DNA from: Thermodesulfobium acidiphilum | GTDB lineage: Bacteria; Thermodesulfobiota; Thermodesulfobiia; Thermodesulfobiales; Thermodesulfobiaceae | Direction: 5' to 3' | DNA length: 64,000 nt | NCBI RefSeq assembly: GCF_003057965.1 | Contig: NZ_CP020921.1 | Coordinates: 817,001-881,000, forward strand | Shown: positions 1 through 64,000 of the stretch, in pieces | How positions within the stretch are numbered: position 1 is the stretch's first letter | How the letters are laid out: every line of letters starts with the position of its first letter | The notes under the pieces: model-generated | What the model was told of the DNA's origin: nothing | The model's database searches: none | Seen by the model: the letters and a program-made list of their open reading frames with translations, nothing else | Program-made: the position numbers and the translations under genes

Positions 1-1
1 T

Positions 2-64
2 TCGTTGAGGACAAAGAAAATAGGCAATGACATTCTGATAACATCCCTTATAAAATATAATTAA
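2..64 (+). CDS. Possible 3' end of an upstream gene (partial)
   Basis: The window opens inside an open frame ending with TAA at 62-64. It would encode a basic tail ending in TSLIKYN. A second frame ends with TGA at 28-30, so the real reading frame cannot be decided. Nothing here identifies a family. The alternative is that 1-116 is simply leader sequence for nadE. Confidence 0.2.
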   Translation, partial: SLRTKKIGNDILITSLIKYN

Positions 65-116
65 TTATGAAAAAAAGTTTTGAGTTAATAGTAGGTATTG
101 AAAATGGAGGAAAATA

Positions 117-1775
117 TTGAAGATAGTTATTGGTCAAGTTAATCCTACTATTGGAGATTTTGAATACAATTTTAAATTAATAAAGAATACCTATAAAAAG
201 GGAATAGAATTTGCTGCTGATCTTGTAGTATTGCCTGAAATGGTAATAACGGGTTATCCACCTAAGGATTTATTAGAAAGGGACAATTTTTGCAAAAGGG
301 CTTTCGAATATAACGAACTAATCGTTGATCTCACTGAAGATATTCCAATCCTTTTTGGTTCTATTCAAAAAAACGATAAAATAGGCAGAAAAATTTATAA
401 TGTAGGGATTTTGGCTAAAAATAAAAAGATTGTAGGTTGTGCAAGGAAGATTTTGTTACCATACTATGATGTATTTGATGAAACAAGATACTTTGAACCT
501 GGAGATAGCCCATTTTTTATAAATATAGCAAATAAAAATATTCTTATAACAATTTGTGAAGATTTATGGGGTTTGGGAGAGGGTGGATGTCTATACGGCA
601 AAAATCCTATTAAAGATGTATTATGTAGAAATAAAGATAAACAGAAAATTGATTTAGCAATTAATATATCTGCATCACCATATCACTATATGAAGTTTAA
701 TCAAAGAAAAGAAATTTTTTCAAATATTGCTAAAGAATTTGAATTTGACTTGCTCTATGTAAATTGTGTTGGAGCAAATGATGAATTAATTTTTGATGGT
801 GCGAGTTTTTTTATGACGAGTACAGGTCAACTAAAGTTTTTAGCATCATTTTTTGAAGAGAATATTTCATATATAGATACTGACATGTTAAGTTTTGAAA
901 ATAAATCTTTTGATGATAATTTTGATGTGACTGAACTAATGTATAAGGCTTTGGTATTTGGTTTAAAGGAGTATGGGAAGAAGACGCATTTTAACGGAGC
1001 AGTATTGGGACTTAGTGGCGGAATTGATTCTTCATTGACTGCTTGTATAGCATGCGATGCTTTTGGCAATGAAAATGTAATGGGTCTCATAATGAATTCT
1101 CCTTATAACTCAAAAGAAAGTTTAGAAGATGCCTTAGAGCTTTCTAAAAATCTAAATATTAAGTCTGTTATAATTCCAATAGAGCCATTAATGAAATCTT
1201 ATGATGAATCTTTAGCAGATATTTTTAGGGGTTACGATAAAGACGTTACAGAAGAGAACCTTCAAGCACGAATAAGGGGAAACTTACTAATGGCTGTTTC
1301 AAATAAATTCGGAAAAATTTTGTTGAGTACTGGGAATAAGTCTGAAATGGCTGTAGGTTATACGACGTTATATGGCGATTTAACAGGTGGTTTGGCTGTA
1401 ATTTCAGATGTATACAAAGAAGATGTTTACAAAATTGCAAAATGGTTAAATTCCAAGAAAAAAGTTATACCTGAAAGAGTTTTCACAAAAAAACCATCTG
1501 CTGAACTTAGACCTGGGCAATATGATCAAGAGAAATTGCCTCCTTATGAAATCCTGGATAAAATTTTGAAATTATTTATTGAAGAAGCTAAATCAATAAA
1601 TGAAATTGTTTCTTATGGTTTTGATCGAAATACTGTGAGAGAAGTAGTTTCGATGATTGTTAAGAATGAGTATAAAAGAAGACAGGCTCCTCCTACTTTA
1701 AAGGTTACAGGAAAAGCTTTTGGTTATGGCAGGAGATATCCAATAGCAATGAAACCTAAATTAGATGATTTATAA
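117..1775 (+). CDS. nadE: Glutamine-dependent NAD+ synthetase
   Basis: Last step of NAD synthesis: amidates deamido-NAD+ with ATP, using ammonia released from glutamine. The 552 residues form an N-terminal nitrilase-type amidase with the triad Glu41 (LPEMVITGYPP), Lys111 (RKILLPYYD) and Cys147 (TICEDLWG). A C-terminal ATP-pyrophosphatase domain follows, with the P-loop LSGGIDSS near residue 300 and STGNKSEMAVGY further on. The length fits the two-domain bacterial type. The start is TTG at 117, with GGAGG at 106-110. The hom gene follows after 19 bases, so the two are probably cotranscribed. All catalytic motifs are intact. Confidence 0.97.
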   Translation: MKIVIGQVNPTIGDFEYNFKLIKNTYKKGIEFAADLVVLPEMVITGYPPKDLLERDNFCKRAFEYNELIVDLTEDIPILFGSIQKNDKIGRKIYNVGILAKNKKIVGCARKILLPYYDVFDETRYFEPGDSPFFINIANKNILITICEDLWGLGEGGCLYGKNPIKDVLCRNKDKQKIDLAINISASPYHYMKFNQRKEIFSNIAKEFEFDLLYVNCVGANDELIFDGASFFMTSTGQLKFLASFFEENISYIDTDMLSFENKSFDDNFDVTELMYKALVFGLKEYGKKTHFNGAVLGLSGGIDSSLTACIACDAFGNENVMGLIMNSPYNSKESLEDALELSKNLNIKSVIIPIEPLMKSYDESLADIFRGYDKDVTEENLQARIRGNLLMAVSNKFGKILLSTGNKSEMAVGYTTLYGDLTGGLAVISDVYKEDVYKIAKWLNSKKKVIPERVFTKKPSAELRPGQYDQEKLPPYEILDKILKLFIEEAKSINEIVSYGFDRNTVREVVSMIVKNEYKRRQAPPTLKVTGKAFGYGRRYPIAMKPKLDDL

Positions 1776-1794
1776 AATTTAAGGAGGCTTTTAA

Positions 1795-3060
1795 GTGATT
1801 AAAATAGCTATCTTGGGATTAGGGAATGTAGGAACAAGTGTCTTAAACATTATTAGAAATAATCAAGATCTAATTTATCAAAAAATTGGGGAAAATTTTG
1901 AAATAGTAGGTGCTCTTGTTAGAGATAAAACTAAACATTTAGAAAAAGGGGTATATTTAGCATCTTCTTTTGAAGAAATATTGTCTTTGAGGCCAGATAT
2001 AATAGTGGAACTAATAGGCTCTGTAAATCCTGCACTTGAATATATCATCAAATCCCTGGAAAACGATATTCCAGTTGTTACAGCAAACAAAGAAGTGCTG
2101 GCAAAGTATCCAGATGTTATATTTGCTCTTGCAGATAAAAAAAGAGTCCCTATATATTTTGAAGCTGCTGTTGGAGGCGGAATTCCAATTGTTAGACCAT
2201 TAAAGGTATGCTTAGCTGCAAATAGGATAAAAGAAATTATGGGTATTTTAAATGGCACTACTAATTATATATTAACAAAATTAGATGAAGGCCTGGAGTT
2301 TGAAAGCGCCTTAAAGGAGGCTCAAGAAAAGGGTTATGCTGAAGCAAATCCAGAGTCTGATCTATCTGGTATGGATGCGCTTTATAAAATTGCTATTTTA
2401 TCGTCTGTATCTTTTGGTGTTCTGGTAGATATCAAGGAACTTTCATCAGAGGGCATAAACAAAATTAGTCTTAAAGACGTTTTATATGCACGGGATCTTG
2501 GATATAAAATTAAACTCATTGCAAGATCATGTGTTAAAGATAATAAATATGATATAAGGGTGTATCCAATGCTGCTTCCTTTTTCACATCCTTTAGCTTC
2601 TGTTAATAATAACATGAACTCTATTTTAGTAAAAGGAGACTTTGTAGGATCAGTAATGTTTTACGGCCAGGGAGCAGGTGGAAATCCTACAGCTTCTGCT
2701 GTTGCAAGCGATATTATGGATATCGGCTGGCATATAAAAAATTCTCATACACACAGACTTTCAGGTAATATTAAGTCAAAAGCTACGATATTGAAATTGG
2801 ATGAATTGTTTTCTAGGTTTTATTTAAGAGCTATTGTCAAGGATAATCCTGGAGTGCTTGCGAAAATTGCTAAAGTTCTAGCGGATAATGATGTAAGTAT
2901 AAAGAGTATGGTTCAAAAGACAAGTAATAAAGGATATGCTGAATTAGTATTCATTGTACACCAATGCAACGAACAAAATTTTTATAAATCTATAGAAGAT
3001 CTGAAATTAGTAGATAGCGTAAAACAAATAGCTTCTACACTTAGGGTATATGAAGATTGA
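1795..3060 (+). CDS. hom: Homoserine dehydrogenase
   Basis: Reduces aspartate semialdehyde to homoserine, the branch to threonine and methionine. The 421 residues begin with a Rossmann fold (GLGNVGTSV, residues 8-16). The catalytic domain contains VTANKEVLA, AAVGGGIPIVRPL and GTTNYILTKL. A C-terminal ACT domain (about residues 345-421) has the typical DNPGVLAKIAKVL and is normally the site of threonine feedback inhibition. GTG start at 1795 behind AAGGAGG (1781-1787). The gene ends 6 bases from the end of the convergent pgeF gene, leaving no room for a separate terminator hairpin. Confidence 0.96.
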   Translation: MIKIAILGLGNVGTSVLNIIRNNQDLIYQKIGENFEIVGALVRDKTKHLEKGVYLASSFEEILSLRPDIIVELIGSVNPALEYIIKSLENDIPVVTANKEVLAKYPDVIFALADKKRVPIYFEAAVGGGIPIVRPLKVCLAANRIKEIMGILNGTTNYILTKLDEGLEFESALKEAQEKGYAEANPESDLSGMDALYKIAILSSVSFGVLVDIKELSSEGINKISLKDVLYARDLGYKIKLIARSCVKDNKYDIRVYPMLLPFSHPLASVNNNMNSILVKGDFVGSVMFYGQGAGGNPTASAVASDIMDIGWHIKNSHTHRLSGNIKSKATILKLDELFSRFYLRAIVKDNPGVLAKIAKVLADNDVSIKSMVQKTSNKGYAELVFIVHQCNEQNFYKSIEDLKLVDSVKQIASTLRVYED

Positions 3061-3066
3061 GTATTG

Positions 3067-3834
3067 TTAAAAAGATATTATTACTCCTTGTCTTCCGGTA
3101 ACTTTATCTCTGCGATATGAAAAGAAAAGGTCATCTCTTTCGTAGGTACAAAGTTTTAAAGAACAAATATCAAAAACGTCATATTTTCTAAATATATGTT
3201 CAATTCCACCTGCTATATCGATAAAATACTTTTCTTGATATTTTTTTACGTGGAAGGAGAGATCTTCATGGGCTTCAAATGATTCTGCAATATCTTTATC
3301 AACTTCAAGATGTTTCCACGATATTCCTGGTCCGATCGAGACAATAAGATTTTTAGGTTTAATTCTTCCAAATTTTATTATGTCAAAAAAAGATTCTATT
3401 ATGCCTTTATATAAACCTCTCCAACCAATGTGAAGTACTGCGATAAAACTTTTCCTCTTTTCTGTGATGAGAACAGGATAGCAGTCGGCTGTTCTTATAA
3501 AGAGTGGCAAATTACTTTTTGAAGTTATTAAACCATCTGCTTTTTTTATAATTCCTGCACTAGAAACTTGTACAACATTGAACGAGTGAATTTGCTCTGC
3601 CTCACACCAACTTGTTTCAACCTGTGTTTGAGAACTAAATATTTTGCGATTTTTGATAACATTTTCAGGCAGATCACCTGTTTGAAAAGATAAGTTCAAA
3701 CTATCGTATGGCTTTTTGCTTACTCCGTTTAATCTAGTTGAAAAGCCATGCTTTATTCCCAGGTGTAAAAATCTTTCATCCTGTATTATTGATTGAGAAT
3801 TGAAAAAAAAAGGATAATTTAGTTTTTCACTCAT
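3067..3834 (-). CDS. pgeF: PgeF/YfiH-type purine nucleoside phosphorylase-like (laccase domain) protein
   Basis: Member of the multicopper polyphenol oxidase/YfiH family (255 aa). Members act as peptidoglycan-editing factors and as zinc-dependent purine nucleoside enzymes; the exact role here is not decided by sequence. The metal ligands are visible: His83 (QIHSFNV), Cys118 (IRTADCYPVLI) and His135 (LHIGWRG). The C-terminal FFSYRRD...TGRQG motif is present. It is the last gene of the minus-strand operon. Its ATG overlaps the TGA of recN (ATGA), so translation is probably coupled. Confidence 0.92.
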   Translation of the reverse strand: MSEKLNYPFFFNSQSIIQDERFLHLGIKHGFSTRLNGVSKKPYDSLNLSFQTGDLPENVIKNRKIFSSQTQVETSWCEAEQIHSFNVVQVSSAGIIKKADGLITSKSNLPLFIRTADCYPVLITEKRKSFIAVLHIGWRGLYKGIIESFFDIIKFGRIKPKNLIVSIGPGISWKHLEVDKDIAESFEAHEDLSFHVKKYQEKYFIDIAGGIEHIFRKYDVFDICSLKLCTYERDDLFFSYRRDKVTGRQGVIISF

Positions 3835-5516
3835 TTTAAAAGCTCCTTTGCGTGTTTTAGACCATATTCGCTAACATTTCCAGATAGCATTCTTGAAAGT
3901 TCTTCGAGTCTGTCGTCTTTATGTAATTCTTTTACTATTACTCGAGTAATATTATTTTTTTGCTCTTTTATAATTTTATAATGTAAATCTGCACATGCTG
4001 CAACATTTGCTTGATGTGTAATTATAAATATTTGATTGAATTTTGACAATTCTATTAACTTTTCTCTCAATTTAACAGCAGCAAAACCACCTATACCAAC
4101 ATCTATTTCGTCAAAGATAAAGGCTTTAAAATTTTTATCCTTTTCGTTTTTTAATAATTCAAGAGCGATCACAATCCTTGAAAGCTCACCTCCTGAAGCT
4201 ACTTTGTTGAGCGTTTCAAGAGGTATTTCTGGGTTTGCACTAAAGTAAAATTCAATTTCTTCTGCACCATATTTTGAAAAAAACTTGTCATTTATCTTTA
4301 TTTCGCTTGAGGGTTCGATAAAAATTGCCATAAATTTTGCATTAGGAATATCAAGGTCTTTTAATTGATTTTCAACCATGTGTGAGAAAATTTCAATATT
4401 TTTAAATCTTTTCTCACTAAGTTCACTTGATAATTTTAGGATTTCTTTTTTAGAATTTTCTAGTTTGATTTCTAATAATTCCTTCTCTCTTTCTAAATCT
4501 AAAATTTTATTTATTTCTGATTCAATATTATTTCTTGCCTCTTCTATTTGTGATATTTCTTGAAGTCTTAAGATTCTTCTAATTTTCTCTGCTGAAGATA
4601 GCCTATCATGTATATATGTAAGTCTGTTTGTAAAGTCTGGCATCTTTTGAATTCTTGCCTCTACTTGTTCGCAAAAATTTTCATATGAGGATTTGAAATT
4701 TGTAAAAGAATTTAATAAATCATCAATTTCTTCATATTTTGATAGTTTCTTTATCTCAATTAATACTGAAGACATATAGTCAGAAAAGCTTGATGGATAC
4801 GAAATGATTTCCAAGATCTTTTGGAGTCCTTCGTTTATTAATTCATATTCTTCAAGACTATTTTTTTCTTGTATTAACTCGGCAATTTCTCCAGGATAAA
4901 AATTTTCCTTTTCAATTATTTTTAAAAGATCTTGTAAAACCTCTTTTCTATTTTTTAGTTCATCTAAATTTGAATTTATTTTTGAAAGTTTTTTTGATAA
5001 AGTTTTATAGTTTTCAAAAGATTTTTCATATAACTTTCTCAACAAAGTAGTATCTGAAAAGGAATCAAATATTTCATTTTGATAAGACTTTTTGAGAACC
5101 GACTGATTTGAATGTTGACCCGTTAATTCAACAAATTCAAGAATGGATTTAATTGTTTTTAGATTTGACACTTTATCATTAACATAAAAGGTACTCTTAC
5201 CATTTTGGTTTGTAATTTTTGTTATTTTAATATCTTTTTGTTTTATTTCATCTGACTCATTTTTATAAAATCCTGTAATTTCTAAGACTATAGTTGAAGG
5301 ACTGTCATTTTTTTTGGGTATAAATACAATTTTTTCTCCCAACAAAGAGGCTATTGCTCCAGTTATCAAAGATTTCCCTGCACCTGTTTCTCCAGTTAAT
5401 GCACTTATTTTTCGGCTAAACTTAATTTTAATGTTGTCAATTATTATAGTGTTATCAATTATCAATCTTTTAATTATTCCTGAAGTAAAATTTAGATCTA
5501 ATATTTCATTTTGCAT
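3831..5516 (-). CDS. recN: DNA repair protein RecN
   Basis: SMC-like ATPase that holds DNA ends during double-strand break repair. The 561 residues have Walker A GETGAGKSL at 42-50, a central coiled coil, the ABC signature VASGGELSRI near 440 and Walker B FIFDEIDVGIGG near 465, then ITHQANVAACAD. The length matches the family (about 550). ATG start at 5516 with CGAGG eight bases upstream. The N-terminus carries about ten extra residues before the usual beginning of the ATPase fold. It lies downstream of nadK in the smc-led operon. Confidence 0.96.
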   Translation of the reverse strand: MQNEILDLNFTSGIIKRLIIDNTIIIDNIKIKFSRKISALTGETGAGKSLITGAIASLLGEKIVFIPKKNDSPSTIVLEITGFYKNESDEIKQKDIKITKITNQNGKSTFYVNDKVSNLKTIKSILEFVELTGQHSNQSVLKKSYQNEIFDSFSDTTLLRKLYEKSFENYKTLSKKLSKINSNLDELKNRKEVLQDLLKIIEKENFYPGEIAELIQEKNSLEEYELINEGLQKILEIISYPSSFSDYMSSVLIEIKKLSKYEEIDDLLNSFTNFKSSYENFCEQVEARIQKMPDFTNRLTYIHDRLSSAEKIRRILRLQEISQIEEARNNIESEINKILDLEREKELLEIKLENSKKEILKLSSELSEKRFKNIEIFSHMVENQLKDLDIPNAKFMAIFIEPSSEIKINDKFFSKYGAEEIEFYFSANPEIPLETLNKVASGGELSRIVIALELLKNEKDKNFKAFIFDEIDVGIGGFAAVKLREKLIELSKFNQIFIITHQANVAACADLHYKIIKEQKNNITRVIVKELHKDDRLEELSRMLSGNVSEYGLKHAKELLK

Positions 5517-5548
5517 AAACTATACCTCGAACTTATATATGTTTAAGA

Positions 5549-6346
5549 TCACGTTCCCCATGTAAGCTTTTCTTTAAGTTTTTTGAAAAACGATGGCTTT
5601 TTATTAAATAAAAGGGTAATATACTTTGAAGAAGGTGTTATTATAGATTTTTCAATGCCTTTTAAGGGAGTTATGCATTGTCCGTCTACACTATAATAAA
5701 GTGTATCATATCTAGGATCAAACTCTATCTCTATAGGTTTTTTTTCAATAACCATAGATTTACAACGAGGATCTCTAGGTGAAATTGGAGTAATGATCAT
5801 ACAATCGAAAAAGTGTTCTACTATTGGACCTCCTGCCGAATAAGAATAAGCAGTGGAACCAATTGAGGATGAAACTATAACTCCATCTGAAAAAATTTTG
5901 AAGGTTATGTTATCAATTTTAATTAGCCATGGGACCATTAATGGATCAGATCTTGAAAAAATTATTTCATTAAGCGCATATTTAATTTTATCTAAAGTCA
6001 TTATCTCTAAAAGATTTACCTTTTCTGAGTAAACAGAAGGAAAATTTTCGAGAAACTCTTCTAATTCGTCGATAGATCCAGTAGATAAGAAACCAAGTCT
6101 CCCAAGGTCTAAAGCATAAATGGGTATTTTTTTTCCAAGATTAATTTCATGAATCAATCTTAATAACGTTCCATCCCCACCAAAAGTAATTATTGCATCA
6201 GCCTCTTCTTTAATTGGGAAATTTGTAATTAAATTTGTTTCTTTATCAATAGAAAAAAAATTATATTTTTTACCTAACTGATATAGAAAATCTAAATTAT
6301 ATTGTTTTTTTGGATTTACTTTAATTAAAAAATTATAATTTGCCAA
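5549..6346 (-). CDS. nadK: NAD kinase
   Basis: Phosphorylates NAD to NADP. The 265 residues have the family signature GGDGT at 56-60, ALDLGRLGFLST, NEIIFSR (the NE/D substrate motif) and the glycine-rich GSTAYSYSAGGPIV. TTG start at 6346 behind AGGATGG, spacing about 7. It sits between dxs and recN with short gaps. Together with nadE in the same window this gives two NAD(P) genes, though on opposite strands. Confidence 0.96.
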   Translation of the reverse strand: MANYNFLIKVNPKKQYNLDFLYQLGKKYNFFSIDKETNLITNFPIKEEADAIITFGGDGTLLRLIHEINLGKKIPIYALDLGRLGFLSTGSIDELEEFLENFPSVYSEKVNLLEIMTLDKIKYALNEIIFSRSDPLMVPWLIKIDNITFKIFSDGVIVSSSIGSTAYSYSAGGPIVEHFFDCMIITPISPRDPRCKSMVIEKKPIEIEFDPRYDTLYYSVDGQCITPLKGIEKSIITPSSKYITLLFNKKPSFFKKLKEKLTWGT

Positions 6347-6363
6347 AACTTTTCCATCCTGGA

Positions 6364-8265
6364 TTAGAATTTTTTTGCTATATTTTCTAATTTCTTGGTT
6401 GTTTTTTCTGGATTTAAAAAACTGTCTATATATTTTAAAATATTTTCCTCATCAAGCCCAATTTGTTTTAATATAGATTCATTATCTCCATGTGGCATAA
6501 AATAATCAGGGAAACCTAAAACATCTAAAAACTTATCTGCTAGCCCCAATTTTGATGCTACAGACAAACAATATGAACCAAATCCACCTATAGCGGAATT
6601 TTCTTCAACAGTAATAACCTTTTGATGTGTTTCCAATATTTCTCTGAAAAATTTTACAGTTTTTTCAGTCCAGGGCTTTATTTTTTTGAATGCAAATATG
6701 CTCACTTCTTTTGTTAGATTGTTCTTTTCTATCATATCAAGACATCTCCAACAGATAGGCCCTATTGATAGGACAGCAATTTTATTTCCTTTGTTAATTG
6801 ATTCTGGTTCTTCAAAATCTATTGATGCGCTGTTTCTTTTTCCAATAATTTTTCCCTTTGGGTATCTGATTACTGCTGGCTTATTGAGATCTATAGAATG
6901 CCTTAACATATTCTTTAGATCAATTTCATCAGATGGAACGAATATATGTAAATTTGGTATTGGCAGTAAAAAAGATATATCGAAGGCACCATGATGAGTT
7001 GGTCCATCTGGTCCACACAATCCAGATCTGTCTAATACAAATACTACTGGCAAATTTTGTAAAGCTACGTCATGAATTACCTGATCGTAGGCTCTCTGTA
7101 GAAAAGTAGAATAAATTGCAACAACAGGTTTTAATCCTTGAGTGGATAAACCTGCAGCAAAGGTTACTGCATGTTGTTCTGCAATTCCAACATCAAAAAA
7201 TCTCTCTGGAAATTCATTTGCAAATTTTGTAAGACCAGTACCGTCTGGCATTGCAGCCGTTATAGCAACAACGTTTTTATCATTTTTGGCAATTTCTACA
7301 ATTTCTTCGGAAAATATTTTAGTAAAGGATATATCCTTACTAATGGATTTGCCAGTAGAAATTTCAAATTTAGGTGCGCTGTGATAAAAAGTAGGATTCT
7401 CTTCAGATTTCTTGTATCCATAACCCTTTTTGGTTACTACATGTAATACTTTTGGACCAGGATGATTAAGAGTTCTTTCTATGGTATATTCTAGAAGTTT
7501 TATATTATGACCATCTATTGGTCCATAATAATTTATGCCGAGTTCTTCAAAGAAACATTTTCCAATAAGAACTTCTTTGAAAGCATCTCTAAATCTTAAT
7601 GCAAAGTCTAAAAATGTTTTTCCGTTTGGTAATCTATTGCTAAGAGTTTCTATTGTTAATTTGAAATTTTTGTAAAAAGGATGGGTTCTAAGTTCTAATA
7701 AAGTTCTTGCTAGCGCTCCCACATTTGGTGAGATCGACATTTCATTGTGATTTAGTATCACTGTTAAATCAGATTTTGTATGCCCAAGATAATTGAAAGC
7801 CTCAAGAGCCATTCCACAAGTCATAGCACCATCACCAATAATAGCTACCACTCTGCCTTCTTTGTTTAATAGCCCTTTTCCAATGCAAGCACCTAACGCA
7901 GCAGATATTGAAGTTCCAGCATGTCCTGTTCCAAAAAAGTCATAGGGACTTTCTTCTCTTTTAGGAAAACCGCTTATACCGTTGAATTGTCTCAATGTTG
8001 AGAATTTATCAAATCTATTTGTCAATAATTTGTAAGGGTATATTTGGTGTCCGACATCAAATATAACAAAATCTTTTGATAAATCCAATTTGGACAAAAG
8101 CGCTATTGTTAATTCGACAACTCCTAAATTTGAAGACAAATGTCCACCATTTTTGCTAACAGTCTTGATTATCGTTTTTCTAATTTCCTTTGCTAATTTC
8201 AACTTTTCATCTATGTTTAATTTTGAAACATCTTTTGGATCTTTTAAATTATTTAGAATTTCCAT
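6364..8265 (-). CDS. dxs: 1-deoxy-D-xylulose-5-phosphate synthase
   Basis: First step of the MEP isoprenoid pathway: thiamine-diphosphate-dependent condensation of pyruvate and glyceraldehyde 3-phosphate. The protein (633 aa from this start) shows DVGHQIYPYKLLT, GTGHAGTSISAALG, the ThDP motif GDGAMTCGMALEAFNYLG, and DRSGLCGPDGPTHHG. The start is uncertain. ATG at 8265 has AAAGGAG (8277-8283) 11 bases upstream. An in-frame TTG at 8295 precedes that site. An in-frame ATT at 8271 would have a better spacing of 6, which matters given other ATT starts in this window. The operon also encodes a polyprenyl synthase, so isoprenoid genes are grouped. Confidence 0.97.
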   Translation of the reverse strand: MEILNNLKDPKDVSKLNIDEKLKLAKEIRKTIIKTVSKNGGHLSSNLGVVELTIALLSKLDLSKDFVIFDVGHQIYPYKLLTNRFDKFSTLRQFNGISGFPKREESPYDFFGTGHAGTSISAALGACIGKGLLNKEGRVVAIIGDGAMTCGMALEAFNYLGHTKSDLTVILNHNEMSISPNVGALARTLLELRTHPFYKNFKLTIETLSNRLPNGKTFLDFALRFRDAFKEVLIGKCFFEELGINYYGPIDGHNIKLLEYTIERTLNHPGPKVLHVVTKKGYGYKKSEENPTFYHSAPKFEISTGKSISKDISFTKIFSEEIVEIAKNDKNVVAITAAMPDGTGLTKFANEFPERFFDVGIAEQHAVTFAAGLSTQGLKPVVAIYSTFLQRAYDQVIHDVALQNLPVVFVLDRSGLCGPDGPTHHGAFDISFLLPIPNLHIFVPSDEIDLKNMLRHSIDLNKPAVIRYPKGKIIGKRNSASIDFEEPESINKGNKIAVLSIGPICWRCLDMIEKNNLTKEVSIFAFKKIKPWTEKTVKFFREILETHQKVITVEENSAIGGFGSYCLSVASKLGLADKFLDVLGFPDYFMPHGDNESILKQIGLDEENILKYIDSFLNPEKTTKKLENIAKKF

Positions 8266-8303
8266 AGGAATGCAATCTCCTTTCATCGCTGACAAATAAC
8301 TTT

Positions 8304-8756
8304 TTAATATTTCATAAGTATCAAACTAACAAGTATCCCCAAAAAACAACCAGCAATTACTTCAACAGGGGTGTGCCCAATAAGTTCTCTAAGATGCTCT
8401 TCTCTAAAGTAATATTTGTGACTAAGTTCATTTATTATTTTATTTAAAACTTTTGCTTGTTTTCCAGCTGCCTGTCTTACACCAGCGGCATCGTACATTA
8501 CAATAAAGGCAAAGATTATAGTGACAGCAAATAATGAACTATTTAAACCCTCTTTGATGCCTATTACGGTAGCCAATGAACTAACAAGTGCGCTGTGAGA
8601 AGACGGCATGCCACCAGCTTCAGTGAGGTGTCTTAAATTGATTTTATGATTTTTCCTCCAATAATAAAACATCTTTAAAATCTGAGCTATAAGGCTTGCT
8701 GTGAATGGTATCCATATTAATTTATTTGCTAGAAATTCATTCAAATAATTCTCCAT
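8304..8756 (-). CDS. Divergent PAP2 family membrane protein (YuiD/DUF212)
   Basis: A 150-residue integral membrane protein of the divergent PAP2 (acid phosphatase/vanadium haloperoxidase-related) family. It has GGMPSSHSALVSSLAT (residues about 48-63), the family hallmark, then DAAGVRQAAGKQA and a closing GHTPVEVIAGC. Several hydrophobic helices span the chain. In other bacteria such genes also lie near isoprenoid genes; a prenyl-phosphate phosphatase role is possible but is inference. The 5' end overlaps the polyprenyl synthase 3' end by 20 bases, indicating coupling. Confidence 0.9.
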   Translation of the reverse strand: MENYLNEFLANKLIWIPFTASLIAQILKMFYYWRKNHKINLRHLTEAGGMPSSHSALVSSLATVIGIKEGLNSSLFAVTIIFAFIVMYDAAGVRQAAGKQAKVLNKIINELSHKYYFREEHLRELIGHTPVEVIAGCFLGILVSLILMKY

Positions 8757-9594
8757 TAAAACCTAATTTATTAATTAATAGCCACTTGTACCTTTTAAAA
8801 AACTCAACATCAAAGTTTTCTTTCATCTTTAATATTATAGAATTAATAAGCTGAGTTTTTAATCTATTTATAGTTTCTTGACTGGCATATTTAAATATAT
8901 TTGCTTTTTCTCCGCTATCCTTATCTTTCTCATCGTCAAATATTTGAAAGAGCAAACCAATATTTTTTCCTATCTCTTCAAGATTTATTATTTGTTTGTC
9001 TTCTAATTGCCCAATAACGCCGCCCATCATAAAGCTTGCTTCAAATAAAGCTCCTGTTTTTAGAGCCATTATATTATAAATTTGTTCAAAGTTTTCTATA
9101 TTTGATATATCTAAAATTTGTCCTCCAATCATACCTTTAACTCCAGCTTTGTCAGATAAGATCCTAATTAGTTTGATTGCTAAATCACTATTTTCTATAT
9201 TTGAAAGTATATTAAATGGCATTATTTGGAGTGCATCTCCTGTTAATAAAGCAAGGCCTTCTCCGTATTTCTTATGTAATGTTAATTTGCCTCGTCTGAA
9301 GTCATCATTATCTATAGCTGGAAGGTCATCATGTATAAGAGAAGCACAATGCATCAACTCTATGGCTAAAATACTTTCTTTAAGACCGAGCACATTATCG
9401 TAATTTAATTTTGGTATAACGTTGATCAGAAAAATAGGCCTTATTCTTTTACCGCCACTCAGGATGCTATATTTTATTAATTCTTTAGTTTTATCGGGAA
9501 TTTCTTCTAACTTTGCTAAAAAATTGCTTATAACATTGTCAATAAAATCGATCTGTTTTTGAAAGATTTTTTCTATCTTTTCGTTGTAATACAG
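8737..9594 (-). CDS. Polyprenyl diphosphate synthase (farnesyl/geranylgeranyl type), CTG start
   Basis: Head-to-tail prenyltransferase building short-chain prenyl diphosphates. From a CTG at 9592-9594 the protein has 285 residues, the normal family length. It includes the N-terminal LSGGKRIRPIF motif, the first Asp-rich motif DDLPAIDND and the second FDDEKDKDSG. GGAGGGAG (9602-9609) lies 7 bases upstream of the CTG. No ATG, GTG or TTG occurs in frame until GTG at 9393, which would delete the GGKRxRP substrate-binding motif. The gene start overlaps the 3' end of smc by 22 bases. The exact product chain length cannot be read from sequence. Confidence 0.93.
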   Translation of the reverse strand: MYYNEKIEKIFQKQIDFIDNVISNFLAKLEEIPDKTKELIKYSILSGGKRIRPIFLINVIPKLNYDNVLGLKESILAIELMHCASLIHDDLPAIDNDDFRRGKLTLHKKYGEGLALLTGDALQIMPFNILSNIENSDLAIKLIRILSDKAGVKGMIGGQILDISNIENFEQIYNIMALKTGALFEASFMMGGVIGQLEDKQIINLEEIGKNIGLLFQIFDDEKDKDSGEKANIFKYASQETINRLKTQLINSIILKMKENFDVEFFKRYKWLLINKLGFNGELFE

Positions 9595-12500
9595 CTTATT
9601 TCTCCCTCCATATTTTTTGAAATACCAATCAAATTGTCAGCTGCTTCCATTGTAATTCGTTGATGAGTAACTACGATTAACTGTTTTTTTTCTTTTAAAA
9701 TATTTAACAAGTTTACAAACCTTGCAAGGTTTGCTTCATCTAATGATGCATCTACTTCATCAAAATAACAAAAAGGTGTTTGATTATTTTCCATCAGAGA
9801 CACATAAAGTAAAATTGAAATCATTGCTCTTTCTCCACCGGACAACATGTTCATGTTTAAAAACTTTCTTCCGGGTATTTTTATCTCCAAAAATATGCCA
9901 TTTGTTATGGGATTTTTGGTAGATACTAATGAGGCATTTCCATTGAAGATCTCTTTAAAGTAAGATCCCAATTTTTCATTTATTTTTTGCACTGAATTGA
10001 TAAGTTCATTATTTACATGGCTATCCAATGATTTTATAGTTAAATTTGATTCTTTAAGAATTTCTTTAATACTTTTTATTTTTGTTTCCTGTTCAGCAAT
10101 TTCTTCTTTTAGCTGTTCATAATTTTCTTTAACTTTAAAATTTATTGGTCCTAATTCATCTCTTTGTTTTAAAAGTGTGCTAAAGGTACTTTGGAGCTCT
10201 TCTGTTGAGTAATCTTTATAGTTTTTATTTTTAAACATTTCTATATTTGTATTGTTAATATTTTTTAAAAATTCATTATTATTTATTAACTCTTCTATTT
10301 TCACATTTAATGATTGCATTTTATTATCAATTTCAAAAACCTTTTTTAAAAGTTCAGATTCCTTTTGTGCTAACCTACTAGATTCTACTACAAAATTCGT
10401 TTCCTGATATCTGATTTGTTGTTCTCTTAAGAGTTTGATCTCTTTTTCAAAAAATATTTTACGGTTTAAAGATTCTTCTTTAGATTTTTTCTTCTTTTGA
10501 AATTCATCTTTTAAAGTGTATATTTCTTTATTTATTTCTTTTACTTTATTTTCTAAGTCCTCTAGTTCTGCATTAAGTGTAGTAATCTTCTTTTCATTAG
10601 TTGAGATTCTTTCATTTATTTTACTAAGTTCAAAAACTATTTGGAAATTTTCTCTTAAATCGTATAAATCTTTATCTAATTGAGAAAAGGATGTTTTAGT
10701 ACTATTTAAGTTAGATATCGTAATTTCTAATGACTTGATTTCTTTTTCTAATCTTTCTTTTTCTCGTAAGATAATATTTATTTGAGCATTAAGTGAATTT
10801 TGTTCAAGAACTAACTTTTGGATATTTTCCTTTAATTTTTGAAGTTTTAAGTTTAATCCTTCTGTTGAAATTTTTAATTCTTTATATTCAATTAAGTTTG
10901 CTGGTTTTTTAATATTTTTTTCTAAAAGTTGTATTTGACCATTTGTTGAAAAAATTTCTCCATCCAAAGTTACTAGTCTAAACTTCCAAAACGATTCGTT
11001 ATTTCTTAAATTTATTGCCTCTTCAAAAGAATTTAATAAGAGAGTATTACCAATAAGATTATAAAAGAGTTTTGTTAATTTACTATCAAAATTAATTAGT
11101 TCAATTAGTCGTTTTGAATTATATTTTTTTAAGATTTCTTCTTGAATAGTATGATGGAAAACATTTGGTACAAGATCTAGAACGAAAACGTTTAAATTTT
11201 TATTTATTTTCATTGCAGCGTTCTTCAGATTGTTCAATTCGCTTTTGCTTTGCAAAACTAAAGATCTTTTAAAACCGCCTAGCGCTACACTTACTGCAAT
11301 ATTATATCTTTCTTCTGTATTATATAAATCTTCGAGAAAACCTAAAATGCCACTTACTTTAGTTGTTAAATAATTAATAAGTTCAGCTTTTTCGTTTAAT
11401 CTTTTTTCTTCAAATATTTGATCTTTTTCTAATGTTTTACTTATATTTTTTAGTTTCATAACATTACTATTAAATTGTTCTTCTAAAATTGAAAGTTCCC
11501 TTTGTTTTTCGCATAATTTAGTTGATATCTCTTTTAACGCAGTGTTATTAAGGCTTAGTTCATTAGTGAAGTGATTGAGAGTTATTTTTTTAGACTCAAG
11601 TTCTTTCAATAATGAGTTATTTTTTTCAATTTCAGAAATATTTTTTTCGAAAATATTAAGTAGTTGTAAAATTTCATTAGGTTCTTTTTCTTTAAGCATA
11701 TCTGGTAAAAGGTCTTTTAAATTTTTTAATTTTTGAACGTTTTCTGAATTAATTAAGTTTATTGTTTTTATTTTATCTTTTTTTGAATTGATATTTTTAA
11801 TGGTTAAATCGAGTTTTGATTCAAGCAGTTTAATCTGACCATCTAATCTTTCCAGAGAAATTTCGTTTTCATGTATTTCTTCGTTAATTCTTTCTAAAAT
11901 AGAATTTTTTGCATTCATTTCACTTTCAATATTTTTATTTAGTTCTTTAAATTTTAAATACTTATCTTCAACTTCTTTTTTATAACTTAATAATTTTGCA
12001 TACTCTCTCTTAATATCTATTTGTTCTTTTTCAGTATTTAACCTTTTCTTTATTAATTCATCGTATTCTCTAAGTACTAACTCTTTTCTTAATAAATCGA
12101 TTTTGTTAGAAATTTCAATGTAAATGTTGTATATCTTTAAATCTTTGTAAAGAATTTCTAGTTTTGATTTGTTTTTTTTCAATTCTGTATTGAATGTTTC
12201 AATTTGTTCTTCCTTTTCTAAAATTTTTGATTCTAATTCAGCTTTTTCTGCTTTATAGTTTCCATATCCTAAAGATTCTAAAAATATCTGACAAAGTTGA
12301 TCAGAATTTAAGTTTAAAATTTTGTCAACTGTACCTTGATCTATAATTAGAAAAAGAGTTGAACCAAGACCAAATGGTCTAAGTATTTCTGTCATTTGTT
12401 TTTTTTGGACTTCTACATTGTTTATATAGTAGCTATTAATTCCGCCTCTTGACATGTATCTTTTTATGTTTAGCTCAGTATTGTTTTTTTCTAATTCATT

Positions 12501-12752
12501 TAAAAAGTTTATTTCAACTTCACAATAATTTACAGGTTTAAAATTTTTGTATCCTGAAAACAACAGCTCAATCGATGAATCTGCTCTGATTGAAGAGATT
12601 CTACCACCAAGTACCCATTTTATGCTTTCTCCAATATTGCTTTTACCAGAACCATTTGGGCCTATTATTACATTTAATTTTTTGTCAAATTCAAATATAA
12701 ATTCTTTATAAAAGCTTTTAAAACCGAATATTCTTAAATTTTGAAGATAAAT
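9573..12752 (-). CDS. smc: Chromosome segregation protein SMC, ATT start
   Basis: Chromosome condensation ATPase. From the ATT at 12750-12752 the protein has 1059 residues, somewhat short for SMC (about 1170). It starts YLQNLRIFGFKSF, the classic SMC N-terminus, with Walker A GPNGSGKSNI at residues 31-40. Two long coiled coils flank a hinge (about 460-600). LSGGERAMISI lies near 970 and Walker B CYFDEVDASLDEAN follows. GGAGG lies 6 bases before the ATT. A TAA stop sits upstream in frame with no standard start between. The first standard codon (TTG at 12563) comes after Walker A and would give a dead ATPase. It heads the minus-strand operon. Confidence 0.94.
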   Translation of the reverse strand: MYLQNLRIFGFKSFYKEFIFEFDKKLNVIIGPNGSGKSNIGESIKWVLGGRISSIRADSSIELLFSGYKNFKPVNYCEVEINFLNELEKNNTELNIKRYMSRGGINSYYINNVEVQKKQMTEILRPFGLGSTLFLIIDQGTVDKILNLNSDQLCQIFLESLGYGNYKAEKAELESKILEKEEQIETFNTELKKNKSKLEILYKDLKIYNIYIEISNKIDLLRKELVLREYDELIKKRLNTEKEQIDIKREYAKLLSYKKEVEDKYLKFKELNKNIESEMNAKNSILERINEEIHENEISLERLDGQIKLLESKLDLTIKNINSKKDKIKTINLINSENVQKLKNLKDLLPDMLKEKEPNEILQLLNIFEKNISEIEKNNSLLKELESKKITLNHFTNELSLNNTALKEISTKLCEKQRELSILEEQFNSNVMKLKNISKTLEKDQIFEEKRLNEKAELINYLTTKVSGILGFLEDLYNTEERYNIAVSVALGGFKRSLVLQSKSELNNLKNAAMKINKNLNVFVLDLVPNVFHHTIQEEILKKYNSKRLIELINFDSKLTKLFYNLIGNTLLLNSFEEAINLRNNESFWKFRLVTLDGEIFSTNGQIQLLEKNIKKPANLIEYKELKISTEGLNLKLQKLKENIQKLVLEQNSLNAQINIILREKERLEKEIKSLEITISNLNSTKTSFSQLDKDLYDLRENFQIVFELSKINERISTNEKKITTLNAELEDLENKVKEINKEIYTLKDEFQKKKKSKEESLNRKIFFEKEIKLLREQQIRYQETNFVVESSRLAQKESELLKKVFEIDNKMQSLNVKIEELINNNEFLKNINNTNIEMFKNKNYKDYSTEELQSTFSTLLKQRDELGPINFKVKENYEQLKEEIAEQETKIKSIKEILKESNLTIKSLDSHVNNELINSVQKINEKLGSYFKEIFNGNASLVSTKNPITNGIFLEIKIPGRKFLNMNMLSGGERAMISILLYVSLMENNQTPFCYFDEVDASLDEANLARFVNLLNILKEKKQLIVVTHQRITMEAADNLIGISKNMEGEISCITTKR

Positions 12753-12821
12753 TTTTTTCCTCCAAAATTATATGTTTTGATATAATGAAATATAATGATA
12801 ACATATAAATGAGGTATATAT
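12753..12821. promoter_or_regulatory. Divergent promoter region between smc and ferredoxin genes
   Basis: A 69-base gap separates the divergent smc and ferredoxin genes. It holds two TATAAT hexamers on the plus strand at 12781-12786 and 12791-12796, suitable as -10 elements for the ferredoxin operon. No clear -35 element was identified. The smc ribosome binding site (TGGAGG, minus strand) lies at its left edge. Confidence 0.4.
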
Positions 12822-13004
12822 TTGAACGTAAAAATCAATTTTAAATCTTATATATGTGTTGGTTGTGATTCATGTGTTTTAATGTGCCCTGTTAGCGCAA
12901 TAAGCCTAGTAAATTTTAAAGTTTTTTTTGATTATAGTAAATGTATAAAATGCAAATTTTGTGAATTTGTTTGCCCTATGGGCGCCATAGAAATTGAAGA
13001 TTAA
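12822..13004 (+). CDS. Small 2[4Fe-4S] ferredoxin-like protein
   Basis: A 60-residue protein with two four-cysteine motifs: CVGCDSCVLMCP and CIKCKFCEFVCP. This is the bacterial two-cluster ferredoxin pattern, a low-potential cytoplasmic electron carrier. TTG start at 12822 with GAGG seven bases upstream. A second ferredoxin follows 25 bases later, so the two are probably cotranscribed. The partner enzymes are not identifiable from this location. Confidence 0.88.
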   Translation: MNVKINFKSYICVGCDSCVLMCPVSAISLVNFKVFFDYSKCIKCKFCEFVCPMGAIEIED

Positions 13005-13029
13005 AGCTTAAAGGCTTAAGGAGGAAAAT

Positions 13030-13242
13030 TTGGCAAAGGGGATAGCTGTAGTTTTTTCAATAGATCCAGATTTGTGTGAAGCGTGTGGCGCTTGTGTTCT
13101 TATTTGTCCAACGGGAGCTATTTTTATAAGCGAAAAGGACATTGAATTTTCAGTAATTGATCCGGATAAGTGCCAAGGTTGTGGAGTTTGTGCGATTGTA
13201 TGCCCAAATGGAGCTGTTAAAGAAAAGTTAAATGAACCTTAA
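13030..13242 (+). CDS. 2[4Fe-4S] ferredoxin
   Basis: A 70-residue two-cluster ferredoxin. The cysteine motifs are CEACGACVLICPTGAI and CQGCGVCAIVCPNGAV. TTG start at 13030, with AGGAGG directly upstream at the usual distance. It differs from its neighbour in the spacing between the two motifs, so the pair looks like two distinct paralogues rather than a recent duplication. Confidence 0.92.
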   Translation: MAKGIAVVFSIDPDLCEACGACVLICPTGAIFISEKDIEFSVIDPDKCQGCGVCAIVCPNGAVKEKLNEP

Positions 13243-13264
13243 CTTTATTTTTTAGGGTTTAACA

Positions 13265-13402
13265 ATCGTTTCAGTTCCTTTTATAAAATATGTTGGATAC
13301 TTGATTATTTTTCTATTATTTTTTATTATTAGAGAGTTTACTTATATCCAAAATAAAGTTAAAGAGGCTAAATTTTATGTTAAAATATTTCCTTATGATT
13401 AA
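13265..13402 (+). CDS. Possible small membrane protein with ATC start
   Basis: An open frame encodes about 45 residues: one hydrophobic helix (YLIIFLLFFII) followed by a charged tail (NKVKEAKFYVKIFPYD). The frame has no ATG, GTG or TTG before the helix. An ATC at 13265 has a weak AGGG seven bases upstream. An ATG at 13232, overlapping the ferredoxin end, is in the same frame but is separated by a TAG at 13253-13255. It could be a small coupled gene, a broken gene or chance. No family is recognised. Confidence 0.3.
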   Translation: MVSVPFIKYVGYLIIFLLFFIIREFTYIQNKVKEAKFYVKIFPYD

Positions 13403-13447
13403 GAGTGATAGATTATTTTTCGAAATATAAAGGAGGATAGCTAATAA

Positions 13448-14323
13448 TTGTTCCTATTCGATAAAGTTAAAGAAGCACTAACCAAAACAAGAAGAGTTTT
13501 TAGCTCTGTTGTAGGGATGGAAAGTATAGATTGGGATGAAATACTTGAAAAATTTTTGCTTGTTGATGTTGGTGCTGATGTTGCTCAAGAGATTGTTAGA
13601 GATGCTAAAAAAAGGTGGTTAAATGCTGCTCCTATTGAAATTGCACTTAAAGAAGCGATAGAGGATTTTTTACCGGAAGGAAAACCACAACTTTTTTTTA
13701 CTGATTCGCATCCTTGTGTTTGGCTTCTAATAGGTGTTAATGGGAGTGGAAAAACTACTACATGTGCCAAACTTGCAAAATACTCTATAGATGAATTCAA
13801 AGCTAATCCTTTACTTGTTGCTGCTGATACTTTTAGAGCTGCTGCAATAGATCAGTTGAAAATTTGGGGAGAAAAGCTAAATATTGACGTTATTTCTCAA
13901 AAAGAAAATTCTGATCCTGCAGCTGTGGTTTTTGATGGTTTAAAAGCTGGTAAAAGCAGGAGAAAAAATCCTATTATTATAGATACTGCAGGCAGACTTC
14001 ACACAAAAGATAACTTAATGGAAGAGCTCAAAAAGATAGAACGAGTAATAAATAAAGAGATAGAAGGTGAACCATCTGAAGTTTTACTGGTGTTAGATGC
14101 CTCTACAGGATATAATGCTGTAAAGCAGGCTGAAGTTTTTAGTAAATCTTTAAATGTAACGGGTATAATTCTTACAAAATTAGATAGTTCTGCAAAAGGT
14201 GGTTATGTGTTAAATATTACAAAAAAGTTTAATATTCCAGTTAAATTTATTGGCCTAGGAGAAGGTATAGAAGATCTTGTGCCTTTCGACAAAGCTCAAT
14301 ATGCAGAGGGGTTGATCCCATAA
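13448..14323 (+). CDS. ftsY: Signal recognition particle receptor FtsY
   Basis: SRP receptor GTPase at the inner membrane. The 291 residues comprise a short N domain and a G domain: G1 GVNGSGKTTTCAKLA, DTFRAAAIDQL, DTAGRLHTK, TKLDSSAKGG and the closing GLGEGIEDLVPFD. There is no long acidic A domain, as in other compact FtsY proteins. TTG start at 13448. AGGAGG at 13431-13436 is somewhat far (11 bases), but a TAA just upstream in frame excludes earlier starts. One base separates it from ffh. Confidence 0.96.
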   Translation: MFLFDKVKEALTKTRRVFSSVVGMESIDWDEILEKFLLVDVGADVAQEIVRDAKKRWLNAAPIEIALKEAIEDFLPEGKPQLFFTDSHPCVWLLIGVNGSGKTTTCAKLAKYSIDEFKANPLLVAADTFRAAAIDQLKIWGEKLNIDVISQKENSDPAAVVFDGLKAGKSRRKNPIIIDTAGRLHTKDNLMEELKKIERVINKEIEGEPSEVLLVLDASTGYNAVKQAEVFSKSLNVTGIILTKLDSSAKGGYVLNITKKFNIPVKFIGLGEGIEDLVPFDKAQYAEGLIP

Positions 14324-14324
14324 A

Positions 14325-15638
14325 ATGCTTTCTGATTTTAGTGAAAAGATTCAAAGTCTTTTCAAAAAATTTAGAGGTTATGGTAAACTAACAGAGAAAG
14401 AGATTAATGAAATTTGCAGAGATATAAGGCTTTTATTCCTTGAGTCTGATATTGCATTATCAGCTACTAAAAAAATTGTAGAAGAGATTAAAAATCGCTT
14501 AAGTACTTTAGAATTTACTACTGAAACGTCTCCTGGCACTTTAGTTTCTAATATAGTCAGAGAAGAATTAATCAACCTTCTTGGAAAACCAGGTGGTATT
14601 GATTTTTCGGAAAAACCTACTTTAGTAATGATGGTAGGTATTCAAGGAAGCGGAAAAACAACAACTTCTGCAAAGATTGCTAATTATTTTGCCACAAAAG
14701 AAAATAAAAAACCCTTGCTCGTTGGTGCTGATGTGAGAAGACCTGCTGCACAGCTACAATTAGAAAAATTATCTCAACAGATAAAGGTTCCCTTTTTTAC
14801 AGATAAAGATCCATTTTTAGCTTGCGAAGGAGCTTTAAATCTGGCAAGATCTAAAGGATATGATTTGATAATAGTTGATACTGCTGGTCGTACACATGTT
14901 GATGAAGAACTTCTTGATGAGCTCAAGGCTTTAAACGAGAGATTTCATCCAAAAAATAATATCTTAGTTATTGATTCTATGATGGGACAAGAAGCAACAA
15001 AAGTTGCAAAAGCTTTTTTTGAGACTATTCCTTTGACGGGTGCAATATTAACAAAGTTTGATGGTGATGCAAGAGGTGGAGCAGCTTTTTCTTTAAGAGA
15101 AGTTACTGGTGTACCACTAATTTTTTTAGGTGTAGGAGAGAAAATACAAAACCTTGAAAAGTTCGATCCTGTAAGGGTAGTGAACAGGATTGTAGGTATG
15201 GGCGATATTGAGGGCTTAATTGAAAAAGTGTCAGACATTAAAATTGATACTAGTAAAAAACCTCCAGAAGAAATAGAAAAGTGGAATTTTGATACCTTTT
15301 TAGAAAGTATGCGTCAGATTAGAAAAATGGGACCTCTGGAAGAGCTCTTGTCAATGATACCTGGTTTTTCGAGTATTAAACAAATGAAAGATATGATACC
15401 AGATGAGAAACAAATGAAACGGATTGAGGCAGTAATGTTATCTATGACTCCAAAAGAAAGAAAGAAACCTGAAATAATAGATGCAAGCAGAAAAAGAAGA
15501 ATTGCAAAAGGTTCGGGAACTTCAATTCAAGAAGTTAATCAACTTTTGAAGCAATACGAGATGTTTAAAAAGATGTTTAAATCAAAAAATTTAAAGAAGG
15601 GCATAAAATTACCAAATTTTCCAATAGGAAGGATTTAA
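14325..15638 (+). CDS. ffh: Signal recognition particle protein Ffh
   Basis: SRP54 GTPase that binds signal sequences and SRP RNA. The 437 residues have an N domain and a G domain (GIQGSGKTTTSAKIA, DVRRPAAQLQL, DTAGRTHVDEEL, TKFDGDARGGAA, GVGEKIQNLEKFDP). A methionine-rich M domain follows (SMRQIRKMGPLEELLSMIPG, RIAKGSGTSIQEVNQLL). With ftsY upstream and rpsP downstream it forms the common SRP-ribosomal cluster. The small ylxM gene often seen before ffh is not here. Confidence 0.97.
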   Translation: MLSDFSEKIQSLFKKFRGYGKLTEKEINEICRDIRLLFLESDIALSATKKIVEEIKNRLSTLEFTTETSPGTLVSNIVREELINLLGKPGGIDFSEKPTLVMMVGIQGSGKTTTSAKIANYFATKENKKPLLVGADVRRPAAQLQLEKLSQQIKVPFFTDKDPFLACEGALNLARSKGYDLIIVDTAGRTHVDEELLDELKALNERFHPKNNILVIDSMMGQEATKVAKAFFETIPLTGAILTKFDGDARGGAAFSLREVTGVPLIFLGVGEKIQNLEKFDPVRVVNRIVGMGDIEGLIEKVSDIKIDTSKKPPEEIEKWNFDTFLESMRQIRKMGPLEELLSMIPGFSSIKQMKDMIPDEKQMKRIEAVMLSMTPKERKKPEIIDASRKRRIAKGSGTSIQEVNQLLKQYEMFKKMFKSKNLKKGIKLPNFPIGRI

Positions 15639-15669
15639 ATTATAAAATTTAGTAGGAGGTTTATTATTA

Positions 15670-15915
15670 GTGGTTAGAATTCGTCTCCAGCGTGTAGGTT
15701 CAAAAAATAGGCCATTGTATCGAATTGTGGTTGCTGAGAAAAGAGATCCGTTAAATGGCAAAACCCAAGATGTAATAGGATTTTACAATCCCTTACCAGA
15801 AAAAGCATTATTTAAAATTGATGTTGAAAAGTATAATAACTATATTTCGAAAGGTGCTAAACCTTCAGAAACAGTTGAAAAGTTGTTTGCAAAGTTTATT
15901 AATTCTAAGGGTTAA
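15670..15915 (+). CDS. rpsP: 30S ribosomal protein S16
   Basis: An 81-residue ribosomal protein with the family start VRIRLQRVGSKNRPLYRIVV and the GFYNPLPEKALF segment. GTG start at 15670 with GTAGGAGG about ten bases upstream. It is first of the rpsP-khpA-trmD-rplS string, which here lacks rimM. Confidence 0.97.
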   Translation: MVRIRLQRVGSKNRPLYRIVVAEKRDPLNGKTQDVIGFYNPLPEKALFKIDVEKYNNYISKGAKPSETVEKLFAKFINSKG

Positions 15916-15917
15916 GG

Positions 15918-16163
15918 TTGACTGATTTTTTAAAGATTACAATAAAAAATTTGGTAGAGCATCCTGCAGAGGTATTAATAAATGAATCTGTAGAGGAAAA
16001 TAACGTTTTTTATGAAGTTTATCTTAAATCAGAAGACATAGGAAGAGTAATTGGCAAACACGGTCAAATAATAGATTCAATAAGACAAATATTAAAAGCA
16101 GTAGGAAAGAAGAAGGGTATTAATTATTTTGTAGAAATCAAAGAACTTTTAGTTAAAAATTGA
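15918..16163 (+). CDS. khpA: KH-domain RNA-binding protein KhpA
   Basis: An 81-residue single KH domain protein with the RNA-binding loop GRVIGKHGQIIDSIRQIL. KhpA proteins bind RNA broadly and, in firmicutes, influence cell elongation. TTG start at 15918, two bases after the rpsP stop, with AAGG upstream. Its place between rpsP and trmD is the conserved one. Confidence 0.93.
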   Translation: MTDFLKITIKNLVEHPAEVLINESVEENNVFYEVYLKSEDIGRVIGKHGQIIDSIRQILKAVGKKKGINYFVEIKELLVKN

Positions 16164-16172
16164 GGGTTATGA

Positions 16173-16934
16173 ATGAATTCTTATTATGTTTTAACGCTAT
16201 TTCCTGAGATATTTAATACCTATTTTAGTATTGGTCTTGCAAAAAAAGGTTTAGAGAAGGGTCTATTTAGTATAAATATTATTAATCTTAGAGATTTTAC
16301 AAAAGATAAGTTTAAAAAAGTCGATGATTACCCGTTTGGAGGATCTTCAGGCCTGGTTTTACAAGTTCAACCTATTGTAGATGCTATTAATTACGTTGAA
16401 AGTATGTGTCCTGATGTGATCTTTTTTTATCCTTCTCCAAGAGGCGAAGTTTTAAAACAAAAAATGCTTTTTGAAATTTCCAAAAAGTTTGATAAAATAT
16501 GTTTTTTGTGTGGTCATTATAAAGGAGTAGATGAAAGAATATTCAAGTTAAAAGAGATAAAAGAAATTTCTGTTGGTGATTATGTTTTGAATTCTGGTGA
16601 AATAGCTACAATGGTTTTGTTGGATGGTTTATTGAGATTAATACCAGGATTTATAGGGAATGAAAAGTGTATAATGGAAGATTCGATTTCAAGTTACCTT
16701 TTAGAATCTCCAAATTATACAAGGCCAAGAGAAATTTTTGGCAAGGCAGTTCCAAATGTTTTGTTAAGTGGACATCACAAGAATATTAAATTTTGGCAAA
16801 TGAAAGAATCTTTCAAAAAGACTATAAAGTCTAAACCTTATTTAATTTTAGGAAAAAGCTTTGACAAGAGTGAAAAAGCAGCTTTTGCACAAGCGAAAGA
16901 AGAAATTTTAAAAGAATTGTATTCAGGAGGCTAG
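16173..16934 (+). CDS. trmD: tRNA (guanine-N1-)-methyltransferase TrmD
   Basis: Methylates G37 of tRNAs using S-adenosylmethionine through a SPOUT trefoil knot. Visible motifs are [13 protein letters not shown] at the start, [41 protein letters not shown] and LESPNYTRP. The length of 253 residues is normal. The ATG lies nine bases after the khpA stop. The gene normally follows rimM, which is missing here. Confidence 0.97.
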
Positions 16935-16936
16935 AA

Positions 16937-17287
16937 ATGTCACAGGAACTTATTAAAAAAGTAGAGTCAAAATTTCTTAAAGAAACTGTGCCAACATTTA
17001 ACGTTGGTGATACAGTGAAAGTTTATGTAAAGGTAAAAGAGGGTGAAAAGGAAAGAACTCAGGTATTTGAAGGAATAGTTATTGCAAAGAAGAATGGTGG
17101 ATTACGAGAGAGTTTTGTTGTTAGAAAGATATCATATGGAGTAGGTGTAGAGAAGAGTTTTATGCTTCACTCACCTAACGTTGAAAAAATTGAAGTAATT
17201 CGAAAGGGTAAGGCTAAAAAGGCAAAACTTTATTATCTTAGAGATAAGATCGGAAAACTTGCATCTCATGTAAAAGAGAAATTTTAA
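16937..17287 (+). CDS. rplS: 50S ribosomal protein L19
   Basis: A 116-residue L19 with [49 protein letters not shown] and [12 protein letters not shown] start two bases after trmD, with an AGGAGG inside the trmD end. It is followed by lepB and rnhB, the usual order rplS-lepB-rnhB. Confidence 0.97.
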
Positions 17288-17296
17288 GGTAGAAAA

Positions 17297-17812
17297 TTGA
17301 AAAAGAAACCGTTCTGGAGAGAAACTTTAGAATCTCTTGTAATTGCTCTTGTTTTAGCTTTTTTTGTTAGAACTTTTCTTTTCCAAATATTTTATATTCC
17401 TAGCGGTTCAATGGAGCCTACTTTGATGCCAGGAGATAGAGTTTTGGTTTCAAAAATAGATTATCATTTTGTACCTATTCAAAGATTTGATGTGATAGTT
17501 TTTAGATATCCAGTTGATCCATCAAAGGATTTTATAAAAAGAGTTATTGGTTTACCTGGCGATGTGGTTGAAGAGAAAGATGGTGTTTTTTATATAAATG
17601 GTAAAAAATTAGTTGAAAATCATCCTATGTATAAAGATAACTTTAATTATCCACCAACAAAAGTTCCTGAAAATTATTATTTTGTGCTAGGAGATAACAG
17701 AGGCAATTCTGATGATTCAAGGTTTTGGGGTTTTGTCCCAAAACAGAATATTATTGGAAAGGCTTGGTTGATTATTTGGCCACCTGGAAGGATAGGTTTG
17801 ATTCCTCAGTAA
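17297..17812 (+). CDS. lepB: Signal peptidase I
   Basis: Membrane serine protease that removes Sec signal peptides. The 171 residues have an N-terminal membrane anchor (about residues 10-30) and the nucleophile serine in PSGSMEPTLMPGD. The general-base lysine is in DFIKRVIGLPGD, and GDNRGNSDDSRFWGFV is present. TTG start at 17297 with AAGG upstream. The 3' end overlaps rnhB in another frame. Confidence 0.96.
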   Translation: MKKKPFWRETLESLVIALVLAFFVRTFLFQIFYIPSGSMEPTLMPGDRVLVSKIDYHFVPIQRFDVIVFRYPVDPSKDFIKRVIGLPGDVVEEKDGVFYINGKKLVENHPMYKDNFNYPPTKVPENYYFVLGDNRGNSDDSRFWGFVPKQNIIGKAWLIIWPPGRIGLIPQ

Positions 17813-18396
17813 TAGATTTTTTCCCATCCTTAGGTATAGATGAGGTGGGGCGGGGTGCTCTAGCTGGTCCATTGGTTGTAGGTGCTGTATACTTTGATAA
17901 AGATTATATGATTGAAGGGTTAAAGGATTCGAAGCTTCTTAAAGACCTGGAAAGAAGGAGGCTTTGTGATATTATCAAAAAGAAAGCACCTTATTGGTCT
18001 ATTGGGTGGGCTTATCACTGGGAAATTGACAAATTAAATATTTATAGCGCTCTTGTACTTGCATGCAAGAGAGCTATTTTAAATTTGAATTTTTTGCCAG
18101 ATACAATTTTTTTTGATGGTTCTTTAAAACTAAAAACTTTTCCACTGAAGCATATAGTCTTTCCTAAGGCTGATAGACTAGTTCCTTCTGTTGCTGCTGC
18201 ATCTATTATTGCAAAGGTTGCTAGAGATGATTATATGATTAACATTTCAAAATTTTACCCCGATTATTTATTTGATATACATAAAGGCTATGGCACAAAA
18301 TCTCATTTTGAAGTGCTTGAGAAAAAGGGTCTCTCAAAAATTCATAGAAAAACTTTTTGTAGATTTTTAGGCAGGCAGAGGCTTTGTTTTGAGTAA
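17776..18396 (+). CDS. rnhB: Ribonuclease HII
   Basis: Cleaves RNA in RNA-DNA hybrids and single ribonucleotides in DNA. The catalytic N-terminus GIDEVGRGALAGPLVVGAVY carries the first Asp-Glu pair. DSKLL, FDGSLKLK and VAAASIIAKVARD follow. The start is ambiguous. In-frame TTG codons lie at 17725, 17764 and 17776, all inside lepB. I chose 17776, which has GGAAAGG 13 bases upstream and gives 206 aa; the conserved part begins near residue 20. yraN overlaps its end by 8 bases. Confidence 0.93.
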   Translation: MATWKDRFDSSVIDFFPSLGIDEVGRGALAGPLVVGAVYFDKDYMIEGLKDSKLLKDLERRRLCDIIKKKAPYWSIGWAYHWEIDKLNIYSALVLACKRAILNLNFLPDTIFFDGSLKLKTFPLKHIVFPKADRLVPSVAAASIIAKVARDDYMINISKFYPDYLFDIHKGYGTKSHFEVLEKKGLSKIHRKTFCRFLGRQRLCFE

Positions 18397-18742
18397 TCGT
18401 GATAAAGGAAACATATACGAAAGTATTGCTTGTAACTACCTTATAGGTAATGGGTATATAGTTTGCGATAGAAATCTTTCAGCTGGAGTTGGCGAAATTG
18501 ATATACTGGCAAAAAAGGACAATATATTGGTTTTGGTTGAGGTTAAGGGTAAAAGTTCGGAAAAATTTGGTCATCCTCTAGAGTTTATAACTAAAAATAA
18601 GTTGTTAAGAATTAAAAAAGCTTATAATCTTTTGCTCTCTCAAGGTATTTTGCCTGAACATGAGATAGTCAGAGTTGATTTAATATACTTTAAAGCTAAT
18701 AGCGAATATGTACATATTATTGGAGATGATTGGATTTTATGA
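18389..18742 (+). CDS. YraN family endonuclease-fold protein (UPF0102)
   Basis: A 117-residue protein of the YraN family, a Holliday junction resolvase-like nuclease fold of unsettled function. The family core GVGEIDILAKKDNILVLVEVK contains the putative metal-binding D...E.K pattern, followed by KLLRIKKAYNLLL. TTG start inside the end of rnhB. The rnhB-yraN-comM-dprA order is common and hints at DNA processing. Confidence 0.92.
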   Translation: MSNRDKGNIYESIACNYLIGNGYIVCDRNLSAGVGEIDILAKKDNILVLVEVKGKSSEKFGHPLEFITKNKLLRIKKAYNLLLSQGILPEHEIVRVDLIYFKANSEYVHIIGDDWIL

Positions 18743-20265
18743 TATCAAAGGTTAAAAGCGTTACCTTAAATGGACTTGATGCTTATTTGGTTGATATTGA
18801 AGTTAGTTTTACTACTGGATATCCAGGTTTTACTATTGTAGGACTTCCTGATACTGTTATTCAGGAATCAAGAGAAAGAATTAAAACAGCACTCAAACAT
18901 GTCTATAATGAAATACCTGTTAAGAAGATTACAGTAAATCTTGCTCCTGCAGATTTAAGAAAAGAAGGCTCTTATTTAGACTTGCCTGTTGCAATTGGCA
19001 TTCTAGAGGCAGCAGAAATAATTAGAAAGGTTTCTGAAAATATGGCATTTATTGGAGAACTAGGGCTCGACGGTCAGATTCGTGGCGTTTCAGGTGCTAT
19101 TTCTTTAGCACTCGGAGCTAAAAAACTAGGCATTGAATCCTTAGTTCTTTCTGTAGAAAACGCACATGAATGTGCAATAGTCCCAGAAGTAAAAACTTAT
19201 AGTTTTTCTAATCTTAATCAGGTTATAGAAGTCTTTAGAGGAGATGTTTCAATTGACAATTTTCTTACAAAAAGAGAATTAGAAGAAGAGATCGAGACAA
19301 ATTTTGATATTGACTATTCTGATGTAAAAGGGCAAGAAAGGGCAAAAAGGGCGATAACAATTTCTGCTGTAGGGAGACATAACATACTTTTGATGGGTCC
19401 TCCAGGTTCCGGAAAGTCTATGTTAATGAAAAGATTTCCCACAATTCTACCCCATCTTGATGATGAAGAGAGTATCGTAGTAACACAAATTTATAGTTTG
19501 ATAGGGGAGATGAAGAATAGAAAAAGTCTTATAAGAAAAAGACCTTTTAGAAGTCCTCATCATTCAATTTCGCTCGCGGGTCTTACAGGTGGTGGATCGC
19601 CGCCTAAACCAGGGGAGATGAGTTTGGCTCATAGAGGAATACTGTTTTTAGATGAAATTCTTGAATTTAGAAAAGATTTGATTGAATCTCTCAGACAACC
19701 CTTAGAAGATGGGAAAATTACAATTAGCAGGGCTTCTTCCTCTTTAACCTTTCCTGCACAATTTTTGTTGGCTGCCTGTTCAAATCCATGTAAATGTGGT
19801 TATTTTAAAGATAGATTTAATCCTTGCACTTGTACTCTAAGCGATATTAAGAAATATAGAAGTAAACTTTCAGGACCTATTAGAGACAGATTCGATATTA
19901 TGCTTGAGGTTCCCAGACTTTCAAATGAAGAACTATTGGGAATGAAGCCTGGCAAAACTTCTGAAGAGATGAAAAATGAAATATTAAAAGCAAAAAAGTT
20001 TCAGTTGGCAAGAACCAAAGGAGTCGTCAAAAATAATTCTGAACTTAGTCCGAAAGAAATAAAAAAATATATAATTTTGGATGATAAGGCAAAAAAACTT
20101 TTGGCTACTGCAATAGATAATCATCATTTTTCTGCTAGAGCATACGATAAAATCTTAAAACTTTCAAGAACCATAGCTGATTTAGATGAAGAAGAAATTG
20201 TTAAACCACAGCATATAGCAGAGGCTATTTCTTTAAGAAACATAAAATGGGATCCATATGACTGA
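18739..20265 (+). CDS. comM: YifB/ComM family Mg-chelatase-like AAA+ ATPase
   Basis: ComM is a helicase acting in branch migration during natural transformation. The 508 residues have an N-terminal Lon-like S5 fold domain (FTIVGLPDTVIQESRERI), then an AAA+ core: Walker A GPPGSGKSML, RPFRSPHHSISLAGL, Walker B GILFLDEILEF, SNPCKCGY, and a C-terminal lid with LSRTIADLD. ATG at 18739 overlaps the yraN stop (ATGA); a TTG at 18730 is a weaker option. dprA overlaps downstream, forming a DNA uptake/processing pair. Confidence 0.94.
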   Translation: MISKVKSVTLNGLDAYLVDIEVSFTTGYPGFTIVGLPDTVIQESRERIKTALKHVYNEIPVKKITVNLAPADLRKEGSYLDLPVAIGILEAAEIIRKVSENMAFIGELGLDGQIRGVSGAISLALGAKKLGIESLVLSVENAHECAIVPEVKTYSFSNLNQVIEVFRGDVSIDNFLTKRELEEEIETNFDIDYSDVKGQERAKRAITISAVGRHNILLMGPPGSGKSMLMKRFPTILPHLDDEESIVVTQIYSLIGEMKNRKSLIRKRPFRSPHHSISLAGLTGGGSPPKPGEMSLAHRGILFLDEILEFRKDLIESLRQPLEDGKITISRASSSLTFPAQFLLAACSNPCKCGYFKDRFNPCTCTLSDIKKYRSKLSGPIRDRFDIMLEVPRLSNEELLGMKPGKTSEEMKNEILKAKKFQLARTKGVVKNNSELSPKEIKKYIILDDKAKKLLATAIDNHHFSARAYDKILKLSRTIADLDEEEIVKPQHIAEAISLRNIKWDPYD

Positions 20266-21301
20266 TATAGAACTATGGTTGGCTCTTTCTATTTGTAAAA
20301 TACCATTTAAGAAAATTAGAGACAGATTAGAAGACACAGAATTCCTTGAATTTTTGGTTAAAGAATTTTGTGATAAAAGTAATCTTCTTAAACTAGATAA
20401 AAAGGTTAAATCAACTATAGAATTTGCAGAAAAAAATAATGTTGAATTAATTCCGTATTTTTCAAAAAAATATCCTGATAACCTAAAGCATTTAAATGAT
20501 CCCCCAATCTTACTCTATTGTAAAGGCAATGTAAATTTATTAAAAAGTGAAAAAATGCTATCAATAGTAGGTTCAAGAAGGGCAACTGCATATGGGAAAT
20601 CTCAGGTAATAGAATTTTCTAAGCAACTTTCAAGTTTTGGTTTTACAATTGTTTCTGGCTTGGCAAGAGGTATTGATGAGTATGCTCACAGATCTTGTTT
20701 GGAAGTAGGCGGTAAAACTATTGCAGTGCTTGGTAATGGCTTAGATATATTTTATCCTACTGAAAATAGAGAACTTCAAATTGAAATATCAGAAATGGGA
20801 CTATTGGTTAGCGAATATTCCTTTAAAGAAGGACCAACACCTTATTCTTTTCCTAAAAGGAATAGAATTATTGCAGCTCTTTCTAAAGGCACATTGGTTG
20901 TTGAAGCAGAGAAAAAGAGCGGTGCACTTTTGACTGCAGGTTTTTCTTTAGATCTTGGAAGAGATATATTTTCTCTTCCTGGTCCTGTAAATTCTCCAAA
21001 AAGTTTTGGGACTAACACTCTTATCAGAAACGGTGCTATTTTGGTAAGGTCTTTCGAAGATATATTGGATGAGTTTGGATATACAATTGTAAAGGAAAAC
21101 TATAAACTTGAACAACTTGAAATTCTAACACCCTATGAAGAGCGAGTTTTATCGTGTTTAAATTCTATTAGTTATACGCCCTTTGAGTTAATTTCTTCTA
21201 AAATTGAAGATTTAGAACCTCAAGATTTGATACTCATACTAACAGAGCTTGCACTTAAAAATAAAATTGTAGAGTTTGGGGGAAGTTACAAAATTCTATG
21301 A
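20258..21301 (+). CDS. dprA: DNA-processing protein DprA
   Basis: Loads RecA on incoming single-stranded DNA during transformation. The 347 residues have the Rossmann-like DprA core: IVGSRRATAYGKSQ, SGLARGIDEYAHRSCL, GKTIAVLGNGLDIFYP, PFPKRNR-type loop (SFPKRNRIIAALS) and SGALLTAGFSLD. An extension after about residue 285 resembles the winged-helix tail of DprA. It overlaps comM by 8 bases, and the next gene overlaps it by 4. Confidence 0.95.
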   Translation: MTDIELWLALSICKIPFKKIRDRLEDTEFLEFLVKEFCDKSNLLKLDKKVKSTIEFAEKNNVELIPYFSKKYPDNLKHLNDPPILLYCKGNVNLLKSEKMLSIVGSRRATAYGKSQVIEFSKQLSSFGFTIVSGLARGIDEYAHRSCLEVGGKTIAVLGNGLDIFYPTENRELQIEISEMGLLVSEYSFKEGPTPYSFPKRNRIIAALSKGTLVVEAEKKSGALLTAGFSLDLGRDIFSLPGPVNSPKSFGTNTLIRNGAILVRSFEDILDEFGYTIVKENYKLEQLEILTPYEERVLSCLNSISYTPFELISSKIEDLEPQDLILILTELALKNKIVEFGGSYKIL

Positions 21302-24300
21302 AGAATCTTAAGAATAATTCTTTAATATTTTTATCGTTTGTAATTACAATTTTTATAATTCTTTTTATCGCATTATTATTAAATAAAAAGAATAACATTA
21401 TTTATTCAGGAAATTGGTTACAATCTGGTTACGACCAGGCTGGTACAAGATATTCTAATGTAAACATTCCTCTCCATCCTAAAGCAAAGTGGATTTATAA
21501 TGCTAAGGGTTGGATCGTTGGCAGCCCTGCCGTAAAGGATAGCTTTGTTTATGTAAATGTTTTAGGGGGGGAACTTCTTAAATTAGACTTAAACGATGGT
21601 AATTTAGTTTGGTCTATGGGTGAAGGTGGATTTAGTTCTGTGGCCCTAGAACATGATAGGGTTTATGCTGGAATGGTTGGTAAATATGGGCTTTCATCTA
21701 TTGATCCAAATAACGGAAATGTATATTTTTCAAATCCCTTATGGAGAGGGATTCGTTCTAGTCCCGTTATAGATAGCAACATGGTATTTATAACGTCGCT
21801 GGACGGAAACATATATTCATATAATTCAATTAGCGGGAAGAAAATTTGGTCAAGATTTTTAGGAGAACATGAAATGGCTACCCCAGCTGTTTCGCAGGGT
21901 AGAGTAGTTGTAGGTAGTGAAAATAAAACTCTATACTGTTTATCTGAAAAAAATGGCGAGATTTTATGGAAAATAAAATTATCAAATATTATTAGGGCAG
22001 ATCCTGCTATTTTTGATAATAAAATTTATATTGGTGATTTTTCGGGCAACTTTTATTGTATTGATCTTCAAAACGGAAAAATTTTGTGGACTTATAAAAC
22101 TGGTGATGCAATTCTTAATTCTGCTGCAGTTACTCCTGATGGAAATATTTATTTTCCCTCTTGTGACGGCTACATATACGCAGTAAACCCTTATGGCAAA
22201 CTACTTTGGAAGTTTAAAACTAATAGCTATCCATCTTCCTCTGTTACTGCTACTAAAGATAGTATATTGTTTGGTACATATGATGGTGGGATTTATGCAT
22301 TAGATATAACTGATGGCAAACTGATTTGGAGACTGTATGCAGGTGGGCCAATTAGATCGAACGTTGTTCCAATAAACAACATGATCATTGCAGGTTCTGA
22401 TGATGGTAAGGTTTATGCTTTTACTGATAATGGAACCCTTCCTGCGGACAAAAAAATAGTATCTTATACTCAAGATAAAGCCACATTTGCTAAATTAGAA
22501 AACGATAAGGTGATTATTCCTTCTGAAGATCTCAAGTGTTCTGCCAAGGTTGATGTCTTAATTTTTGGTGGTTCTATTAGTGCTCTTACAGTGGCAAAGC
22601 AGATTAAGGATTCTGGAAAAAGCGTAATGATAATTGACAGTGCCCCCTTCCTTGGTGGTAGGTTTACCCAGGGTTTCTCTCCTTTGCAATATTCTGAGCT
22701 TACTAAAACTTTTGGAAATTTTATAAAGCATGTTCAAAATACTTACTATAAAAATGTTTCAGATGACAAGTATGTTGATACAGAAATATTAAAATTTGCT
22801 CTTGATAAGTTTGCTAGAGAAAACAAGATCCCGGTTTTATTTCACTCTTATCCTTTAAACGTGTTTAGTAAAGATGGTTATAAATATACATTATTTATCT
22901 CTAAGGGTGGTCATCAGATAATACGTTCAAAAGTTGTAATAGATGCATCTAATAATTCTCTTCTTTTAGGAACAGCAGATCCTTCAATTTTAAATTTTGA
23001 TAGAGCAGTTCTGAACTTTTCTGTAATAAATTCTAATTATAAAAACACTAACACTGCTTTTAATAATCAAAAAGTTTTATCTTTTAGTTTGGGAAAACCG
23101 ATAAAAAATTCTAGCGAATATATTGACACTGAAGAATATCTAAGAAACATGTATGCAAACTATATCCTTTCAAATCATACATTTATACCAGGAGTATCTC
23201 CTATAAGTTTAGTTTTGAAAAGACCTAATAATGAATTTAAGGAAGTTAATAGTGATGAATTTTTATTGCCTGATAATCCATATACTCCTGAAAGGGATAT
23301 AGAAAAAATTCTAACTTCACTAAAAGATACAGAAGCCAACAACCCCGAAAATACTTTTCATGTAAATCAGGAAGAGATTCGTATTTTAAAAAAATATGAT
23401 GTGGTTATTGTTGGTGGAGGGCCTAGTGGTTTTGCTGCATCAATTATGGCTGCTAGAATGGGCATGAAGGTAGCTCTTATAGAACAATATCCATTTTTTG
23501 GTGGAATGGGTACTGCAGGAGGGGTTAGTTATTTTGAACCTGGTTCTGTTGGAGTAATTTTTAAAGAAGTGAGAACAAAGCTTTATGGATCAAAAAATTT
23601 GCCAAATGTAGGTAGACTTTTTGATACTGAGATTGCTAAATCAATTTATCAGAATATGGTTCATAATGAAAAAAATATTACAGTTTATTTTGACTCTTTT
23701 GCTCTAATGCCTGTGATGGATTCAAAGAAGGTACTTGGGGTGGTAATTAAAAGACCATACGACTGTGTGGCTATTTTGGGAAAAAGAGTAATTGATGCAA
23801 CGGGTGATGGTGATATTGCTGCTAAAGCAGGTGTTCAATACGTTTTTGGCAGAACATGGGATCATAAAATTATGCCATTAACGACAATGTTTACAATGTA
23901 TCCAACAGGTCCAAAAAGAGAAAAGGGAGTATGGGTGCTTTCAAATGGGAAAGTTTTAGTAAATGAAACTAGAGTATATGCAAATCCACTTAACATTGAC
24001 AAGTTTTCTAATGCAGAAATGATTGGTAGAGAACAAATGTGGGATATTTTTTCTAATATTGAGAAAAGATATAATTATAGGATTTTATCTTCAGGTCCTC
24101 AAATTGGAGTTAGGGAATCAAGACATTTCCTTGGTGAATATACACTTCAAGAGAAAGATATTCTGGTAGGAAGACACTTTTATGATGGTATTGCGTTATG
24201 CTTTTATGGAGTTGATATCCATAATCCATACGGAGGACCAGGAGGTTTTCAATTACCGATTATTCCTTATGAAATACCTTTAAGAACTTTGATTCCTCAA

Positions 24301-24510
24301 GGAGTTGATAATCTGATAATTGTTGGAAGAACTATTAGCGCACAGCCACTTGCAATGGCATCATTTAGAGTGCAATCAACTATGATGAGCGTTGGTGAAG
24401 CCGGTGGCCTTTTGGCTGCAGAGTCGATAAGATCAGACTTACCTGTAAAAGATGTAGATGGAGCAAAGATTAAACATATCCTAAGAAACATGGGGGTATA
24501 TCTTCCATAG
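21298..24510 (+). CDS. Membrane-anchored PQQ-like beta-propeller fused to two FAD-binding oxidoreductase modules
   Basis: A 1070-residue fusion. Residues about 9-29 form one hydrophobic segment (signal anchor, not twin-arginine). Residues about 38-390 hold repeated PQQ/PQQ-like propeller blades (e.g. GELLKLDLNDGNLVW, GNIYSYNSISGKKIW, GGIYALDITDGKLIW). Residues about 420-650 begin with a dinucleotide fold VDVLIFGGSISALTVAKQI and FLGGRFTQG but look incomplete. Residues about 700-1070 form a full FAD_oxidored-type module with VVIVGGGPSGFAASIMAARMG, FFGGMGTAGG, DATGDGDIAAKAG and PQIGVRESRHFLGEYTL. The start overlaps dprA by 4 bases. Substrate and cofactor are unknown. Propeller and FAD modules would lie outside if the anchor inserts N-in. 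Confidence 0.85.
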   Translation: MKNLKNNSLIFLSFVITIFIILFIALLLNKKNNIIYSGNWLQSGYDQAGTRYSNVNIPLHPKAKWIYNAKGWIVGSPAVKDSFVYVNVLGGELLKLDLNDGNLVWSMGEGGFSSVALEHDRVYAGMVGKYGLSSIDPNNGNVYFSNPLWRGIRSSPVIDSNMVFITSLDGNIYSYNSISGKKIWSRFLGEHEMATPAVSQGRVVVGSENKTLYCLSEKNGEILWKIKLSNIIRADPAIFDNKIYIGDFSGNFYCIDLQNGKILWTYKTGDAILNSAAVTPDGNIYFPSCDGYIYAVNPYGKLLWKFKTNSYPSSSVTATKDSILFGTYDGGIYALDITDGKLIWRLYAGGPIRSNVVPINNMIIAGSDDGKVYAFTDNGTLPADKKIVSYTQDKATFAKLENDKVIIPSEDLKCSAKVDVLIFGGSISALTVAKQIKDSGKSVMIIDSAPFLGGRFTQGFSPLQYSELTKTFGNFIKHVQNTYYKNVSDDKYVDTEILKFALDKFARENKIPVLFHSYPLNVFSKDGYKYTLFISKGGHQIIRSKVVIDASNNSLLLGTADPSILNFDRAVLNFSVINSNYKNTNTAFNNQKVLSFSLGKPIKNSSEYIDTEEYLRNMYANYILSNHTFIPGVSPISLVLKRPNNEFKEVNSDEFLLPDNPYTPERDIEKILTSLKDTEANNPENTFHVNQEEIRILKKYDVVIVGGGPSGFAASIMAARMGMKVALIEQYPFFGGMGTAGGVSYFEPGSVGVIFKEVRTKLYGSKNLPNVGRLFDTEIAKSIYQNMVHNEKNITVYFDSFALMPVMDSKKVLGVVIKRPYDCVAILGKRVIDATGDGDIAAKAGVQYVFGRTWDHKIMPLTTMFTMYPTGPKREKGVWVLSNGKVLVNETRVYANPLNIDKFSNAEMIGREQMWDIFSNIEKRYNYRILSSGPQIGVRESRHFLGEYTLQEKDILVGRHFYDGIALCFYGVDIHNPYGGPGGFQLPIIPYEIPLRTLIPQGVDNLIIVGRTISAQPLAMASFRVQSTMMSVGEAGGLLAAESIRSDLPVKDVDGAKIKHILRNMGVYLP

Positions 24511-24571
24511 AATATGTTAATATTATCAATGTATGACGTTAAAAATATTAAGTGAAACGGAGATAATATAA

Positions 24572-24949
24572 ATGTATACTCTTATAGTTGAAGATAGTTT
24601 TTCTTCTGCTCATTTTTTAACCAATAATGGAGAAATTGAATTTGAGCCTCTTCATGGACATACATTTAAAGTAAGTGTTGAAATTTCTGGTAATACGCTT
24701 GATGATTTTGGAATGTTAATTGATTTTAGAATTATAAAAAAGAAGTTGAAAGAGATTTTAGATATTTTTGATCATAAACTTTTGAACGATGTTGTAAAGT
24801 TTAGCCCAACTTCAGAAAATTTGTCAAAGTATATATTTGATGAGTTTGAAAAATTTTTAGAAAATTATAAAGGAATAATTGTTAGCTCTGTTACAGTTTG
24901 GGAATCACAAACAACTTGTGCAAAATATAAAAAAGAGGTGTCTAGATGA
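24572..24949 (+). CDS. queD: 6-carboxy-5,6,7,8-tetrahydropterin synthase / PTPS-like protein
   Basis: A 125-residue 6-pyruvoyltetrahydropterin synthase fold protein, probably QueD of queuosine synthesis. Zinc ligands are visible as His in SFSSAHFL and the pair in PLHGHTFKV. The catalytic DHKLLND and a C-terminal E in VTVWESQT are present. The usual QueD cysteine region is not clear, so a related pterin enzyme is possible. ATG at 24572 with GGAG upstream. argF overlaps the end (ATGA). Confidence 0.87.
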   Translation: MYTLIVEDSFSSAHFLTNNGEIEFEPLHGHTFKVSVEISGNTLDDFGMLIDFRIIKKKLKEILDIFDHKLLNDVVKFSPTSENLSKYIFDEFEKFLENYKGIIVSSVTVWESQTTCAKYKKEVSR

Positions 24950-25875
24950 ATAGAAAATCTTTTTTAGACTTAACAGTCTTTGACAACCATTCTTTGAAAG
25001 AAATTATAAAACTTTCAGATAAACTTTCTACAACTAGGTTTTTACTTGGTGATGTTTTAAAACAAAAAGTCATAGCTTTAATTTTTTTAAAGCACTCTAC
25101 CAGAACAAGAGTCTCTTTTGAAGTTGCTATTAGAGACCTTGGTGGAAGCACTATTTTTCTTGGTAGAGATGAGCTTCAAATAGGAAGGGGTGAACCCATA
25201 AAGGATACCGCTAGAGTGCTAAGTGGTTATGTTCATGGTATAATTGCAAGGCTTTATAGTCACGATTCTTTAATAGAACTAGCAAATTATTCGACTATCC
25301 CTATTATTAATGCTTTAACTGATTATAATCATCCTGTTCAGATACTTGCAGATCTGCTCACAGTTTATCAGGAATTTAAAACCTTAAATGTAAAATGGGC
25401 TTATGTTGGAGATGGAAACAATATAGCAAGGTCTTTAGTGGAAGCTGCTAGTATAATTGGTTTTGAGTTGTGTATAGCATCTCCACAAGGGTATGAGCTT
25501 GAAAAAGAATTTAAAGAAAAGTATAGAAATTTTGATTTTATTAAATTTACAAACGATCCTGTTTTATCTGTAAAAGGAGCATCGGTAGTATATACTGACA
25601 CCTGGATTAGCATGGGTCAAGAAGCGGAAAAGGAAAAAAGAATATCTGATTTCAAAAGGTTTATTGTTAATAAAGAACTTTTCTCTCATGCAAGAGAAGA
25701 TGCTATATTTTTGCACTGTTTGCCTGCTTATAGGGGGCTTGAGGTTAGTGAAGATGTTTTAGAGGGAGAAAGATCGAGAGTTTTTAAACAAGCTCACAAC
25801 AGATTGCATAGCGAAAAGGCTCTTTTGTGGTCTATATATAGTGGTTATTTATCTGATAAAATTTTGTTAAAGTAA
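24946..25875 (+). CDS. argF: Ornithine carbamoyltransferase
   Basis: Makes citrulline from ornithine and carbamoyl phosphate in arginine synthesis. The 309 residues show the carbamoyl-phosphate motif STRTRVSFEVA, GRGEPIKDTARVL, HPVQILADLLTVYQE, DTWISMGQEAE and the ornithine motif HCLPAYRGLEVS. All expected binding residues are present. It overlaps queD by 4 bases although the two pathways are unrelated. Confidence 0.97.
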   Translation: MNRKSFLDLTVFDNHSLKEIIKLSDKLSTTRFLLGDVLKQKVIALIFLKHSTRTRVSFEVAIRDLGGSTIFLGRDELQIGRGEPIKDTARVLSGYVHGIIARLYSHDSLIELANYSTIPIINALTDYNHPVQILADLLTVYQEFKTLNVKWAYVGDGNNIARSLVEAASIIGFELCIASPQGYELEKEFKEKYRNFDFIKFTNDPVLSVKGASVVYTDTWISMGQEAEKEKRISDFKRFIVNKELFSHAREDAIFLHCLPAYRGLEVSEDVLEGERSRVFKQAHNRLHSEKALLWSIYSGYLSDKILLK

Positions 25876-25898
25876 ACTATTCTGGAGGTTATTAACTC

Positions 25899-26576
25899 AT
25901 GAGATCTTTAGTTATTTTGCTCTTGTTTTTAAGCTTATTAATTCCGGGTAACCTTGCTTTTGCTGAAAAGAATTTAAAGACTGAAGTGGATTTAAAAAAA
26001 GAACAAAATGCTCCTGATGTATTCAGCAAACTTGAGGATGTGCCCGATATGACTTTTAAAATTAGCTTTGATTCGTTTAAATACAAAAAAGCAAAATCGG
26101 CAGACATTTATCTTAAACCTGGAAAAATTCTAATAAGCTTTAATGGTCCTTTGTTTTTAGGACAACAAACTCAAATTCTTGCACTTAGTAAGGATAGGTC
26201 GGTATACTTTATGCTACCAGTTTTACAAAGAGCTATAAGGTTTGAAGCAGACAAATTCCCAAAATATACCAAAGAGCTAAATGAATTTTTTATACTTCCT
26301 ACTTATGGTGAACAAGTAATGAAAGACGACAATTTTAAGAAGATTGGTGAAGAGGAAGTAGAAGGAGAGACTTGCTATGAAATGCAGAAAAAGATTGAAG
26401 GCAAAGAGCTTACTGTGTGGGTTGGCAAGTGGACACATTTTATTAGAAAAGCGGATTTGACTTCTTCTAAAGGAACTACTCATATTACAATAACTGATTT
26501 AGTTTGGGGATTTCCTGTCTCTGACGACTACTTTAAAATTCCATCTAACATGGTAGTTTATGACTGGAAGAAATAG
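25899..26576 (+). CDS. Secreted LolA/outer-membrane lipoprotein-sorting-like protein
   Basis: A 225-residue exported protein. Residues 1-23 are a typical Sec signal peptide (MRSLVILLLFLSLLIPGN, then AFA cleavage). The mature part is beta-rich with phrases typical of LolA-like folds (KSADIYLKPGKILISF, GEEEVEGETCYEMQKK, KWTHFIRKADL). Proteins of this fold carry lipids or lipoproteins in the periplasm, supporting a diderm cell; the exact role is not determined. GGAGG precedes the ATG at 25899. No lipobox cysteine was seen. Confidence 0.75.
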   Translation: MRSLVILLLFLSLLIPGNLAFAEKNLKTEVDLKKEQNAPDVFSKLEDVPDMTFKISFDSFKYKKAKSADIYLKPGKILISFNGPLFLGQQTQILALSKDRSVYFMLPVLQRAIRFEADKFPKYTKELNEFFILPTYGEQVMKDDNFKKIGEEEVEGETCYEMQKKIEGKELTVWVGKWTHFIRKADLTSSKGTTHITITDLVWGFPVSDDYFKIPSNMVVYDWKK

Positions 26577-26582
26577 AATAAA

Positions 26583-27203
26583 ATGTACTTTCCTTTCTTA
26601 ATAAACTTAGATGGCAAAGCTATATTAGTTGTTGGCGGTGGAAAAGTGGCCTACAGGAAAGTTTTGCTATTCAAAAAATTCTCTAATGATATTACTATTA
26701 TTGCGCCTGAATTATGTTCTGAGTTGGAGGAAGAAATTAAAAAGAGCAATTTTGTTTACTTAAAAAAATATTTTGAAAATGGTGATACTTTTAAATTTGA
26801 TGTAATTATAGCCGCAACAAATAGCAGAGATGTGAATAGATTAATTTATTTAGAATCAAAAAAAAATAATAAACTTATAAATGTAGTAGATGATCCTGAA
26901 CTTTGTGCTTTTATAGTGCCATCTATAATATCTTATGAAAATTTTTTAATTGCTTTTTCTACATTTGGAAAGGCTCCATCGTTATCAAGGGTATTCAGAG
27001 AGGAACTTGAAAGGGATTTCGATTCTAGTTTTAATAGTATTATTGGATACTTAGAATCTTTAAGAGAAAGTATTAAGAATAAAAATTATCTGCCGAAAGA
27101 AAGAGAAAAAATTTTATTAGATTGTTCCCGTAAAGCATTTAAGTATTTTAGAAGAGGTAAAAGCCTTTCAGAAATTAAGGCGATGATTGAAAGTTGCAAT
27201 TAA
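26583..27203 (+). CDS. Precorrin-2 dehydrogenase / sirohydrochlorin ferrochelatase (siroheme synthase, CysG N-terminal type)
   Basis: Oxidises precorrin-2 to sirohydrochlorin and may insert iron, giving siroheme, the cofactor of sulfite reductases. The 206 residues have the opening FPFLINLDGKAILVVGGGKVAYRKV with an NAD fold, IIAATNSRDVN, NVVDDPELCAFIVPS and FSTFGKAPSLSRVFREELE. There is no methyltransferase half, as in Met8-type proteins. It is followed directly by hemA. Confidence 0.92.
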   Translation: MYFPFLINLDGKAILVVGGGKVAYRKVLLFKKFSNDITIIAPELCSELEEEIKKSNFVYLKKYFENGDTFKFDVIIAATNSRDVNRLIYLESKKNNKLINVVDDPELCAFIVPSIISYENFLIAFSTFGKAPSLSRVFREELERDFDSSFNSIIGYLESLRESIKNKNYLPKEREKILLDCSRKAFKYFRRGKSLSEIKAMIESCN

Positions 27204-28489
27204 GATTGTTGGGCCTTAACTATAAGAGCGCAACGGTAGATATTAGAGAAAAAATCTCTTTTCCAGGTCACAATGATTTGATTTCAGGTTTGAAAATTCT
27301 TTTTTCTATTGTTGAACCTGACGAAGCAATCATTATTTCTACATGTAATCGAACTGAAGTTATATGTGTAAATCCGAAAAAAGATATAATAGAATTTTTC
27401 TCCTATATTGCGAATATTCCCAAAGAGTCTATGAAAAAATTTACTTACTATTTTGAAGATATTCAAGTTGCTAAGCATTTGTTTATTGTAGCATCCAGTC
27501 TTGATTCTTTAGTAGTTGGTGAAAGTCAGATCTTATCTCAGATTAAAGATGCTCAAGAAATTGCGAGCACAAATAAGTTTAGTAGTTTGATATTAAATCA
27601 TTTGATCTCTCAAGCTATAAGAGTTGGGAAACGAGTGAGAACAGAAACTCAAATAGGAAAGGGTAATTTGAGCGTTGCAACTGTTGCTATTGATCTTGCA
27701 AATTCAATCTTTGGATCCATTGAAAAAAAGAAAATTTTGGTAGTTGGTGCTGGCAAAATGTCAAAACTTTTTTTAAAAACTTTGAAAAATCATGGCGTTT
27801 CAAATATATTTATTAGCAATAGAAGTAAAGAAAAGGGGATTGAAATTTCAAGCGAATTTAACGCTAAATTTTTGGAATTCGAAAGAAGATTTGAAATATT
27901 AAATGAAGTTGATATTGTTCTTACTTCTACGGGTTCTTGTGATTATATCTTCCCTTTTGAGTTGGTTAAAAAAAGTACAAGTAAAAGAACTGAGTCTTTA
28001 TTTATGATTGACATTGCTATTCCCAGAGATATAGATCCAAAAATTAATAGCTTAGAAAACGTTTTTTTGTATAATATTGACGATTTAACTAGAATTGTTG
28101 AAAAAAATAGAAGCAAAAGGTTGAAGGAAATACCTAGGGTAGAAGAGATAATCGAAGAAGAACTAAAAATATTTAATCATTGGTGCTATCTTAATAAAAT
28201 TATTCCTACTATTTCAAGAATTAGAATAGCTGCAGAAAAAATTAGAAAAGCTGAAGTAGAAAAGACTCTTTCTAAGTTGAATAGCAAACTTTCAGAAAAA
28301 GAAGTTGAACAAATAGACGCTATGACTAAAGCTATAGTGAAAAAGATATTACACAATCCAACTGTTCAATTAAAGCGACATATTAATGATAATAATTTGG
28401 AGAACATAATTAATATAACTGAACTTTTATTTAACTTAGATTCTGATTTATTATTGCCAGATTTTGGTAAACATAAGGAGTTAAAATGA
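27194..28489 (+). CDS. hemA: Glutamyl-tRNA reductase
   Basis: Reduces glutamyl-tRNA to glutamate-1-semialdehyde, the first committed step of C5 tetrapyrrole synthesis. The 431 residues show LLGLNYKSATVDIREKISF, the nucleophile Cys near residue 51 in ISTCNRTEV, GESQILSQIKDA, VRTETQIGKGNLSVA and a C-terminal dimerisation helix. TTG start at 27194 overlaps the siroheme gene by 10 bases. A stop just upstream in frame excludes earlier starts. Confidence 0.95.
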   Translation: MQLRLLGLNYKSATVDIREKISFPGHNDLISGLKILFSIVEPDEAIIISTCNRTEVICVNPKKDIIEFFSYIANIPKESMKKFTYYFEDIQVAKHLFIVASSLDSLVVGESQILSQIKDAQEIASTNKFSSLILNHLISQAIRVGKRVRTETQIGKGNLSVATVAIDLANSIFGSIEKKKILVVGAGKMSKLFLKTLKNHGVSNIFISNRSKEKGIEISSEFNAKFLEFERRFEILNEVDIVLTSTGSCDYIFPFELVKKSTSKRTESLFMIDIAIPRDIDPKINSLENVFLYNIDDLTRIVEKNRSKRLKEIPRVEEIIEEELKIFNHWCYLNKIIPTISRIRIAAEKIRKAEVEKTLSKLNSKLSEKEVEQIDAMTKAIVKKILHNPTVQLKRHINDNNLENIINITELLFNLDSDLLLPDFGKHKELK

Positions 28490-29298
28490 TTTTAGTGGCT
28501 ATTGATTTAATAGTACTATCTATCTTTTTCTCTGTTTTAAATATTTTCAAAAATAATAAAATTAATATATACCTTTCTGTTATTTTTGCTTTGCTTTGTT
28601 TTTTTGATTTAGGAATTTACATTATAAAATTATTTTTAAGTTCACAGTTTTTTTATATTAATATTTTTATTTACGAAAAATTAATTAGTACCTTTTTATT
28701 ACTTGTTTTTATATACTTTAGCTTTAAAAAAAGCTGGAGAATTATAGCTCTATTTGTTATTTTATTCTCTTTATTTTTTCTTATCCATTCAGATATATTT
28801 GAATTTTCAAAAATAATTGTTCTTAGTAACATTTATAACAAAAATTTCCCACATATTCTTTTGTTTTATCATTATATGTTTGCATCTATTGCTCAAACTT
28901 TATTTTTGTCTTCCTTTATAATTTCTTTCTTTTTCTTTTATGAAAGATGGAGAGTGAAACATAAAAAATTTGGTCCGTTTATAAAGCTTTTACCTTCACT
29001 ACCAGAGCTTGATAAAAAGATCTTGAGCTTTATATCTTTGGGATTTTGTTTTTTAACCCTGTCAATATTTCTTGGTTTTGTAATTTTAAAAGAAACGTAT
29101 AATGGTTTTTACTTAATTGATCCAAATAATGTGCTTAATGTTGTATTATGGATAATGTTTTTAATATATATAATTATAAGGAAAAAAACTAAAATGATGA
29201 CTGAAAAACTTTCATGGTTGGTCTTAATTTCAACAATTTTAACCTTTTTATCTATTTTTCTTAGTTATTTTACCATTACATTTCATAATTTTCGGTAA
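28486..29298 (+). CDS. HemX/CcsA-like integral membrane protein
   Basis: A 270-residue protein with about eight hydrophobic segments, situated between hemA and hemC, exactly where the cytochrome c assembly-type protein HemX lies in other bacteria. Conserved-looking pieces include HYMFASIAQTLFLSSF and FCFLTLSIFLGFVI. HemX is linked to regulating glutamyl-tRNA reductase level in Bacillus; applied here this is inference. ATG overlaps the hemA stop (ATGA). Confidence 0.7.
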   Translation: MILVAIDLIVLSIFFSVLNIFKNNKINIYLSVIFALLCFFDLGIYIIKLFLSSQFFYINIFIYEKLISTFLLLVFIYFSFKKSWRIIALFVILFSLFFLIHSDIFEFSKIIVLSNIYNKNFPHILLFYHYMFASIAQTLFLSSFIISFFFFYERWRVKHKKFGPFIKLLPSLPELDKKILSFISLGFCFLTLSIFLGFVILKETYNGFYLIDPNNVLNVVLWIMFLIYIIIRKKTKMMTEKLSWLVLISTILTFLSIFLSYFTITFHNFR

Positions 29299-29310
29299 AG
29301 GAGAGAATAT

Positions 29311-30204
29311 TTGAGAGGAAAAATTATAATTGGTACTCGCGGGAGCAAGCTCGCTCTTACTCAGGCAAGATATGTAGCCAATCTTATTAATAAATTTGAT
29401 AGTAATATTAAGATTGAAATAAAGATCATAAAAACTACTGGAGACAAACTGATGGTTGCGCTGCACAAAGCGCCAGAAAAAGGATTATTTGTTAAAGAAA
29501 TTGAAGAGGCGCTCTTGAATAAAGAAATAGATTTAGCTGTACACAGCATGAAAGATATGCCAGCAGAAACTATAAGCGAACTAGAAATTTTCGCTGTGCC
29601 TATTAGAGAAGATCCTTCTGATGTAATTGTGCCTAGAAACAAATTAAATGTTGGGAGTTTAAAAGATATCGATTCAAACTCAGTATTTGCAACCAGTAGT
29701 CTAAGAAGGATTTCTCTTATAAATAATTTTTTGAAGTGTAAAGAAATTAAAGACATAAGGGGAAATATTGATACTAGATTAAAAAAACTTGATGAAGGTT
29801 TTTGTGATTATATTATAATGGCAAAAGCTGCTTTAGATAGGCTTGGAATTAAAAGAAATTTTATTACACTTGATCCATTTAGCTTTGTTCCTGCTGTAGC
29901 ACAGGGTGCACTTGCTATTCAGGGAAGGAAAGAGGATTTTAATAAGTTTGCTGAAATTATAAGATTTTTAGATGACTCTGATACAAGAATTTCGACAGAT
30001 ATTGAAAGAAGGGTTTTAAGACTGATTGGTGGTGGCTGTCAAATCCCCTTTGGCTGTTATGTCTGTCCTATTGAAAACAAATTTTTTAAAATTTCTGCTT
30101 TTATAGAAAAAGATGATAATATAATAAGAGTTTTATTTGAAGAAGACTTTAAAAAGGATAAAAATGAGGTTGCTGATGAAATATATAAAAGACTTTTTTT
30201 CTAA
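29311..30204 (+). CDS. hemC: Porphobilinogen deaminase (hydroxymethylbilane synthase)
   Basis: Polymerises four porphobilinogens to hydroxymethylbilane. The 297 residues begin IIIGTRGSKLALTQARYVAN, then LFVKEIEEALL, DLAVHSMKDMPAE, ATSSLRR, RGNIDTRLKKL and the dipyrromethane-cofactor cysteine near residue 243 in IGGGCQIPFG. TTG start behind AAAGGAG. The following gene overlaps its end by 29 bases. Confidence 0.96.
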   Translation: MRGKIIIGTRGSKLALTQARYVANLINKFDSNIKIEIKIIKTTGDKLMVALHKAPEKGLFVKEIEEALLNKEIDLAVHSMKDMPAETISELEIFAVPIREDPSDVIVPRNKLNVGSLKDIDSNSVFATSSLRRISLINNFLKCKEIKDIRGNIDTRLKKLDEGFCDYIIMAKAALDRLGIKRNFITLDPFSFVPAVAQGALAIQGRKEDFNKFAEIIRFLDDSDTRISTDIERRVLRLIGGGCQIPFGCYVCPIENKFFKISAFIEKDDNIIRVLFEEDFKKDKNEVADEIYKRLFF

Positions 30205-31204
30205 TAAAGTTTTTAGACATCTTGTTTATTTTTTTATTTTTTTATTTTTAGTTAACTTTGTCTTTCTTAAAACAAATGCCTATTCACAGGAAAGCACTTT
30301 AAGTTTAAGACTAGGAAATGGAATGGTTATTGTTCTTGGTGAACAATCATCTTTAAGTAAAATTAAAGATTTGATTCTTACAAGTAAAAGGAAGTTTGAA
30401 ACGATTCAGGATTTGGCTGATTTTATCTCCAGTGAACACATAAGTGGGATTAAAGAAATTGGATTATTTGTTTCTGATAATTTACAACCTAATGAAAATA
30501 TAAAAAAGGTGTTTGATGGAACATTAAGAGATGCCATCGAAAAGGGTGTAATACCATATTTGCCAAATAACATAAAGTTCTCTCAGGTAAGAGAATTTTT
30601 GGAAAGTTTTGGATATAACGTTATCTTTGGCCCAGGTGTTTATCCTTTTTCTGATAAATTAAAATGTGAAGTGAAGCTTGCAAGTTATGGTCTTAAAAGT
30701 GGAAGTTATATTGAAATTAATTGGAAAAAATATATTCCTAAAAAATTGGGTTATTTTTTGATTGCGATTGATCCAAATAATGGCAAAATTATTAGCGAAG
30801 GCAATTTTAATACCTCTTTCCATCATCAAGAGAATGCCGCTTTAGTTAATTACCTTCAATCTGTGCCAAAAAATGCCTTTTTGCTTGGTGTAATAAATAT
30901 AGAAGCTATGAGGAAAATGGATAGTGATTCATATACACTTCTAAATCAAATGGGATTACATTTAGTTCCTTTTGGATACTATGGATATAGCCATGCATTT
31001 ATTTTGGATGTAAAAGAAAAAAAAGCGCTGGAAGAAAGATCTTCAACTATATCAGAACTATATTATGTTCCTCCAGAGAAATTGGATGAATCAAGTTTTA
31101 TTAGATTAATTAATAAAAAACCACTTCCAACAATTTATCTTGACGGTTTAAGCCCTGATTCAAAAGTTTTAGTTTTTTCACTGCCGCAAAATAGGAGGTT
31201 TTGA
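30176..31204 (+). CDS. Secreted protein with ILEI/FAM3 (PANDER)-like domain
   Basis: A 342-residue protein with an N-terminal hydrophobic export segment (about residues 12-31, HLVYFFIFLFLVNFVFL). A stretch at about 150-290 resembles the ILEI/FAM3 fold: GLKSGSYIEINWKKY, YFLIAIDPNNGKII, FNTSFHHQENAALVNYL, AFLLGVINIEAM, and MGLHLVPFGYYGYSHAFI. That domain is best known from vertebrate cytokine-like proteins and some bacterial glycan-associated proteins. I chose ATG at 30176 because GAGG precedes it by 6 bases. The function is unknown. The domain call is by eye and needs profile support. Confidence 0.65.
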   Translation: MKYIKDFFSNKVFRHLVYFFIFLFLVNFVFLKTNAYSQESTLSLRLGNGMVIVLGEQSSLSKIKDLILTSKRKFETIQDLADFISSEHISGIKEIGLFVSDNLQPNENIKKVFDGTLRDAIEKGVIPYLPNNIKFSQVREFLESFGYNVIFGPGVYPFSDKLKCEVKLASYGLKSGSYIEINWKKYIPKKLGYFLIAIDPNNGKIISEGNFNTSFHHQENAALVNYLQSVPKNAFLLGVINIEAMRKMDSDSYTLLNQMGLHLVPFGYYGYSHAFILDVKEKKALEERSSTISELYYVPPEKLDESSFIRLINKKPLPTIYLDGLSPDSKVLVFSLPQNRRF

Positions 31205-33384
31205 TGTCTGAGAGTAAGAAAAAAGTAATGATTGTTGAGTCGCCATCTAAAACAAAAACTCTTTCTAAAATACTTGGCAAGTCTTTAAAAATTTTAGCGT
31301 CAAAGGGTCACGTTCGTGACTTACCAAAAACAAGGCTTGGCATTGATATAGATAATAATTTTGATCCTACTTTTAGGATTATGAAAGAAAAAAGCAAGCT
31401 TATAGAAGATTTAAGAAAAGAGGTAAAGGATGCAAAAATAGTTTATCTTGCTCCAGATCCTGATAGAGAAGGCGAAGCAATTGCATGGCATTTAAAAGAA
31501 GTGCTTAAGTTAAAAGATGGTCAGTACAAAAGGGTATATTTTAATGAAATTACTGAAAAAGCTGTTAAAGAAGCAATGAGGCAACCAAGAGATTTAGATA
31601 CAAAACTTATTGAGGCACAAAAAGCAAGAAGAATTTTAGATAGAATAATTGGTTATAAAATATCTCCGTTCCTGTGGAAAACTCTCCAAAGGGGACTTTC
31701 TGCTGGCAGAGTTCAGTCGGTTGCGCTAAGAATGGTGGTTGAGAGAGAAAGAGAAATAAGAGATTTTGAAGTTAAAAAGTATTATACCTTTCAGATTAAA
31801 TGCCTAGATGACAATAATAAAGAGTTTACTTTAAAGTTATGTGACAAAAAATATAATCCAATAAAATTTTTTGATGAAGATGAGGCTAATGAGGTTCTTA
31901 AAAAATTAGAAGGTGCAAAACTTGCTATAAAAAGCCTAGAAATTAAGGAAAAGAAAAAGAATTCACCATTTCCCTTCATTACCAGTACCCTTCAACAGGA
32001 AGCACAAAAAAAACACGGGTTTAGCTTAAAGAAAACAATGAAATTGGCGCAGTCACTATATGAAGGTCTTCAGATTGGTCCTGAGGGAAGTACTGGATTG
32101 ATTACATACATGAGAACAGATTCCTTCAACGTTTCTCTTGAGGCACAGGAAAATGCAAAGGAGCTAATTGTAAAACTATTTGGTGAAGACTTTTACAAAA
32201 AATATCATCCAAAAAAGAATAAAAGCAGTCAGGAAGCACATGAAGCTATAAGGCCTACATCAGTTTTTAGATTACCAGATGAAATAAAGCAGTATCTTGG
32301 CAAAGAATATTATCTTTTATATGATCTTATCTGGAAAAGATTCATGGCAAGCCAGATGGCGAATGCTGTTTATGATGCGCTCGAGATCAAAGGTGAAGCC
32401 GAAAATTATAATTTTTTTGCTAGATTTTTAAATTTAAAATTTCCTGGATATATGGTTTTGTGGGATGAAGAAAAAGAAACTGATGAAAATGATGAAGTTT
32501 TCCCTAAATTAACTGAAGGTAAACTTTATGAAATAGTTTCTATTGATAAAATTGAAGGATTTCTTTCTCCGCCTCCTAGATACACTGAGGCTACCCTTGT
32601 AAAAAGATTAGAAGAGCTTGGAATTGGAAGACCTTCTACATATGCTCCAACTATTATTACTCTTCAAGAGAGAAATTATGTCAAAAAAGAGGGGAAGGTT
32701 TTAATTCCTACAAAAATTGGCGAAGAAGTAACAGATATACTGGTAAAATATTTTCCTGACATTGTTGATTATGAATTTACTGCAAAAATGGAAAGCGATC
32801 TGGATAAGATATTTAATGAAGAAGATAGAATAAAACTCCTAAAGGATTTTTACCAGCCGTTTGAAATGAGTCTTCATAATTTTGAAGAGAATTCAATTGA
32901 AATTCTTAACTCTTTGGTTTCTGAGAAAAAATGCCCATTATGTGGTTCTGACATGAAATTAAGAATTAGTAAATTTGGCAGATTTTACTCATGTTCAAGA
33001 TATCCTGAGTGTAAAGGTAAATTACCCTTTGAGGATTCTTCTAATAGTGAAAAAAATAATAATGAAGAAAATTTGAATAAAAACGAGGATGATGCTAAAG
33101 AATCGGATGTTGAGTGTCCAATATGCGGTAGTAAAATGGTTGAGAAAAGAAGCAAATTTGGAAGGTTTTTAGCCTGTTCAAGATATCCAGAGTGTAAAGG
33201 CACCCTGCCTTATGGGAAAAGGGTCGAACAAAGGTGCCCAAATTGCGGTGGTCAATTAATTAGGACATTTAGTAAAAAAGGTAAACCTTATTATAAGTGT
33301 GTAAATAAAGATTGTAATTATTATAGTTTCAAGTTACCGAATAATGGTAAAAATCATAAGGTTGAAAAATCTACAAAGGAATAG
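31204..33384 (+). CDS. topA: DNA topoisomerase I
   Basis: Type IA topoisomerase relaxing negative supercoils. The 726 residues have the Toprim domain (KVMIVESPSKTKTL, DPDREGEAIAWHL), the catalytic tyrosine in TGLITYMRTDSFNV, and GIGRPSTYAPTI. Three C-terminal four-cysteine zinc ribbons follow (CPLCGSDM..., CPICGSKM..., CPNCGGQL...). ATG at 31204 with AGGAGG at 31193-31198, overlapping the upstream TGA (TGATG). topA-trmFO-xer is a known gene order in firmicutes. Confidence 0.97.
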   Translation: MSESKKKVMIVESPSKTKTLSKILGKSLKILASKGHVRDLPKTRLGIDIDNNFDPTFRIMKEKSKLIEDLRKEVKDAKIVYLAPDPDREGEAIAWHLKEVLKLKDGQYKRVYFNEITEKAVKEAMRQPRDLDTKLIEAQKARRILDRIIGYKISPFLWKTLQRGLSAGRVQSVALRMVVEREREIRDFEVKKYYTFQIKCLDDNNKEFTLKLCDKKYNPIKFFDEDEANEVLKKLEGAKLAIKSLEIKEKKKNSPFPFITSTLQQEAQKKHGFSLKKTMKLAQSLYEGLQIGPEGSTGLITYMRTDSFNVSLEAQENAKELIVKLFGEDFYKKYHPKKNKSSQEAHEAIRPTSVFRLPDEIKQYLGKEYYLLYDLIWKRFMASQMANAVYDALEIKGEAENYNFFARFLNLKFPGYMVLWDEEKETDENDEVFPKLTEGKLYEIVSIDKIEGFLSPPPRYTEATLVKRLEELGIGRPSTYAPTIITLQERNYVKKEGKVLIPTKIGEEVTDILVKYFPDIVDYEFTAKMESDLDKIFNEEDRIKLLKDFYQPFEMSLHNFEENSIEILNSLVSEKKCPLCGSDMKLRISKFGRFYSCSRYPECKGKLPFEDSSNSEKNNNEENLNKNEDDAKESDVECPICGSKMVEKRSKFGRFLACSRYPECKGTLPYGKRVEQRCPNCGGQLIRTFSKKGKPYYKCVNKDCNYYSFKLPNNGKNHKVEKSTKE

Positions 33385-33387
33385 AAA

Positions 33388-34725
33388 ATGTATTTTAATA
33401 AAGAAAAAGACAGAATAAACATAATAGGTGCAGGATTGGCCGGAAGCGAAGCGGCTCTTTTTTTGCTTGAGAGAGGATATTTATTAAACATTTATGAAAT
33501 GAGGCCGAAAGTTAAGACCCCTGTTCATAAAACAGATTTATTTGCAGAACTTGTATGTAGTAATTCATTGGGAAATAAAAGTGTTTTTTCAGCTTCAGGT
33601 TTGCTTAAAGAAGAAATTAGAATCCTAGGATCCACTCTAATAAAATTAGCTGAAATTTCTTCAGTAGAGGCAGGACAAGCGCTTGCAGTTGACAGAGAAG
33701 AGTTTTCCAGGCGAGTTACTGATAAGATAATCTCTTATCCAAATGTTAGTGTTATTAGGGAAGAAGTAAGAGAAATTCCAGAAAACACTTTTACTATAGT
33801 GGCAACTGGGCCTTTAACATCTGAAAATTTATTTAAATATTTTCAAAAATTTTTGGATAGCAAAGATTTGTATTTTTATGATGCTACATCGCCTATTATA
33901 AGGTATGATTCTATCGATTTAAATTTTGCATTCTGGGCAAACAGATATAATAAGGGAGATAGTGCGTATTTAAATTGTCCAATGTCAGAAGAAGAATACA
34001 ATATTTTTTATGAAGAACTGACAAAAGCTGATAGTATAAGAAGTCATTTTCCGGATGAGGAAAAATATTTTGAAGGTTGTATGCCAATAGAAGAATTGGC
34101 TAGGAGAGGTAGAAATACACTTTTGTATGGTCCATTAAAGCCAAAAGGGTTAAAAGATCCAAGAACAAATAAAGAACCATATTGTGTGGTTCAGCTCAGG
34201 TCTGAAAATAAAGATAAAACATTATTTAACATGGTTGGATTTCAAACAAGGCTTCCTTTTAAAGAGCAAGATAGGATATTCAGATTTATTCCAGCTCTAA
34301 AAAATGCTGAATTTGTAAGGTATGGAGTAATGCATAAAAATATTTACTTTAATTCTTCCTCGTTAATTAAAGAAAATTTAGAATCAAAAAAAATCAACAA
34401 TCTTTTTTTTGCAGGCCAGATCATTGGGACAGAAGGTTATATTGAGGCGATTGCAACAGGATTACTGGCTGCAATAAATTTACACCTAAAAATTCAGGGA
34501 AAATCTTATCTTATTTTACCAAGAACCACAATGTTAGGTTCTTTGATAAATCATATTATTAATGTTTCAGCCGAAAAACCTGCTCCAATGAATGCGTCAT
34601 TTGGTTTATTGCCACCTCTTTTTGAGAAGATGAACAAGAAAAGAAGATATGAAGAGTATGCAAAGAGGTCTTTACGTGAATTAAATAAATATCTCTCTGA
34701 TTTCAAATACTATTATGAAAATTAG
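33388..34725 (+). CDS. trmFO: Methylenetetrahydrofolate--tRNA-(uracil-5-)-methyltransferase TrmFO
   Basis: Flavoprotein making m5U54 in tRNA with methylenetetrahydrofolate. The 445 residues start with the FAD fold INIIGAGLAGSEAALFLLERG, then YEMRPKVKTPVHKTD, ELVCSNSLGN, DATSPII, CPMSEEEY, GMMNASFGLLPPL-type PAPMNASFGLLPPLF near the end. The length is normal. It lies 3 bases after topA and its end overlaps the recombinase start. Confidence 0.96.
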   Translation: MYFNKEKDRINIIGAGLAGSEAALFLLERGYLLNIYEMRPKVKTPVHKTDLFAELVCSNSLGNKSVFSASGLLKEEIRILGSTLIKLAEISSVEAGQALAVDREEFSRRVTDKIISYPNVSVIREEVREIPENTFTIVATGPLTSENLFKYFQKFLDSKDLYFYDATSPIIRYDSIDLNFAFWANRYNKGDSAYLNCPMSEEEYNIFYEELTKADSIRSHFPDEEKYFEGCMPIEELARRGRNTLLYGPLKPKGLKDPRTNKEPYCVVQLRSENKDKTLFNMVGFQTRLPFKEQDRIFRFIPALKNAEFVRYGVMHKNIYFNSSSLIKENLESKKINNLFFAGQIIGTEGYIEAIATGLLAAINLHLKIQGKSYLILPRTTMLGSLINHIINVSAEKPAPMNASFGLLPPLFEKMNKKRRYEEYAKRSLRELNKYLSDFKYYYEN

Positions 34726-35611
34726 GAAAAATCAGATTTTTGATTTTTTGGATTATTTACAGTTTAGTAAACTATGCTCTAATAATACTATTAGAGCATA
34801 TAGGAGCGACCTTATTAACTGGTTTGGATTTTTAAAGAATTCAAAAAATAATTTAAATGAACTTGAAATAATAAAGTTAACTTACGATTGGTTAATAAAG
34901 GATCAGAATTCAAAGTTACTAAAAAAAACTTCTATTTCAAGAAAAATTTCTGCAATTAAATCATTTTTAGATTATCTTTATAAGATTGACGTTATAGAGA
35001 ACAAATTATCTTTGACTTTAAAAAATCCAAAAAAAGATAGAATGTTGCCAAAGTATTTAAATTCTTCAGATATAGCTGATGTGATTAGCAAAAATTTTAC
35101 TTCCAATAACTTTTACAATATTAGAAATTCTCTTATTATTCTTTTACTATTCAACACAGGCATAAGAATAAGTGAATTAGAAAATATTAAGATAGAAGAT
35201 ATAAATTTTGATAGAAATGAAATTAGGATAATTGGGAAAGGAAACAAAGAGAGAATTGTCTTTTTTACAAATTTTACAAAGGATTTCTTAAAAAAATACA
35301 TTAATGAAAGACAAAAACTAAAAACAAATTGCCAATATCTTCTCCTTTCGAGGTTAAAGAACAAAATTAGCGAGAGAATGATTAGATATATTGTATCTAA
35401 TATCTGGGAAACCCAAACCGGGAAAAGGATTACGCCACACCAGCTTAGGCACTCTTTAGCAACCTTTTTACTCAATCAAGGAGTAGAATTAAAATATATT
35501 CAAGAAATTTTGGGTCATGAAAATATTAATACTACAAATATTTATGCTAAATTAACTGAAAAAACTATAAAAACAGAATACTACAAATCACTAGATAAAT
35601 TAGAAAAGTAA
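34715..35611 (+). CDS. Tyrosine recombinase XerC/XerD-like
   Basis: A 298-residue site-specific recombinase with an N-terminal SAM-like core-binding domain (residues about 5-90) and a catalytic domain. The catalytic set is visible: Arg in NTGIRISELE (about 150), Lys in GKGNKER, HQLRHSLATFLLNQG (about 242), and GHENINTTNIYAKL with the tyrosine nucleophile near 278. The position after topA-trmFO matches XerC/CodV of firmicutes, so a chromosome dimer resolvase is more likely than a mobile integrase. Confidence 0.93.
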   Translation: MKIRKNQIFDFLDYLQFSKLCSNNTIRAYRSDLINWFGFLKNSKNNLNELEIIKLTYDWLIKDQNSKLLKKTSISRKISAIKSFLDYLYKIDVIENKLSLTLKNPKKDRMLPKYLNSSDIADVISKNFTSNNFYNIRNSLIILLLFNTGIRISELENIKIEDINFDRNEIRIIGKGNKERIVFFTNFTKDFLKKYINERQKLKTNCQYLLLSRLKNKISERMIRYIVSNIWETQTGKRITPHQLRHSLATFLLNQGVELKYIQEILGHENINTTNIYAKLTEKTIKTEYYKSLDKLEK

Positions 35612-35632
35612 AATTCGAGAGGAGTGTTAAAA

Positions 35633-36358
35633 ATTAGGCTTGATAAGACGAGAAAAAATGATGAATTAAGACATATTGAAATTATTAAAGATTTTTTGAT
35701 TTATCCTGAAGGGAGTGTTTTGATCTCTTTTGGTAATACAAAAGTTATTTGTAATGCTTCAGTTGAAGATAAAGTACCACCCTTTTTAAAGGGTTCTGGT
35801 AGCGGATGGATTACCAGCGAGTATAGCATGATACCCCGTGCTACTCAAGATAGAAATGTTAGAGAGAGCACTTCTGGTAAAGTTTCTGGTAGAAATCAAG
35901 AAATTCAAAGAATAATAGGTAGGTCACTAAGAAGCGCTGTAGATCTAAGCCTTCTTGGTGAAAGAACAATATATATAGATGCAGAAGTAATACAAGCTGA
36001 TGCAGGAACAAGGTGTGCGAGTATAACAGGTGGTTTTGTTGCTCTTGTGCTTGCATTAAGGAAATTAAAAGAATATGGACTAATAAAAGCTAGTCCACTG
36101 AAATATTATGTTGCTGCTGTTTCTGTAGCAATTTTAAACGATGAAGTTATATTAGATCCAAATTTTGAGGAAGACGTTGTTGCTGATGTAGATCTTAATA
36201 TAATTGCTAACGAAAATAGAGAAATTATAGAAATTCAAGGAACTGCAGAAAAAAAACCATTTTCCAAAGAAAAATTAAATGAGATACTTTATATTGCTTA
36301 TATTGGGATAGAAAAGATAATAGCTATACAAAAAAAAGTGTTAAAGCTTACACGTTAA
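35633..36358 (+). CDS. rph: Ribonuclease PH, ATT start
   Basis: Phosphorolytic 3'-5' exoribonuclease that trims tRNA ends. The ATT at 35633 gives 241 residues and an N-terminus RLDKTRKNDELRHI, which lines up with the usual M-R-x-D-x-R start of RNase PH. GAGAGGAG lies 8 bases before it. A GTG at 35624 is in frame but is part of that ribosome binding site, so it cannot be served by it. Further motifs are GSGSGWITSEYSMIPRAT, GRSLRSAVDLSLLG, DADVIQADGGTR-type DAEVIQADAGTR and DLNIIANENREIIEIQGTAE. Confidence 0.93.
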   Translation: MRLDKTRKNDELRHIEIIKDFLIYPEGSVLISFGNTKVICNASVEDKVPPFLKGSGSGWITSEYSMIPRATQDRNVRESTSGKVSGRNQEIQRIIGRSLRSAVDLSLLGERTIYIDAEVIQADAGTRCASITGGFVALVLALRKLKEYGLIKASPLKYYVAAVSVAILNDEVILDPNFEEDVVADVDLNIIANENREIIEIQGTAEKKPFSKEKLNEILYIAYIGIEKIIAIQKKVLKLTR

Positions 36359-36377
36359 AATTGAAATTGAGGTGCCA

Positions 36378-36992
36378 ATGATGAAAATCAAGGCTCTAAG
36401 CGTGGGGTTTATTGGTGCGAACTGTTATATTATTGACTTTGATGACAACAATATAGCTCTCATAGATCCTGGTGACGAAGGCGAAAGAATTTCAAGAGAA
36501 TTTGATGGCAAAAAATTAAAGTGGATTCTTTTGACTCACGGGCACGCAGATCATATTATGGCTGTAAATATGTTAAAAGAAAAATTTAATCCTAAAATTA
36601 TTGTATCTATCAATGAAAAAGAGATTATTGAGAATCCTGAACTTAACCTTTCAAAGCAGTTTGGGATACCTTGTAGTGTCAAAGCTGATCTGTATGTTCA
36701 AGAAGGTATAATTAAACTAGATAGTCATAAAGTAAGAGTGCTTGAAACTCCTGGACATACTCCTGGATCTGTTATTTATATAATTGAAAATTACATGTTT
36801 ACGGGAGATACTCTTTTTAAGGACTCTATTGGTAGAATGGATTTGCCTGGTGGGGATAAGGCTTTGATGAAGAAAACCTTAAGAAGACTATCTGAAATAG
36901 AAGTTGATTATACTGTATTGCCAGGGCATGGACCATCAACTTCTTTGAAACGTGAACAAAAAAATAATCCTTACTTTATTTCATTTCTATAG
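36378..36992 (+). CDS. MBL-fold metallo-hydrolase (glyoxalase II-like)
   Basis: A 204-residue metallo-beta-lactamase fold hydrolase. The metal-binding THGHADHI (about residues 54-61), ETPGHTPGS, FTGDTLFKDSIGRMDLPGG and the closing LPGHGPSTSL are all present. This is the compact glyoxalase II-like form; the true substrate is open. ATG at 36378 with GAGG five bases upstream; ATG at 36381 is equally possible. It follows rph after 19 bases. Confidence 0.9.
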   Translation: MMKIKALSVGFIGANCYIIDFDDNNIALIDPGDEGERISREFDGKKLKWILLTHGHADHIMAVNMLKEKFNPKIIVSINEKEIIENPELNLSKQFGIPCSVKADLYVQEGIIKLDSHKVRVLETPGHTPGSVIYIIENYMFTGDTLFKDSIGRMDLPGGDKALMKKTLRRLSEIEVDYTVLPGHGPSTSLKREQKNNPYFISFL

Positions 36993-37025
36993 TGTTGAAA
37001 AGTATATTTGGGGGTTATAGAAAGT

Positions 37026-38228
37026 ATGATTAAATTTTTAAAGCTATCATCTTTTCAAAAAGCTTTAAACTTTTGCGATCTTTTTTCCCCTATAGAAGAT
37101 TGTGAAGAATTAAATGTTTTTGAATTGAATAATAGAGTCTCCTTTGAAGATGTTTTTTCAAAATTTTCTCTACCATTATCAAATCGCTCAAGTGTTGATG
37201 GTTTTGCGGTTTTTTCTGAAGAAACCTTTGGTGCAAGTGAAAACACTCCTGTGTTATTAAAGCTTCTAGGAGAGCAAAGGGTAAATGATTCTCCCATAGA
37301 TATTGAAAAGGGGGGATGTGTAAGGGTTGCTACTGGAAGTTCACTTCCAGGTAATTCTGATGGTGTTGTAATGATTGAACATGCAAAAGTTTCTGGTGAC
37401 TTTGTTGAAATATATAAACCAATTTCTTATTTTGAAAACGTATTAAAAAAGGGCGAAGACTTTATGGAAGGAAGTGTTCTTATAAATAAGGGAAAAAGGA
37501 TTAATTTTAGAGATAGTGCCCTTTTGGCTGCAGCTGGTTTTGAAAAAGTAAAAGTTTATAGAAAACCTCGAGTGGCAATAATTTCTACAGGTGATGAAAT
37601 AATTCCTTATAAAGAAGAGATATCAATTTCTAAAGTATATGATGCTAATGGGCCATTAATTGTTAATGGAATAAAAAATTATGCAGAGGCGCTTTTTTTT
37701 GGAATTGTAAAAGACAGCAAAAAAGATCTTGAAGAAAAGTTTGAGTATGCATTAGAAAATTGTGATTGTATATTTATTTCTGGGGGAAGTTCAGTTGGTG
37801 AAAGAGATTATATTGAGGAGGTAATAAAAAATTTTGGAGAAATTATTCATCATGGTTTTCTTGTAAAGCCTGGAAAGCCACTCTTACTTGGAAAGAAAAA
37901 TAATATTCCAATCATAGGCTTTCCTGGTCATCCATTACCTGTAATGATTCATCTTAATCTTGTTGGAATTTCGGTTTTAAAAAAACTTGGTGGAGATAAG
38001 AATTGCTATCCGAAATCGGATAAAGGAATTTTGGGTGAACCTGTTTTTTCTGTTCCTGGCAGAGTTGATTTGGTTATGGGTTATAGAAAAAACAATTTTA
38101 TAATTCCTTTATTAAGTAAGTCTGATTATATATCTTTAGCTACTAAATCAGAATTTATAATAAAAATACCTGAGGATAGAGAAATTATTTTAGAAGGCGA
38201 AGAAGTAGAAATCTATCTTTGGGACTAA
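37026..38228 (+). CDS. moeA: Molybdopterin molybdenumtransferase MoeA
   Basis: Inserts molybdate or tungstate into adenylated molybdopterin. The 400 residues show SSVDGFAVFSE, RVATGSSLPGNSDGVVMIEHAK, KKGEDFMEGSVLINKGKRI, IISTGDEIIPY, FISGGSSVGERDYIEEV, HGFLVKPGKPLLLG and GFPGHPLPVMIH. ATG at 37026 follows GGGGG. An upstream TTG at 37008 precedes that ribosome site and was not chosen. This is the first of three moeA-type genes in the cluster. Confidence 0.95.
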   Translation: MIKFLKLSSFQKALNFCDLFSPIEDCEELNVFELNNRVSFEDVFSKFSLPLSNRSSVDGFAVFSEETFGASENTPVLLKLLGEQRVNDSPIDIEKGGCVRVATGSSLPGNSDGVVMIEHAKVSGDFVEIYKPISYFENVLKKGEDFMEGSVLINKGKRINFRDSALLAAAGFEKVKVYRKPRVAIISTGDEIIPYKEEISISKVYDANGPLIVNGIKNYAEALFFGIVKDSKKDLEEKFEYALENCDCIFISGGSSVGERDYIEEVIKNFGEIIHHGFLVKPGKPLLLGKKNNIPIIGFPGHPLPVMIHLNLVGISVLKKLGGDKNCYPKSDKGILGEPVFSVPGRVDLVMGYRKNNFIIPLLSKSDYISLATKSEFIIKIPEDREIILEGEEVEIYLWD

Positions 38229-38290
38229 TTTAAGAGTTTTTTAGAATAATTATTAATAATATTTAATTTTATTATTTGAGGGGTGTTAAT

Positions 38291-40195
38291 ATGGCCAGAA
38301 AGCTATATAGAAAGTTAATGGATCCTAAAGATGCTCTTGAGCTTTTGTTAGATGAGGTTAAATTGATAAATAAAAGTCCTATTGGTTCTGAAGAAATAAA
38401 AACAGTTAATGCAGGCGGCAGAATTGCAAGTAAGAATATTATAGCTAAAATTACATGTCCTAACTTTCAATCTTCTGCTATGGATGGATATGCGCTTGTC
38501 GCAAAATCTACAAAAGAAGCAAGTGTTCACTCTCCTCTCAGGATTAATAAGGATAAGTTTATTGAAGTTGATACAGGCGATTTTATTCCACATCCGTTTG
38601 ATTGTGTGGTGATGGTAGAGAAAACCAGACAAAATCCAGACGGGTCTATCACTATATTTGAAGCAATGCATCCTGGAGAAAATATTAGGTTAATTGGAGA
38701 AGATTTTAATCCAGGAGAAATAGTTGTTTATGGAGGGCAAGAGATTTCTACTTTTGAAATTATGTCACTTTTAGCTACCGGAAACGATATTGTAACTGTA
38801 AACAAAAGACCAAGGGCTGTAATAATTGCAACAGGAGACGAAATTACAAATAGTTACGAAAATCTTGATAAAAATATGTACTTTAACTTTAATGGACCAG
38901 CTATATCTTATTTTCTAAAGGAACATAAAGCTATAGTAGAAGAGACACCAATATTGCCTGACAATATTAAGGTTTTACAAGAATATCTAAATAAATATTC
39001 CGAATTTGACTTAATACTAATGATAGGCGGATCTTCATTTGGCAGAGACGATTATACTGCAAGTATTTTGGAAGAAAATGGCAAGTTACTTGCACATGGA
39101 GTTTATTTAAGACCAGGAAAGCCAGTTATACTTGGTTCTATTAATAAATCGATTTTTATTGGTTTACCAGGTTATTCTGCTGCTTGCGCAGTTATTTTGG
39201 ATTACTTTGTTAAACCTGTTTTAAACACGATGACCGGGAAAGTAGAATTCACTAAAAAGTCCCCTGTAAGTATTTACAAACCTATAACTTCAAGCTCTGG
39301 AGAAGAAGAGAGGATACGAGGACAGGTAGCAAAGATTAAAGACAAAATATATTTTTATCCTTTAAATAGGTCTTCTAGCTCGGTTTCTTCTTTATTGTAT
39401 GCTGATGGTATCTGTATTTTAGAGAAGGGAATACAAGGGAGTACTGAACAAGAAAGTTTTGACTTTATATTTTGGAGAAAAGAAGATCTTAGTGAGAATT
39501 CGATTGTAGTACTTGGCAGTAACGATCCCCTTTTACCATATATTTCATCAAAATTATATAAAGATTTTAAGTTAAGAATTGTTTCTTCCCCTTCAGGAAG
39601 TTTGGCTGGCATAGCCTCGTTAAAGGATGGATTATGTCACGTTGCAGCAACTCATTTGTTTGATAGTGAGACGGGAGAATATAATATTCCATTTATATTA
39701 AAATATTTTGATAAAGGTGATACAATATTGGTAATGTTAGCATATAGGCAACAGGGTATGATGGTAAAAAAGGGAAATCCTTTTAATGTACAAAGTCTTG
39801 AAGACATAGTATCGAAAGGCTTAAGAATAGTTAACAGGCAAAAAGGTGCTGGTACTAGAGTGCTTTTGGATTATGAGATGAATAAGTTGGGGATAAAGCC
39901 GTCTCAAATTTTGGGCTATGAAAATGAAGTTTTTACGCATTATGCTGCAGCTACTAGCATTCTTAGTTCGGTTGCAGATGTTGCTTTTGGCATTCAATAT
40001 ACTGCTGATTTTTTGGGTTTGGATTTTATTCCCTGGAAAAAAGAAAATTTTGAACTTTGTATTTGTAAAAATAGTTTAAATGATCCTAAGATTTTGTCTT
40101 TGATTGACTTAATTAAAAGTAAATCCTTTATTGATGCGAATTTAAATTTTAGCGGTTATGATTTTTCTGATACGGGTAAAATAAGGGAGGTTTAA
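38291..40195 (+). CDS. MoeA fused to a periplasmic-binding-protein-like domain
   Basis: A 634-residue protein. Residues about 1-400 are MoeA: SSAMDGYALVAKST, GDFIPHPFDCVVMVE, IIATGDEITNSY, IGGSSFGRDDYTAS, HGVYLRPGKPVILG and GLPGYSAACAVI. Residues about 405-634 are the PBP-like/LysR-substrate-type domain: IVVLGSNDPLLPYISSKL, SGSLAGIASLKDG, IVNRQKGAGTRVLLD, HYAAATSILSSVADVAFGI. In many archaea and anaerobes such a domain binds molybdate or tungstate, so this paralogue may choose the metal. ATG at 38291 lies behind GAGGGGTG. Confidence 0.93.
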   Translation: MARKLYRKLMDPKDALELLLDEVKLINKSPIGSEEIKTVNAGGRIASKNIIAKITCPNFQSSAMDGYALVAKSTKEASVHSPLRINKDKFIEVDTGDFIPHPFDCVVMVEKTRQNPDGSITIFEAMHPGENIRLIGEDFNPGEIVVYGGQEISTFEIMSLLATGNDIVTVNKRPRAVIIATGDEITNSYENLDKNMYFNFNGPAISYFLKEHKAIVEETPILPDNIKVLQEYLNKYSEFDLILMIGGSSFGRDDYTASILEENGKLLAHGVYLRPGKPVILGSINKSIFIGLPGYSAACAVILDYFVKPVLNTMTGKVEFTKKSPVSIYKPITSSSGEEERIRGQVAKIKDKIYFYPLNRSSSSVSSLLYADGICILEKGIQGSTEQESFDFIFWRKEDLSENSIVVLGSNDPLLPYISSKLYKDFKLRIVSSPSGSLAGIASLKDGLCHVAATHLFDSETGEYNIPFILKYFDKGDTILVMLAYRQQGMMVKKGNPFNVQSLEDIVSKGLRIVNRQKGAGTRVLLDYEMNKLGIKPSQILGYENEVFTHYAAATSILSSVADVAFGIQYTADFLGLDFIPWKKENFELCICKNSLNDPKILSLIDLIKSKSFIDANLNFSGYDFSDTGKIREV

Positions 40196-40196
40196 A

Positions 40197-41171
40197 TTGG
40201 TAGATTTATTTGGAAGAAATATAGATTATGCTAGAATTTCAATTACCGATAGATGTAACTATAGATGTATCTATTGTATGCCTGAGGAAGGTGTAAATTT
40301 TATTCCTCACGAAGAAATTTTGCGTTTTGAAGAAATAGTTAGGATTATAAAGATTTTAAAGGAATTAGGAATAAAGAAAGTGAGATTAACAGGGGGAGAA
40401 CCATTAGTAAGAAAAAATGTAGTAGAACTTATTAGAAGAATAACAGAAATCAAACTGGACGATGTGTCCCTTACTACCAACGGTTCCCTATTAAAGATAT
40501 ATGCTGAAGATTTATTTAAATCAGGGTTAAGGAGATTAAACATTAGTCTTGATACTTTAAATTGTGAAAGATTTACAAGTATTACTCGAAAGGGTACTCT
40601 TATAGACGTTTTAGAAGGAATAGAAAAGGCTATTTCAGTAGGTTTTAATCCTGTGAAGTTAAACGTAGTTGTCATGAAAGGGATTAACGATCAAGATGAT
40701 CTGATTGCTCTTGCAAATCTTACAAGGGAGAGAGAAATTCACGTAAGATTTATTGAGATAATGCCTATTGGGGATAACGATCAAAATGATAAGTTTATTA
40801 GTTGTGAGGAAATAATGGAAAATATATCGAAGTTTTTTAAGCTTGAAAGCACAAAGGGTCCTTTTGGAAATGGTCCAGCAGAATATTACAAGCTTGAAAA
40901 CTCAAAGGGTACTATAGGTTTTATTTCTCCACTTAGCAAACACTTTTGTGCGAAATGTAACAGAATAAGAATTACATCAGATGGAATGATAAGGCTTTGT
41001 TTGTTCTCTGACGTTGAATATAATTTAAAAGAAAAACTAAGATCAAATTTAACTGACGAAGAAATAAAAAAATTTATTTTAGAAACTTTGTTTTATAAGC
41101 CAAAAGGTCATCCGTATATTCAAAAAGCTAGAGAAATTTATCATAGAAACATGTCTGCTATTGGAGGATAA
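40197..41171 (+). CDS. moaA: GTP 3',8-cyclase MoaA
   Basis: Radical SAM enzyme starting molybdopterin synthesis from GTP. The 324 residues have the radical SAM triad in CNYRCIYC, VRLTGGEPLVRKN, TTNGSLL, LNISLDTLN and a C-terminal second cluster site CAKCNRIRITSDGMIRLCLF. Both Fe-S clusters are therefore conserved. The GG of typical C-termini is present at the end (SAIGG). TTG start with GGGAGG seven bases upstream. Confidence 0.97.
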   Translation: MVDLFGRNIDYARISITDRCNYRCIYCMPEEGVNFIPHEEILRFEEIVRIIKILKELGIKKVRLTGGEPLVRKNVVELIRRITEIKLDDVSLTTNGSLLKIYAEDLFKSGLRRLNISLDTLNCERFTSITRKGTLIDVLEGIEKAISVGFNPVKLNVVVMKGINDQDDLIALANLTREREIHVRFIEIMPIGDNDQNDKFISCEEIMENISKFFKLESTKGPFGNGPAEYYKLENSKGTIGFISPLSKHFCAKCNRIRITSDGMIRLCLFSDVEYNLKEKLRSNLTDEEIKKFILETLFYKPKGHPYIQKAREIYHRNMSAIGG

Positions 41172-41172
41172 A

Positions 41173-41637
41173 ATGTTTACTCATTTAGATAATAAAGGAA
41201 AAGCTCATATGGTAGATATTGGAAAAAAGATTGATACTATAAGAGAGGCTAAAGCTCAAGCTTTTATTAGATTGACCGAAAAAACTCTTAATATAATAAA
41301 GGATCAAAATATTCCAAAAGGTGATATATTTTCCACAGCAAGAATTGCTGGGATTTTAGCTGCAAAAAAAACATGGGAACTGATCCCATTAACTCATCCA
41401 ATACCAATTAATCAAATTAGTATAGATTTTGAGGTTAAAGAAAATGGGATCATGATATTTTCTCAAGTAAAAACTAATTTTAAAACTGGAGTGGAAATGG
41501 AAGCGTTGGTAGCAGTTAATTTAGCAGCATTAACGATTTACGATATGATAAAAGCTGTTGAAAGAGGAGCTGTTATCGAGGATGTAAAGTTATTATATAA
41601 ATCTGGTGGCAAATCTGGCACATATGAGTATACCTAA
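41173..41637 (+). CDS. moaC: Cyclic pyranopterin monophosphate synthase MoaC
   Basis: Second step of molybdopterin synthesis, acting on the MoaA product. The 154 residues show MVDIGKK, ARIAGILAAKKTWELIPLTHPI, TGVEMEALVAVNLAALTIYDMIKA and the GGKSGTYE C-terminus. ATG at 41173 with GGAGG upstream (inside the end of moaA). Confidence 0.96.
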   Translation: MFTHLDNKGKAHMVDIGKKIDTIREAKAQAFIRLTEKTLNIIKDQNIPKGDIFSTARIAGILAAKKTWELIPLTHPIPINQISIDFEVKENGIMIFSQVKTNFKTGVEMEALVAVNLAALTIYDMIKAVERGAVIEDVKLLYKSGGKSGTYEYT

Positions 41638-41672
41638 TAAATTAATAAAAAAACTTTTTTGAGGTGTAAACT

Positions 41673-42170
41673 ATGGATAAAAAAGTTACATTTGCCGTAG
41701 TAACGCTATCTGATTCTGGATACAAAGGAGAAAGAGAAGACCTTAGTGGGGAAAAAATTATTGAAATTTGTAAAGAAAGGGGTTTTTTACTGTCTTGTTA
41801 TGAAATTTTGCCAGATGAAAAGAATTTATTGATAGAAAAGCTGATTGAACTTTCTAACCAAAAAATAAACCTAATTTTAACAACTGGTGGAACAGGTTTT
41901 TCTGAAAGAGATATCACACCTGAAGCTACTAGAGAAGTTATAGAAAAAGAGATACCCGGAATTCCTGAGGCTATGAGAAGTCTTAGTCTTAAAAAAACCA
42001 ATAGAGCAATGCTTACAAGAGGAATATGTGGAATTAGAATGAAGACAATAATTTTAAATTTACCTGGTAGTGTAAAGGCAGTAGAAGAGTGTTTAAACTT
42101 TGTTATTGATCCTCTTGAACATGGAATTGATATATTAATGGGTTGGGACAAAAATTGTGCAAGAACATAA
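41673..42170 (+). CDS. mog: Molybdopterin adenylyltransferase (MogA/MoaB family)
   Basis: Adenylates molybdopterin before metal insertion by MoeA. The 165 residues have TLSDSGYKGEREDLSG, the MPT-binding TTGGTGFSERDITPEAT, and LNLPGSVKAVEECL. ATG at 41673 with GAGGTG upstream. It lies inside the moa-moe cluster, and its end overlaps the third moeA-like gene by 14 bases. Confidence 0.94.
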   Translation: MDKKVTFAVVTLSDSGYKGEREDLSGEKIIEICKERGFLLSCYEILPDEKNLLIEKLIELSNQKINLILTTGGTGFSERDITPEATREVIEKEIPGIPEAMRSLSLKKTNRAMLTRGICGIRMKTIILNLPGSVKAVEECLNFVIDPLEHGIDILMGWDKNCART

Positions 42171-43299
42171 GAGGAATAAAAGAAACTATTCAGAAATAGT
42201 TGAAGAACTTTTAAAATATTTACCTTCTGTTGGTTCACAAGAGGTTTTATCTTCTGATTGCGTAGGCGAAATATTAAGTGAAGACATAATTTTAAAAGAA
42301 AATTACCCTAACTGTTTTATTAGTAAATATGATGGATATCTATGCAAAGGCAATTCTCCATTTAAATTAATTAAAGAAATATATCCTAAAGATGAATTGA
42401 ATTTTTCTATAGAGGAGGGCTGCTGTGTATTTCTTGCTACTGGCTCCGCTGTAAAGGAAATAAAAGAAGAACTGAAATTCTTTAAGATAGAAGATGTAGA
42501 TGTTAAGGATAGTTATATAATTCCGATAGCTGATGATACTAAAAATAATTGGATAAAACCAGGAAGTGAACTTAAATCTGGTGAAAAAATTTTCTCGCGT
42601 GGCAAAAAAATTTCTTATAAAGATAAATTTGCCTTAGAACTTTTAAATATTAGATTTGTTAAAGTTTTTAAAAGATTAAATTTAAGTATAATTAATACTG
42701 GATCTGAGTTAGTTAATGAAAGTGATGAACCTAATGTTACACCTCTATCAAGCTGGATAATTGCTCCTATTGCACAGTTTGATGGTTTTAATGTAATTCA
42801 TTCAGGTCCAATTGCTGATGAAGAATACCTTTTAGAAGAAATTTTAGAAGAAAATTTGAATAGCGATATAATATTGTTTATTGGTTCGACTGGTAAAGGG
42901 AAAAGAGATCTTATTAGAGGAGTTTTAAATAAAAAGGCTAATCCAATATTTGAGATTTTCAATACTCCTGTAGGCAAAAATAGTTATGCTTATTTGTGTG
43001 AAAATAAGTTAATTTTAGGCTTCTCCGGAATTATACAAGCAAGTGTAGCGCTTTATTATCTAATTTTACGAAATTTGATATTTAAACAAAGAAAGCTCCC
43101 CGTGGAAAATCTTGCTGATTTTTGTGATTTTTTAGAAAAGCCTGAAATCGGTAGAAGCAATTGGTATAAAAGCGAGAATATTGAAAGTGGTAGAATTATT
43201 TTAAAAAAGTGTAATTTTTTGAATTCTGAATTCTTAGGCTTTTATTTCGATGAAAAGCTATTTATACAGAGAACGAATTTTTTTAATCAAGTTTTTTAA
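42157..43299 (+). CDS. Degenerate MoeA-like protein (third paralogue)
   Basis: A 380-residue protein with the length and layout of MoeA but weakened motifs. SKYDGYLCKGN stands where MoeA has S-x-M-D-G-Y-A, followed by FLATGSAVKEI, SIINTGSELVNES and FIGSTGKGKRDLIRGVL. The MoeA phrase KPGKP...GLPGHP is reduced to FNTPVGKNSYAY and LGFSGIIQASVAL. The metal-insertion site is probably altered. It could be an accessory or regulatory subunit, or a decaying copy; the open frame is intact. GTG start inside mog. Confidence 0.75.
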   Translation: MQEHKRNKRNYSEIVEELLKYLPSVGSQEVLSSDCVGEILSEDIILKENYPNCFISKYDGYLCKGNSPFKLIKEIYPKDELNFSIEEGCCVFLATGSAVKEIKEELKFFKIEDVDVKDSYIIPIADDTKNNWIKPGSELKSGEKIFSRGKKISYKDKFALELLNIRFVKVFKRLNLSIINTGSELVNESDEPNVTPLSSWIIAPIAQFDGFNVIHSGPIADEEYLLEEILEENLNSDIILFIGSTGKGKRDLIRGVLNKKANPIFEIFNTPVGKNSYAYLCENKLILGFSGIIQASVALYYLILRNLIFKQRKLPVENLADFCDFLEKPEIGRSNWYKSENIESGRIILKKCNFLNSEFLGFYFDEKLFIQRTNFFNQVF

Positions 43300-43303
43300 T
43301 TTC

Positions 43304-43326
43304 TTAACCGGTTAAAATGATATAAT
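43304..43326 (+). promoter_or_regulatory. Palindrome next to a -10 element upstream of the AMIN-domain gene
   Basis: A perfect 12-base palindrome TTAACCGGTTAA occupies 43304-43315. A consensus -10 TATAAT lies at 43321-43326, five bases later. A regulator bound to the palindrome would sit between the -35 and -10 positions, so this is a plausible operator. It stands about 90 bases before the start at 43418. No matching regulator gene is obvious nearby. Confidence 0.4.
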
Positions 43327-43417
43327 GTTTTAAATTAGCTTTAACTTAGGATTTTTTAGATATTATATTTAGTAAATCTTTATTTAACTAATTTTTTAAT
43401 CGTGGGGTGAGAGTGAA

Positions 43418-44472
43418 ATGAAACTTTTTTTAGCTTTTTAACTTTAATTTTTTTACTAACTAATGTGGACGTTGCTTATGCTGACATACTGTCAAATGTA
43501 CAAAATATCTCTTACAAGGCTACAGAAAATGGAGTGGAGGTTTTTGTTTACGTTCATGGTAATCCGAATTTTAATTATTTTAGATTACCTGATGGAAGAA
43601 TAGTATTAGATATCGATAATTCAATTATTTCTAAGAAGAACAATATAATAACGAAATCTCCTATTGCAAGAGAAATTCGCTTTGCTCAAAATACACCTAA
43701 TAAAGTTAGAGTAGTTATAGAAAGTGATAAAAATTATCCATATATTGTATCTAAAAGAGCCGATGGTTTAGAAGTTAATATAGGAAATTTTAAAATGCCA
43801 AGCAATAGTTCAGAAAATGTTGACAATAATTCATCTGTACATGATTATTTAAACAATTCTACTTCATTTCAAGATATTAGGAGAAATTTCATTGAGAGGC
43901 AGCCAGAAATTATTGGAAATACCGATGTCAACAATCCAGGTAATCTTAGATCTAAATATGGTGGGTTTAATAGCTATAAAGATATAAATTCTGGCATATA
44001 TGCTGCTTACTATAATATTATTAGAAAACCAGGTTTTTACAATGGTGGGAATGAATCTATCAAGAATATTATTTATACGTGGGCACCTCCTAGTGAAAAC
44101 AATTCCTCACGATATTTAGATGATGTAATAAAGTATTGCAATAGATTTGGTTTAAACATAAACCCTGATACAAATTTTGCTAGTCTATCACTTGAACAGC
44201 AAGAAATAGTTTTGTGTGCAATGTTTAATAAAGAAGGAAATAGGGACTGGATAAATATTACAAGAAATCTATCTGAACAGCAAAAAATAGCTTTAATTAA
44301 TAATTCTATTTTAGAATATTCTTCTTTAAATTATATCGCATCTAACTCTGGTGGATCACAGCATCTTGTATCAAACCCTACAACACAAACAAGCAAAATT
44401 AAAGAATCTTCGCAAGGAATAGATAAAATCTTAGGTAAAACAATTGTTGGAATACTTCGAGCTATCTTTTAA
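43418..44472 (+). CDS. Secreted AMIN-domain plus lysozyme-like protein with a frameshift in the signal peptide
   Basis: Reading from ATG 43418 (GGTGAGAG upstream) stops after seven codons at a TAA. The remaining frame is open to 44472. One extra base in the T runs at 43425-43431 or 43435-43439 restores a perfect signal peptide (MKLF, a hydrophobic core, then VAYAD), and 1055+1 is divisible by three. The mature part begins with an AMIN domain (FRLPDGRIVLDIDN, VRVVIES). A C-terminal phage-lysozyme-like domain follows (NNPGNLRSKYG, IIYTWAPPSENNSSRYLDDV). AMIN domains target proteins to peptidoglycan. The shift may be real inactivation, slippage or a sequence error. Confidence 0.65.
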
Positions 44473-44521
44473 ACTCTGCATAAATTAAGTTTTTTCAGCA
44501 AACTCATTGGATGGTGATAAA

Positions 44522-45220
44522 TTGGAGTCAAAAGTAATAGTTGCACTTGACTTAGAAGATTTAAGAGAAATAGAAGAAACAGTTAGAGAACTTTCAATAT
44601 TAACGAAGTGGTTTAAAATAGGGTATCAAATGATTTCTTCCATTGGTATAAAAGAATCTGTAAGAATTGTAAAATCATTTAACTGTAATGTGTTTCTAGA
44701 TATGAAATTGTATGATATTCCTAATACAGTGGCTAGGGCCATAAGAAATCTCACGAAACTAGACATTGATATGCTTACGATACACATAAGTGGTGGCTCA
44801 AAGATGATAAAAGAAGCTTTAAAAAGTATTGATGATGGAAGTGATGTCAAGCTTTTAGGGGTAACGCTTTTAACTAGTTTTTCTAAAGAAGAAGCAAAAA
44901 AAATTTATAATCAGGATGAAACTATTGATGTTGTTAAGAAATTTGCAAGAATTGGTTATGATATGGGATTGAGGGGTTTTGTTTGTAGTCCTCATGAGCT
45001 AAAAGCTTTAAAAAGTGAATTTTCAGACTGTATTTTTGTTGTGCCAGGAATAAGGCCATCGTGGAGTCTTAAAAATGATCAAGAAAGATTTGCAACCCCT
45101 TATGAAGCAAAATTGAACGGTGCAACGTATATTGTGGTTGGCAGACCTATAATAAAACCAAATAATAATTTAAAACCATCATATGCACTAAAATCTATCA
45201 TTGAGGAGTTTAGTAAATGA
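44522..45220 (+). CDS. pyrF: Orotidine 5'-phosphate decarboxylase
   Basis: Last step of UMP synthesis. The 232 residues show VIVALDLEDL, the catalytic NVFLDMKLYDIPNTVARA (D-x-K-x-x-D), MLTIHISGG, GFVCSPHEL and VVPGIRPSW. TTG at 44522 follows GGATGGTGAT closely; the in-frame TTG at 44507 lies upstream of that site. The gene overlaps pyrE by 4 bases. Confidence 0.95.
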   Translation: MESKVIVALDLEDLREIEETVRELSILTKWFKIGYQMISSIGIKESVRIVKSFNCNVFLDMKLYDIPNTVARAIRNLTKLDIDMLTIHISGGSKMIKEALKSIDDGSDVKLLGVTLLTSFSKEEAKKIYNQDETIDVVKKFARIGYDMGLRGFVCSPHELKALKSEFSDCIFVVPGIRPSWSLKNDQERFATPYEAKLNGATYIVVGRPIIKPNNNLKPSYALKSIIEEFSK

Positions 45221-45834
45221 GTGAAAACAATGAAATATTGACTATTTTAAGAGAACATAATGCTATTGTTTATGGACATTTTTTGTATACATCGGGTAAA
45301 CATGGTGAAGTTTATATTAATAAAGATGCTATATATATAAAACCAAAAGTGGTCTCAGAACTTTGTTTGAAGATGTCAATTATGGTAAGGGATATAGATT
45401 TTGAAGTTGTTTGCGCACCCACAATTGGTGGAGTAATACTCTCACAGTGGATTGCTTATCACAGTTCAAATTTAAAAAACACAGAAATATTATCTGTATT
45501 TTCTGAAGAAGTAAACGGAAAAAGGGTTTTGAAAAGAGGATATGATAAGGTTGTTGAAAACAAAAAAATTTTAGTAGTTGATGATATTCTCACTACAGGT
45601 TCATCGATAAAAAAAGTAATTAGTGCAGTAAAGGATTGTAAAGGGATTATTCAAGGTAGTGTCTGTTTGGTAAATAGGGGTAAAGTAAATGCTAGGGACA
45701 TAGACTCACCATTTTTGTCAAGCCTTTTAAGTATTGATTTTAAATCATACGAACCTGAAGAATGTCCTCTATGTAAAAGGAATATTCCTATTAATACCGA
45801 TCTTGGTAAGGGTAAGAAATTGCAAAATTTATGA
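45217..45834 (+). CDS. pyrE: Orotate phosphoribosyltransferase
   Basis: Transfers phosphoribosyl to orotate, making the substrate of PyrF. The 205 residues include HFLYTSGKHGEVYINKDA, APTIGGVILSQWIA and the PRPP loop ILVVDDILTTGSSIKKV. A C-terminal tail ECPLCKRNIPINTDLGKG carries a CxxC pair, seen in one OPRT branch. It overlaps pyrF upstream and the histidine kinase gene downstream by 4 bases each. Confidence 0.94.
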   Translation: MSENNEILTILREHNAIVYGHFLYTSGKHGEVYINKDAIYIKPKVVSELCLKMSIMVRDIDFEVVCAPTIGGVILSQWIAYHSSNLKNTEILSVFSEEVNGKRVLKRGYDKVVENKKILVVDDILTTGSSIKKVISAVKDCKGIIQGSVCLVNRGKVNARDIDSPFLSSLLSIDFKSYEPEECPLCKRNIPINTDLGKGKKLQNL

Positions 45835-47081
45835 TATCAAATGAAAAGTGGAGATTTAAATTTATATCAAATGTTTTTAATGTTGAAGTTTTTCTGATAA
45901 ACTTTATTAATGAGAATAGTTTTTATATTGAGGCAATTATAAATAATAAGGAAACAACTACAGTATCAAAAAAATTTTTAGATTTTGTAAAAAAAAATCG
46001 TTATAAAGATTATAAGTTGCCATTTTTATATAAGGAAAAGGGCTACACATATCTCGAAGAATATTACTATCTGGATTACAGTACGTATATTATGTTTAAA
46101 TTTAACACGAAAAATATACCAAATTTTAGAGAATTTAATGAGTTTAAAGATACTTTGATTCTTCAATCTCTTAATTCAAACCCCTGCAAAAAGCTGTTTG
46201 CAAGTGATTTTTCGTCTGAAGATGGAATTGTTGTTTTAGATGAGAACGCTAATGAACTGTATGCCTCTTCTAATGCAAAACTAATTTGTACAAAGGCTAC
46301 AAATGTTATTGATTTTTATAATAAGGGTATATGGAGGGAATTTCTTTCAAAAAGTAAATTTATATGCCCAAAATTTTTTATAAAAACGCTTAGAAATGAA
46401 AATTATATGGCAAATTTAGAATTTCACCCAATTTTTAAGGAAAATAAATTGAAATACTTTATTATAGTCGTAAAGGATTTATCAAAAAAATTATTATTAG
46501 AAGTTGAAAAACAAAAACAGTTGAATACAATGAAGGAAATTAATCATATGATTAAAAACAATCTTCAAATAATTAAAAGCATAATGAATATAAAATCACG
46601 GAGATTATCTGATAAAGAACTTATTGACGATATTTCAATAAAACTTGAATGTCTTGCAAGGGTACACGAACAATTAATCAAACTTTCTGAAGAATTATCT
46701 CTTAAAACGTTGTTAGAAAGTTTATTTAAAGTTCTAATTAATTCTGGTAGGGAAAAGTTGTACGTTTATGGTGATCTTATAGGTGAATATCAGAAAATGT
46801 TGCTATTAATACTTGCTCTCATCGAATTAATGCAAAATTCGCTAAAATATGCATTTTTAACTGAAGAAAAGTCCAAAATATTTATCTCAATAGTTAAAAG
46901 CTTTGAAAAAATTAGAATTACATATCAAGATTTTGGTGAGTTTAAATCTGAAGAATTCATTTCTAAAGGATATGGCAGCGATCTTATAAGGGCACTCTTA
47001 ATTAATGGCCTGAACGCCTCCTTTGTGCGAGTGCCTGTAAAGAAGGGGACTTTATTTGAAATTATCTTAGAAAATTTTTGA
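45831..47081 (+). CDS. Soluble sensor histidine kinase (HisKA_2 type)
   Basis: A 416-residue kinase without membrane segments. The N-terminal ~220 residues are an unrecognised sensor part, perhaps PAS-like (GIVVLDENANELYASS). The phospho-acceptor region is EINHMIKNNLQIIKSIM, the HisKA_2 pattern with the His near residue 238. The ATPase has ALIELMQNSLKYAF (N box) and a GYGSDLIRAL-type G box. Kinases of this class commonly pair with ANTAR regulators, and one follows 43 bases downstream. It is translationally linked to pyrE, perhaps only by position. Confidence 0.85.
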   Translation: MISNEKWRFKFISNVFNVEVFLINFINENSFYIEAIINNKETTTVSKKFLDFVKKNRYKDYKLPFLYKEKGYTYLEEYYYLDYSTYIMFKFNTKNIPNFREFNEFKDTLILQSLNSNPCKKLFASDFSSEDGIVVLDENANELYASSNAKLICTKATNVIDFYNKGIWREFLSKSKFICPKFFIKTLRNENYMANLEFHPIFKENKLKYFIIVVKDLSKKLLLEVEKQKQLNTMKEINHMIKNNLQIIKSIMNIKSRRLSDKELIDDISIKLECLARVHEQLIKLSEELSLKTLLESLFKVLINSGREKLYVYGDLIGEYQKMLLLILALIELMQNSLKYAFLTEEKSKIFISIVKSFEKIRITYQDFGEFKSEEFISKGYGSDLIRALLINGLNASFVRVPVKKGTLFEIILENF

Positions 47082-47124
47082 TAATTTTTGATATTATTTT
47101 TAATAAAAGTTTTGGAGGTAAAGT

Positions 47125-47754
47125 ATGAAGAGTGATATAAAGTTGTCAGCTAAGAATAAAGATCAGATAAGAATTTTTATTGCCGATGATGAGTTTCTGA
47201 TTAGATTGGATATGAAGGAGGAATTAGATAGAGAGGGTTTTAAAGTGATTGGGGAGGCTAAAGACGGTGTTGAGGCACTTTCTGAGATAATTAGATTAAA
47301 GCCTGATGTAAGTATTATAGATATCATGATGCCACATATGGACGGTTTAAAGTTGGCTAAGAGGTTAAAAGATGAAGATTTAGGTGCTGTTGTTTTTTTG
47401 ACTGCTTATAATAACAAAGATTTTATAGATAGAGCATCTAAAATTGGTGCTTTTTCTTATTTGTTGAAACCATATAGAATTAGTGAATTAAAGAGCGCTA
47501 TTCTTCTTGCCTTTGAGAGATATAAAGATAATAAAATATTAAGAGAAAAAAATATAGAGCTCGAAGAATCAATTAAAACAAAGAATTCATTATATCGAGC
47601 AAAATTGTTCATAATAGAACAAACTCGCTTGAGTGAAAATGAGATACATAAAAGAATGCAAGAATATTCAATGAAAAATAGAATCTCTTTAAGAGAACTT
47701 TCTGATCTGATTTTAAAAACTAAGAATATACCTGAAGGAATCAAAAATCCTTAA
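47125..47754 (+). CDS. Response regulator with ANTAR RNA-binding domain
   Basis: A 209-residue protein. The receiver domain (residues about 11-125) has IFIADDEFLIRLDMKEEL, phospho-acceptor Asp in SIIDIMMPHMDGL, VVFLTAY and LLKPY. A coiled segment leads to a C-terminal ANTAR domain (AKLFIIEQTRLSENEIHKRM, SMKNRISLRELSDLIL). ANTAR regulators act by binding paired RNA hairpins to prevent termination. GGAGG precedes ATG 47125. Its last 14 bases overlap the convergent membrane gene. Targets were not found by eye. Confidence 0.93.
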   Translation: MKSDIKLSAKNKDQIRIFIADDEFLIRLDMKEELDREGFKVIGEAKDGVEALSEIIRLKPDVSIIDIMMPHMDGLKLAKRLKDEDLGAVVFLTAYNNKDFIDRASKIGAFSYLLKPYRISELKSAILLAFERYKDNKILREKNIELEESIKTKNSLYRAKLFIIEQTRLSENEIHKRMQEYSMKNRISLRELSDLILKTKNIPEGIKNP

Positions 47755-48790
47755 ATATTTTTGGGTTTACTTCATAACCTATCTCGTAGAGATCTGATCC
47801 GATCTCTTCCTGATTAGGATGATATCGTAAATTTGAGAATTTGCTTATTAGTTTTATAGTAATTAGATTTGATAACCAGATATAAATAATAGTAAAAATA
47901 AAAATAAAAATTATTCCAAAGCCTTTTATTAAACTTAAAGTAATTATTAGAAAGATCAGGCTTATTGCAACTGGTACTACAAGAAAAAGCGGATCGTCAA
48001 ACAAAAAATTTACTTCAATTTTGTTTTGTATGTATATATTTATAAATGATACTATAAACGTTAAAACTAAAATAACATAGGATGGGGTAATTAGATTACT
48101 GGAAACAGTAAAAATCATAAATGTAAAAAGTGATGAAATTAAAATTAAGGGGTCTACTTTTTTAGCAATAAAGATGGATGAAAGCGAACTAGCTATTATT
48201 GATAAAGAAAAATTTGAGAAAACAAACTGTAACCAACCTGGATCATATCCCTGGAAGAAGCTAATTGTAGAAAATATGAAGGTTAATGAGCCAAAATAAA
48301 TAAAGAGTATATTGTTTCCTGGTATTGCCATAGATCTTCCATCCTTTGTAAATCTACCTATGCGCGGCCCTATAAGTTGACTGACAGAAAAGCTGGATAT
48401 GGATGAGTAAAGTGCTACCAGAAAAATAAAAGCAAGTTTAAGTGAATTATAAAAGTTGAATTGCTTTGAAAGTAGTAGAAATAAGAAAGAATAAAGTGGG
48501 TAAATCAATAAAACTTGAAATGTTGAGTATATTAAAATAATTTTTATTGAAGTTTTCTCAATAAATTGAGTTATGATTATTGATAATGCAAATAATGAAA
48601 ATACAAAGTATATAATGTTAATTTGTAAGTTTAGTGTGTAAAAAAGAACTATAGGTAAGAAGTTTAGTGCGCTCAAAATAATAAAAGTAGTAATTAGAGT
48701 TAATACGTTCTTTGATCTAATAGAACCTACTGCTAAAATTTGAAATCCCAGAAAGGCTATTAAAAATGATATGTAATTAAAATAATTCAT
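47741..48790 (-). CDS. Unknown integral membrane protein
   Basis: A 349-residue, very hydrophobic protein with about ten to eleven membrane helices and short polar loops. A cytoplasmic-looking loop IGPRIGRFTKDGRSMAIPGN lies near residue 140. The C-terminus is polar (NLRYHPNQEEIGSDLYEIGY). No family is recognised. It overlaps the end of the ANTAR regulator gene tail to tail and is divergent from suhB. ATG start at 48790. Confidence 0.7.
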   Translation of the reverse strand: MNYFNYISFLIAFLGFQILAVGSIRSKNVLTLITTFIILSALNFLPIVLFYTLNLQINIIYFVFSLFALSIIITQFIEKTSIKIILIYSTFQVLLIYPLYSFLFLLLSKQFNFYNSLKLAFIFLVALYSSISSFSVSQLIGPRIGRFTKDGRSMAIPGNNILFIYFGSLTFIFSTISFFQGYDPGWLQFVFSNFSLSIIASSLSSIFIAKKVDPLILISSLFTFMIFTVSSNLITPSYVILVLTFIVSFINIYIQNKIEVNFLFDDPLFLVVPVAISLIFLIITLSLIKGFGIIFIFIFTIIYIWLSNLITIKLISKFSNLRYHPNQEEIGSDLYEIGYEVNPKIFKDF

Positions 48791-48914
48791 GATAATATTT
48801 TATATCAATTTTAAAAAAATATCCTGGTTTGTTTACCTCTTAATGTTATATTTAAAAGAAAATTGTTAAAACTGAGTTATAATATTTCCTAAATTGTTTA
48901 TAAGGAGTTTAACT

Positions 48915-49685
48915 TTGAAAGAAAGATTAAAAATAATTAAAAAATGTGCATTAGAAGCAGGTGAAATATTAAAATATTATTATTCAAATGAATTACATAC
49001 TAGATTTAAAGGCAAGATTGATATGGTTACTGATGCTGATATAAGTTCTCAAGAAAAAATTATAAACATTATAAGATCAGAATTTCCTCATGACGAAATA
49101 ATAGCTGAGGAAAATTCAAAAAATACATATAATTTTAAGTCTACCTGGATTATTGATCCATTGGATGGGACGACAAATTTCATTCATAGGCTTCCATGGT
49201 TTGCTATATCTATCGCTTATATCAAAGATAATGAAATAAAAATTGGTTTGGTTTATATACCGCTATTAAATGAATTTTTTCTTGCTATTAAAGGTGAAGG
49301 TGCATTTCTTAATGATGAAAAAATTTTTGTAAGTAAAGAAGATAACTTGGAAAAATGTCTTGTCGGGACCGGATTTCCTTATTCAATTCATGAAAACTAT
49401 GAGGAGATAGTCAGAAGATTTAAAAATATCCTGATAAACGTAAGGGGGATTAGAAGACCAGGTGCTGCTGCACAAGACCTGGCTTATGTAGCGTGTGGCA
49501 GATTTGATGCTTTTTATGAGGATGGGTTAAAGCCCTGGGATGTCGCTGCTGGAATACTTTTGGTTAGTGAGGCTGGTGGAAAAGTAACAGATTATGATGG
49601 TAACGAATATATAATTGGACAATCAGATCAGATATTGGCATCGAATTTTTTGTTGCATGACAAAATTATGAAACTTCTTTCTTAA
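48915..49685 (+). CDS. suhB: Inositol monophosphatase family protein
   Basis: Metal-dependent sugar-phosphate phosphatase (inositol-1-phosphatase type; could act on fructose-1,6-bisphosphate or NADP in some anaerobes). The 256 residues show DMVTDADISSQEKI, EIIAEENS, the metal site WIIDPLDGTTNFIHRLPWF, and the C-terminal KPWDVAAGILLVSEAGG. TTG at 48915 is preceded by AAGGAG (48902-48908); an earlier in-frame TTG at 48894 precedes that site. Confidence 0.94.
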   Translation: MKERLKIIKKCALEAGEILKYYYSNELHTRFKGKIDMVTDADISSQEKIINIIRSEFPHDEIIAEENSKNTYNFKSTWIIDPLDGTTNFIHRLPWFAISIAYIKDNEIKIGLVYIPLLNEFFLAIKGEGAFLNDEKIFVSKEDNLEKCLVGTGFPYSIHENYEEIVRRFKNILINVRGIRRPGAAAQDLAYVACGRFDAFYEDGLKPWDVAAGILLVSEAGGKVTDYDGNEYIIGQSDQILASNFLLHDKIMKLLS

Positions 49686-49702
49686 GGATTTGGAAGTTCG
49701 AA

Positions 49703-49819
49703 ATGAAATCTAAAATATTAACTGGTATTGTGCACAGAACTGATGAACAAGTAATTAGAACTAGAATATGTGTAGAATTAATAAACGGTTTAAAATTACA
49801 TATTACATATGTTAGGTGA
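49703..49819 (+). CDS. Possible small protein (38 aa)
   Basis: An ATG-initiated frame of 38 residues with a balanced, non-repetitive composition (ILTGIVHRTDEQVIRTRICV). It begins 17 bases after suhB, with AAGGATTTGG upstream. It might be a real small protein or a short chance frame. No family is recognised. Confidence 0.3.
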   Translation: MKSKILTGIVHRTDEQVIRTRICVELINGLKLHITYVR

Positions 49820-49868
49820 GAATTTAGCAAATCTTACTAATATAAGATACTTTCTTTTAACTTTTTAA

Positions 49869-50099
49869 ATGTTTAATCTTAACTTTCAAACAATATTAAT
49901 TGAAACAGTAGTATATATTGTAATAAATATTTGTATAAAATTTATTTTGATCAGTGATGATTTAACAAAATTTAGAAGAACATTAATGCTCGGTTACCTT
50001 GTCTTTGCCAGTTTTTTTGTCTCTTTAAAAATCTTTTTGACTGTAAGTGCTCTTGTAATAATTTTAGCTTTCGGTATTAGAAAGTTTTTTGATTTTTAA
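49869..50099 (+). CDS. Small membrane protein of unknown function
   Basis: A 76-residue protein with two to three hydrophobic helices (TVVYIVINICIKFILI; YLVFASFFVSLKIF; VSALVIILAFGI) and a short charged link DDLTKFRR. No clear ribosome binding site precedes the ATG. No family is recognised. Confidence 0.5.
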   Translation: MFNLNFQTILIETVVYIVINICIKFILISDDLTKFRRTLMLGYLVFASFFVSLKIFLTVSALVIILAFGIRKFFDF

Positions 50100-50108
50100 A
50101 TAAAAGTA

Positions 50109-50137
50109 TTATTGATAATTTTTTAGTATGTTATAAT
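50109..50137 (+). promoter_or_regulatory. Candidate promoter for the lysozyme-like gene
   Basis: TTATTG at 50109-50114 and TATAAT at 50132-50137 are separated by 17 bases, a good match to a housekeeping promoter. It lies 49 bases before the start at 50186. Confidence 0.5.
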
Positions 50138-50185
50138 CTTTGTAATTTTCTTTTTTTAATGTTTTGTAAAGGGGAGATGGTATGT

Positions 50186-50752
50186 TTGGGTCTTAATTTG
50201 AATAGAAAAATGATTAGGTGTATTTTATTTACTTTTTTTCTTATCTCTTCCATTTTTAATTCGTCTCTTTCTTATGCATCAAGTGAAAATTTTGGAATGT
50301 GGCAAAATATAAAAATTCAAACTTATAATTATAACGTATTTCCACCTAAATCTCTTTTTGCCTTTCTTTTAAAAAACAATGTACCTTATGATAGAGCAGT
50401 TGAAATGGTTGGGATAGCTGGGGCAGAAAGCAATTATAATCCTAATGCTATTGTAGACAATCCTAAAGGGGGAATACTTCTAAGTTCAGGGAGGATTTCT
50501 TTACCTGAATACTCTGTAGGTTTATTCCAAATTAATTTATTAGCACATAGTAAAACTTTGTGCAAAACTTTTAGTGTATGCGATTGGGATGATCAGGTTA
50601 GTTGGTTATTAGATCCATATAATAATGCAGAATTTGCAATTTATATTTCTGGAAAGGGACAAAATTTTTCTCCCTGGAGCTCTTATCGAAATGGCAAATA
50701 TTTGATGTATGCAGAGCAATTTTATAAAACTTATAGTTTGTCAGAACGTTAA
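50186..50752 (+). CDS. Secreted lysozyme-like / lytic transglycosylase-like protein
   Basis: A 188-residue exported protein. An N-terminal signal sequence (CILFTFFLISSIFNSSLSYA) is followed by a lysozyme-fold domain with the probable catalytic Glu in GIAGAESNYNPNA and the typical SVGLFQINLLAH. Two cysteines (CKTF, CDWDD) may form a disulfide. AAAGGGGAG at about 50168-50176 best serves TTG 50186; ATG 50159 lies before it. It may cut or remodel peptidoglycan; the AMIN-lysozyme protein upstream is a second secreted wall hydrolase candidate. Confidence 0.8.
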   Translation: MGLNLNRKMIRCILFTFFLISSIFNSSLSYASSENFGMWQNIKIQTYNYNVFPPKSLFAFLLKNNVPYDRAVEMVGIAGAESNYNPNAIVDNPKGGILLSSGRISLPEYSVGLFQINLLAHSKTLCKTFSVCDWDDQVSWLLDPYNNAEFAIYISGKGQNFSPWSSYRNGKYLMYAEQFYKTYSLSER

Positions 50753-50861
50753 AGTATTAATTAAAGTACTAAATTGAAAATGGATCAGTAATTATAGTGT
50801 TTTATACTGGCTTTACTCTAAAAAATTTATATTTCGTGACTTTTAATAAATTATTACTAAA

Positions 50862-52703
50862 TTAATCTGTACAAAAATGGTTCATATCAAGTTTATCCAA
50901 TTCTAATCTTTTTATTGTTTCAGGTAAAATTTTGCCATTTTCGTCAAGACCTCTTAATTTGTAATAATTAACAAGATGTTTTTCAAAGTCGTAAACAGCC
51001 TTACCTTTACGAGGACCAGTTTCAGCAGCTTTGAAAAATCTTTCTGGAAGAGTATCGTCAGTTCTACCAAAACCATAGTTGTTGTTTATCATTCTTTGTA
51101 AAATAAAAATTCTTTCAGAAGTTTCCATCAATTCTTCAATATTTGTATTCCATCCAGTTACTAGATTTACACCATTTACAATATCATCTGCTGTTAAATT
51201 TCCAAAAAGATGGAAGAAACAGATTGTAAGTGAGTTTAATAAACATGATAGATCTTGTGCTCTAATAGCAAGCAATTCTTTATTTTCCATGCTATCTAGT
51301 AATGTTTTAATCTCAGTTCCAAATTGATTTAGAACTCCAGCTCTCTCTCCTACATGAGAAGCGCCTCTTTGGTGACATGCACCTCTGTTACCAGTAGCAT
51401 AATTTATGGAGAGAGAATAAAAGGCTCTAGGATCGTGGGCAGGTATATCCAGATTTTTTACAGAAACGTTAAACGATTCTGGCATGTTAAAAGTGTTTAT
51501 TAAATATTTTGAGCCTTCAGAAATAATTTTTCCTATCCCCCTTTTTTGACAGGTAAGGTTGATTAGATTTATTAAAGTTTCAGTATCACCCCATTTTGGT
51601 ACGAAACCTATATCGCTTTGTTTAATATACCCTGCTTCATATCCTTCTATAACAGTTGCTATTAGATTTCCCATTGTGATAGTATCGATGCCGTATCTAT
51701 TTGATAGATCATTTGCAATACACACTGCATCAAGATCTTTTATATCTAAATTTGTTCCATACAACGCAAGAGTTTCGTATTCTGGACCAATCCCTTTATA
51801 ACCTGTTGGCGATTCTACGTATCTATGACATCCAATTACACATCCAAAACAATATCTACTTTTTGCATTAAGATATTCAGTATATCTCGGGGCAGCTAGA
51901 GCTTTTGCTCCTTCTTCCCATTCATCTTTAAGCCAGTGATGAATAGGTACATCTCCAAGCCTTTCAATGGCGGCCATTACAGCAGGAGTCCCTTCACCGT
52001 TAAATACATTTGCTTTTTTTAGTTTTTCGAATAGATCTCTTCTGAATTTAGAAAGATTTATACTATCGTATACGTTACACATTTCACCTTGAGCTACCAC
52101 TATAGCTTTTAGATTTTTGGAGCCCATAACAGCTCCGGCTCCACCTCTTCCACCAAAACCATGTGCATTACTCACAACACAAGCAAACTTAACAAGACTT
52201 TCTCCTGCTTGACCAATTGTGATGGTAGATATATTTTTTCCCTTATGTTTTTCTACGAGCATTTCATGGGTTTGGTATGTATCTAGACCCCATAGAGAAT
52301 CAGCATCAAGAATTTCAATATCACCCTGAGATACATATAAATAAATCGGTTTGTCTGACTTGTTTTGAATTACAATTGCATCGAGTCCTGCTGATTTTAG
52401 ATGAACAGAAAAATTACTTCCGGCAGAGGTATCAGAAAAGGTTCCTGTAAGAGGAGATCTACACATTACAGAAATCTTTCCGCAGCCAGGTAGCATTCCT
52501 GCCTGCCATGGACCTGATGCTATTACAATTACATTCTTTTCTGAAAGAGGATCTGTTTCTTTTTTAACGAAATTATTTATGAAGTAAGCTCCAATACCAC
52601 TCCCGCCAAGAAATTTCTTATAAAAATCTTTATTAAAATGCTTTAATGTAATTTTTCTTTTGCTTAGATCTACAAAAGCAATTTTTCCATTATTTCCAAA
52701 CAT
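50862..52703 (-). CDS. aor: Aldehyde:ferredoxin oxidoreductase family protein (tungsto-pterin)
   Basis: Oxidises aldehydes to acids with ferredoxin, using a bis-pterin tungsten cofactor and one [4Fe-4S] cluster. The 613 residues begin GKIAFVDLSKRKITLKHF and LGGSGIGAYFINN. ASGPWQAGMLPGCGK and GFGGRGGAGAVMGSKNLKAI bind the pterin. The CFGCVIGCHRYV cluster cysteines follow, with a late cysteine in LNSLTICFFHLF. ATG 52703 has AAAAGGAGT upstream. The molybdopterin cluster at 37-43 kb could supply its cofactor. It diverges from the lut-like operon. Confidence 0.94.
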   Translation of the reverse strand: MFGNNGKIAFVDLSKRKITLKHFNKDFYKKFLGGSGIGAYFINNFVKKETDPLSEKNVIVIASGPWQAGMLPGCGKISVMCRSPLTGTFSDTSAGSNFSVHLKSAGLDAIVIQNKSDKPIYLYVSQGDIEILDADSLWGLDTYQTHEMLVEKHKGKNISTITIGQAGESLVKFACVVSNAHGFGGRGGAGAVMGSKNLKAIVVAQGEMCNVYDSINLSKFRRDLFEKLKKANVFNGEGTPAVMAAIERLGDVPIHHWLKDEWEEGAKALAAPRYTEYLNAKSRYCFGCVIGCHRYVESPTGYKGIGPEYETLALYGTNLDIKDLDAVCIANDLSNRYGIDTITMGNLIATVIEGYEAGYIKQSDIGFVPKWGDTETLINLINLTCQKRGIGKIISEGSKYLINTFNMPESFNVSVKNLDIPAHDPRAFYSLSINYATGNRGACHQRGASHVGERAGVLNQFGTEIKTLLDSMENKELLAIRAQDLSCLLNSLTICFFHLFGNLTADDIVNGVNLVTGWNTNIEELMETSERIFILQRMINNNYGFGRTDDTLPERFFKAAETGPRKGKAVYDFEKHLVNYYKLRGLDENGKILPETIKRLELDKLDMNHFCTD

Positions 52704-52765
52704 ATTTTCCACTCCTTTTATTGTTATATATATTATTATATTATTTTTATAAAATTTTACAAAAA

Positions 52766-52775
52766 AATCTAGATT
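52766..52775. promoter_or_regulatory. Palindrome AATCTAGATT in the aor/lut divergent region
   Basis: A perfect 10-base palindrome in the 235-base gap between the divergent aor and lut-like genes. Its half site AATCTA recurs in the inverted repeat at 52863-52893, suggesting a shared regulator. AT-richness makes chance matches possible. Confidence 0.3.
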
Positions 52776-52862
52776 ATTTTTATAAATTTTTGTGCGATAA
52801 AAAATTATTTAAATAATTATCTTTATTAAAATATTTTAAAAAATAAAATTCCTTCTTGAGAT

Positions 52863-52906
52863 AATCTATTCTAAATTCATTACAAAATAGATTTTTTCAC
52901 TATAAT
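52863..52906 (+). promoter_or_regulatory. Inverted repeat and -10 element before the lut-like operon
   Basis: AATCTATT at 52863-52870 and AATAGATT at 52886-52893 form an exact 8-base inverted repeat with a 15-base loop. A TATAAT at 52901-52906 follows and lies about 33 bases before the TTG start at 52939. The repeat covers the expected -35 position, so it may be an operator. It could also fold as a weak hairpin in RNA. Confidence 0.4.
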
Positions 52907-52938
52907 ATTTCTATATATTACTAATAGGAGTAAAAAAT

Positions 52939-54963
52939 TTGAAAATGACAGAAGAAGCATTTTTAAACGATCAATTTCTTCAAAATGCTCTAAATAGAGC
53001 TGAGAAAAGTTATTTTGAAAAAAGAAGAAAATTAGAAAAAGTTTTTGATTTTGAAAAATTTAAAGATGAAATAAGGGATATTAAAGAAAAAAATATTAAA
53101 AATTTAGAAGAAAACATTGTTTTTCTTTTAAACAACCTTAGATCAAGAGGTTTTAAGGTTTTTTTTGCGAAAGACTCTGACGAAGCTCTTGCATTTTTTT
53201 ATAACATACTTACAGAAAAGGGCATAAAAAGAGTTGTAAAATCAAAGTCACTCACTACTGAAGAAATAAATTTGAACTCATTTCTTGAGAAAAACAATAT
53301 TACTCCTGTAGAGACAGATCTTGGTGAATGGCTGGTTCAGCTAAACAACGAAAAAGCTACTCATATGACAGCTCCTGCAATCCATATGTCAAAAGAGAAG
53401 ATCCTAAACTTTTTAAATGAGAAGTTCAATGCAAACCTTAAGCTGGACATAAAAGAGATTGTTGATTTTTGTAAAAATGAAATAAATAAAGAGTTTGATA
53501 ACACAAACTGCGGCATTTTTGGGGCTAATGCGGTCACACGGGATGGTACATTCTTCATAGTGAGCAATGAGGGCAATATTCAGCACGTATTGAATCATGA
53601 CATAAACATTTGTATTGTGGGCATAGATAAGATAGTAGAAAATGCAGATGAAGCCTTTAAAATTGTTTCATTTTTGCCAAAAAATGCTACTGGTCAGGTT
53701 ATCACATCTTGGATAGACGTTTTTACAAAGCCTCCAGGTGATGAATTTTTCGTAATACTTCTTGACAATAACCGTTCGAAAATCGCCAGAGAAGAGAAGT
53801 TTGACAAGATCTTAAACTGCATAAAATGTGGAGCATGTCAGATGGCATGTCCAGTATATACTACTGTGGGCGGCCAGTTGTTTAGGGGCAAGACCTACGC
53901 TGGGCCAATTGGCGTATTGCTTTCATATATGGAAGATTATAAATTGATGGATGAATTATCTTTTTTGTGTACAGGCTGTATGGCGTGCGATGAAGTCTGT
54001 TCATCCAGAATTCCAATTCAATCACTAATATTAGAAATAAAGTCAAAGTATGAAAGAAATAATGTCATTAAAAAATTCGCAATTAAAAGTATGAAAAATT
54101 ACAGACTATTAAGGACTCTTATATCCCTTGCTAGTCCGTACTTTAAAGATGGTATCAAGATGAGAAGATTTAAATTTTTAAGAGATGAGTTTGGACTAAG
54201 TTTTAGAACTCTGCCAGCTATTAACAAAGAGTCATTTGACACAGTAAAAACTAAATCTTCAAAAATTGGACTATTTGCAGGCTGCTCTACCAACATATTT
54301 TATGATGATGTGGGTAAAGATTTATTACGTTTATCTAACTTCTTAAATATAGACATAGAGATTATAAATCAAAGTTCTTGCTGTGGGGCAGCAGCCCTTT
54401 ACAATGGATTAAAATCTGATGCTATCAATCAGGCACAGAAGACATTTAAAGATATTGAGAAATTTGACAAGATTTTATTTCTTGACCCTCACTGTGCGCA
54501 CATGGTTCAAAGAGATTATGTTGAATTTTTCGGCATAGATTTTTCCGATAGGGTAGTGGATGCTGGATTTTATTTTGTCGAATTTCTGAAAAACAGAAAA
54601 TATAAATTTACTCCTTTGAATAAGGTCTTAACCTATCATCATCCTTGCCACCTTTCAAGAGGTATGAATCAAGCTATGCAAATCGAGGACTTTATAAAGG
54701 AAAAAGAAAAGAGATTTTCTGAATTAAACGAGAAGGACAGATGCTGTGGCTTTGCAGGAACATACTCTATTATGCACAAACACATTTCCAACAAACTCGT
54801 TCAGAGAAAGATAGATAATATTATTAATTCAAATTCAGAAGTTGTAATTACCTCTTGTCCAGGATGCATAATGCAAATATCTGGAGCCCTGGACGTTATG
54901 AACTCTAAAAATATTGGAGTAATACACTTTGTATCATATCTTAAAAATATTTTGGGAGCCTAA
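52939..54963 (+). CDS. Lactate utilisation LutB-LutA type fusion (LUD, 4Fe-4S and CCG domains)
   Basis: A 674-residue iron-sulfur protein. Residues about 1-280 are a LUD domain (LutB N-terminal type: KSLTTEEINLN, ETDLGEWLVQL, NEGNIQHVLNHDINIC). Two 4Fe-4S sites follow (CIKCGACQMACPVY near 292 and CTGCMACDEVC near 344). Two CCG domains end the protein (SSCCGAAA near 480; HHPCHLSRG and RCCGFAGTY near 567-602). This joins LutB to LutA in one chain. It likely oxidises lactate with the LUD protein downstream. TTG 52939 has AGGAG eight bases upstream. Confidence 0.9.
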   Translation: MKMTEEAFLNDQFLQNALNRAEKSYFEKRRKLEKVFDFEKFKDEIRDIKEKNIKNLEENIVFLLNNLRSRGFKVFFAKDSDEALAFFYNILTEKGIKRVVKSKSLTTEEINLNSFLEKNNITPVETDLGEWLVQLNNEKATHMTAPAIHMSKEKILNFLNEKFNANLKLDIKEIVDFCKNEINKEFDNTNCGIFGANAVTRDGTFFIVSNEGNIQHVLNHDINICIVGIDKIVENADEAFKIVSFLPKNATGQVITSWIDVFTKPPGDEFFVILLDNNRSKIAREEKFDKILNCIKCGACQMACPVYTTVGGQLFRGKTYAGPIGVLLSYMEDYKLMDELSFLCTGCMACDEVCSSRIPIQSLILEIKSKYERNNVIKKFAIKSMKNYRLLRTLISLASPYFKDGIKMRRFKFLRDEFGLSFRTLPAINKESFDTVKTKSSKIGLFAGCSTNIFYDDVGKDLLRLSNFLNIDIEIINQSSCCGAAALYNGLKSDAINQAQKTFKDIEKFDKILFLDPHCAHMVQRDYVEFFGIDFSDRVVDAGFYFVEFLKNRKYKFTPLNKVLTYHHPCHLSRGMNQAMQIEDFIKEKEKRFSELNEKDRCCGFAGTYSIMHKHISNKLVQRKIDNIINSNSEVVITSCPGCIMQISGALDVMNSKNIGVIHFVSYLKNILGA

Positions 54964-54964
54964 A

Positions 54965-55384
54965 TTGATAGAAAAATTTATAGAAATAGCGAATCTAAGT
55001 GGTGTAGAAGTAAAAATTGTTAAGAATATCGACTTTTTAAATGAGTTTGGTCTAAATACTTCTTTGGATTATGATTCTAATAAAGACGTTGGATTCATAA
55101 AGGCTCTATCAGGTGCGACCGAGAGCGCAAGCGCAGTCATCAATATTCCAAAACGCGAAAAGCTAAAATCCATATTAACTTCGAAAACTCTTTATATTTC
55201 AGTTGAAAACTCTTCTTTGAGATCTACATTAAGCGAAGCCTATTTTTTTGCAAAACAAAAATGCCAGGATGAATATATGCTATTTATCTCTGGAGAGAGC
55301 AAAACTGCAGATATAGAGAAGACATTGGTCAGTGGCGTTCAGGGACCTGAAAAAATTATATTTTTAATTCTTGACAAGGGCTGA
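54965..55384 (+). CDS. LUD-domain protein (LutC-like, short)
   Basis: A 139-residue LUD-type protein, shorter than usual LutC (over 200). It has DVGFIKALSGATESASAV, LKSILTSKTLYISVENS and the C-terminal FISGESKTADIEKTLVSGVQGP, the LUD/LutC signature. TTG 54965 follows GGGAG by 7 bases, right after the stop of the fusion gene. It likely completes a LutABC-like lactate oxidase. Confidence 0.87.
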   Translation: MIEKFIEIANLSGVEVKIVKNIDFLNEFGLNTSLDYDSNKDVGFIKALSGATESASAVINIPKREKLKSILTSKTLYISVENSSLRSTLSEAYFFAKQKCQDEYMLFISGESKTADIEKTLVSGVQGPEKIIFLILDKG

Positions 55385-55394
55385 AGGTGATTAG

Positions 55395-56582
55395 ATGATC
55401 AATAATTTAAATTTTTCAAAGTCTCAAATAATAGTGCTACTAATACTTTGGTCAGCATTTCTCTTCTCTTTTGTGGACAGGCTTGCCTGGGCGCCAGTTA
55501 TCCCTCTTGCAGCTAAGGCTCTTTCGCTAAATGCGAAAGAAGCGGGGAGTTATATGAGCGCATTTTATTTTGGCTATATATTGACTCAACTTCCGGGAGG
55601 ATATCTGGCTGATAGATTCGGTTATAGAAAGATTTTACTTTATTCGTTTTTTATAATGGGTTTTTTTACTATATTGATGGGCACAGTTGGAAACTTCTGG
55701 CAAGGTTTTTTTTATAGAATATTTGCGGGAATGGGCTCGGGGGCTATATTTTCTGCATGTGTAAAGGGTGTATTTGATTGGTTTTCTGAAAAAAACAGGT
55801 ATACTGCTATGGGATTTTTTATGACTGCATCCTCTGTTGGAGTTTTCCTGGTAAACATTTTTGTGCCCACAGTAGCAAAATTTCATGGCTGGAACGCTTC
55901 ATTTTATGTTGCAGGAACGCTGCCAATTATTACACTCTTATTTGCATACTTTTTTCTTTGTGAAAATAGCTCTTCAAATGATAGAAAATCAATTTTGAAC
56001 TTTGTTTATGACATAAAGATCTTACTTAAAAATAAAGAATTTATGCTAACAGGTTTAGCTGGCTTTTTTGCAATGTGGGCTACATGGGGAACAGCTACTT
56101 GGGCTAACTCATATTTAAATAAGGGGTTGGGGCTTACTCTGATTCAGGCTGGCTTTTTTATGTCGGCTTTTGGAATAACTGCGTTAATATGTAAACCTAT
56201 TGCTGGGATACTAACCGATATTACTGGCTGGAAGAAAAAGAATATTTTATTTTTTATGTTAATTTTATTTTTTATTTTTTTGGTCATTTTTGGAATAAAT
56301 AGAAGCATCTTTGCTCTGTATTTTCTTGCGCCTATATTAGGGATTCTTGCATTTGTCTACAGTCCTGTGATGAATACCTTTGTAGGAGAGCTGGCAGACA
56401 AAAGAAATATTGGCATTGCAATGGGTTTGATAAATGCAATATGGCAGCTTGGATCTCTAATATCTCCACTGGCTGTTGGATTCGTGCTTGACTTAACACA
56501 CAGTTATTTTTATGCATTTTTAACCCTGGGAATTGGTCCACTATTAGGATCTATTATTATGTTGTCTGCATCTGATAAGTAG
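55395..56582 (+). CDS. MFS transporter
   Basis: A 395-residue carrier with twelve hydrophobic segments and the MFS loop DRFGYRKILLYSF after helix 2. YFGYILTQLPGGYLADRFG and AWAPVIPLAAKAL resemble the anion:cation symporter and oxalate/formate branches. It follows the LUD genes after 10 bases, so lactate or another short organic acid is a reasonable substrate; that is inference from context. Confidence 0.87.
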   Translation: MINNLNFSKSQIIVLLILWSAFLFSFVDRLAWAPVIPLAAKALSLNAKEAGSYMSAFYFGYILTQLPGGYLADRFGYRKILLYSFFIMGFFTILMGTVGNFWQGFFYRIFAGMGSGAIFSACVKGVFDWFSEKNRYTAMGFFMTASSVGVFLVNIFVPTVAKFHGWNASFYVAGTLPIITLLFAYFFLCENSSSNDRKSILNFVYDIKILLKNKEFMLTGLAGFFAMWATWGTATWANSYLNKGLGLTLIQAGFFMSAFGITALICKPIAGILTDITGWKKKNILFFMLILFFIFLVIFGINRSIFALYFLAPILGILAFVYSPVMNTFVGELADKRNIGIAMGLINAIWQLGSLISPLAVGFVLDLTHSYFYAFLTLGIGPLLGSIIMLSASDK

Positions 56583-56706
56583 AATTTTTGTGTTTTTATT
56601 GTTTCTCATTATTTAAGCTGTTCATAAGCTCTTAGTTTTGCACCTTTCTCTAAAACAAAATAGATCCGATTTAACTGTGATCATATTTAAGCACATGGCT
56701 ATTAAT

Positions 56707-57200
56707 TTAAAACATATCCCTTATTTCATCTATACCTTTAGATTTTATAACGGCTCTGTGAAATTCTCTTAACTTCTCCCTATCTTTTGTTTTTTTTCAT
56801 TAAGAGCTTTATATCTCCTGGAACTTTATCAAACTTGGCTTCAATGATATCTAAAAGTAAATCCTGGGCATCAATGATCATACCCTCTTCTCTTCCCTTT
56901 TCTATCCACTTCTCAATTACAGGTGCAATCTTATCACCTCCTACAGTAGAGTCTAATATAGCCATCATTTTCTCTTCTTCTAGATCATTTACATTTTATC
57001 CCAATTATCCCAATTCGTTTTTCCATGATAGAAAACTACTGGAATAAACTGAACTTGTCTAAATTAAACCTCTTATACTTCTTTGAAATCTTTTCTATGT
57101 TTATTTGATGTATGTCTTCCATAAATTGGTTTAAACACAAGGATAAAAAGATGTCAAATAGGACTTTTTTCAAATATCATTAAGTCTATTCTTGACAATG
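56707..57200 (-). pseudogene. Decayed Rpn-family (PD-(D/E)XK, YhgA-like) nuclease
   Basis: Pieces of one protein occur in different frames. FIPVVFYHGKTNWDNW lies around 57000-57050. A second piece (NDLEEEKMMAILDST through GDIKLLMKK) lies at 56780-56990. A third (KDREKLREFHRAVIKSKGID, stop at 56707-56709) is reached by a shift in a run of eight A near 56790. YHGK and the tail with repeated KGREEGM are typical of recombination-promoting Rpn/transposase_31 proteins. The N-terminal nuclease part was not found. At least two frameshifts mean it is inactive. Confidence 0.65.
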
Positions 57201-57409
57201 GCTCTGTTTACTTTAATATCCTAGCGATTATATTTGTTTTTATTTTGTCATCAATTCCTATACTGTAAAAAAATAACGTACATAATTTTCTGTAAAAGGG
57301 AAATGATTATCAATAAAGAAATATAAAAGGTCATTGTCCTCTGATAGAATATAGGGTTAGCTAAGCCAAATGATGTAGTTATAAAAAATAGTTTAAAGAG
57401 GTGGTCTTT

Positions 57410-58507
57410 ATGCCAGATGCAATATCAGAGCAAGAAATCAATAAAAAGTTGTTGGATTTTATAAGAGAGCTTAAAAAAGATGGCAGACAGAGGTTGTTGA
57501 ACGAGGAGGCTACCAAGCAAAGTGTTATTTTACCAATACTTAATGCCTTAAAATGGAATGTGTTTGACATAGAAAGCGTTTTCCCTGAATACTCTGTTAA
57601 TGATAAAAGAGTTGATTACTCATTAAGATCTAACAAGAAAAATAAGGTTTTTATTGAAGTAAAAAAGATTAATGAAGATTTGGATCAGCACCAGGAGCAG
57701 CTTTTAAATTACTCTTTTCAAGAGGGAGTGGGGCTTTCAGTTTTAACAAATGGAATCAGTTGGTGGTTTTATTTGCCTTCAGGAGAGGGAAGTTGGGCTC
57801 AAAGAAAATTTTATACCATTGAAATATACGAACAAGAAGATAAAGTTGTAGTTGAAAAATTCGAAAAGCTTTTATCCAAAGATAATGTAGTTTCTGGCAA
57901 ATCTTTGGAATATGCCAAGGAAATTTATTATAACAAAGAAAAACAAAATTTGATTAATACTACGCTTCCAAAAGCATGGAACAAAATAATAACTGATCCG
58001 GATGAACTTTTAATTGAGCTTTTAGCAGACGAAACAGAGAAATTGTGCGGATATAAGCCGGATAGTGAAACAGTAGAACAGTTTTTAACAAGAATTTCTC
58101 AAGAGGAAATAAAAACCGAAAATATATATGTGCCAACAAAAATAAAGTCTATGCATAAAAAAAGTGATAGTTCAGTTTCTAATCAATACAGTGGAAAAAA
58201 GCCTATTTCCTTTTCTTTTAAAGGCGTTAAATATTCATTGCGTTCATGGAAAGAGCTGATAGTAAAACTATGTGAAATTATCTTATCTAAGCACAAAGAC
58301 CAATTTAACTATGTTCTTGATTTGCATGGCACAAAAAGACCATATTTTTCTAGCAAATTAGATGAACTTAGAAAACCAGAGAGAATAAGTGGAACAGATA
58401 TTTACCTTGAGACAAACCTTAGCGCTAATAGTATAGTTAAGTTATCAAAAGATATAATAACGTTGTTTGGTTATAAAGATAGTGATTTAAAGATAGAAAT
58501 TCAGTAA
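57410..58507 (+). CDS. Nuclease-domain protein, type I restriction HsdR N-terminal-like
   Basis: A 365-residue protein. The N-terminal ~170 residues match the HsdR_N-type PD-(D/E)XK domain: NEEATKQSVILPILNALKW, then VDYSLRSNK and VFIEVKKIN supply the D...E-x-K metal site, with NGISWWFYLP after it. A C-terminal domain (about 265-365, FKGVKYSLRSWKELIVKL and LDLHGTKRPYFSSKL) is shared by other stand-alone restriction-like proteins. ATG 57410 has AAAGAGGTG upstream. No helicase or specificity subunit is present. It may be a stand-alone defence or DNA repair nuclease. Confidence 0.8.
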   Translation: MPDAISEQEINKKLLDFIRELKKDGRQRLLNEEATKQSVILPILNALKWNVFDIESVFPEYSVNDKRVDYSLRSNKKNKVFIEVKKINEDLDQHQEQLLNYSFQEGVGLSVLTNGISWWFYLPSGEGSWAQRKFYTIEIYEQEDKVVVEKFEKLLSKDNVVSGKSLEYAKEIYYNKEKQNLINTTLPKAWNKIITDPDELLIELLADETEKLCGYKPDSETVEQFLTRISQEEIKTENIYVPTKIKSMHKKSDSSVSNQYSGKKPISFSFKGVKYSLRSWKELIVKLCEIILSKHKDQFNYVLDLHGTKRPYFSSKLDELRKPERISGTDIYLETNLSANSIVKLSKDIITLFGYKDSDLKIEIQ

Positions 58508-58633
58508 AACAATAAAAGAGCTTTTGTTAGATCATTGAAATCAATTTTTGTAAAAAAATTTTTCTTTATATCAATATTTATTTAATCGTGCTACAAAAAT
58601 GATATAACAATAAGCATTGTAAAACAATATGCT

Positions 58634-58798
58634 ATGAAAATGGGGTGTTATTTGAAACAGATTTATCATGAAAAATTCGGATTTAAACTATATCATGCAG
58701 ATTGGTTGGAAATTTTAAACACTTTGCCAAAAAACTCTAAAAATATGATTTTTGCTGATCCATTCTATTTATCAATGCGGTTTCGCTTTAGAAATTAA
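58634..58798 (+). pseudogene. N-terminal fragment of an adenine DNA methyltransferase
   Basis: About 50 residues read KLYHADWLEILNTLPKNS and MIFADPFYLSMRF, the start of an N6-adenine methyltransferase up to motif IV (normally DPPY, here DPFY). A TAA follows at once, and no methyltransferase body was found downstream. The TTG at 58652 has GGGGTG upstream. With the nuclease gene just upstream, this looks like remains of a restriction-modification locus. Confidence 0.6.
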
Positions 58799-58941
58799 TA
58801 ATTTTCATTTTCTAAATGTTTAAGCCTAATGCATCTCCAAATTTATCATGTCGTTTTTTACAGCTAGCTACGAGACTCTGCTTTTAAAATCAAATAGCTT
58901 TTAAGTAATTTTTTTCATTTTAGTTTACATAAGACACATTA
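58799..58941. other. Non-coding gap without recognisable content
   Basis: AT-rich sequence between the methyltransferase fragment and the convergent unknown gene. Only short interrupted frames are present. No hairpin with a T run was seen. Confidence 0.4.
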
Positions 58942-59742
58942 TCAGCAATTCAATATGACTTTCTGTACTGAATATTTCGATTGAGAAATTATTTGAGCTC
59001 CAAACCTAATTGATATCTTGTTACTTGAAAACGATGCAAAAAAAGGAGAAAATCTATCGGAATATGACTTAACAGATTCAGTTGTTGCTAAAAATATTTT
59101 TTCAGGCATTATAAAGTATCCAATATTATTTGGACATAATGGTTCATGGACGATTAACAGTATATCGTGATATAAGCTATCAAATCCAATGTTTTTAATA
59201 TCTGGATCAAATGATCTGCTATCTCTTGATGGTAAGGAATTAATGAATAAATTAAAGAAATTTGTGCCTAAAATTAAATATGATGGATAGATAGTATTAA
59301 TCCTTTCGAATTTCTTGGCAGCGCTCATAATATTTGGAACTATTAACTCATAATCAATAAAGATTGGTTCATATGAGTACTTATCAAAATTATTAATATT
59401 TTTAGGAAAAGCTGTGTAATAAACTTCATCTAATACGCTTTTTATAAACATTTTTGAAAATTGTTTTACCTGTGAATAGCATCTAGATTGTTCTTTCTTT
59501 ATTAGGTTATTGAATGACATATCATCTAATATTTCGTAATCTTCTTTTGATAATCTGGTAATGTAAATGTCATCTAAATAAAGTTTATTATTATCATCAA
59601 TATTGGTAATTCCTTGAAAAAACTTAATGTTTTTCAATAGTAGATAGAATAGAGGACTTGATTGTAAACAAGTTTTTAAAGATCTTTTAACAAAATAATC
59701 ATTTATTATATTTAACATTTCGTCATAAAAATTTTTATTCAT
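58942..59742 (-). CDS. Unknown protein with weak HK97 capsid-like features
   Basis: A 266-residue protein with no signal or membrane segment. The layout is reminiscent of HK97-fold coat proteins. A helical N-terminal half (QVKQFSKMFIKSVLDEVYYTAF) is followed by YPSYLILGTNFFNLFINSLP, and then a G..D..LIV..P-like run, IGFDSLYHDILLIVHEPLCP. The C-terminal part (FSSNKISIRFGAQIISQSKY) has the R...A pattern of the capsid tail strand. This resemblance is by eye and weak; it may be an unrelated cytoplasmic protein. No phage genes surround it. It lies 80 bases downstream of the PocR gene on the same strand. Confidence 0.6.
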   Translation of the reverse strand: MNKNFYDEMLNIINDYFVKRSLKTCLQSSPLFYLLLKNIKFFQGITNIDDNNKLYLDDIYITRLSKEDYEILDDMSFNNLIKKEQSRCYSQVKQFSKMFIKSVLDEVYYTAFPKNINNFDKYSYEPIFIDYELIVPNIMSAAKKFERINTIYPSYLILGTNFFNLFINSLPSRDSRSFDPDIKNIGFDSLYHDILLIVHEPLCPNNIGYFIMPEKIFLATTESVKSYSDRFSPFFASFSSNKISIRFGAQIISQSKYSVQKVILNC

Positions 59743-59822
59743 ACCTATAATTTTATATTAAATTTCAATTTTTGTAATTATTATTTATTTCTCCATAAAC
59801 GTTTGGTCTTAGTTTGTTATTC

Positions 59823-60335
59823 TTAAGATTTTAAAGAACTTTGATATATCAAAGAATTTATTCTATTTTGAATAAATGATATTATCTCTTTCATCTCATC
59901 TTTAGATACCTTTGTGACAGATTTTGCTAGTTCTTTTATTTCGTTTTCATCCTTTCCTGTTAATTTTGAAATATAAAATATTTCCACTGAATCCTTATTA
60001 TCTCCTAAACGTCCACAACCACCTATTGTCCCTAAAAATTCATTGCCTATAAAAATAGGAATTACAAATTTAACCATCCCAGCATCACATTCATCTATAA
60101 CGGTTTCTTTTTTATCTAATGCAATTTTTCCTAATATTTGCTGAGCAACAGAACAGATCATAAGAGAGTTGCTATTATCTTTTATATAAGGACATAAAGC
60201 ATTACCCATTTCTTTTGACCTAACCAGAATAAAGTTATCAGGCTTATAAACTACTCCAGTAAAGTTAAATTTCTCATGTATTTCTTCAACAAGTTTTGTT
60301 AGTTCTGACATAGGAATAACATCTGTAATTTTCAT
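59823..60335 (-). CDS. Stand-alone PocR-type sensory domain protein
   Basis: A 170-residue PocR domain: FNFTGVVYKPDNFILVRS, the cysteines in ALCPYIK and MICSVAQQ, and the hallmark DECDAGMVKFVIPIFIGNEF with GTIGGCGRLG. PocR domains bind small molecules such as hydrocarbon derivatives and normally precede kinase, cyclase or HTH output domains. Here there is no output domain, so it would need a partner. AGGAGG stands before the ATG at 60335. The only same-strand neighbour is the unknown gene downstream. Confidence 0.85.
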   Translation of the reverse strand: MKITDVIPMSELTKLVEEIHEKFNFTGVVYKPDNFILVRSKEMGNALCPYIKDNSNSLMICSVAQQILGKIALDKKETVIDECDAGMVKFVIPIFIGNEFLGTIGGCGRLGDNKDSVEIFYISKLTGKDENEIKELAKSVTKVSKDEMKEIISFIQNRINSLIYQSSLKS

Positions 60336-60659
60336 AAATAATTTCCTCCTTTAAAAAATTCTACAAAGTATTATGTTGGTTTTAGATATTATAGAAATTA
60401 ACAAAAATATACTTAAAACCGTGTTCTTTATAAAGCAACAAGTTTTAATTATATCACTTTTAAATTTTTTAAAATTAAACAAGGATAATAAAAAATTATA
60501 TTTTTAAATAATATAATAAATTTTTTTTATTAATAGTATTTATTTAGTTCATTTAAAAGCTTGGCTTTAAAAAGGACAAACAAATAAATAAAAACTCGCA
60601 ATCCACTTATTTAGTATTTGGCTGATAGTTTAAGCGAATTACGAGAATTAATTAATTTT
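60336..60659. other. Intergenic region, no gene seen
   Basis: 324 bases of very AT-rich sequence between the PocR gene (promoter expected here on the minus strand) and the end of the membrane gene at 60660. A TATAAT on the minus strand near 60390 could serve PocR, but no good -35 was seen. Nothing else is supported. Confidence 0.4.
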
Positions 60660-61070
60660 CTAATTAAAGTTTCTAACATTAAAGAAAAAAAATCTTAAAA
60701 TAAAATACAAAAACATGCATACAAATATGTAGTTAACTGGATAAAATAGCATCTTTACATTATCTAATAGAAAATTTGAAACCAAAATATAAGGTACTAA
60801 GATAACAAAAAATAATGAATTGGTTGCTATTTTAAGAAAAAAATATTTACCATAAAGATCATTAAATTCAGATTCAAATCCTTTTTGAGCATCCTTATTT
60901 TTTTGTGCGAGAGCAAGTATTGTATAGTATTTTATTTCTTCAAGCCTAATTTGATAATTATAAAGTTTGTTATAATTCTCTTTTAAAAGCCTAGGCCCTA
61001 GCAGATCATTTATCTTATCTGCAATAAAAATAACAAAGAAATTTATTATAATAAATATAACGTCTACGAT
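60660..61070 (-). CDS. Small membrane protein, ATC start
   Basis: A 136-residue protein with an N-terminal helix (VDVIFIIINFFVIFIADKI), a charged amphipathic middle (LLKENYNKLYNYQIRLEEIK; AQKNKDAQKGFESEF) and two C-terminal helices (TNSLFFVILVPYILVSNFLL; YIFVCMFLYFILRFFFF). No standard start codon precedes the first helix. ATC at 61068-61070 has AGGAG (61078-61082) seven bases upstream and lies two bases after the stop of the TauE gene. Membrane topology and composition argue for a real, coupled gene. No family is recognised. Confidence 0.6.
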   Translation of the reverse strand: MVDVIFIIINFFVIFIADKINDLLGPRLLKENYNKLYNYQIRLEEIKYYTILALAQKNKDAQKGFESEFNDLYGKYFFLKIATNSLFFVILVPYILVSNFLLDNVKMLFYPVNYIFVCMFLYFILRFFFFNVRNFN

Positions 61071-61072
61071 CT

Positions 61073-62104
61073 TTATACTCCTGGGAGATTTATTGCGAAA
61101 AAGCCCTTTAATATATATCCAAATCCTACATATACTGCAAGAACTCCAAAAAGAATATAAAGAAAATTCATTGGCAAATACTTCTGTGTCTTAGGACCAA
61201 TATATGCTCCAATTAGTATTCCTGCCATGCCTATAAGAATTGGTGGAGCTATCTTTATGCCAAACATTAACCAACCTACTATTGTTGAAAGCATGCCAAG
61301 GGTTACTGCCATTACAGATGCGCCTGGAACAATATAGAAGGGAAGTCCAAGAACTATTGAGAGGAATGGAACATAAAGAAATCCTCCTCCTACACCAGCA
61401 ACAGCAGATACAAATCCTACCACTACGCCAAACAAAAAAGGTCCGAAGTTTTTTACTTTGAAGTGTTCTCCAAAGAAGTCAAATTCTACTGCTGCTAATC
61501 CAAGCTTTAGGTTTTCAATACCTTTTAATTCACTAAGACGTCCTTCAGCTTTTAACTTCTTTACTTCCTCCTGGAATCTTTTTGCGGCATCTTTACCTTT
61601 GCTCTTTGTCTTTGCTGCAAAGGGGGTTACCTGATAAAACATAAATATAGACACAAGAAGCGTAAGACAACCAAATATGCCTATAACGCTTGACATGTTT
61701 AGCTTTCCACCTGTAAGCCATACCCCCGCTTGAGCTCCTAATACGCTGCCAATACCCATAGCAAGACCAGCAGTCCAGATCAGTCTCTTGTTCAAAAACC
61801 ACTGTATGGTACCCATAGTAGTGTTTACGCTTGTAATAAGTGAGTTAGATAACCTTATATTATCTGACAAATACTTCCCTGAATCTATTTCTTTACCACC
61901 AACTGAAGCCTTTATGCCTTTTAAAGAACTAGCCTTTGCACCAAGACCCAATACAGAAATATGGCCAAAACCTGCCATAATACCCCCAAAAGCACCTACA
62001 GTTGCCATAATCCAACCGTTCCAAATTGACCAAAGAAAATATACTACTGCATCAATCTGAACCTTTTGATCACCAATTTGAAGCCAATCTACTGGAAAGA
62101 TCAT
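61073..62104 (-). CDS. Sulfite exporter TauE/SafE family permease
   Basis: A 343-residue membrane protein with eight or so helices in two repeats, the TauE/SafE pattern. Glycine-rich NGWIMATVGAFGGIMAGFGHI and VGFVSAVAGVGGGFLYVPFL match the two family repeats. A long charged cytoplasmic loop (about residues 170-215, KSKGKDAAKRFQEEVKKLK) separates them. Family members export sulfite, sulfonates or other organic anions. In a sulfur-respiring cell sulfite or sulfate traffic is plausible, but this is inference. GAAAGGAGG precedes the ATG. Confidence 0.9.
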   Translation of the reverse strand: MIFPVDWLQIGDQKVQIDAVVYFLWSIWNGWIMATVGAFGGIMAGFGHISVLGLGAKASSLKGIKASVGGKEIDSGKYLSDNIRLSNSLITSVNTTMGTIQWFLNKRLIWTAGLAMGIGSVLGAQAGVWLTGGKLNMSSVIGIFGCLTLLVSIFMFYQVTPFAAKTKSKGKDAAKRFQEEVKKLKAEGRLSELKGIENLKLGLAAVEFDFFGEHFKVKNFGPFLFGVVVGFVSAVAGVGGGFLYVPFLSIVLGLPFYIVPGASVMAVTLGMLSTIVGWLMFGIKIAPPILIGMAGILIGAYIGPKTQKYLPMNFLYILFGVLAVYVGFGYILKGFFAINLPGV

Positions 62105-62141
62105 ATTGCCTCCTTTCTAAGATATATTTTACTTATAATGT

Positions 62142-62182
62142 ATACTAATATATTAATCTCAGTAATTCAAGTATTATACTTG
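62142..62182 (-). promoter_or_regulatory. Promoter and palindromic operator candidate for the TauE gene
   Basis: On the minus strand TTGAAT (62165-62170) and TAGTAT (62142-62147) are 17 bases apart, a plausible promoter 38 bases before the ATG at 62104. The 15-base palindrome CAAGTATTATACTTG (62168-62182, arms of seven around a central base) overlaps the -35. That placement suggests a repressor or activator site controlling the exporter operon. Confidence 0.45.
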
Positions 62183-62253
62183 TATTTTTATATAATAATA
62201 ATTTATCTTTCTATAAATAGAGTTTTATATAATTTATAAAACTAGTAAAGTTT

Positions 62254-63858
62254 TTAAAACTGTCCCCCTCTTTCATCTATCTTAGCTAAAAACTCTTTGT
62301 TATTTTTAGTTTTCTTAATATATTCAAGAATTAATTCAGTAACGTCACTTCCTTCTCTTGAGGACAAAACTCTTCTTAAATGCCAAATTTTTCTTAATTC
62401 TTCAGGTGTTAAGAGAAGTTCTTCCTTTCTAGTACTAGATTTCTTTAAATCTATTGCTGGGAAAATTCTTTTATCTGCAAGTTTTCTGTCTAATATCAAT
62501 TCCCAGTTTCCTGTTCCTTTAAATTCTTCAAAAATGACGTCATCCATTCTGCTTCCTGTTTCCACAAGGCAAGTAGCTAAGATTGTAAGGCTTCCACCCT
62601 GTTCCACACATCTTGCTGCACCGAAAAATCTCTTTGGTTTGTGTATAGCAGAAGCATCAATTCCACCTGAAAGAGTTCTACCGGTTGTTTGAATTGTGGT
62701 ATTGTATGCTCTAGTTAACCTGGTAATAGAATCCATAAGTATAAGCACATCTTTACCAATCTCTACTAACCTTTTTGCTCTTTCAAGAGCTAGTTCAGAT
62801 ATTCTTGTATGATTTTCTTGTTCTTCGTCAAAAGTCGAACTTATTACTTCACCTCTTACAGATCTCTTCCAATCAGTTACTTCTTCAGGTCGTTCATCAA
62901 TTAAGACTACCATAAGATGAGTATCTGGATGATTAATTTCTATTGATTGTGCAATTTTTTTTAGAAGAGTAGTTTTACCAGCTTTTGGGGGCGCAACTAT
63001 TAATCCCCTTTGTCCCTTGCCTATTGGAGTAAAGAGATCGATAATTCTTGTCGATTCATCTTCTGATGAATTTTCTAATTTAAACCTTTTGTGAGGAAAA
63101 ACAGGCGTTAATGATTCGAAATGTTTTCTGTTCTTTAGTTCTTCTGGTAAAATATCGTTTATATGATCTATTTTTATTAAACTGTAATACCTCTCACTAT
63201 CTCTTGGTGGCCTAGTAAGCCCAGAAATTTCATCCCCCTGAAGAAGTTCAAATCTCCTTATTTGAGATGGAGCTACATAAATATCATTTGGTGATGGCTT
63301 ATAACCATTTACCCTTAAAAATCCGTATCCTTCCTGAGTGATATCGAGTATCCCACTTGATCTTACAAGATCATCTCTTTTGTCATCTCTAGGATATTGC
63401 CTATCTTTAAAGGTATAAAATTCTTTTTTTTGGAAAGTAGTGGCTTCTTTAACTTGAATGTTATTTTTATTGATCTCTTCTTGTGTTTTGGTAGGTTTTA
63501 CTTCTTCGGTAACTAATGCCTGTGTTTGTTCCTGATTTGTCGAAACAGCGTTTTCTTTTTTTCTCGTGCTCTTCAGTTCAATTTTTGCATCAGAAATTTT
63601 ATCAAGCAATGATTCTAAATTAGTGTTATTTAAAGGTGTTTCAATTTCACCTTTACTTTCACTCTTTATACTCTCTTTGGTTGACTTTGTTTTTTTATAC
63701 TCTTCTTCTTTGCCCTCAGTTTTCTTTATAGCGTTCAAGATTTTCTCAATTAATTCTGTTTTTTTCATAATGAAATAACCGGTGACTCCTACTTGTTTTG
63801 CAATTATTCTAAGCTCTTTTACAGATTTTTCATTTAATTCTTCGTTAGTAAATTTCAT
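62254..63858 (-). CDS. rho: Transcription termination factor Rho
   Basis: Hexameric RNA-dependent helicase for termination. The 534 residues include the N-terminal helix bundle (KSVKELRIIAKQVGVTGY), a Lys/Glu/Thr-rich insert (about 45-160), and the RNA-binding CSD (GILDITQEGYGFLR, DIYVAPSQIRRFEL). The ATPase has Walker A APPKAGKTTLLKKIA, VLIDERPEEVTDW, LILMDSITRLTRAYN and ECKGTGN-type EFKGTGNWEL. Its length is normal for a Rho with an insert. An in-frame TAA nine bases upstream forces the start at ATG 63858, although no ribosome binding site precedes it at a normal distance. Confidence 0.96.
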   Translation of the reverse strand: MKFTNEELNEKSVKELRIIAKQVGVTGYFIMKKTELIEKILNAIKKTEGKEEEYKKTKSTKESIKSESKGEIETPLNNTNLESLLDKISDAKIELKSTRKKENAVSTNQEQTQALVTEEVKPTKTQEEINKNNIQVKEATTFQKKEFYTFKDRQYPRDDKRDDLVRSSGILDITQEGYGFLRVNGYKPSPNDIYVAPSQIRRFELLQGDEISGLTRPPRDSERYYSLIKIDHINDILPEELKNRKHFESLTPVFPHKRFKLENSSEDESTRIIDLFTPIGKGQRGLIVAPPKAGKTTLLKKIAQSIEINHPDTHLMVVLIDERPEEVTDWKRSVRGEVISSTFDEEQENHTRISELALERAKRLVEIGKDVLILMDSITRLTRAYNTTIQTTGRTLSGGIDASAIHKPKRFFGAARCVEQGGSLTILATCLVETGSRMDDVIFEEFKGTGNWELILDRKLADKRIFPAIDLKKSSTRKEELLLTPEELRKIWHLRRVLSSREGSDVTELILEYIKKTKNNKEFLAKIDERGGQF

Positions 63859-63895
63859 GGTGTTTTATCAAGACTTGGGGTTGTCCCTTGTCCTT

Positions 63896-63903
63896 CCTCC
63901 TTT
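63896..63903 (-). promoter_or_regulatory. Strong ribosome binding site far upstream of rho
   Basis: AAAGGAGG on the minus strand at 63896-63903 is the best Shine-Dalgarno in the region but lies 37 bases before the rho ATG. No start codon stands at the right distance. A small hairpin can form between them (GAC/GTC and GGG/CCC with the loop ACAA), which could bring it nearer. It may belong to a leader that controls rho translation. Confidence 0.3.
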
Positions 63904-63930
63904 CGTTTTTAAAATTAAGTTAAGTCAAAT

Positions 63931-64000
63931 TTAAATAATATAGTCATTTAAAAAGTCTGCATAGTCTTGAGGTATGTCTAAAGTAATTTTTACTCCAGAT
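63931..64000 (-). CDS. 3' end of a gene continuing beyond the window (partial)
   Basis: An open frame on the minus strand enters from the right edge and ends with TAA at 63931-63933. The last residues are SGVKITLDIPQDYADFLND. This is natural-looking protein and precedes rho on the same strand. The family cannot be named from 20 residues. Confidence 0.55.
   Translation of the reverse strand, partial: SGVKITLDIPQDYADFLNDYII

Follow-up and report, generated by a model that had tools for sequence, protein, structure and literature searches.

Start region of smc in Thermodesulfobium

We analyzed a stretch of 64,000 nucleotides (the window) from the genome of Thermodesulfobium acidiphilum, a single contig of 1,774,794 bases (1.77 Mb) referred to here as G000, and compared it with congeneric genomes. 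The congeneric set comprised four genomes (G000-G003), two of which are mutually close and two of which are one-contig assemblies. The window carries the gene smc on its minus strand, with an ATT codon in the place of the start codon. The features of the gene and its start region are the following, in window coordinates:

9573..12752, minus strand: smc, 1059 amino acids counted from ATT, with an SMC_N head containing Walker A, a hinge, the LSGGE signature and the Walker B sequence FDEVDASLD
12561..12563, minus strand: TTG, the first canonical codon in the smc frame and codon 64 of that frame
12636..12662, minus strand: Walker A motif GPNGSGKSN of SMC, which is lost if the TTG is the start
12750..12752, minus strand: ATT, the proposed smc start codon, kept in G001, G002 and G003; ATG or GTG stands at the aligned column in other bacteria
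12759..12763, minus strand: Shine-Dalgarno (SD) sequence GGAGG of smc, 6 nt before ATT, with equal spacing in all four congeneric genomes
12768..12770, minus strand: in-frame stop codon TAA upstream of the smc start, present in G000 and G001 and absent from G002 and G003

Read along the minus strand, the leader consists of TAA (12770-12768), TTT TGG AGG AAA AAA and ATT (12752-12750), and the codons after ATT are TAT CTT CAA AAT TTA AGA ATA TTC GGT TTT AAA AGC TTT. With an initiator methionine assumed, the N-terminus of SMC is (M)YLQNLRIFGFKSF. The earliest in-frame ATG, GTG or TTG is the TTG at 12563, which lies 3' of the Walker A loop, and the frame is open from there on to the stop at 9573. 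The original prediction had described a frame from ATT 12752 that yields the SMC N-terminus and GPNGSGKSN with GGAGG six bases upstream, and every sequence detail of this description was confirmed. It had also placed the first TTG after the nucleotide-binding loop, as is the case (Walker A at 12662-12636), and an in-frame TAA just 5' of the start, which is correct for T. acidiphilum with the qualification that two of its relatives lack it.

The encoded protein matched the Pfam families SMC_N (137 bits) and SMC_hinge (48 bits), both above the cut-off. Its best NCBIfam model was TIGR02168 (SMC_prok_B), with a score of 447 bits that is below the curated cut-off of 567, and position 1 of this profile aligns to residue 2 of SMC started at ATT. 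The head with Walker A, the hinge, the LSGGE signature and Walker B by which a bacterial SMC is recognized are present in one chain.

A short divergent region (window 12764-12824) lies between smc and a gene for a 4Fe-4S ferredoxin (12822-13004, plus strand, TTG start). This intergenic region hardly differs between species that share only 63% identity in SMC, and it contains a spaced inverted repeat, TTATATGTT / AACATATAA.

A single smc gene and its partners

A second full-length smc elsewhere in the genome had been named beforehand as an observation that would speak against initiation at ATT. When we searched the T. acidiphilum genome with the full-length SMC protein, the search returned SMC alone. 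The other matches to the SMC_N family in this genome are RecN (window 3831-5516) and RecF-type, SbcC and ABC-type genes. ScpB gave a clear match (138 bits). Adjoining scpB is a candidate ScpA of 185-191 amino acids, which matched the Pfam ScpA family weakly (21 bits, compared with a cut-off of 24.6), and the kleisin of Thermodesulfobium seems to be divergent.

The ATT codon and the sequence behind it are conserved

SMC of G001 is 84% identical to that of G000, and the proteins of G002 and G003 are 63% identical to it. All four genomes have ATT at the aligned smc codon and GGAGG 6 nt upstream, with variation in the bases of the spacer, and in none of them does a canonical start precede Walker A. 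In the alignable SMC proteins of other bacteria, the aligned start column is occupied by ATG or GTG. The conservation of ATT at the aligned codon with equal SD spacing in three congeneric genomes argues that its occurrence in smc is more than chance. In G002 and G003, the smc frame upstream of ATT stays open for 60 more codons, again devoid of any ATG, GTG or TTG; the region upstream of the SD contains single-base insertions and deletions between species, hence it is non-coding in the smc frame. The first canonical codon is also at another position in these two genomes (62 versus 63 codons downstream). Sequence marks of a near-cognate start are found at smc: no ATG, GTG or TTG upstream of the conserved coding sequence, a properly spaced SD, and a start codon that is conserved among relatives.

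We then counted synonymous and nonsynonymous changes in the 61-62 codons from ATT to the first canonical codon of smc. The comparison of G000 with G001 gave 15 synonymous changes and 1 nonsynonymous change (expected synonymous fraction 0.20; p = 6e-10), and the ratios were 19:11 with G002 (p = 3e-7) and 18:13 with G003 (p = 4e-6). Overall, translation of the sole smc gene very likely starts at ATT and not at ATG, a reading that the sequence evidence strongly supports.

Other probable near-cognate starts in the genus

We surveyed 403 kb of G000 against G001, asking of each canonical start whether conserved coding sequence lies 5' of it. The survey covered 349 orthologue pairs, or 345 with a stricter length filter. 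Many of the long upstream extensions turned out to belong to the ends of upstream genes, to antisense frames or to tRNA or rRNA, and were discarded. The following genes remained as candidates beside smc:

G000:C1:153333, minus strand: gene for a GmhB-like HAD phosphatase, ATT start with SD; no canonical codon appears until 53 codons downstream, past the catalytic DRDGT
G000:C1:273134, minus strand: gene for an ArgA-like GNAT acetyltransferase, ATT start after AGGAGG
Window 8737..9594, minus strand: gene for an ispA-like polyprenyl synthase that overlaps the smc stop; the probable start is CTG 9594-9592, or else ATA 9576-9574
G000:C1:56419, plus strand: lpxC, with ATC as the only plausible start before GIGIHTG; a TGA precedes this ATC by three codons in each of the four genomes

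The clear cases of a conserved ATT are the genes for the GmhB-like phosphatase and the ArgA-like acetyltransferase, with ATT in all four genomes. The N-terminus of the former is under selection (p = 4e-3 to 6e-5), and in G003 a TTG is found two codons before ATT, three bases from the SD. The N-terminus of the latter is under selection as well (p = 0.035 to 4e-3), and its start is ambiguous between two adjacent ATT codons. The ATT start of smc had originally been taken as an oddity of a single gene; this view did not hold, as the codon is genus-wide and at least two other genes appear to be ATT-started.

The ispA-like gene (CTG or ATA) and lpxC (ATC) are likely to have near-cognate starts too, with less certainty. 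The ispA-like gene has the SD GGAGGGAG (window 9609-9602), and its first canonical codon is GTG 9393, after GGKRIRP. Its CTG is kept in all four genomes, and the alternative ATA at 9576 and the smc stop overlap within ATAG. The N-terminus is fast-evolving (p = 0.02 to 0.93) and is not clearly under purifying selection in comparison with G002 and G003. lpxC has a weak SD, and the values for selection on its N-terminus range from p = 0.12 to 0.02. Separately, the start region of infC is identical in the four genomes and contains, as candidate starts, GTT and ATA behind GGAGGTGA and a GTG that overlaps the SD. The infC gene of the genus is probably also started non-canonically, at ATA or GTT, with the overlapping GTG as the alternative.

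Apparent near-cognate starts were found in 5 of the 345 pairs here and in none of 167 pairs in one control genus. We claim no raised rate of such starts because this difference is not significant (p = 0.18); a second control genome pair contributed only 22 pairs. Among 271 SD-supported canonical starts in the same 403 kb, 29% were TTG and 14% were GTG.

Proposed initiation at AUU

Our preferred reading, to which we give a probability of about 0.85, is that the ordinary initiator tRNA initiates translation at the AUU at 12752, inefficiently and with sensitivity to IF3, and that this holds SMC low. The GGAGG 6 nt upstream would position the ribosome on the AUU, which the ordinary CAU tRNA-fMet would read despite mispairing at the third base of the codon. 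IF3, which is known to discriminate against start pairs mismatched at the third position (PMC10158994; PMC5472188), would then discriminate against the AUU pairing and make smc initiation inefficient, so that SMC synthesis may be low and inverse to IF3 activity, as the analogy with known systems suggests. The first residue of SMC would be methionine, and selection for low output could be the reason why ATT has been kept in smc. By the same analogy, the ATT start would probably keep SMC and the other ATT-started proteins scarce.

We searched G000 and G001 for initiator-type tRNAs by pattern and found one in each genome, with anticodon CAU and a GGG...CCC anticodon stem. Since this is the sole initiator-type tRNA found, the AUU would be read by ordinary fMet-tRNA. 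Another pattern match in G000 (GGGTTTATTACCC) was rejected as a second initiator tRNA with a different anticodon, being located inside a protein-coding region and absent from G001.

An altered IF3 was considered and set aside. Asp replaces Arg or Lys at position 116 (E. coli numbering), but this residue is uninformative, as 6 of 26 other sequences also have Glu or Asp at that site, and no residue of IF3 departs from the variation seen in other bacteria. A hairpin is predicted over the smc SD in G000 (-7.2 kcal/mol, z -1.95) and in G001 (-7.6 kcal/mol, z -1.62); as a means of hiding the SD it was rejected, since G003 gives it no support (z -0.29) and its values are not unusual next to those of ordinary genes. 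We found no known RNA family near the smc start, and the smc SD is not stronger than those of ordinary genes in this genome.

Alternative readings of the start region

The alternative that survives best accepts AUU initiation and denies it a regulatory role: start choice would be loose in this genus, and ATT would have drifted in and been tolerated. We regard this as a real possibility, if the lesser one. It agrees with the abundance of canonical starts other than ATG and with the roughly five genes in the sampled 403 kb that appear to have near-cognate starts. On the other hand, ATT is a single substitution away from ATG and yet stayed unchanged while SMC diverged to 63% identity, IF3 is unremarkable, and the matched control in one other genus gave 0 of 167 pairs, a difference that is not significant.

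Initiation elsewhere between the SD and Walker A, at a different near-cognate codon such as the ATA at codon 8, which is the nearest, or synthesis of a frameshift product from upstream, appears improbable. Such codons do occur in the smc frame, and two relatives have an open frame upstream. However, the ATA is ∼27 nt from the SD, and a start there would cost the protein its conserved YLQNLR segment, which is part of the family profile. As for a product from upstream, TAA closes the frame in two genomes, and there are insertions and deletions upstream of the SD.

Translation from the internal TTG at 12563, which is the first codon that a standard gene finder would accept, would give a shortened product of 996 amino acids and is highly improbable: the product would lack Walker A, the position of the first canonical codon differs in G002 and G003, and the 61-62 codons that would go untranslated are under purifying selection, which also contradicts the initiation at 12563 that had been put forward as a possible refutation.

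Even less probable, and rejected on both conservation and selection, is a sequencing error or a recent pseudogene in place of a true or ancestral ATG, the first suspicion for a non-canonical start on an essential-type gene and one to which the run of seven A preceding the site lends some weight, given that ATT is found in four independent genomes, two of them one-contig assemblies, at SMC identities of 84% and 63%. The 61-62 codons that follow ATT are under strong purifying selection, which argues against error, pseudogene and truncation alike and, together with the intact frame of 1059 codons, bears out the original view that smc is unlikely to be a dead copy.

Significance and comparison with known systems

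Very few bacterial genes are known to start at near-cognate codons. In E. coli, two genes start with AUU (PMC9410913), and one survey counted a single switch from AUG to AUU in 61,358 (PMC5622118). This rarity agrees in direction with the difference between Thermodesulfobium and our control genus, a comparison limited by the bias of published start annotation against non-canonical codons (PMC5472188). We found no earlier report of an AUU start in smc in the literature searched. A gene finder that accepts only ATG, GTG and TTG would annotate an SMC lacking the ATP-binding loop and a GmhB-like phosphatase lacking the DxDGT motif, and this lineage may hide further genes with near-cognate starts.

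On our preferred reading of AUU initiation, the conserved AUU on the sole smc gene suggests initiation as the step that limits SMC abundance, which would tie chromosome organization to IF3. A broader proposal, which we consider rather doubtful, is that near-cognate starts form a regular layer of control on ∼1% of genes, an IF3-sensitive set with ATT, ATC or CTG starts that includes smc, the gmhB-like and argA-like genes, lpxC and the ispA-like gene. If this were true, the set would respond jointly to the state of the translation apparatus.

IF3 control of smc is suggested by analogy with infC and sigR. As in smc, the E. coli genes infC and pcnB have a conserved AUU on a chromosomal gene (PMC9410913, PMC5472188); infC is autoregulated by IF3 and pcnB is translationally limited (PMC9410913, PMC5472188). 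Unlike infC, smc has no evident self-regulatory loop. cvfC1 (AUU) and ccpN (AUA) of Staphylococcus aureus resemble smc in having a strong SD and a non-canonical start that is conserved among related species (PMC13009471), and in minimal medium their reporters reached ∼10% of the level obtained with AUG (PMC13009471). Their starts were mapped by ribosome profiling and their SDs are extended, whereas smc has GGAGG alone and its start was read from the DNA. The GTC start of Streptomyces sigR is likewise conserved within its genus, and it is misannotated in public genomes (PMC5472188); in contrast to smc, the codon is not ATT, the product is a stress sigma factor, and repression by IF3 was demonstrated (PMC5472188), while for smc we infer it. 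The smc start appears as an addition to the known class of conserved non-canonical starts, with a possible regulatory meaning that these systems suggest.
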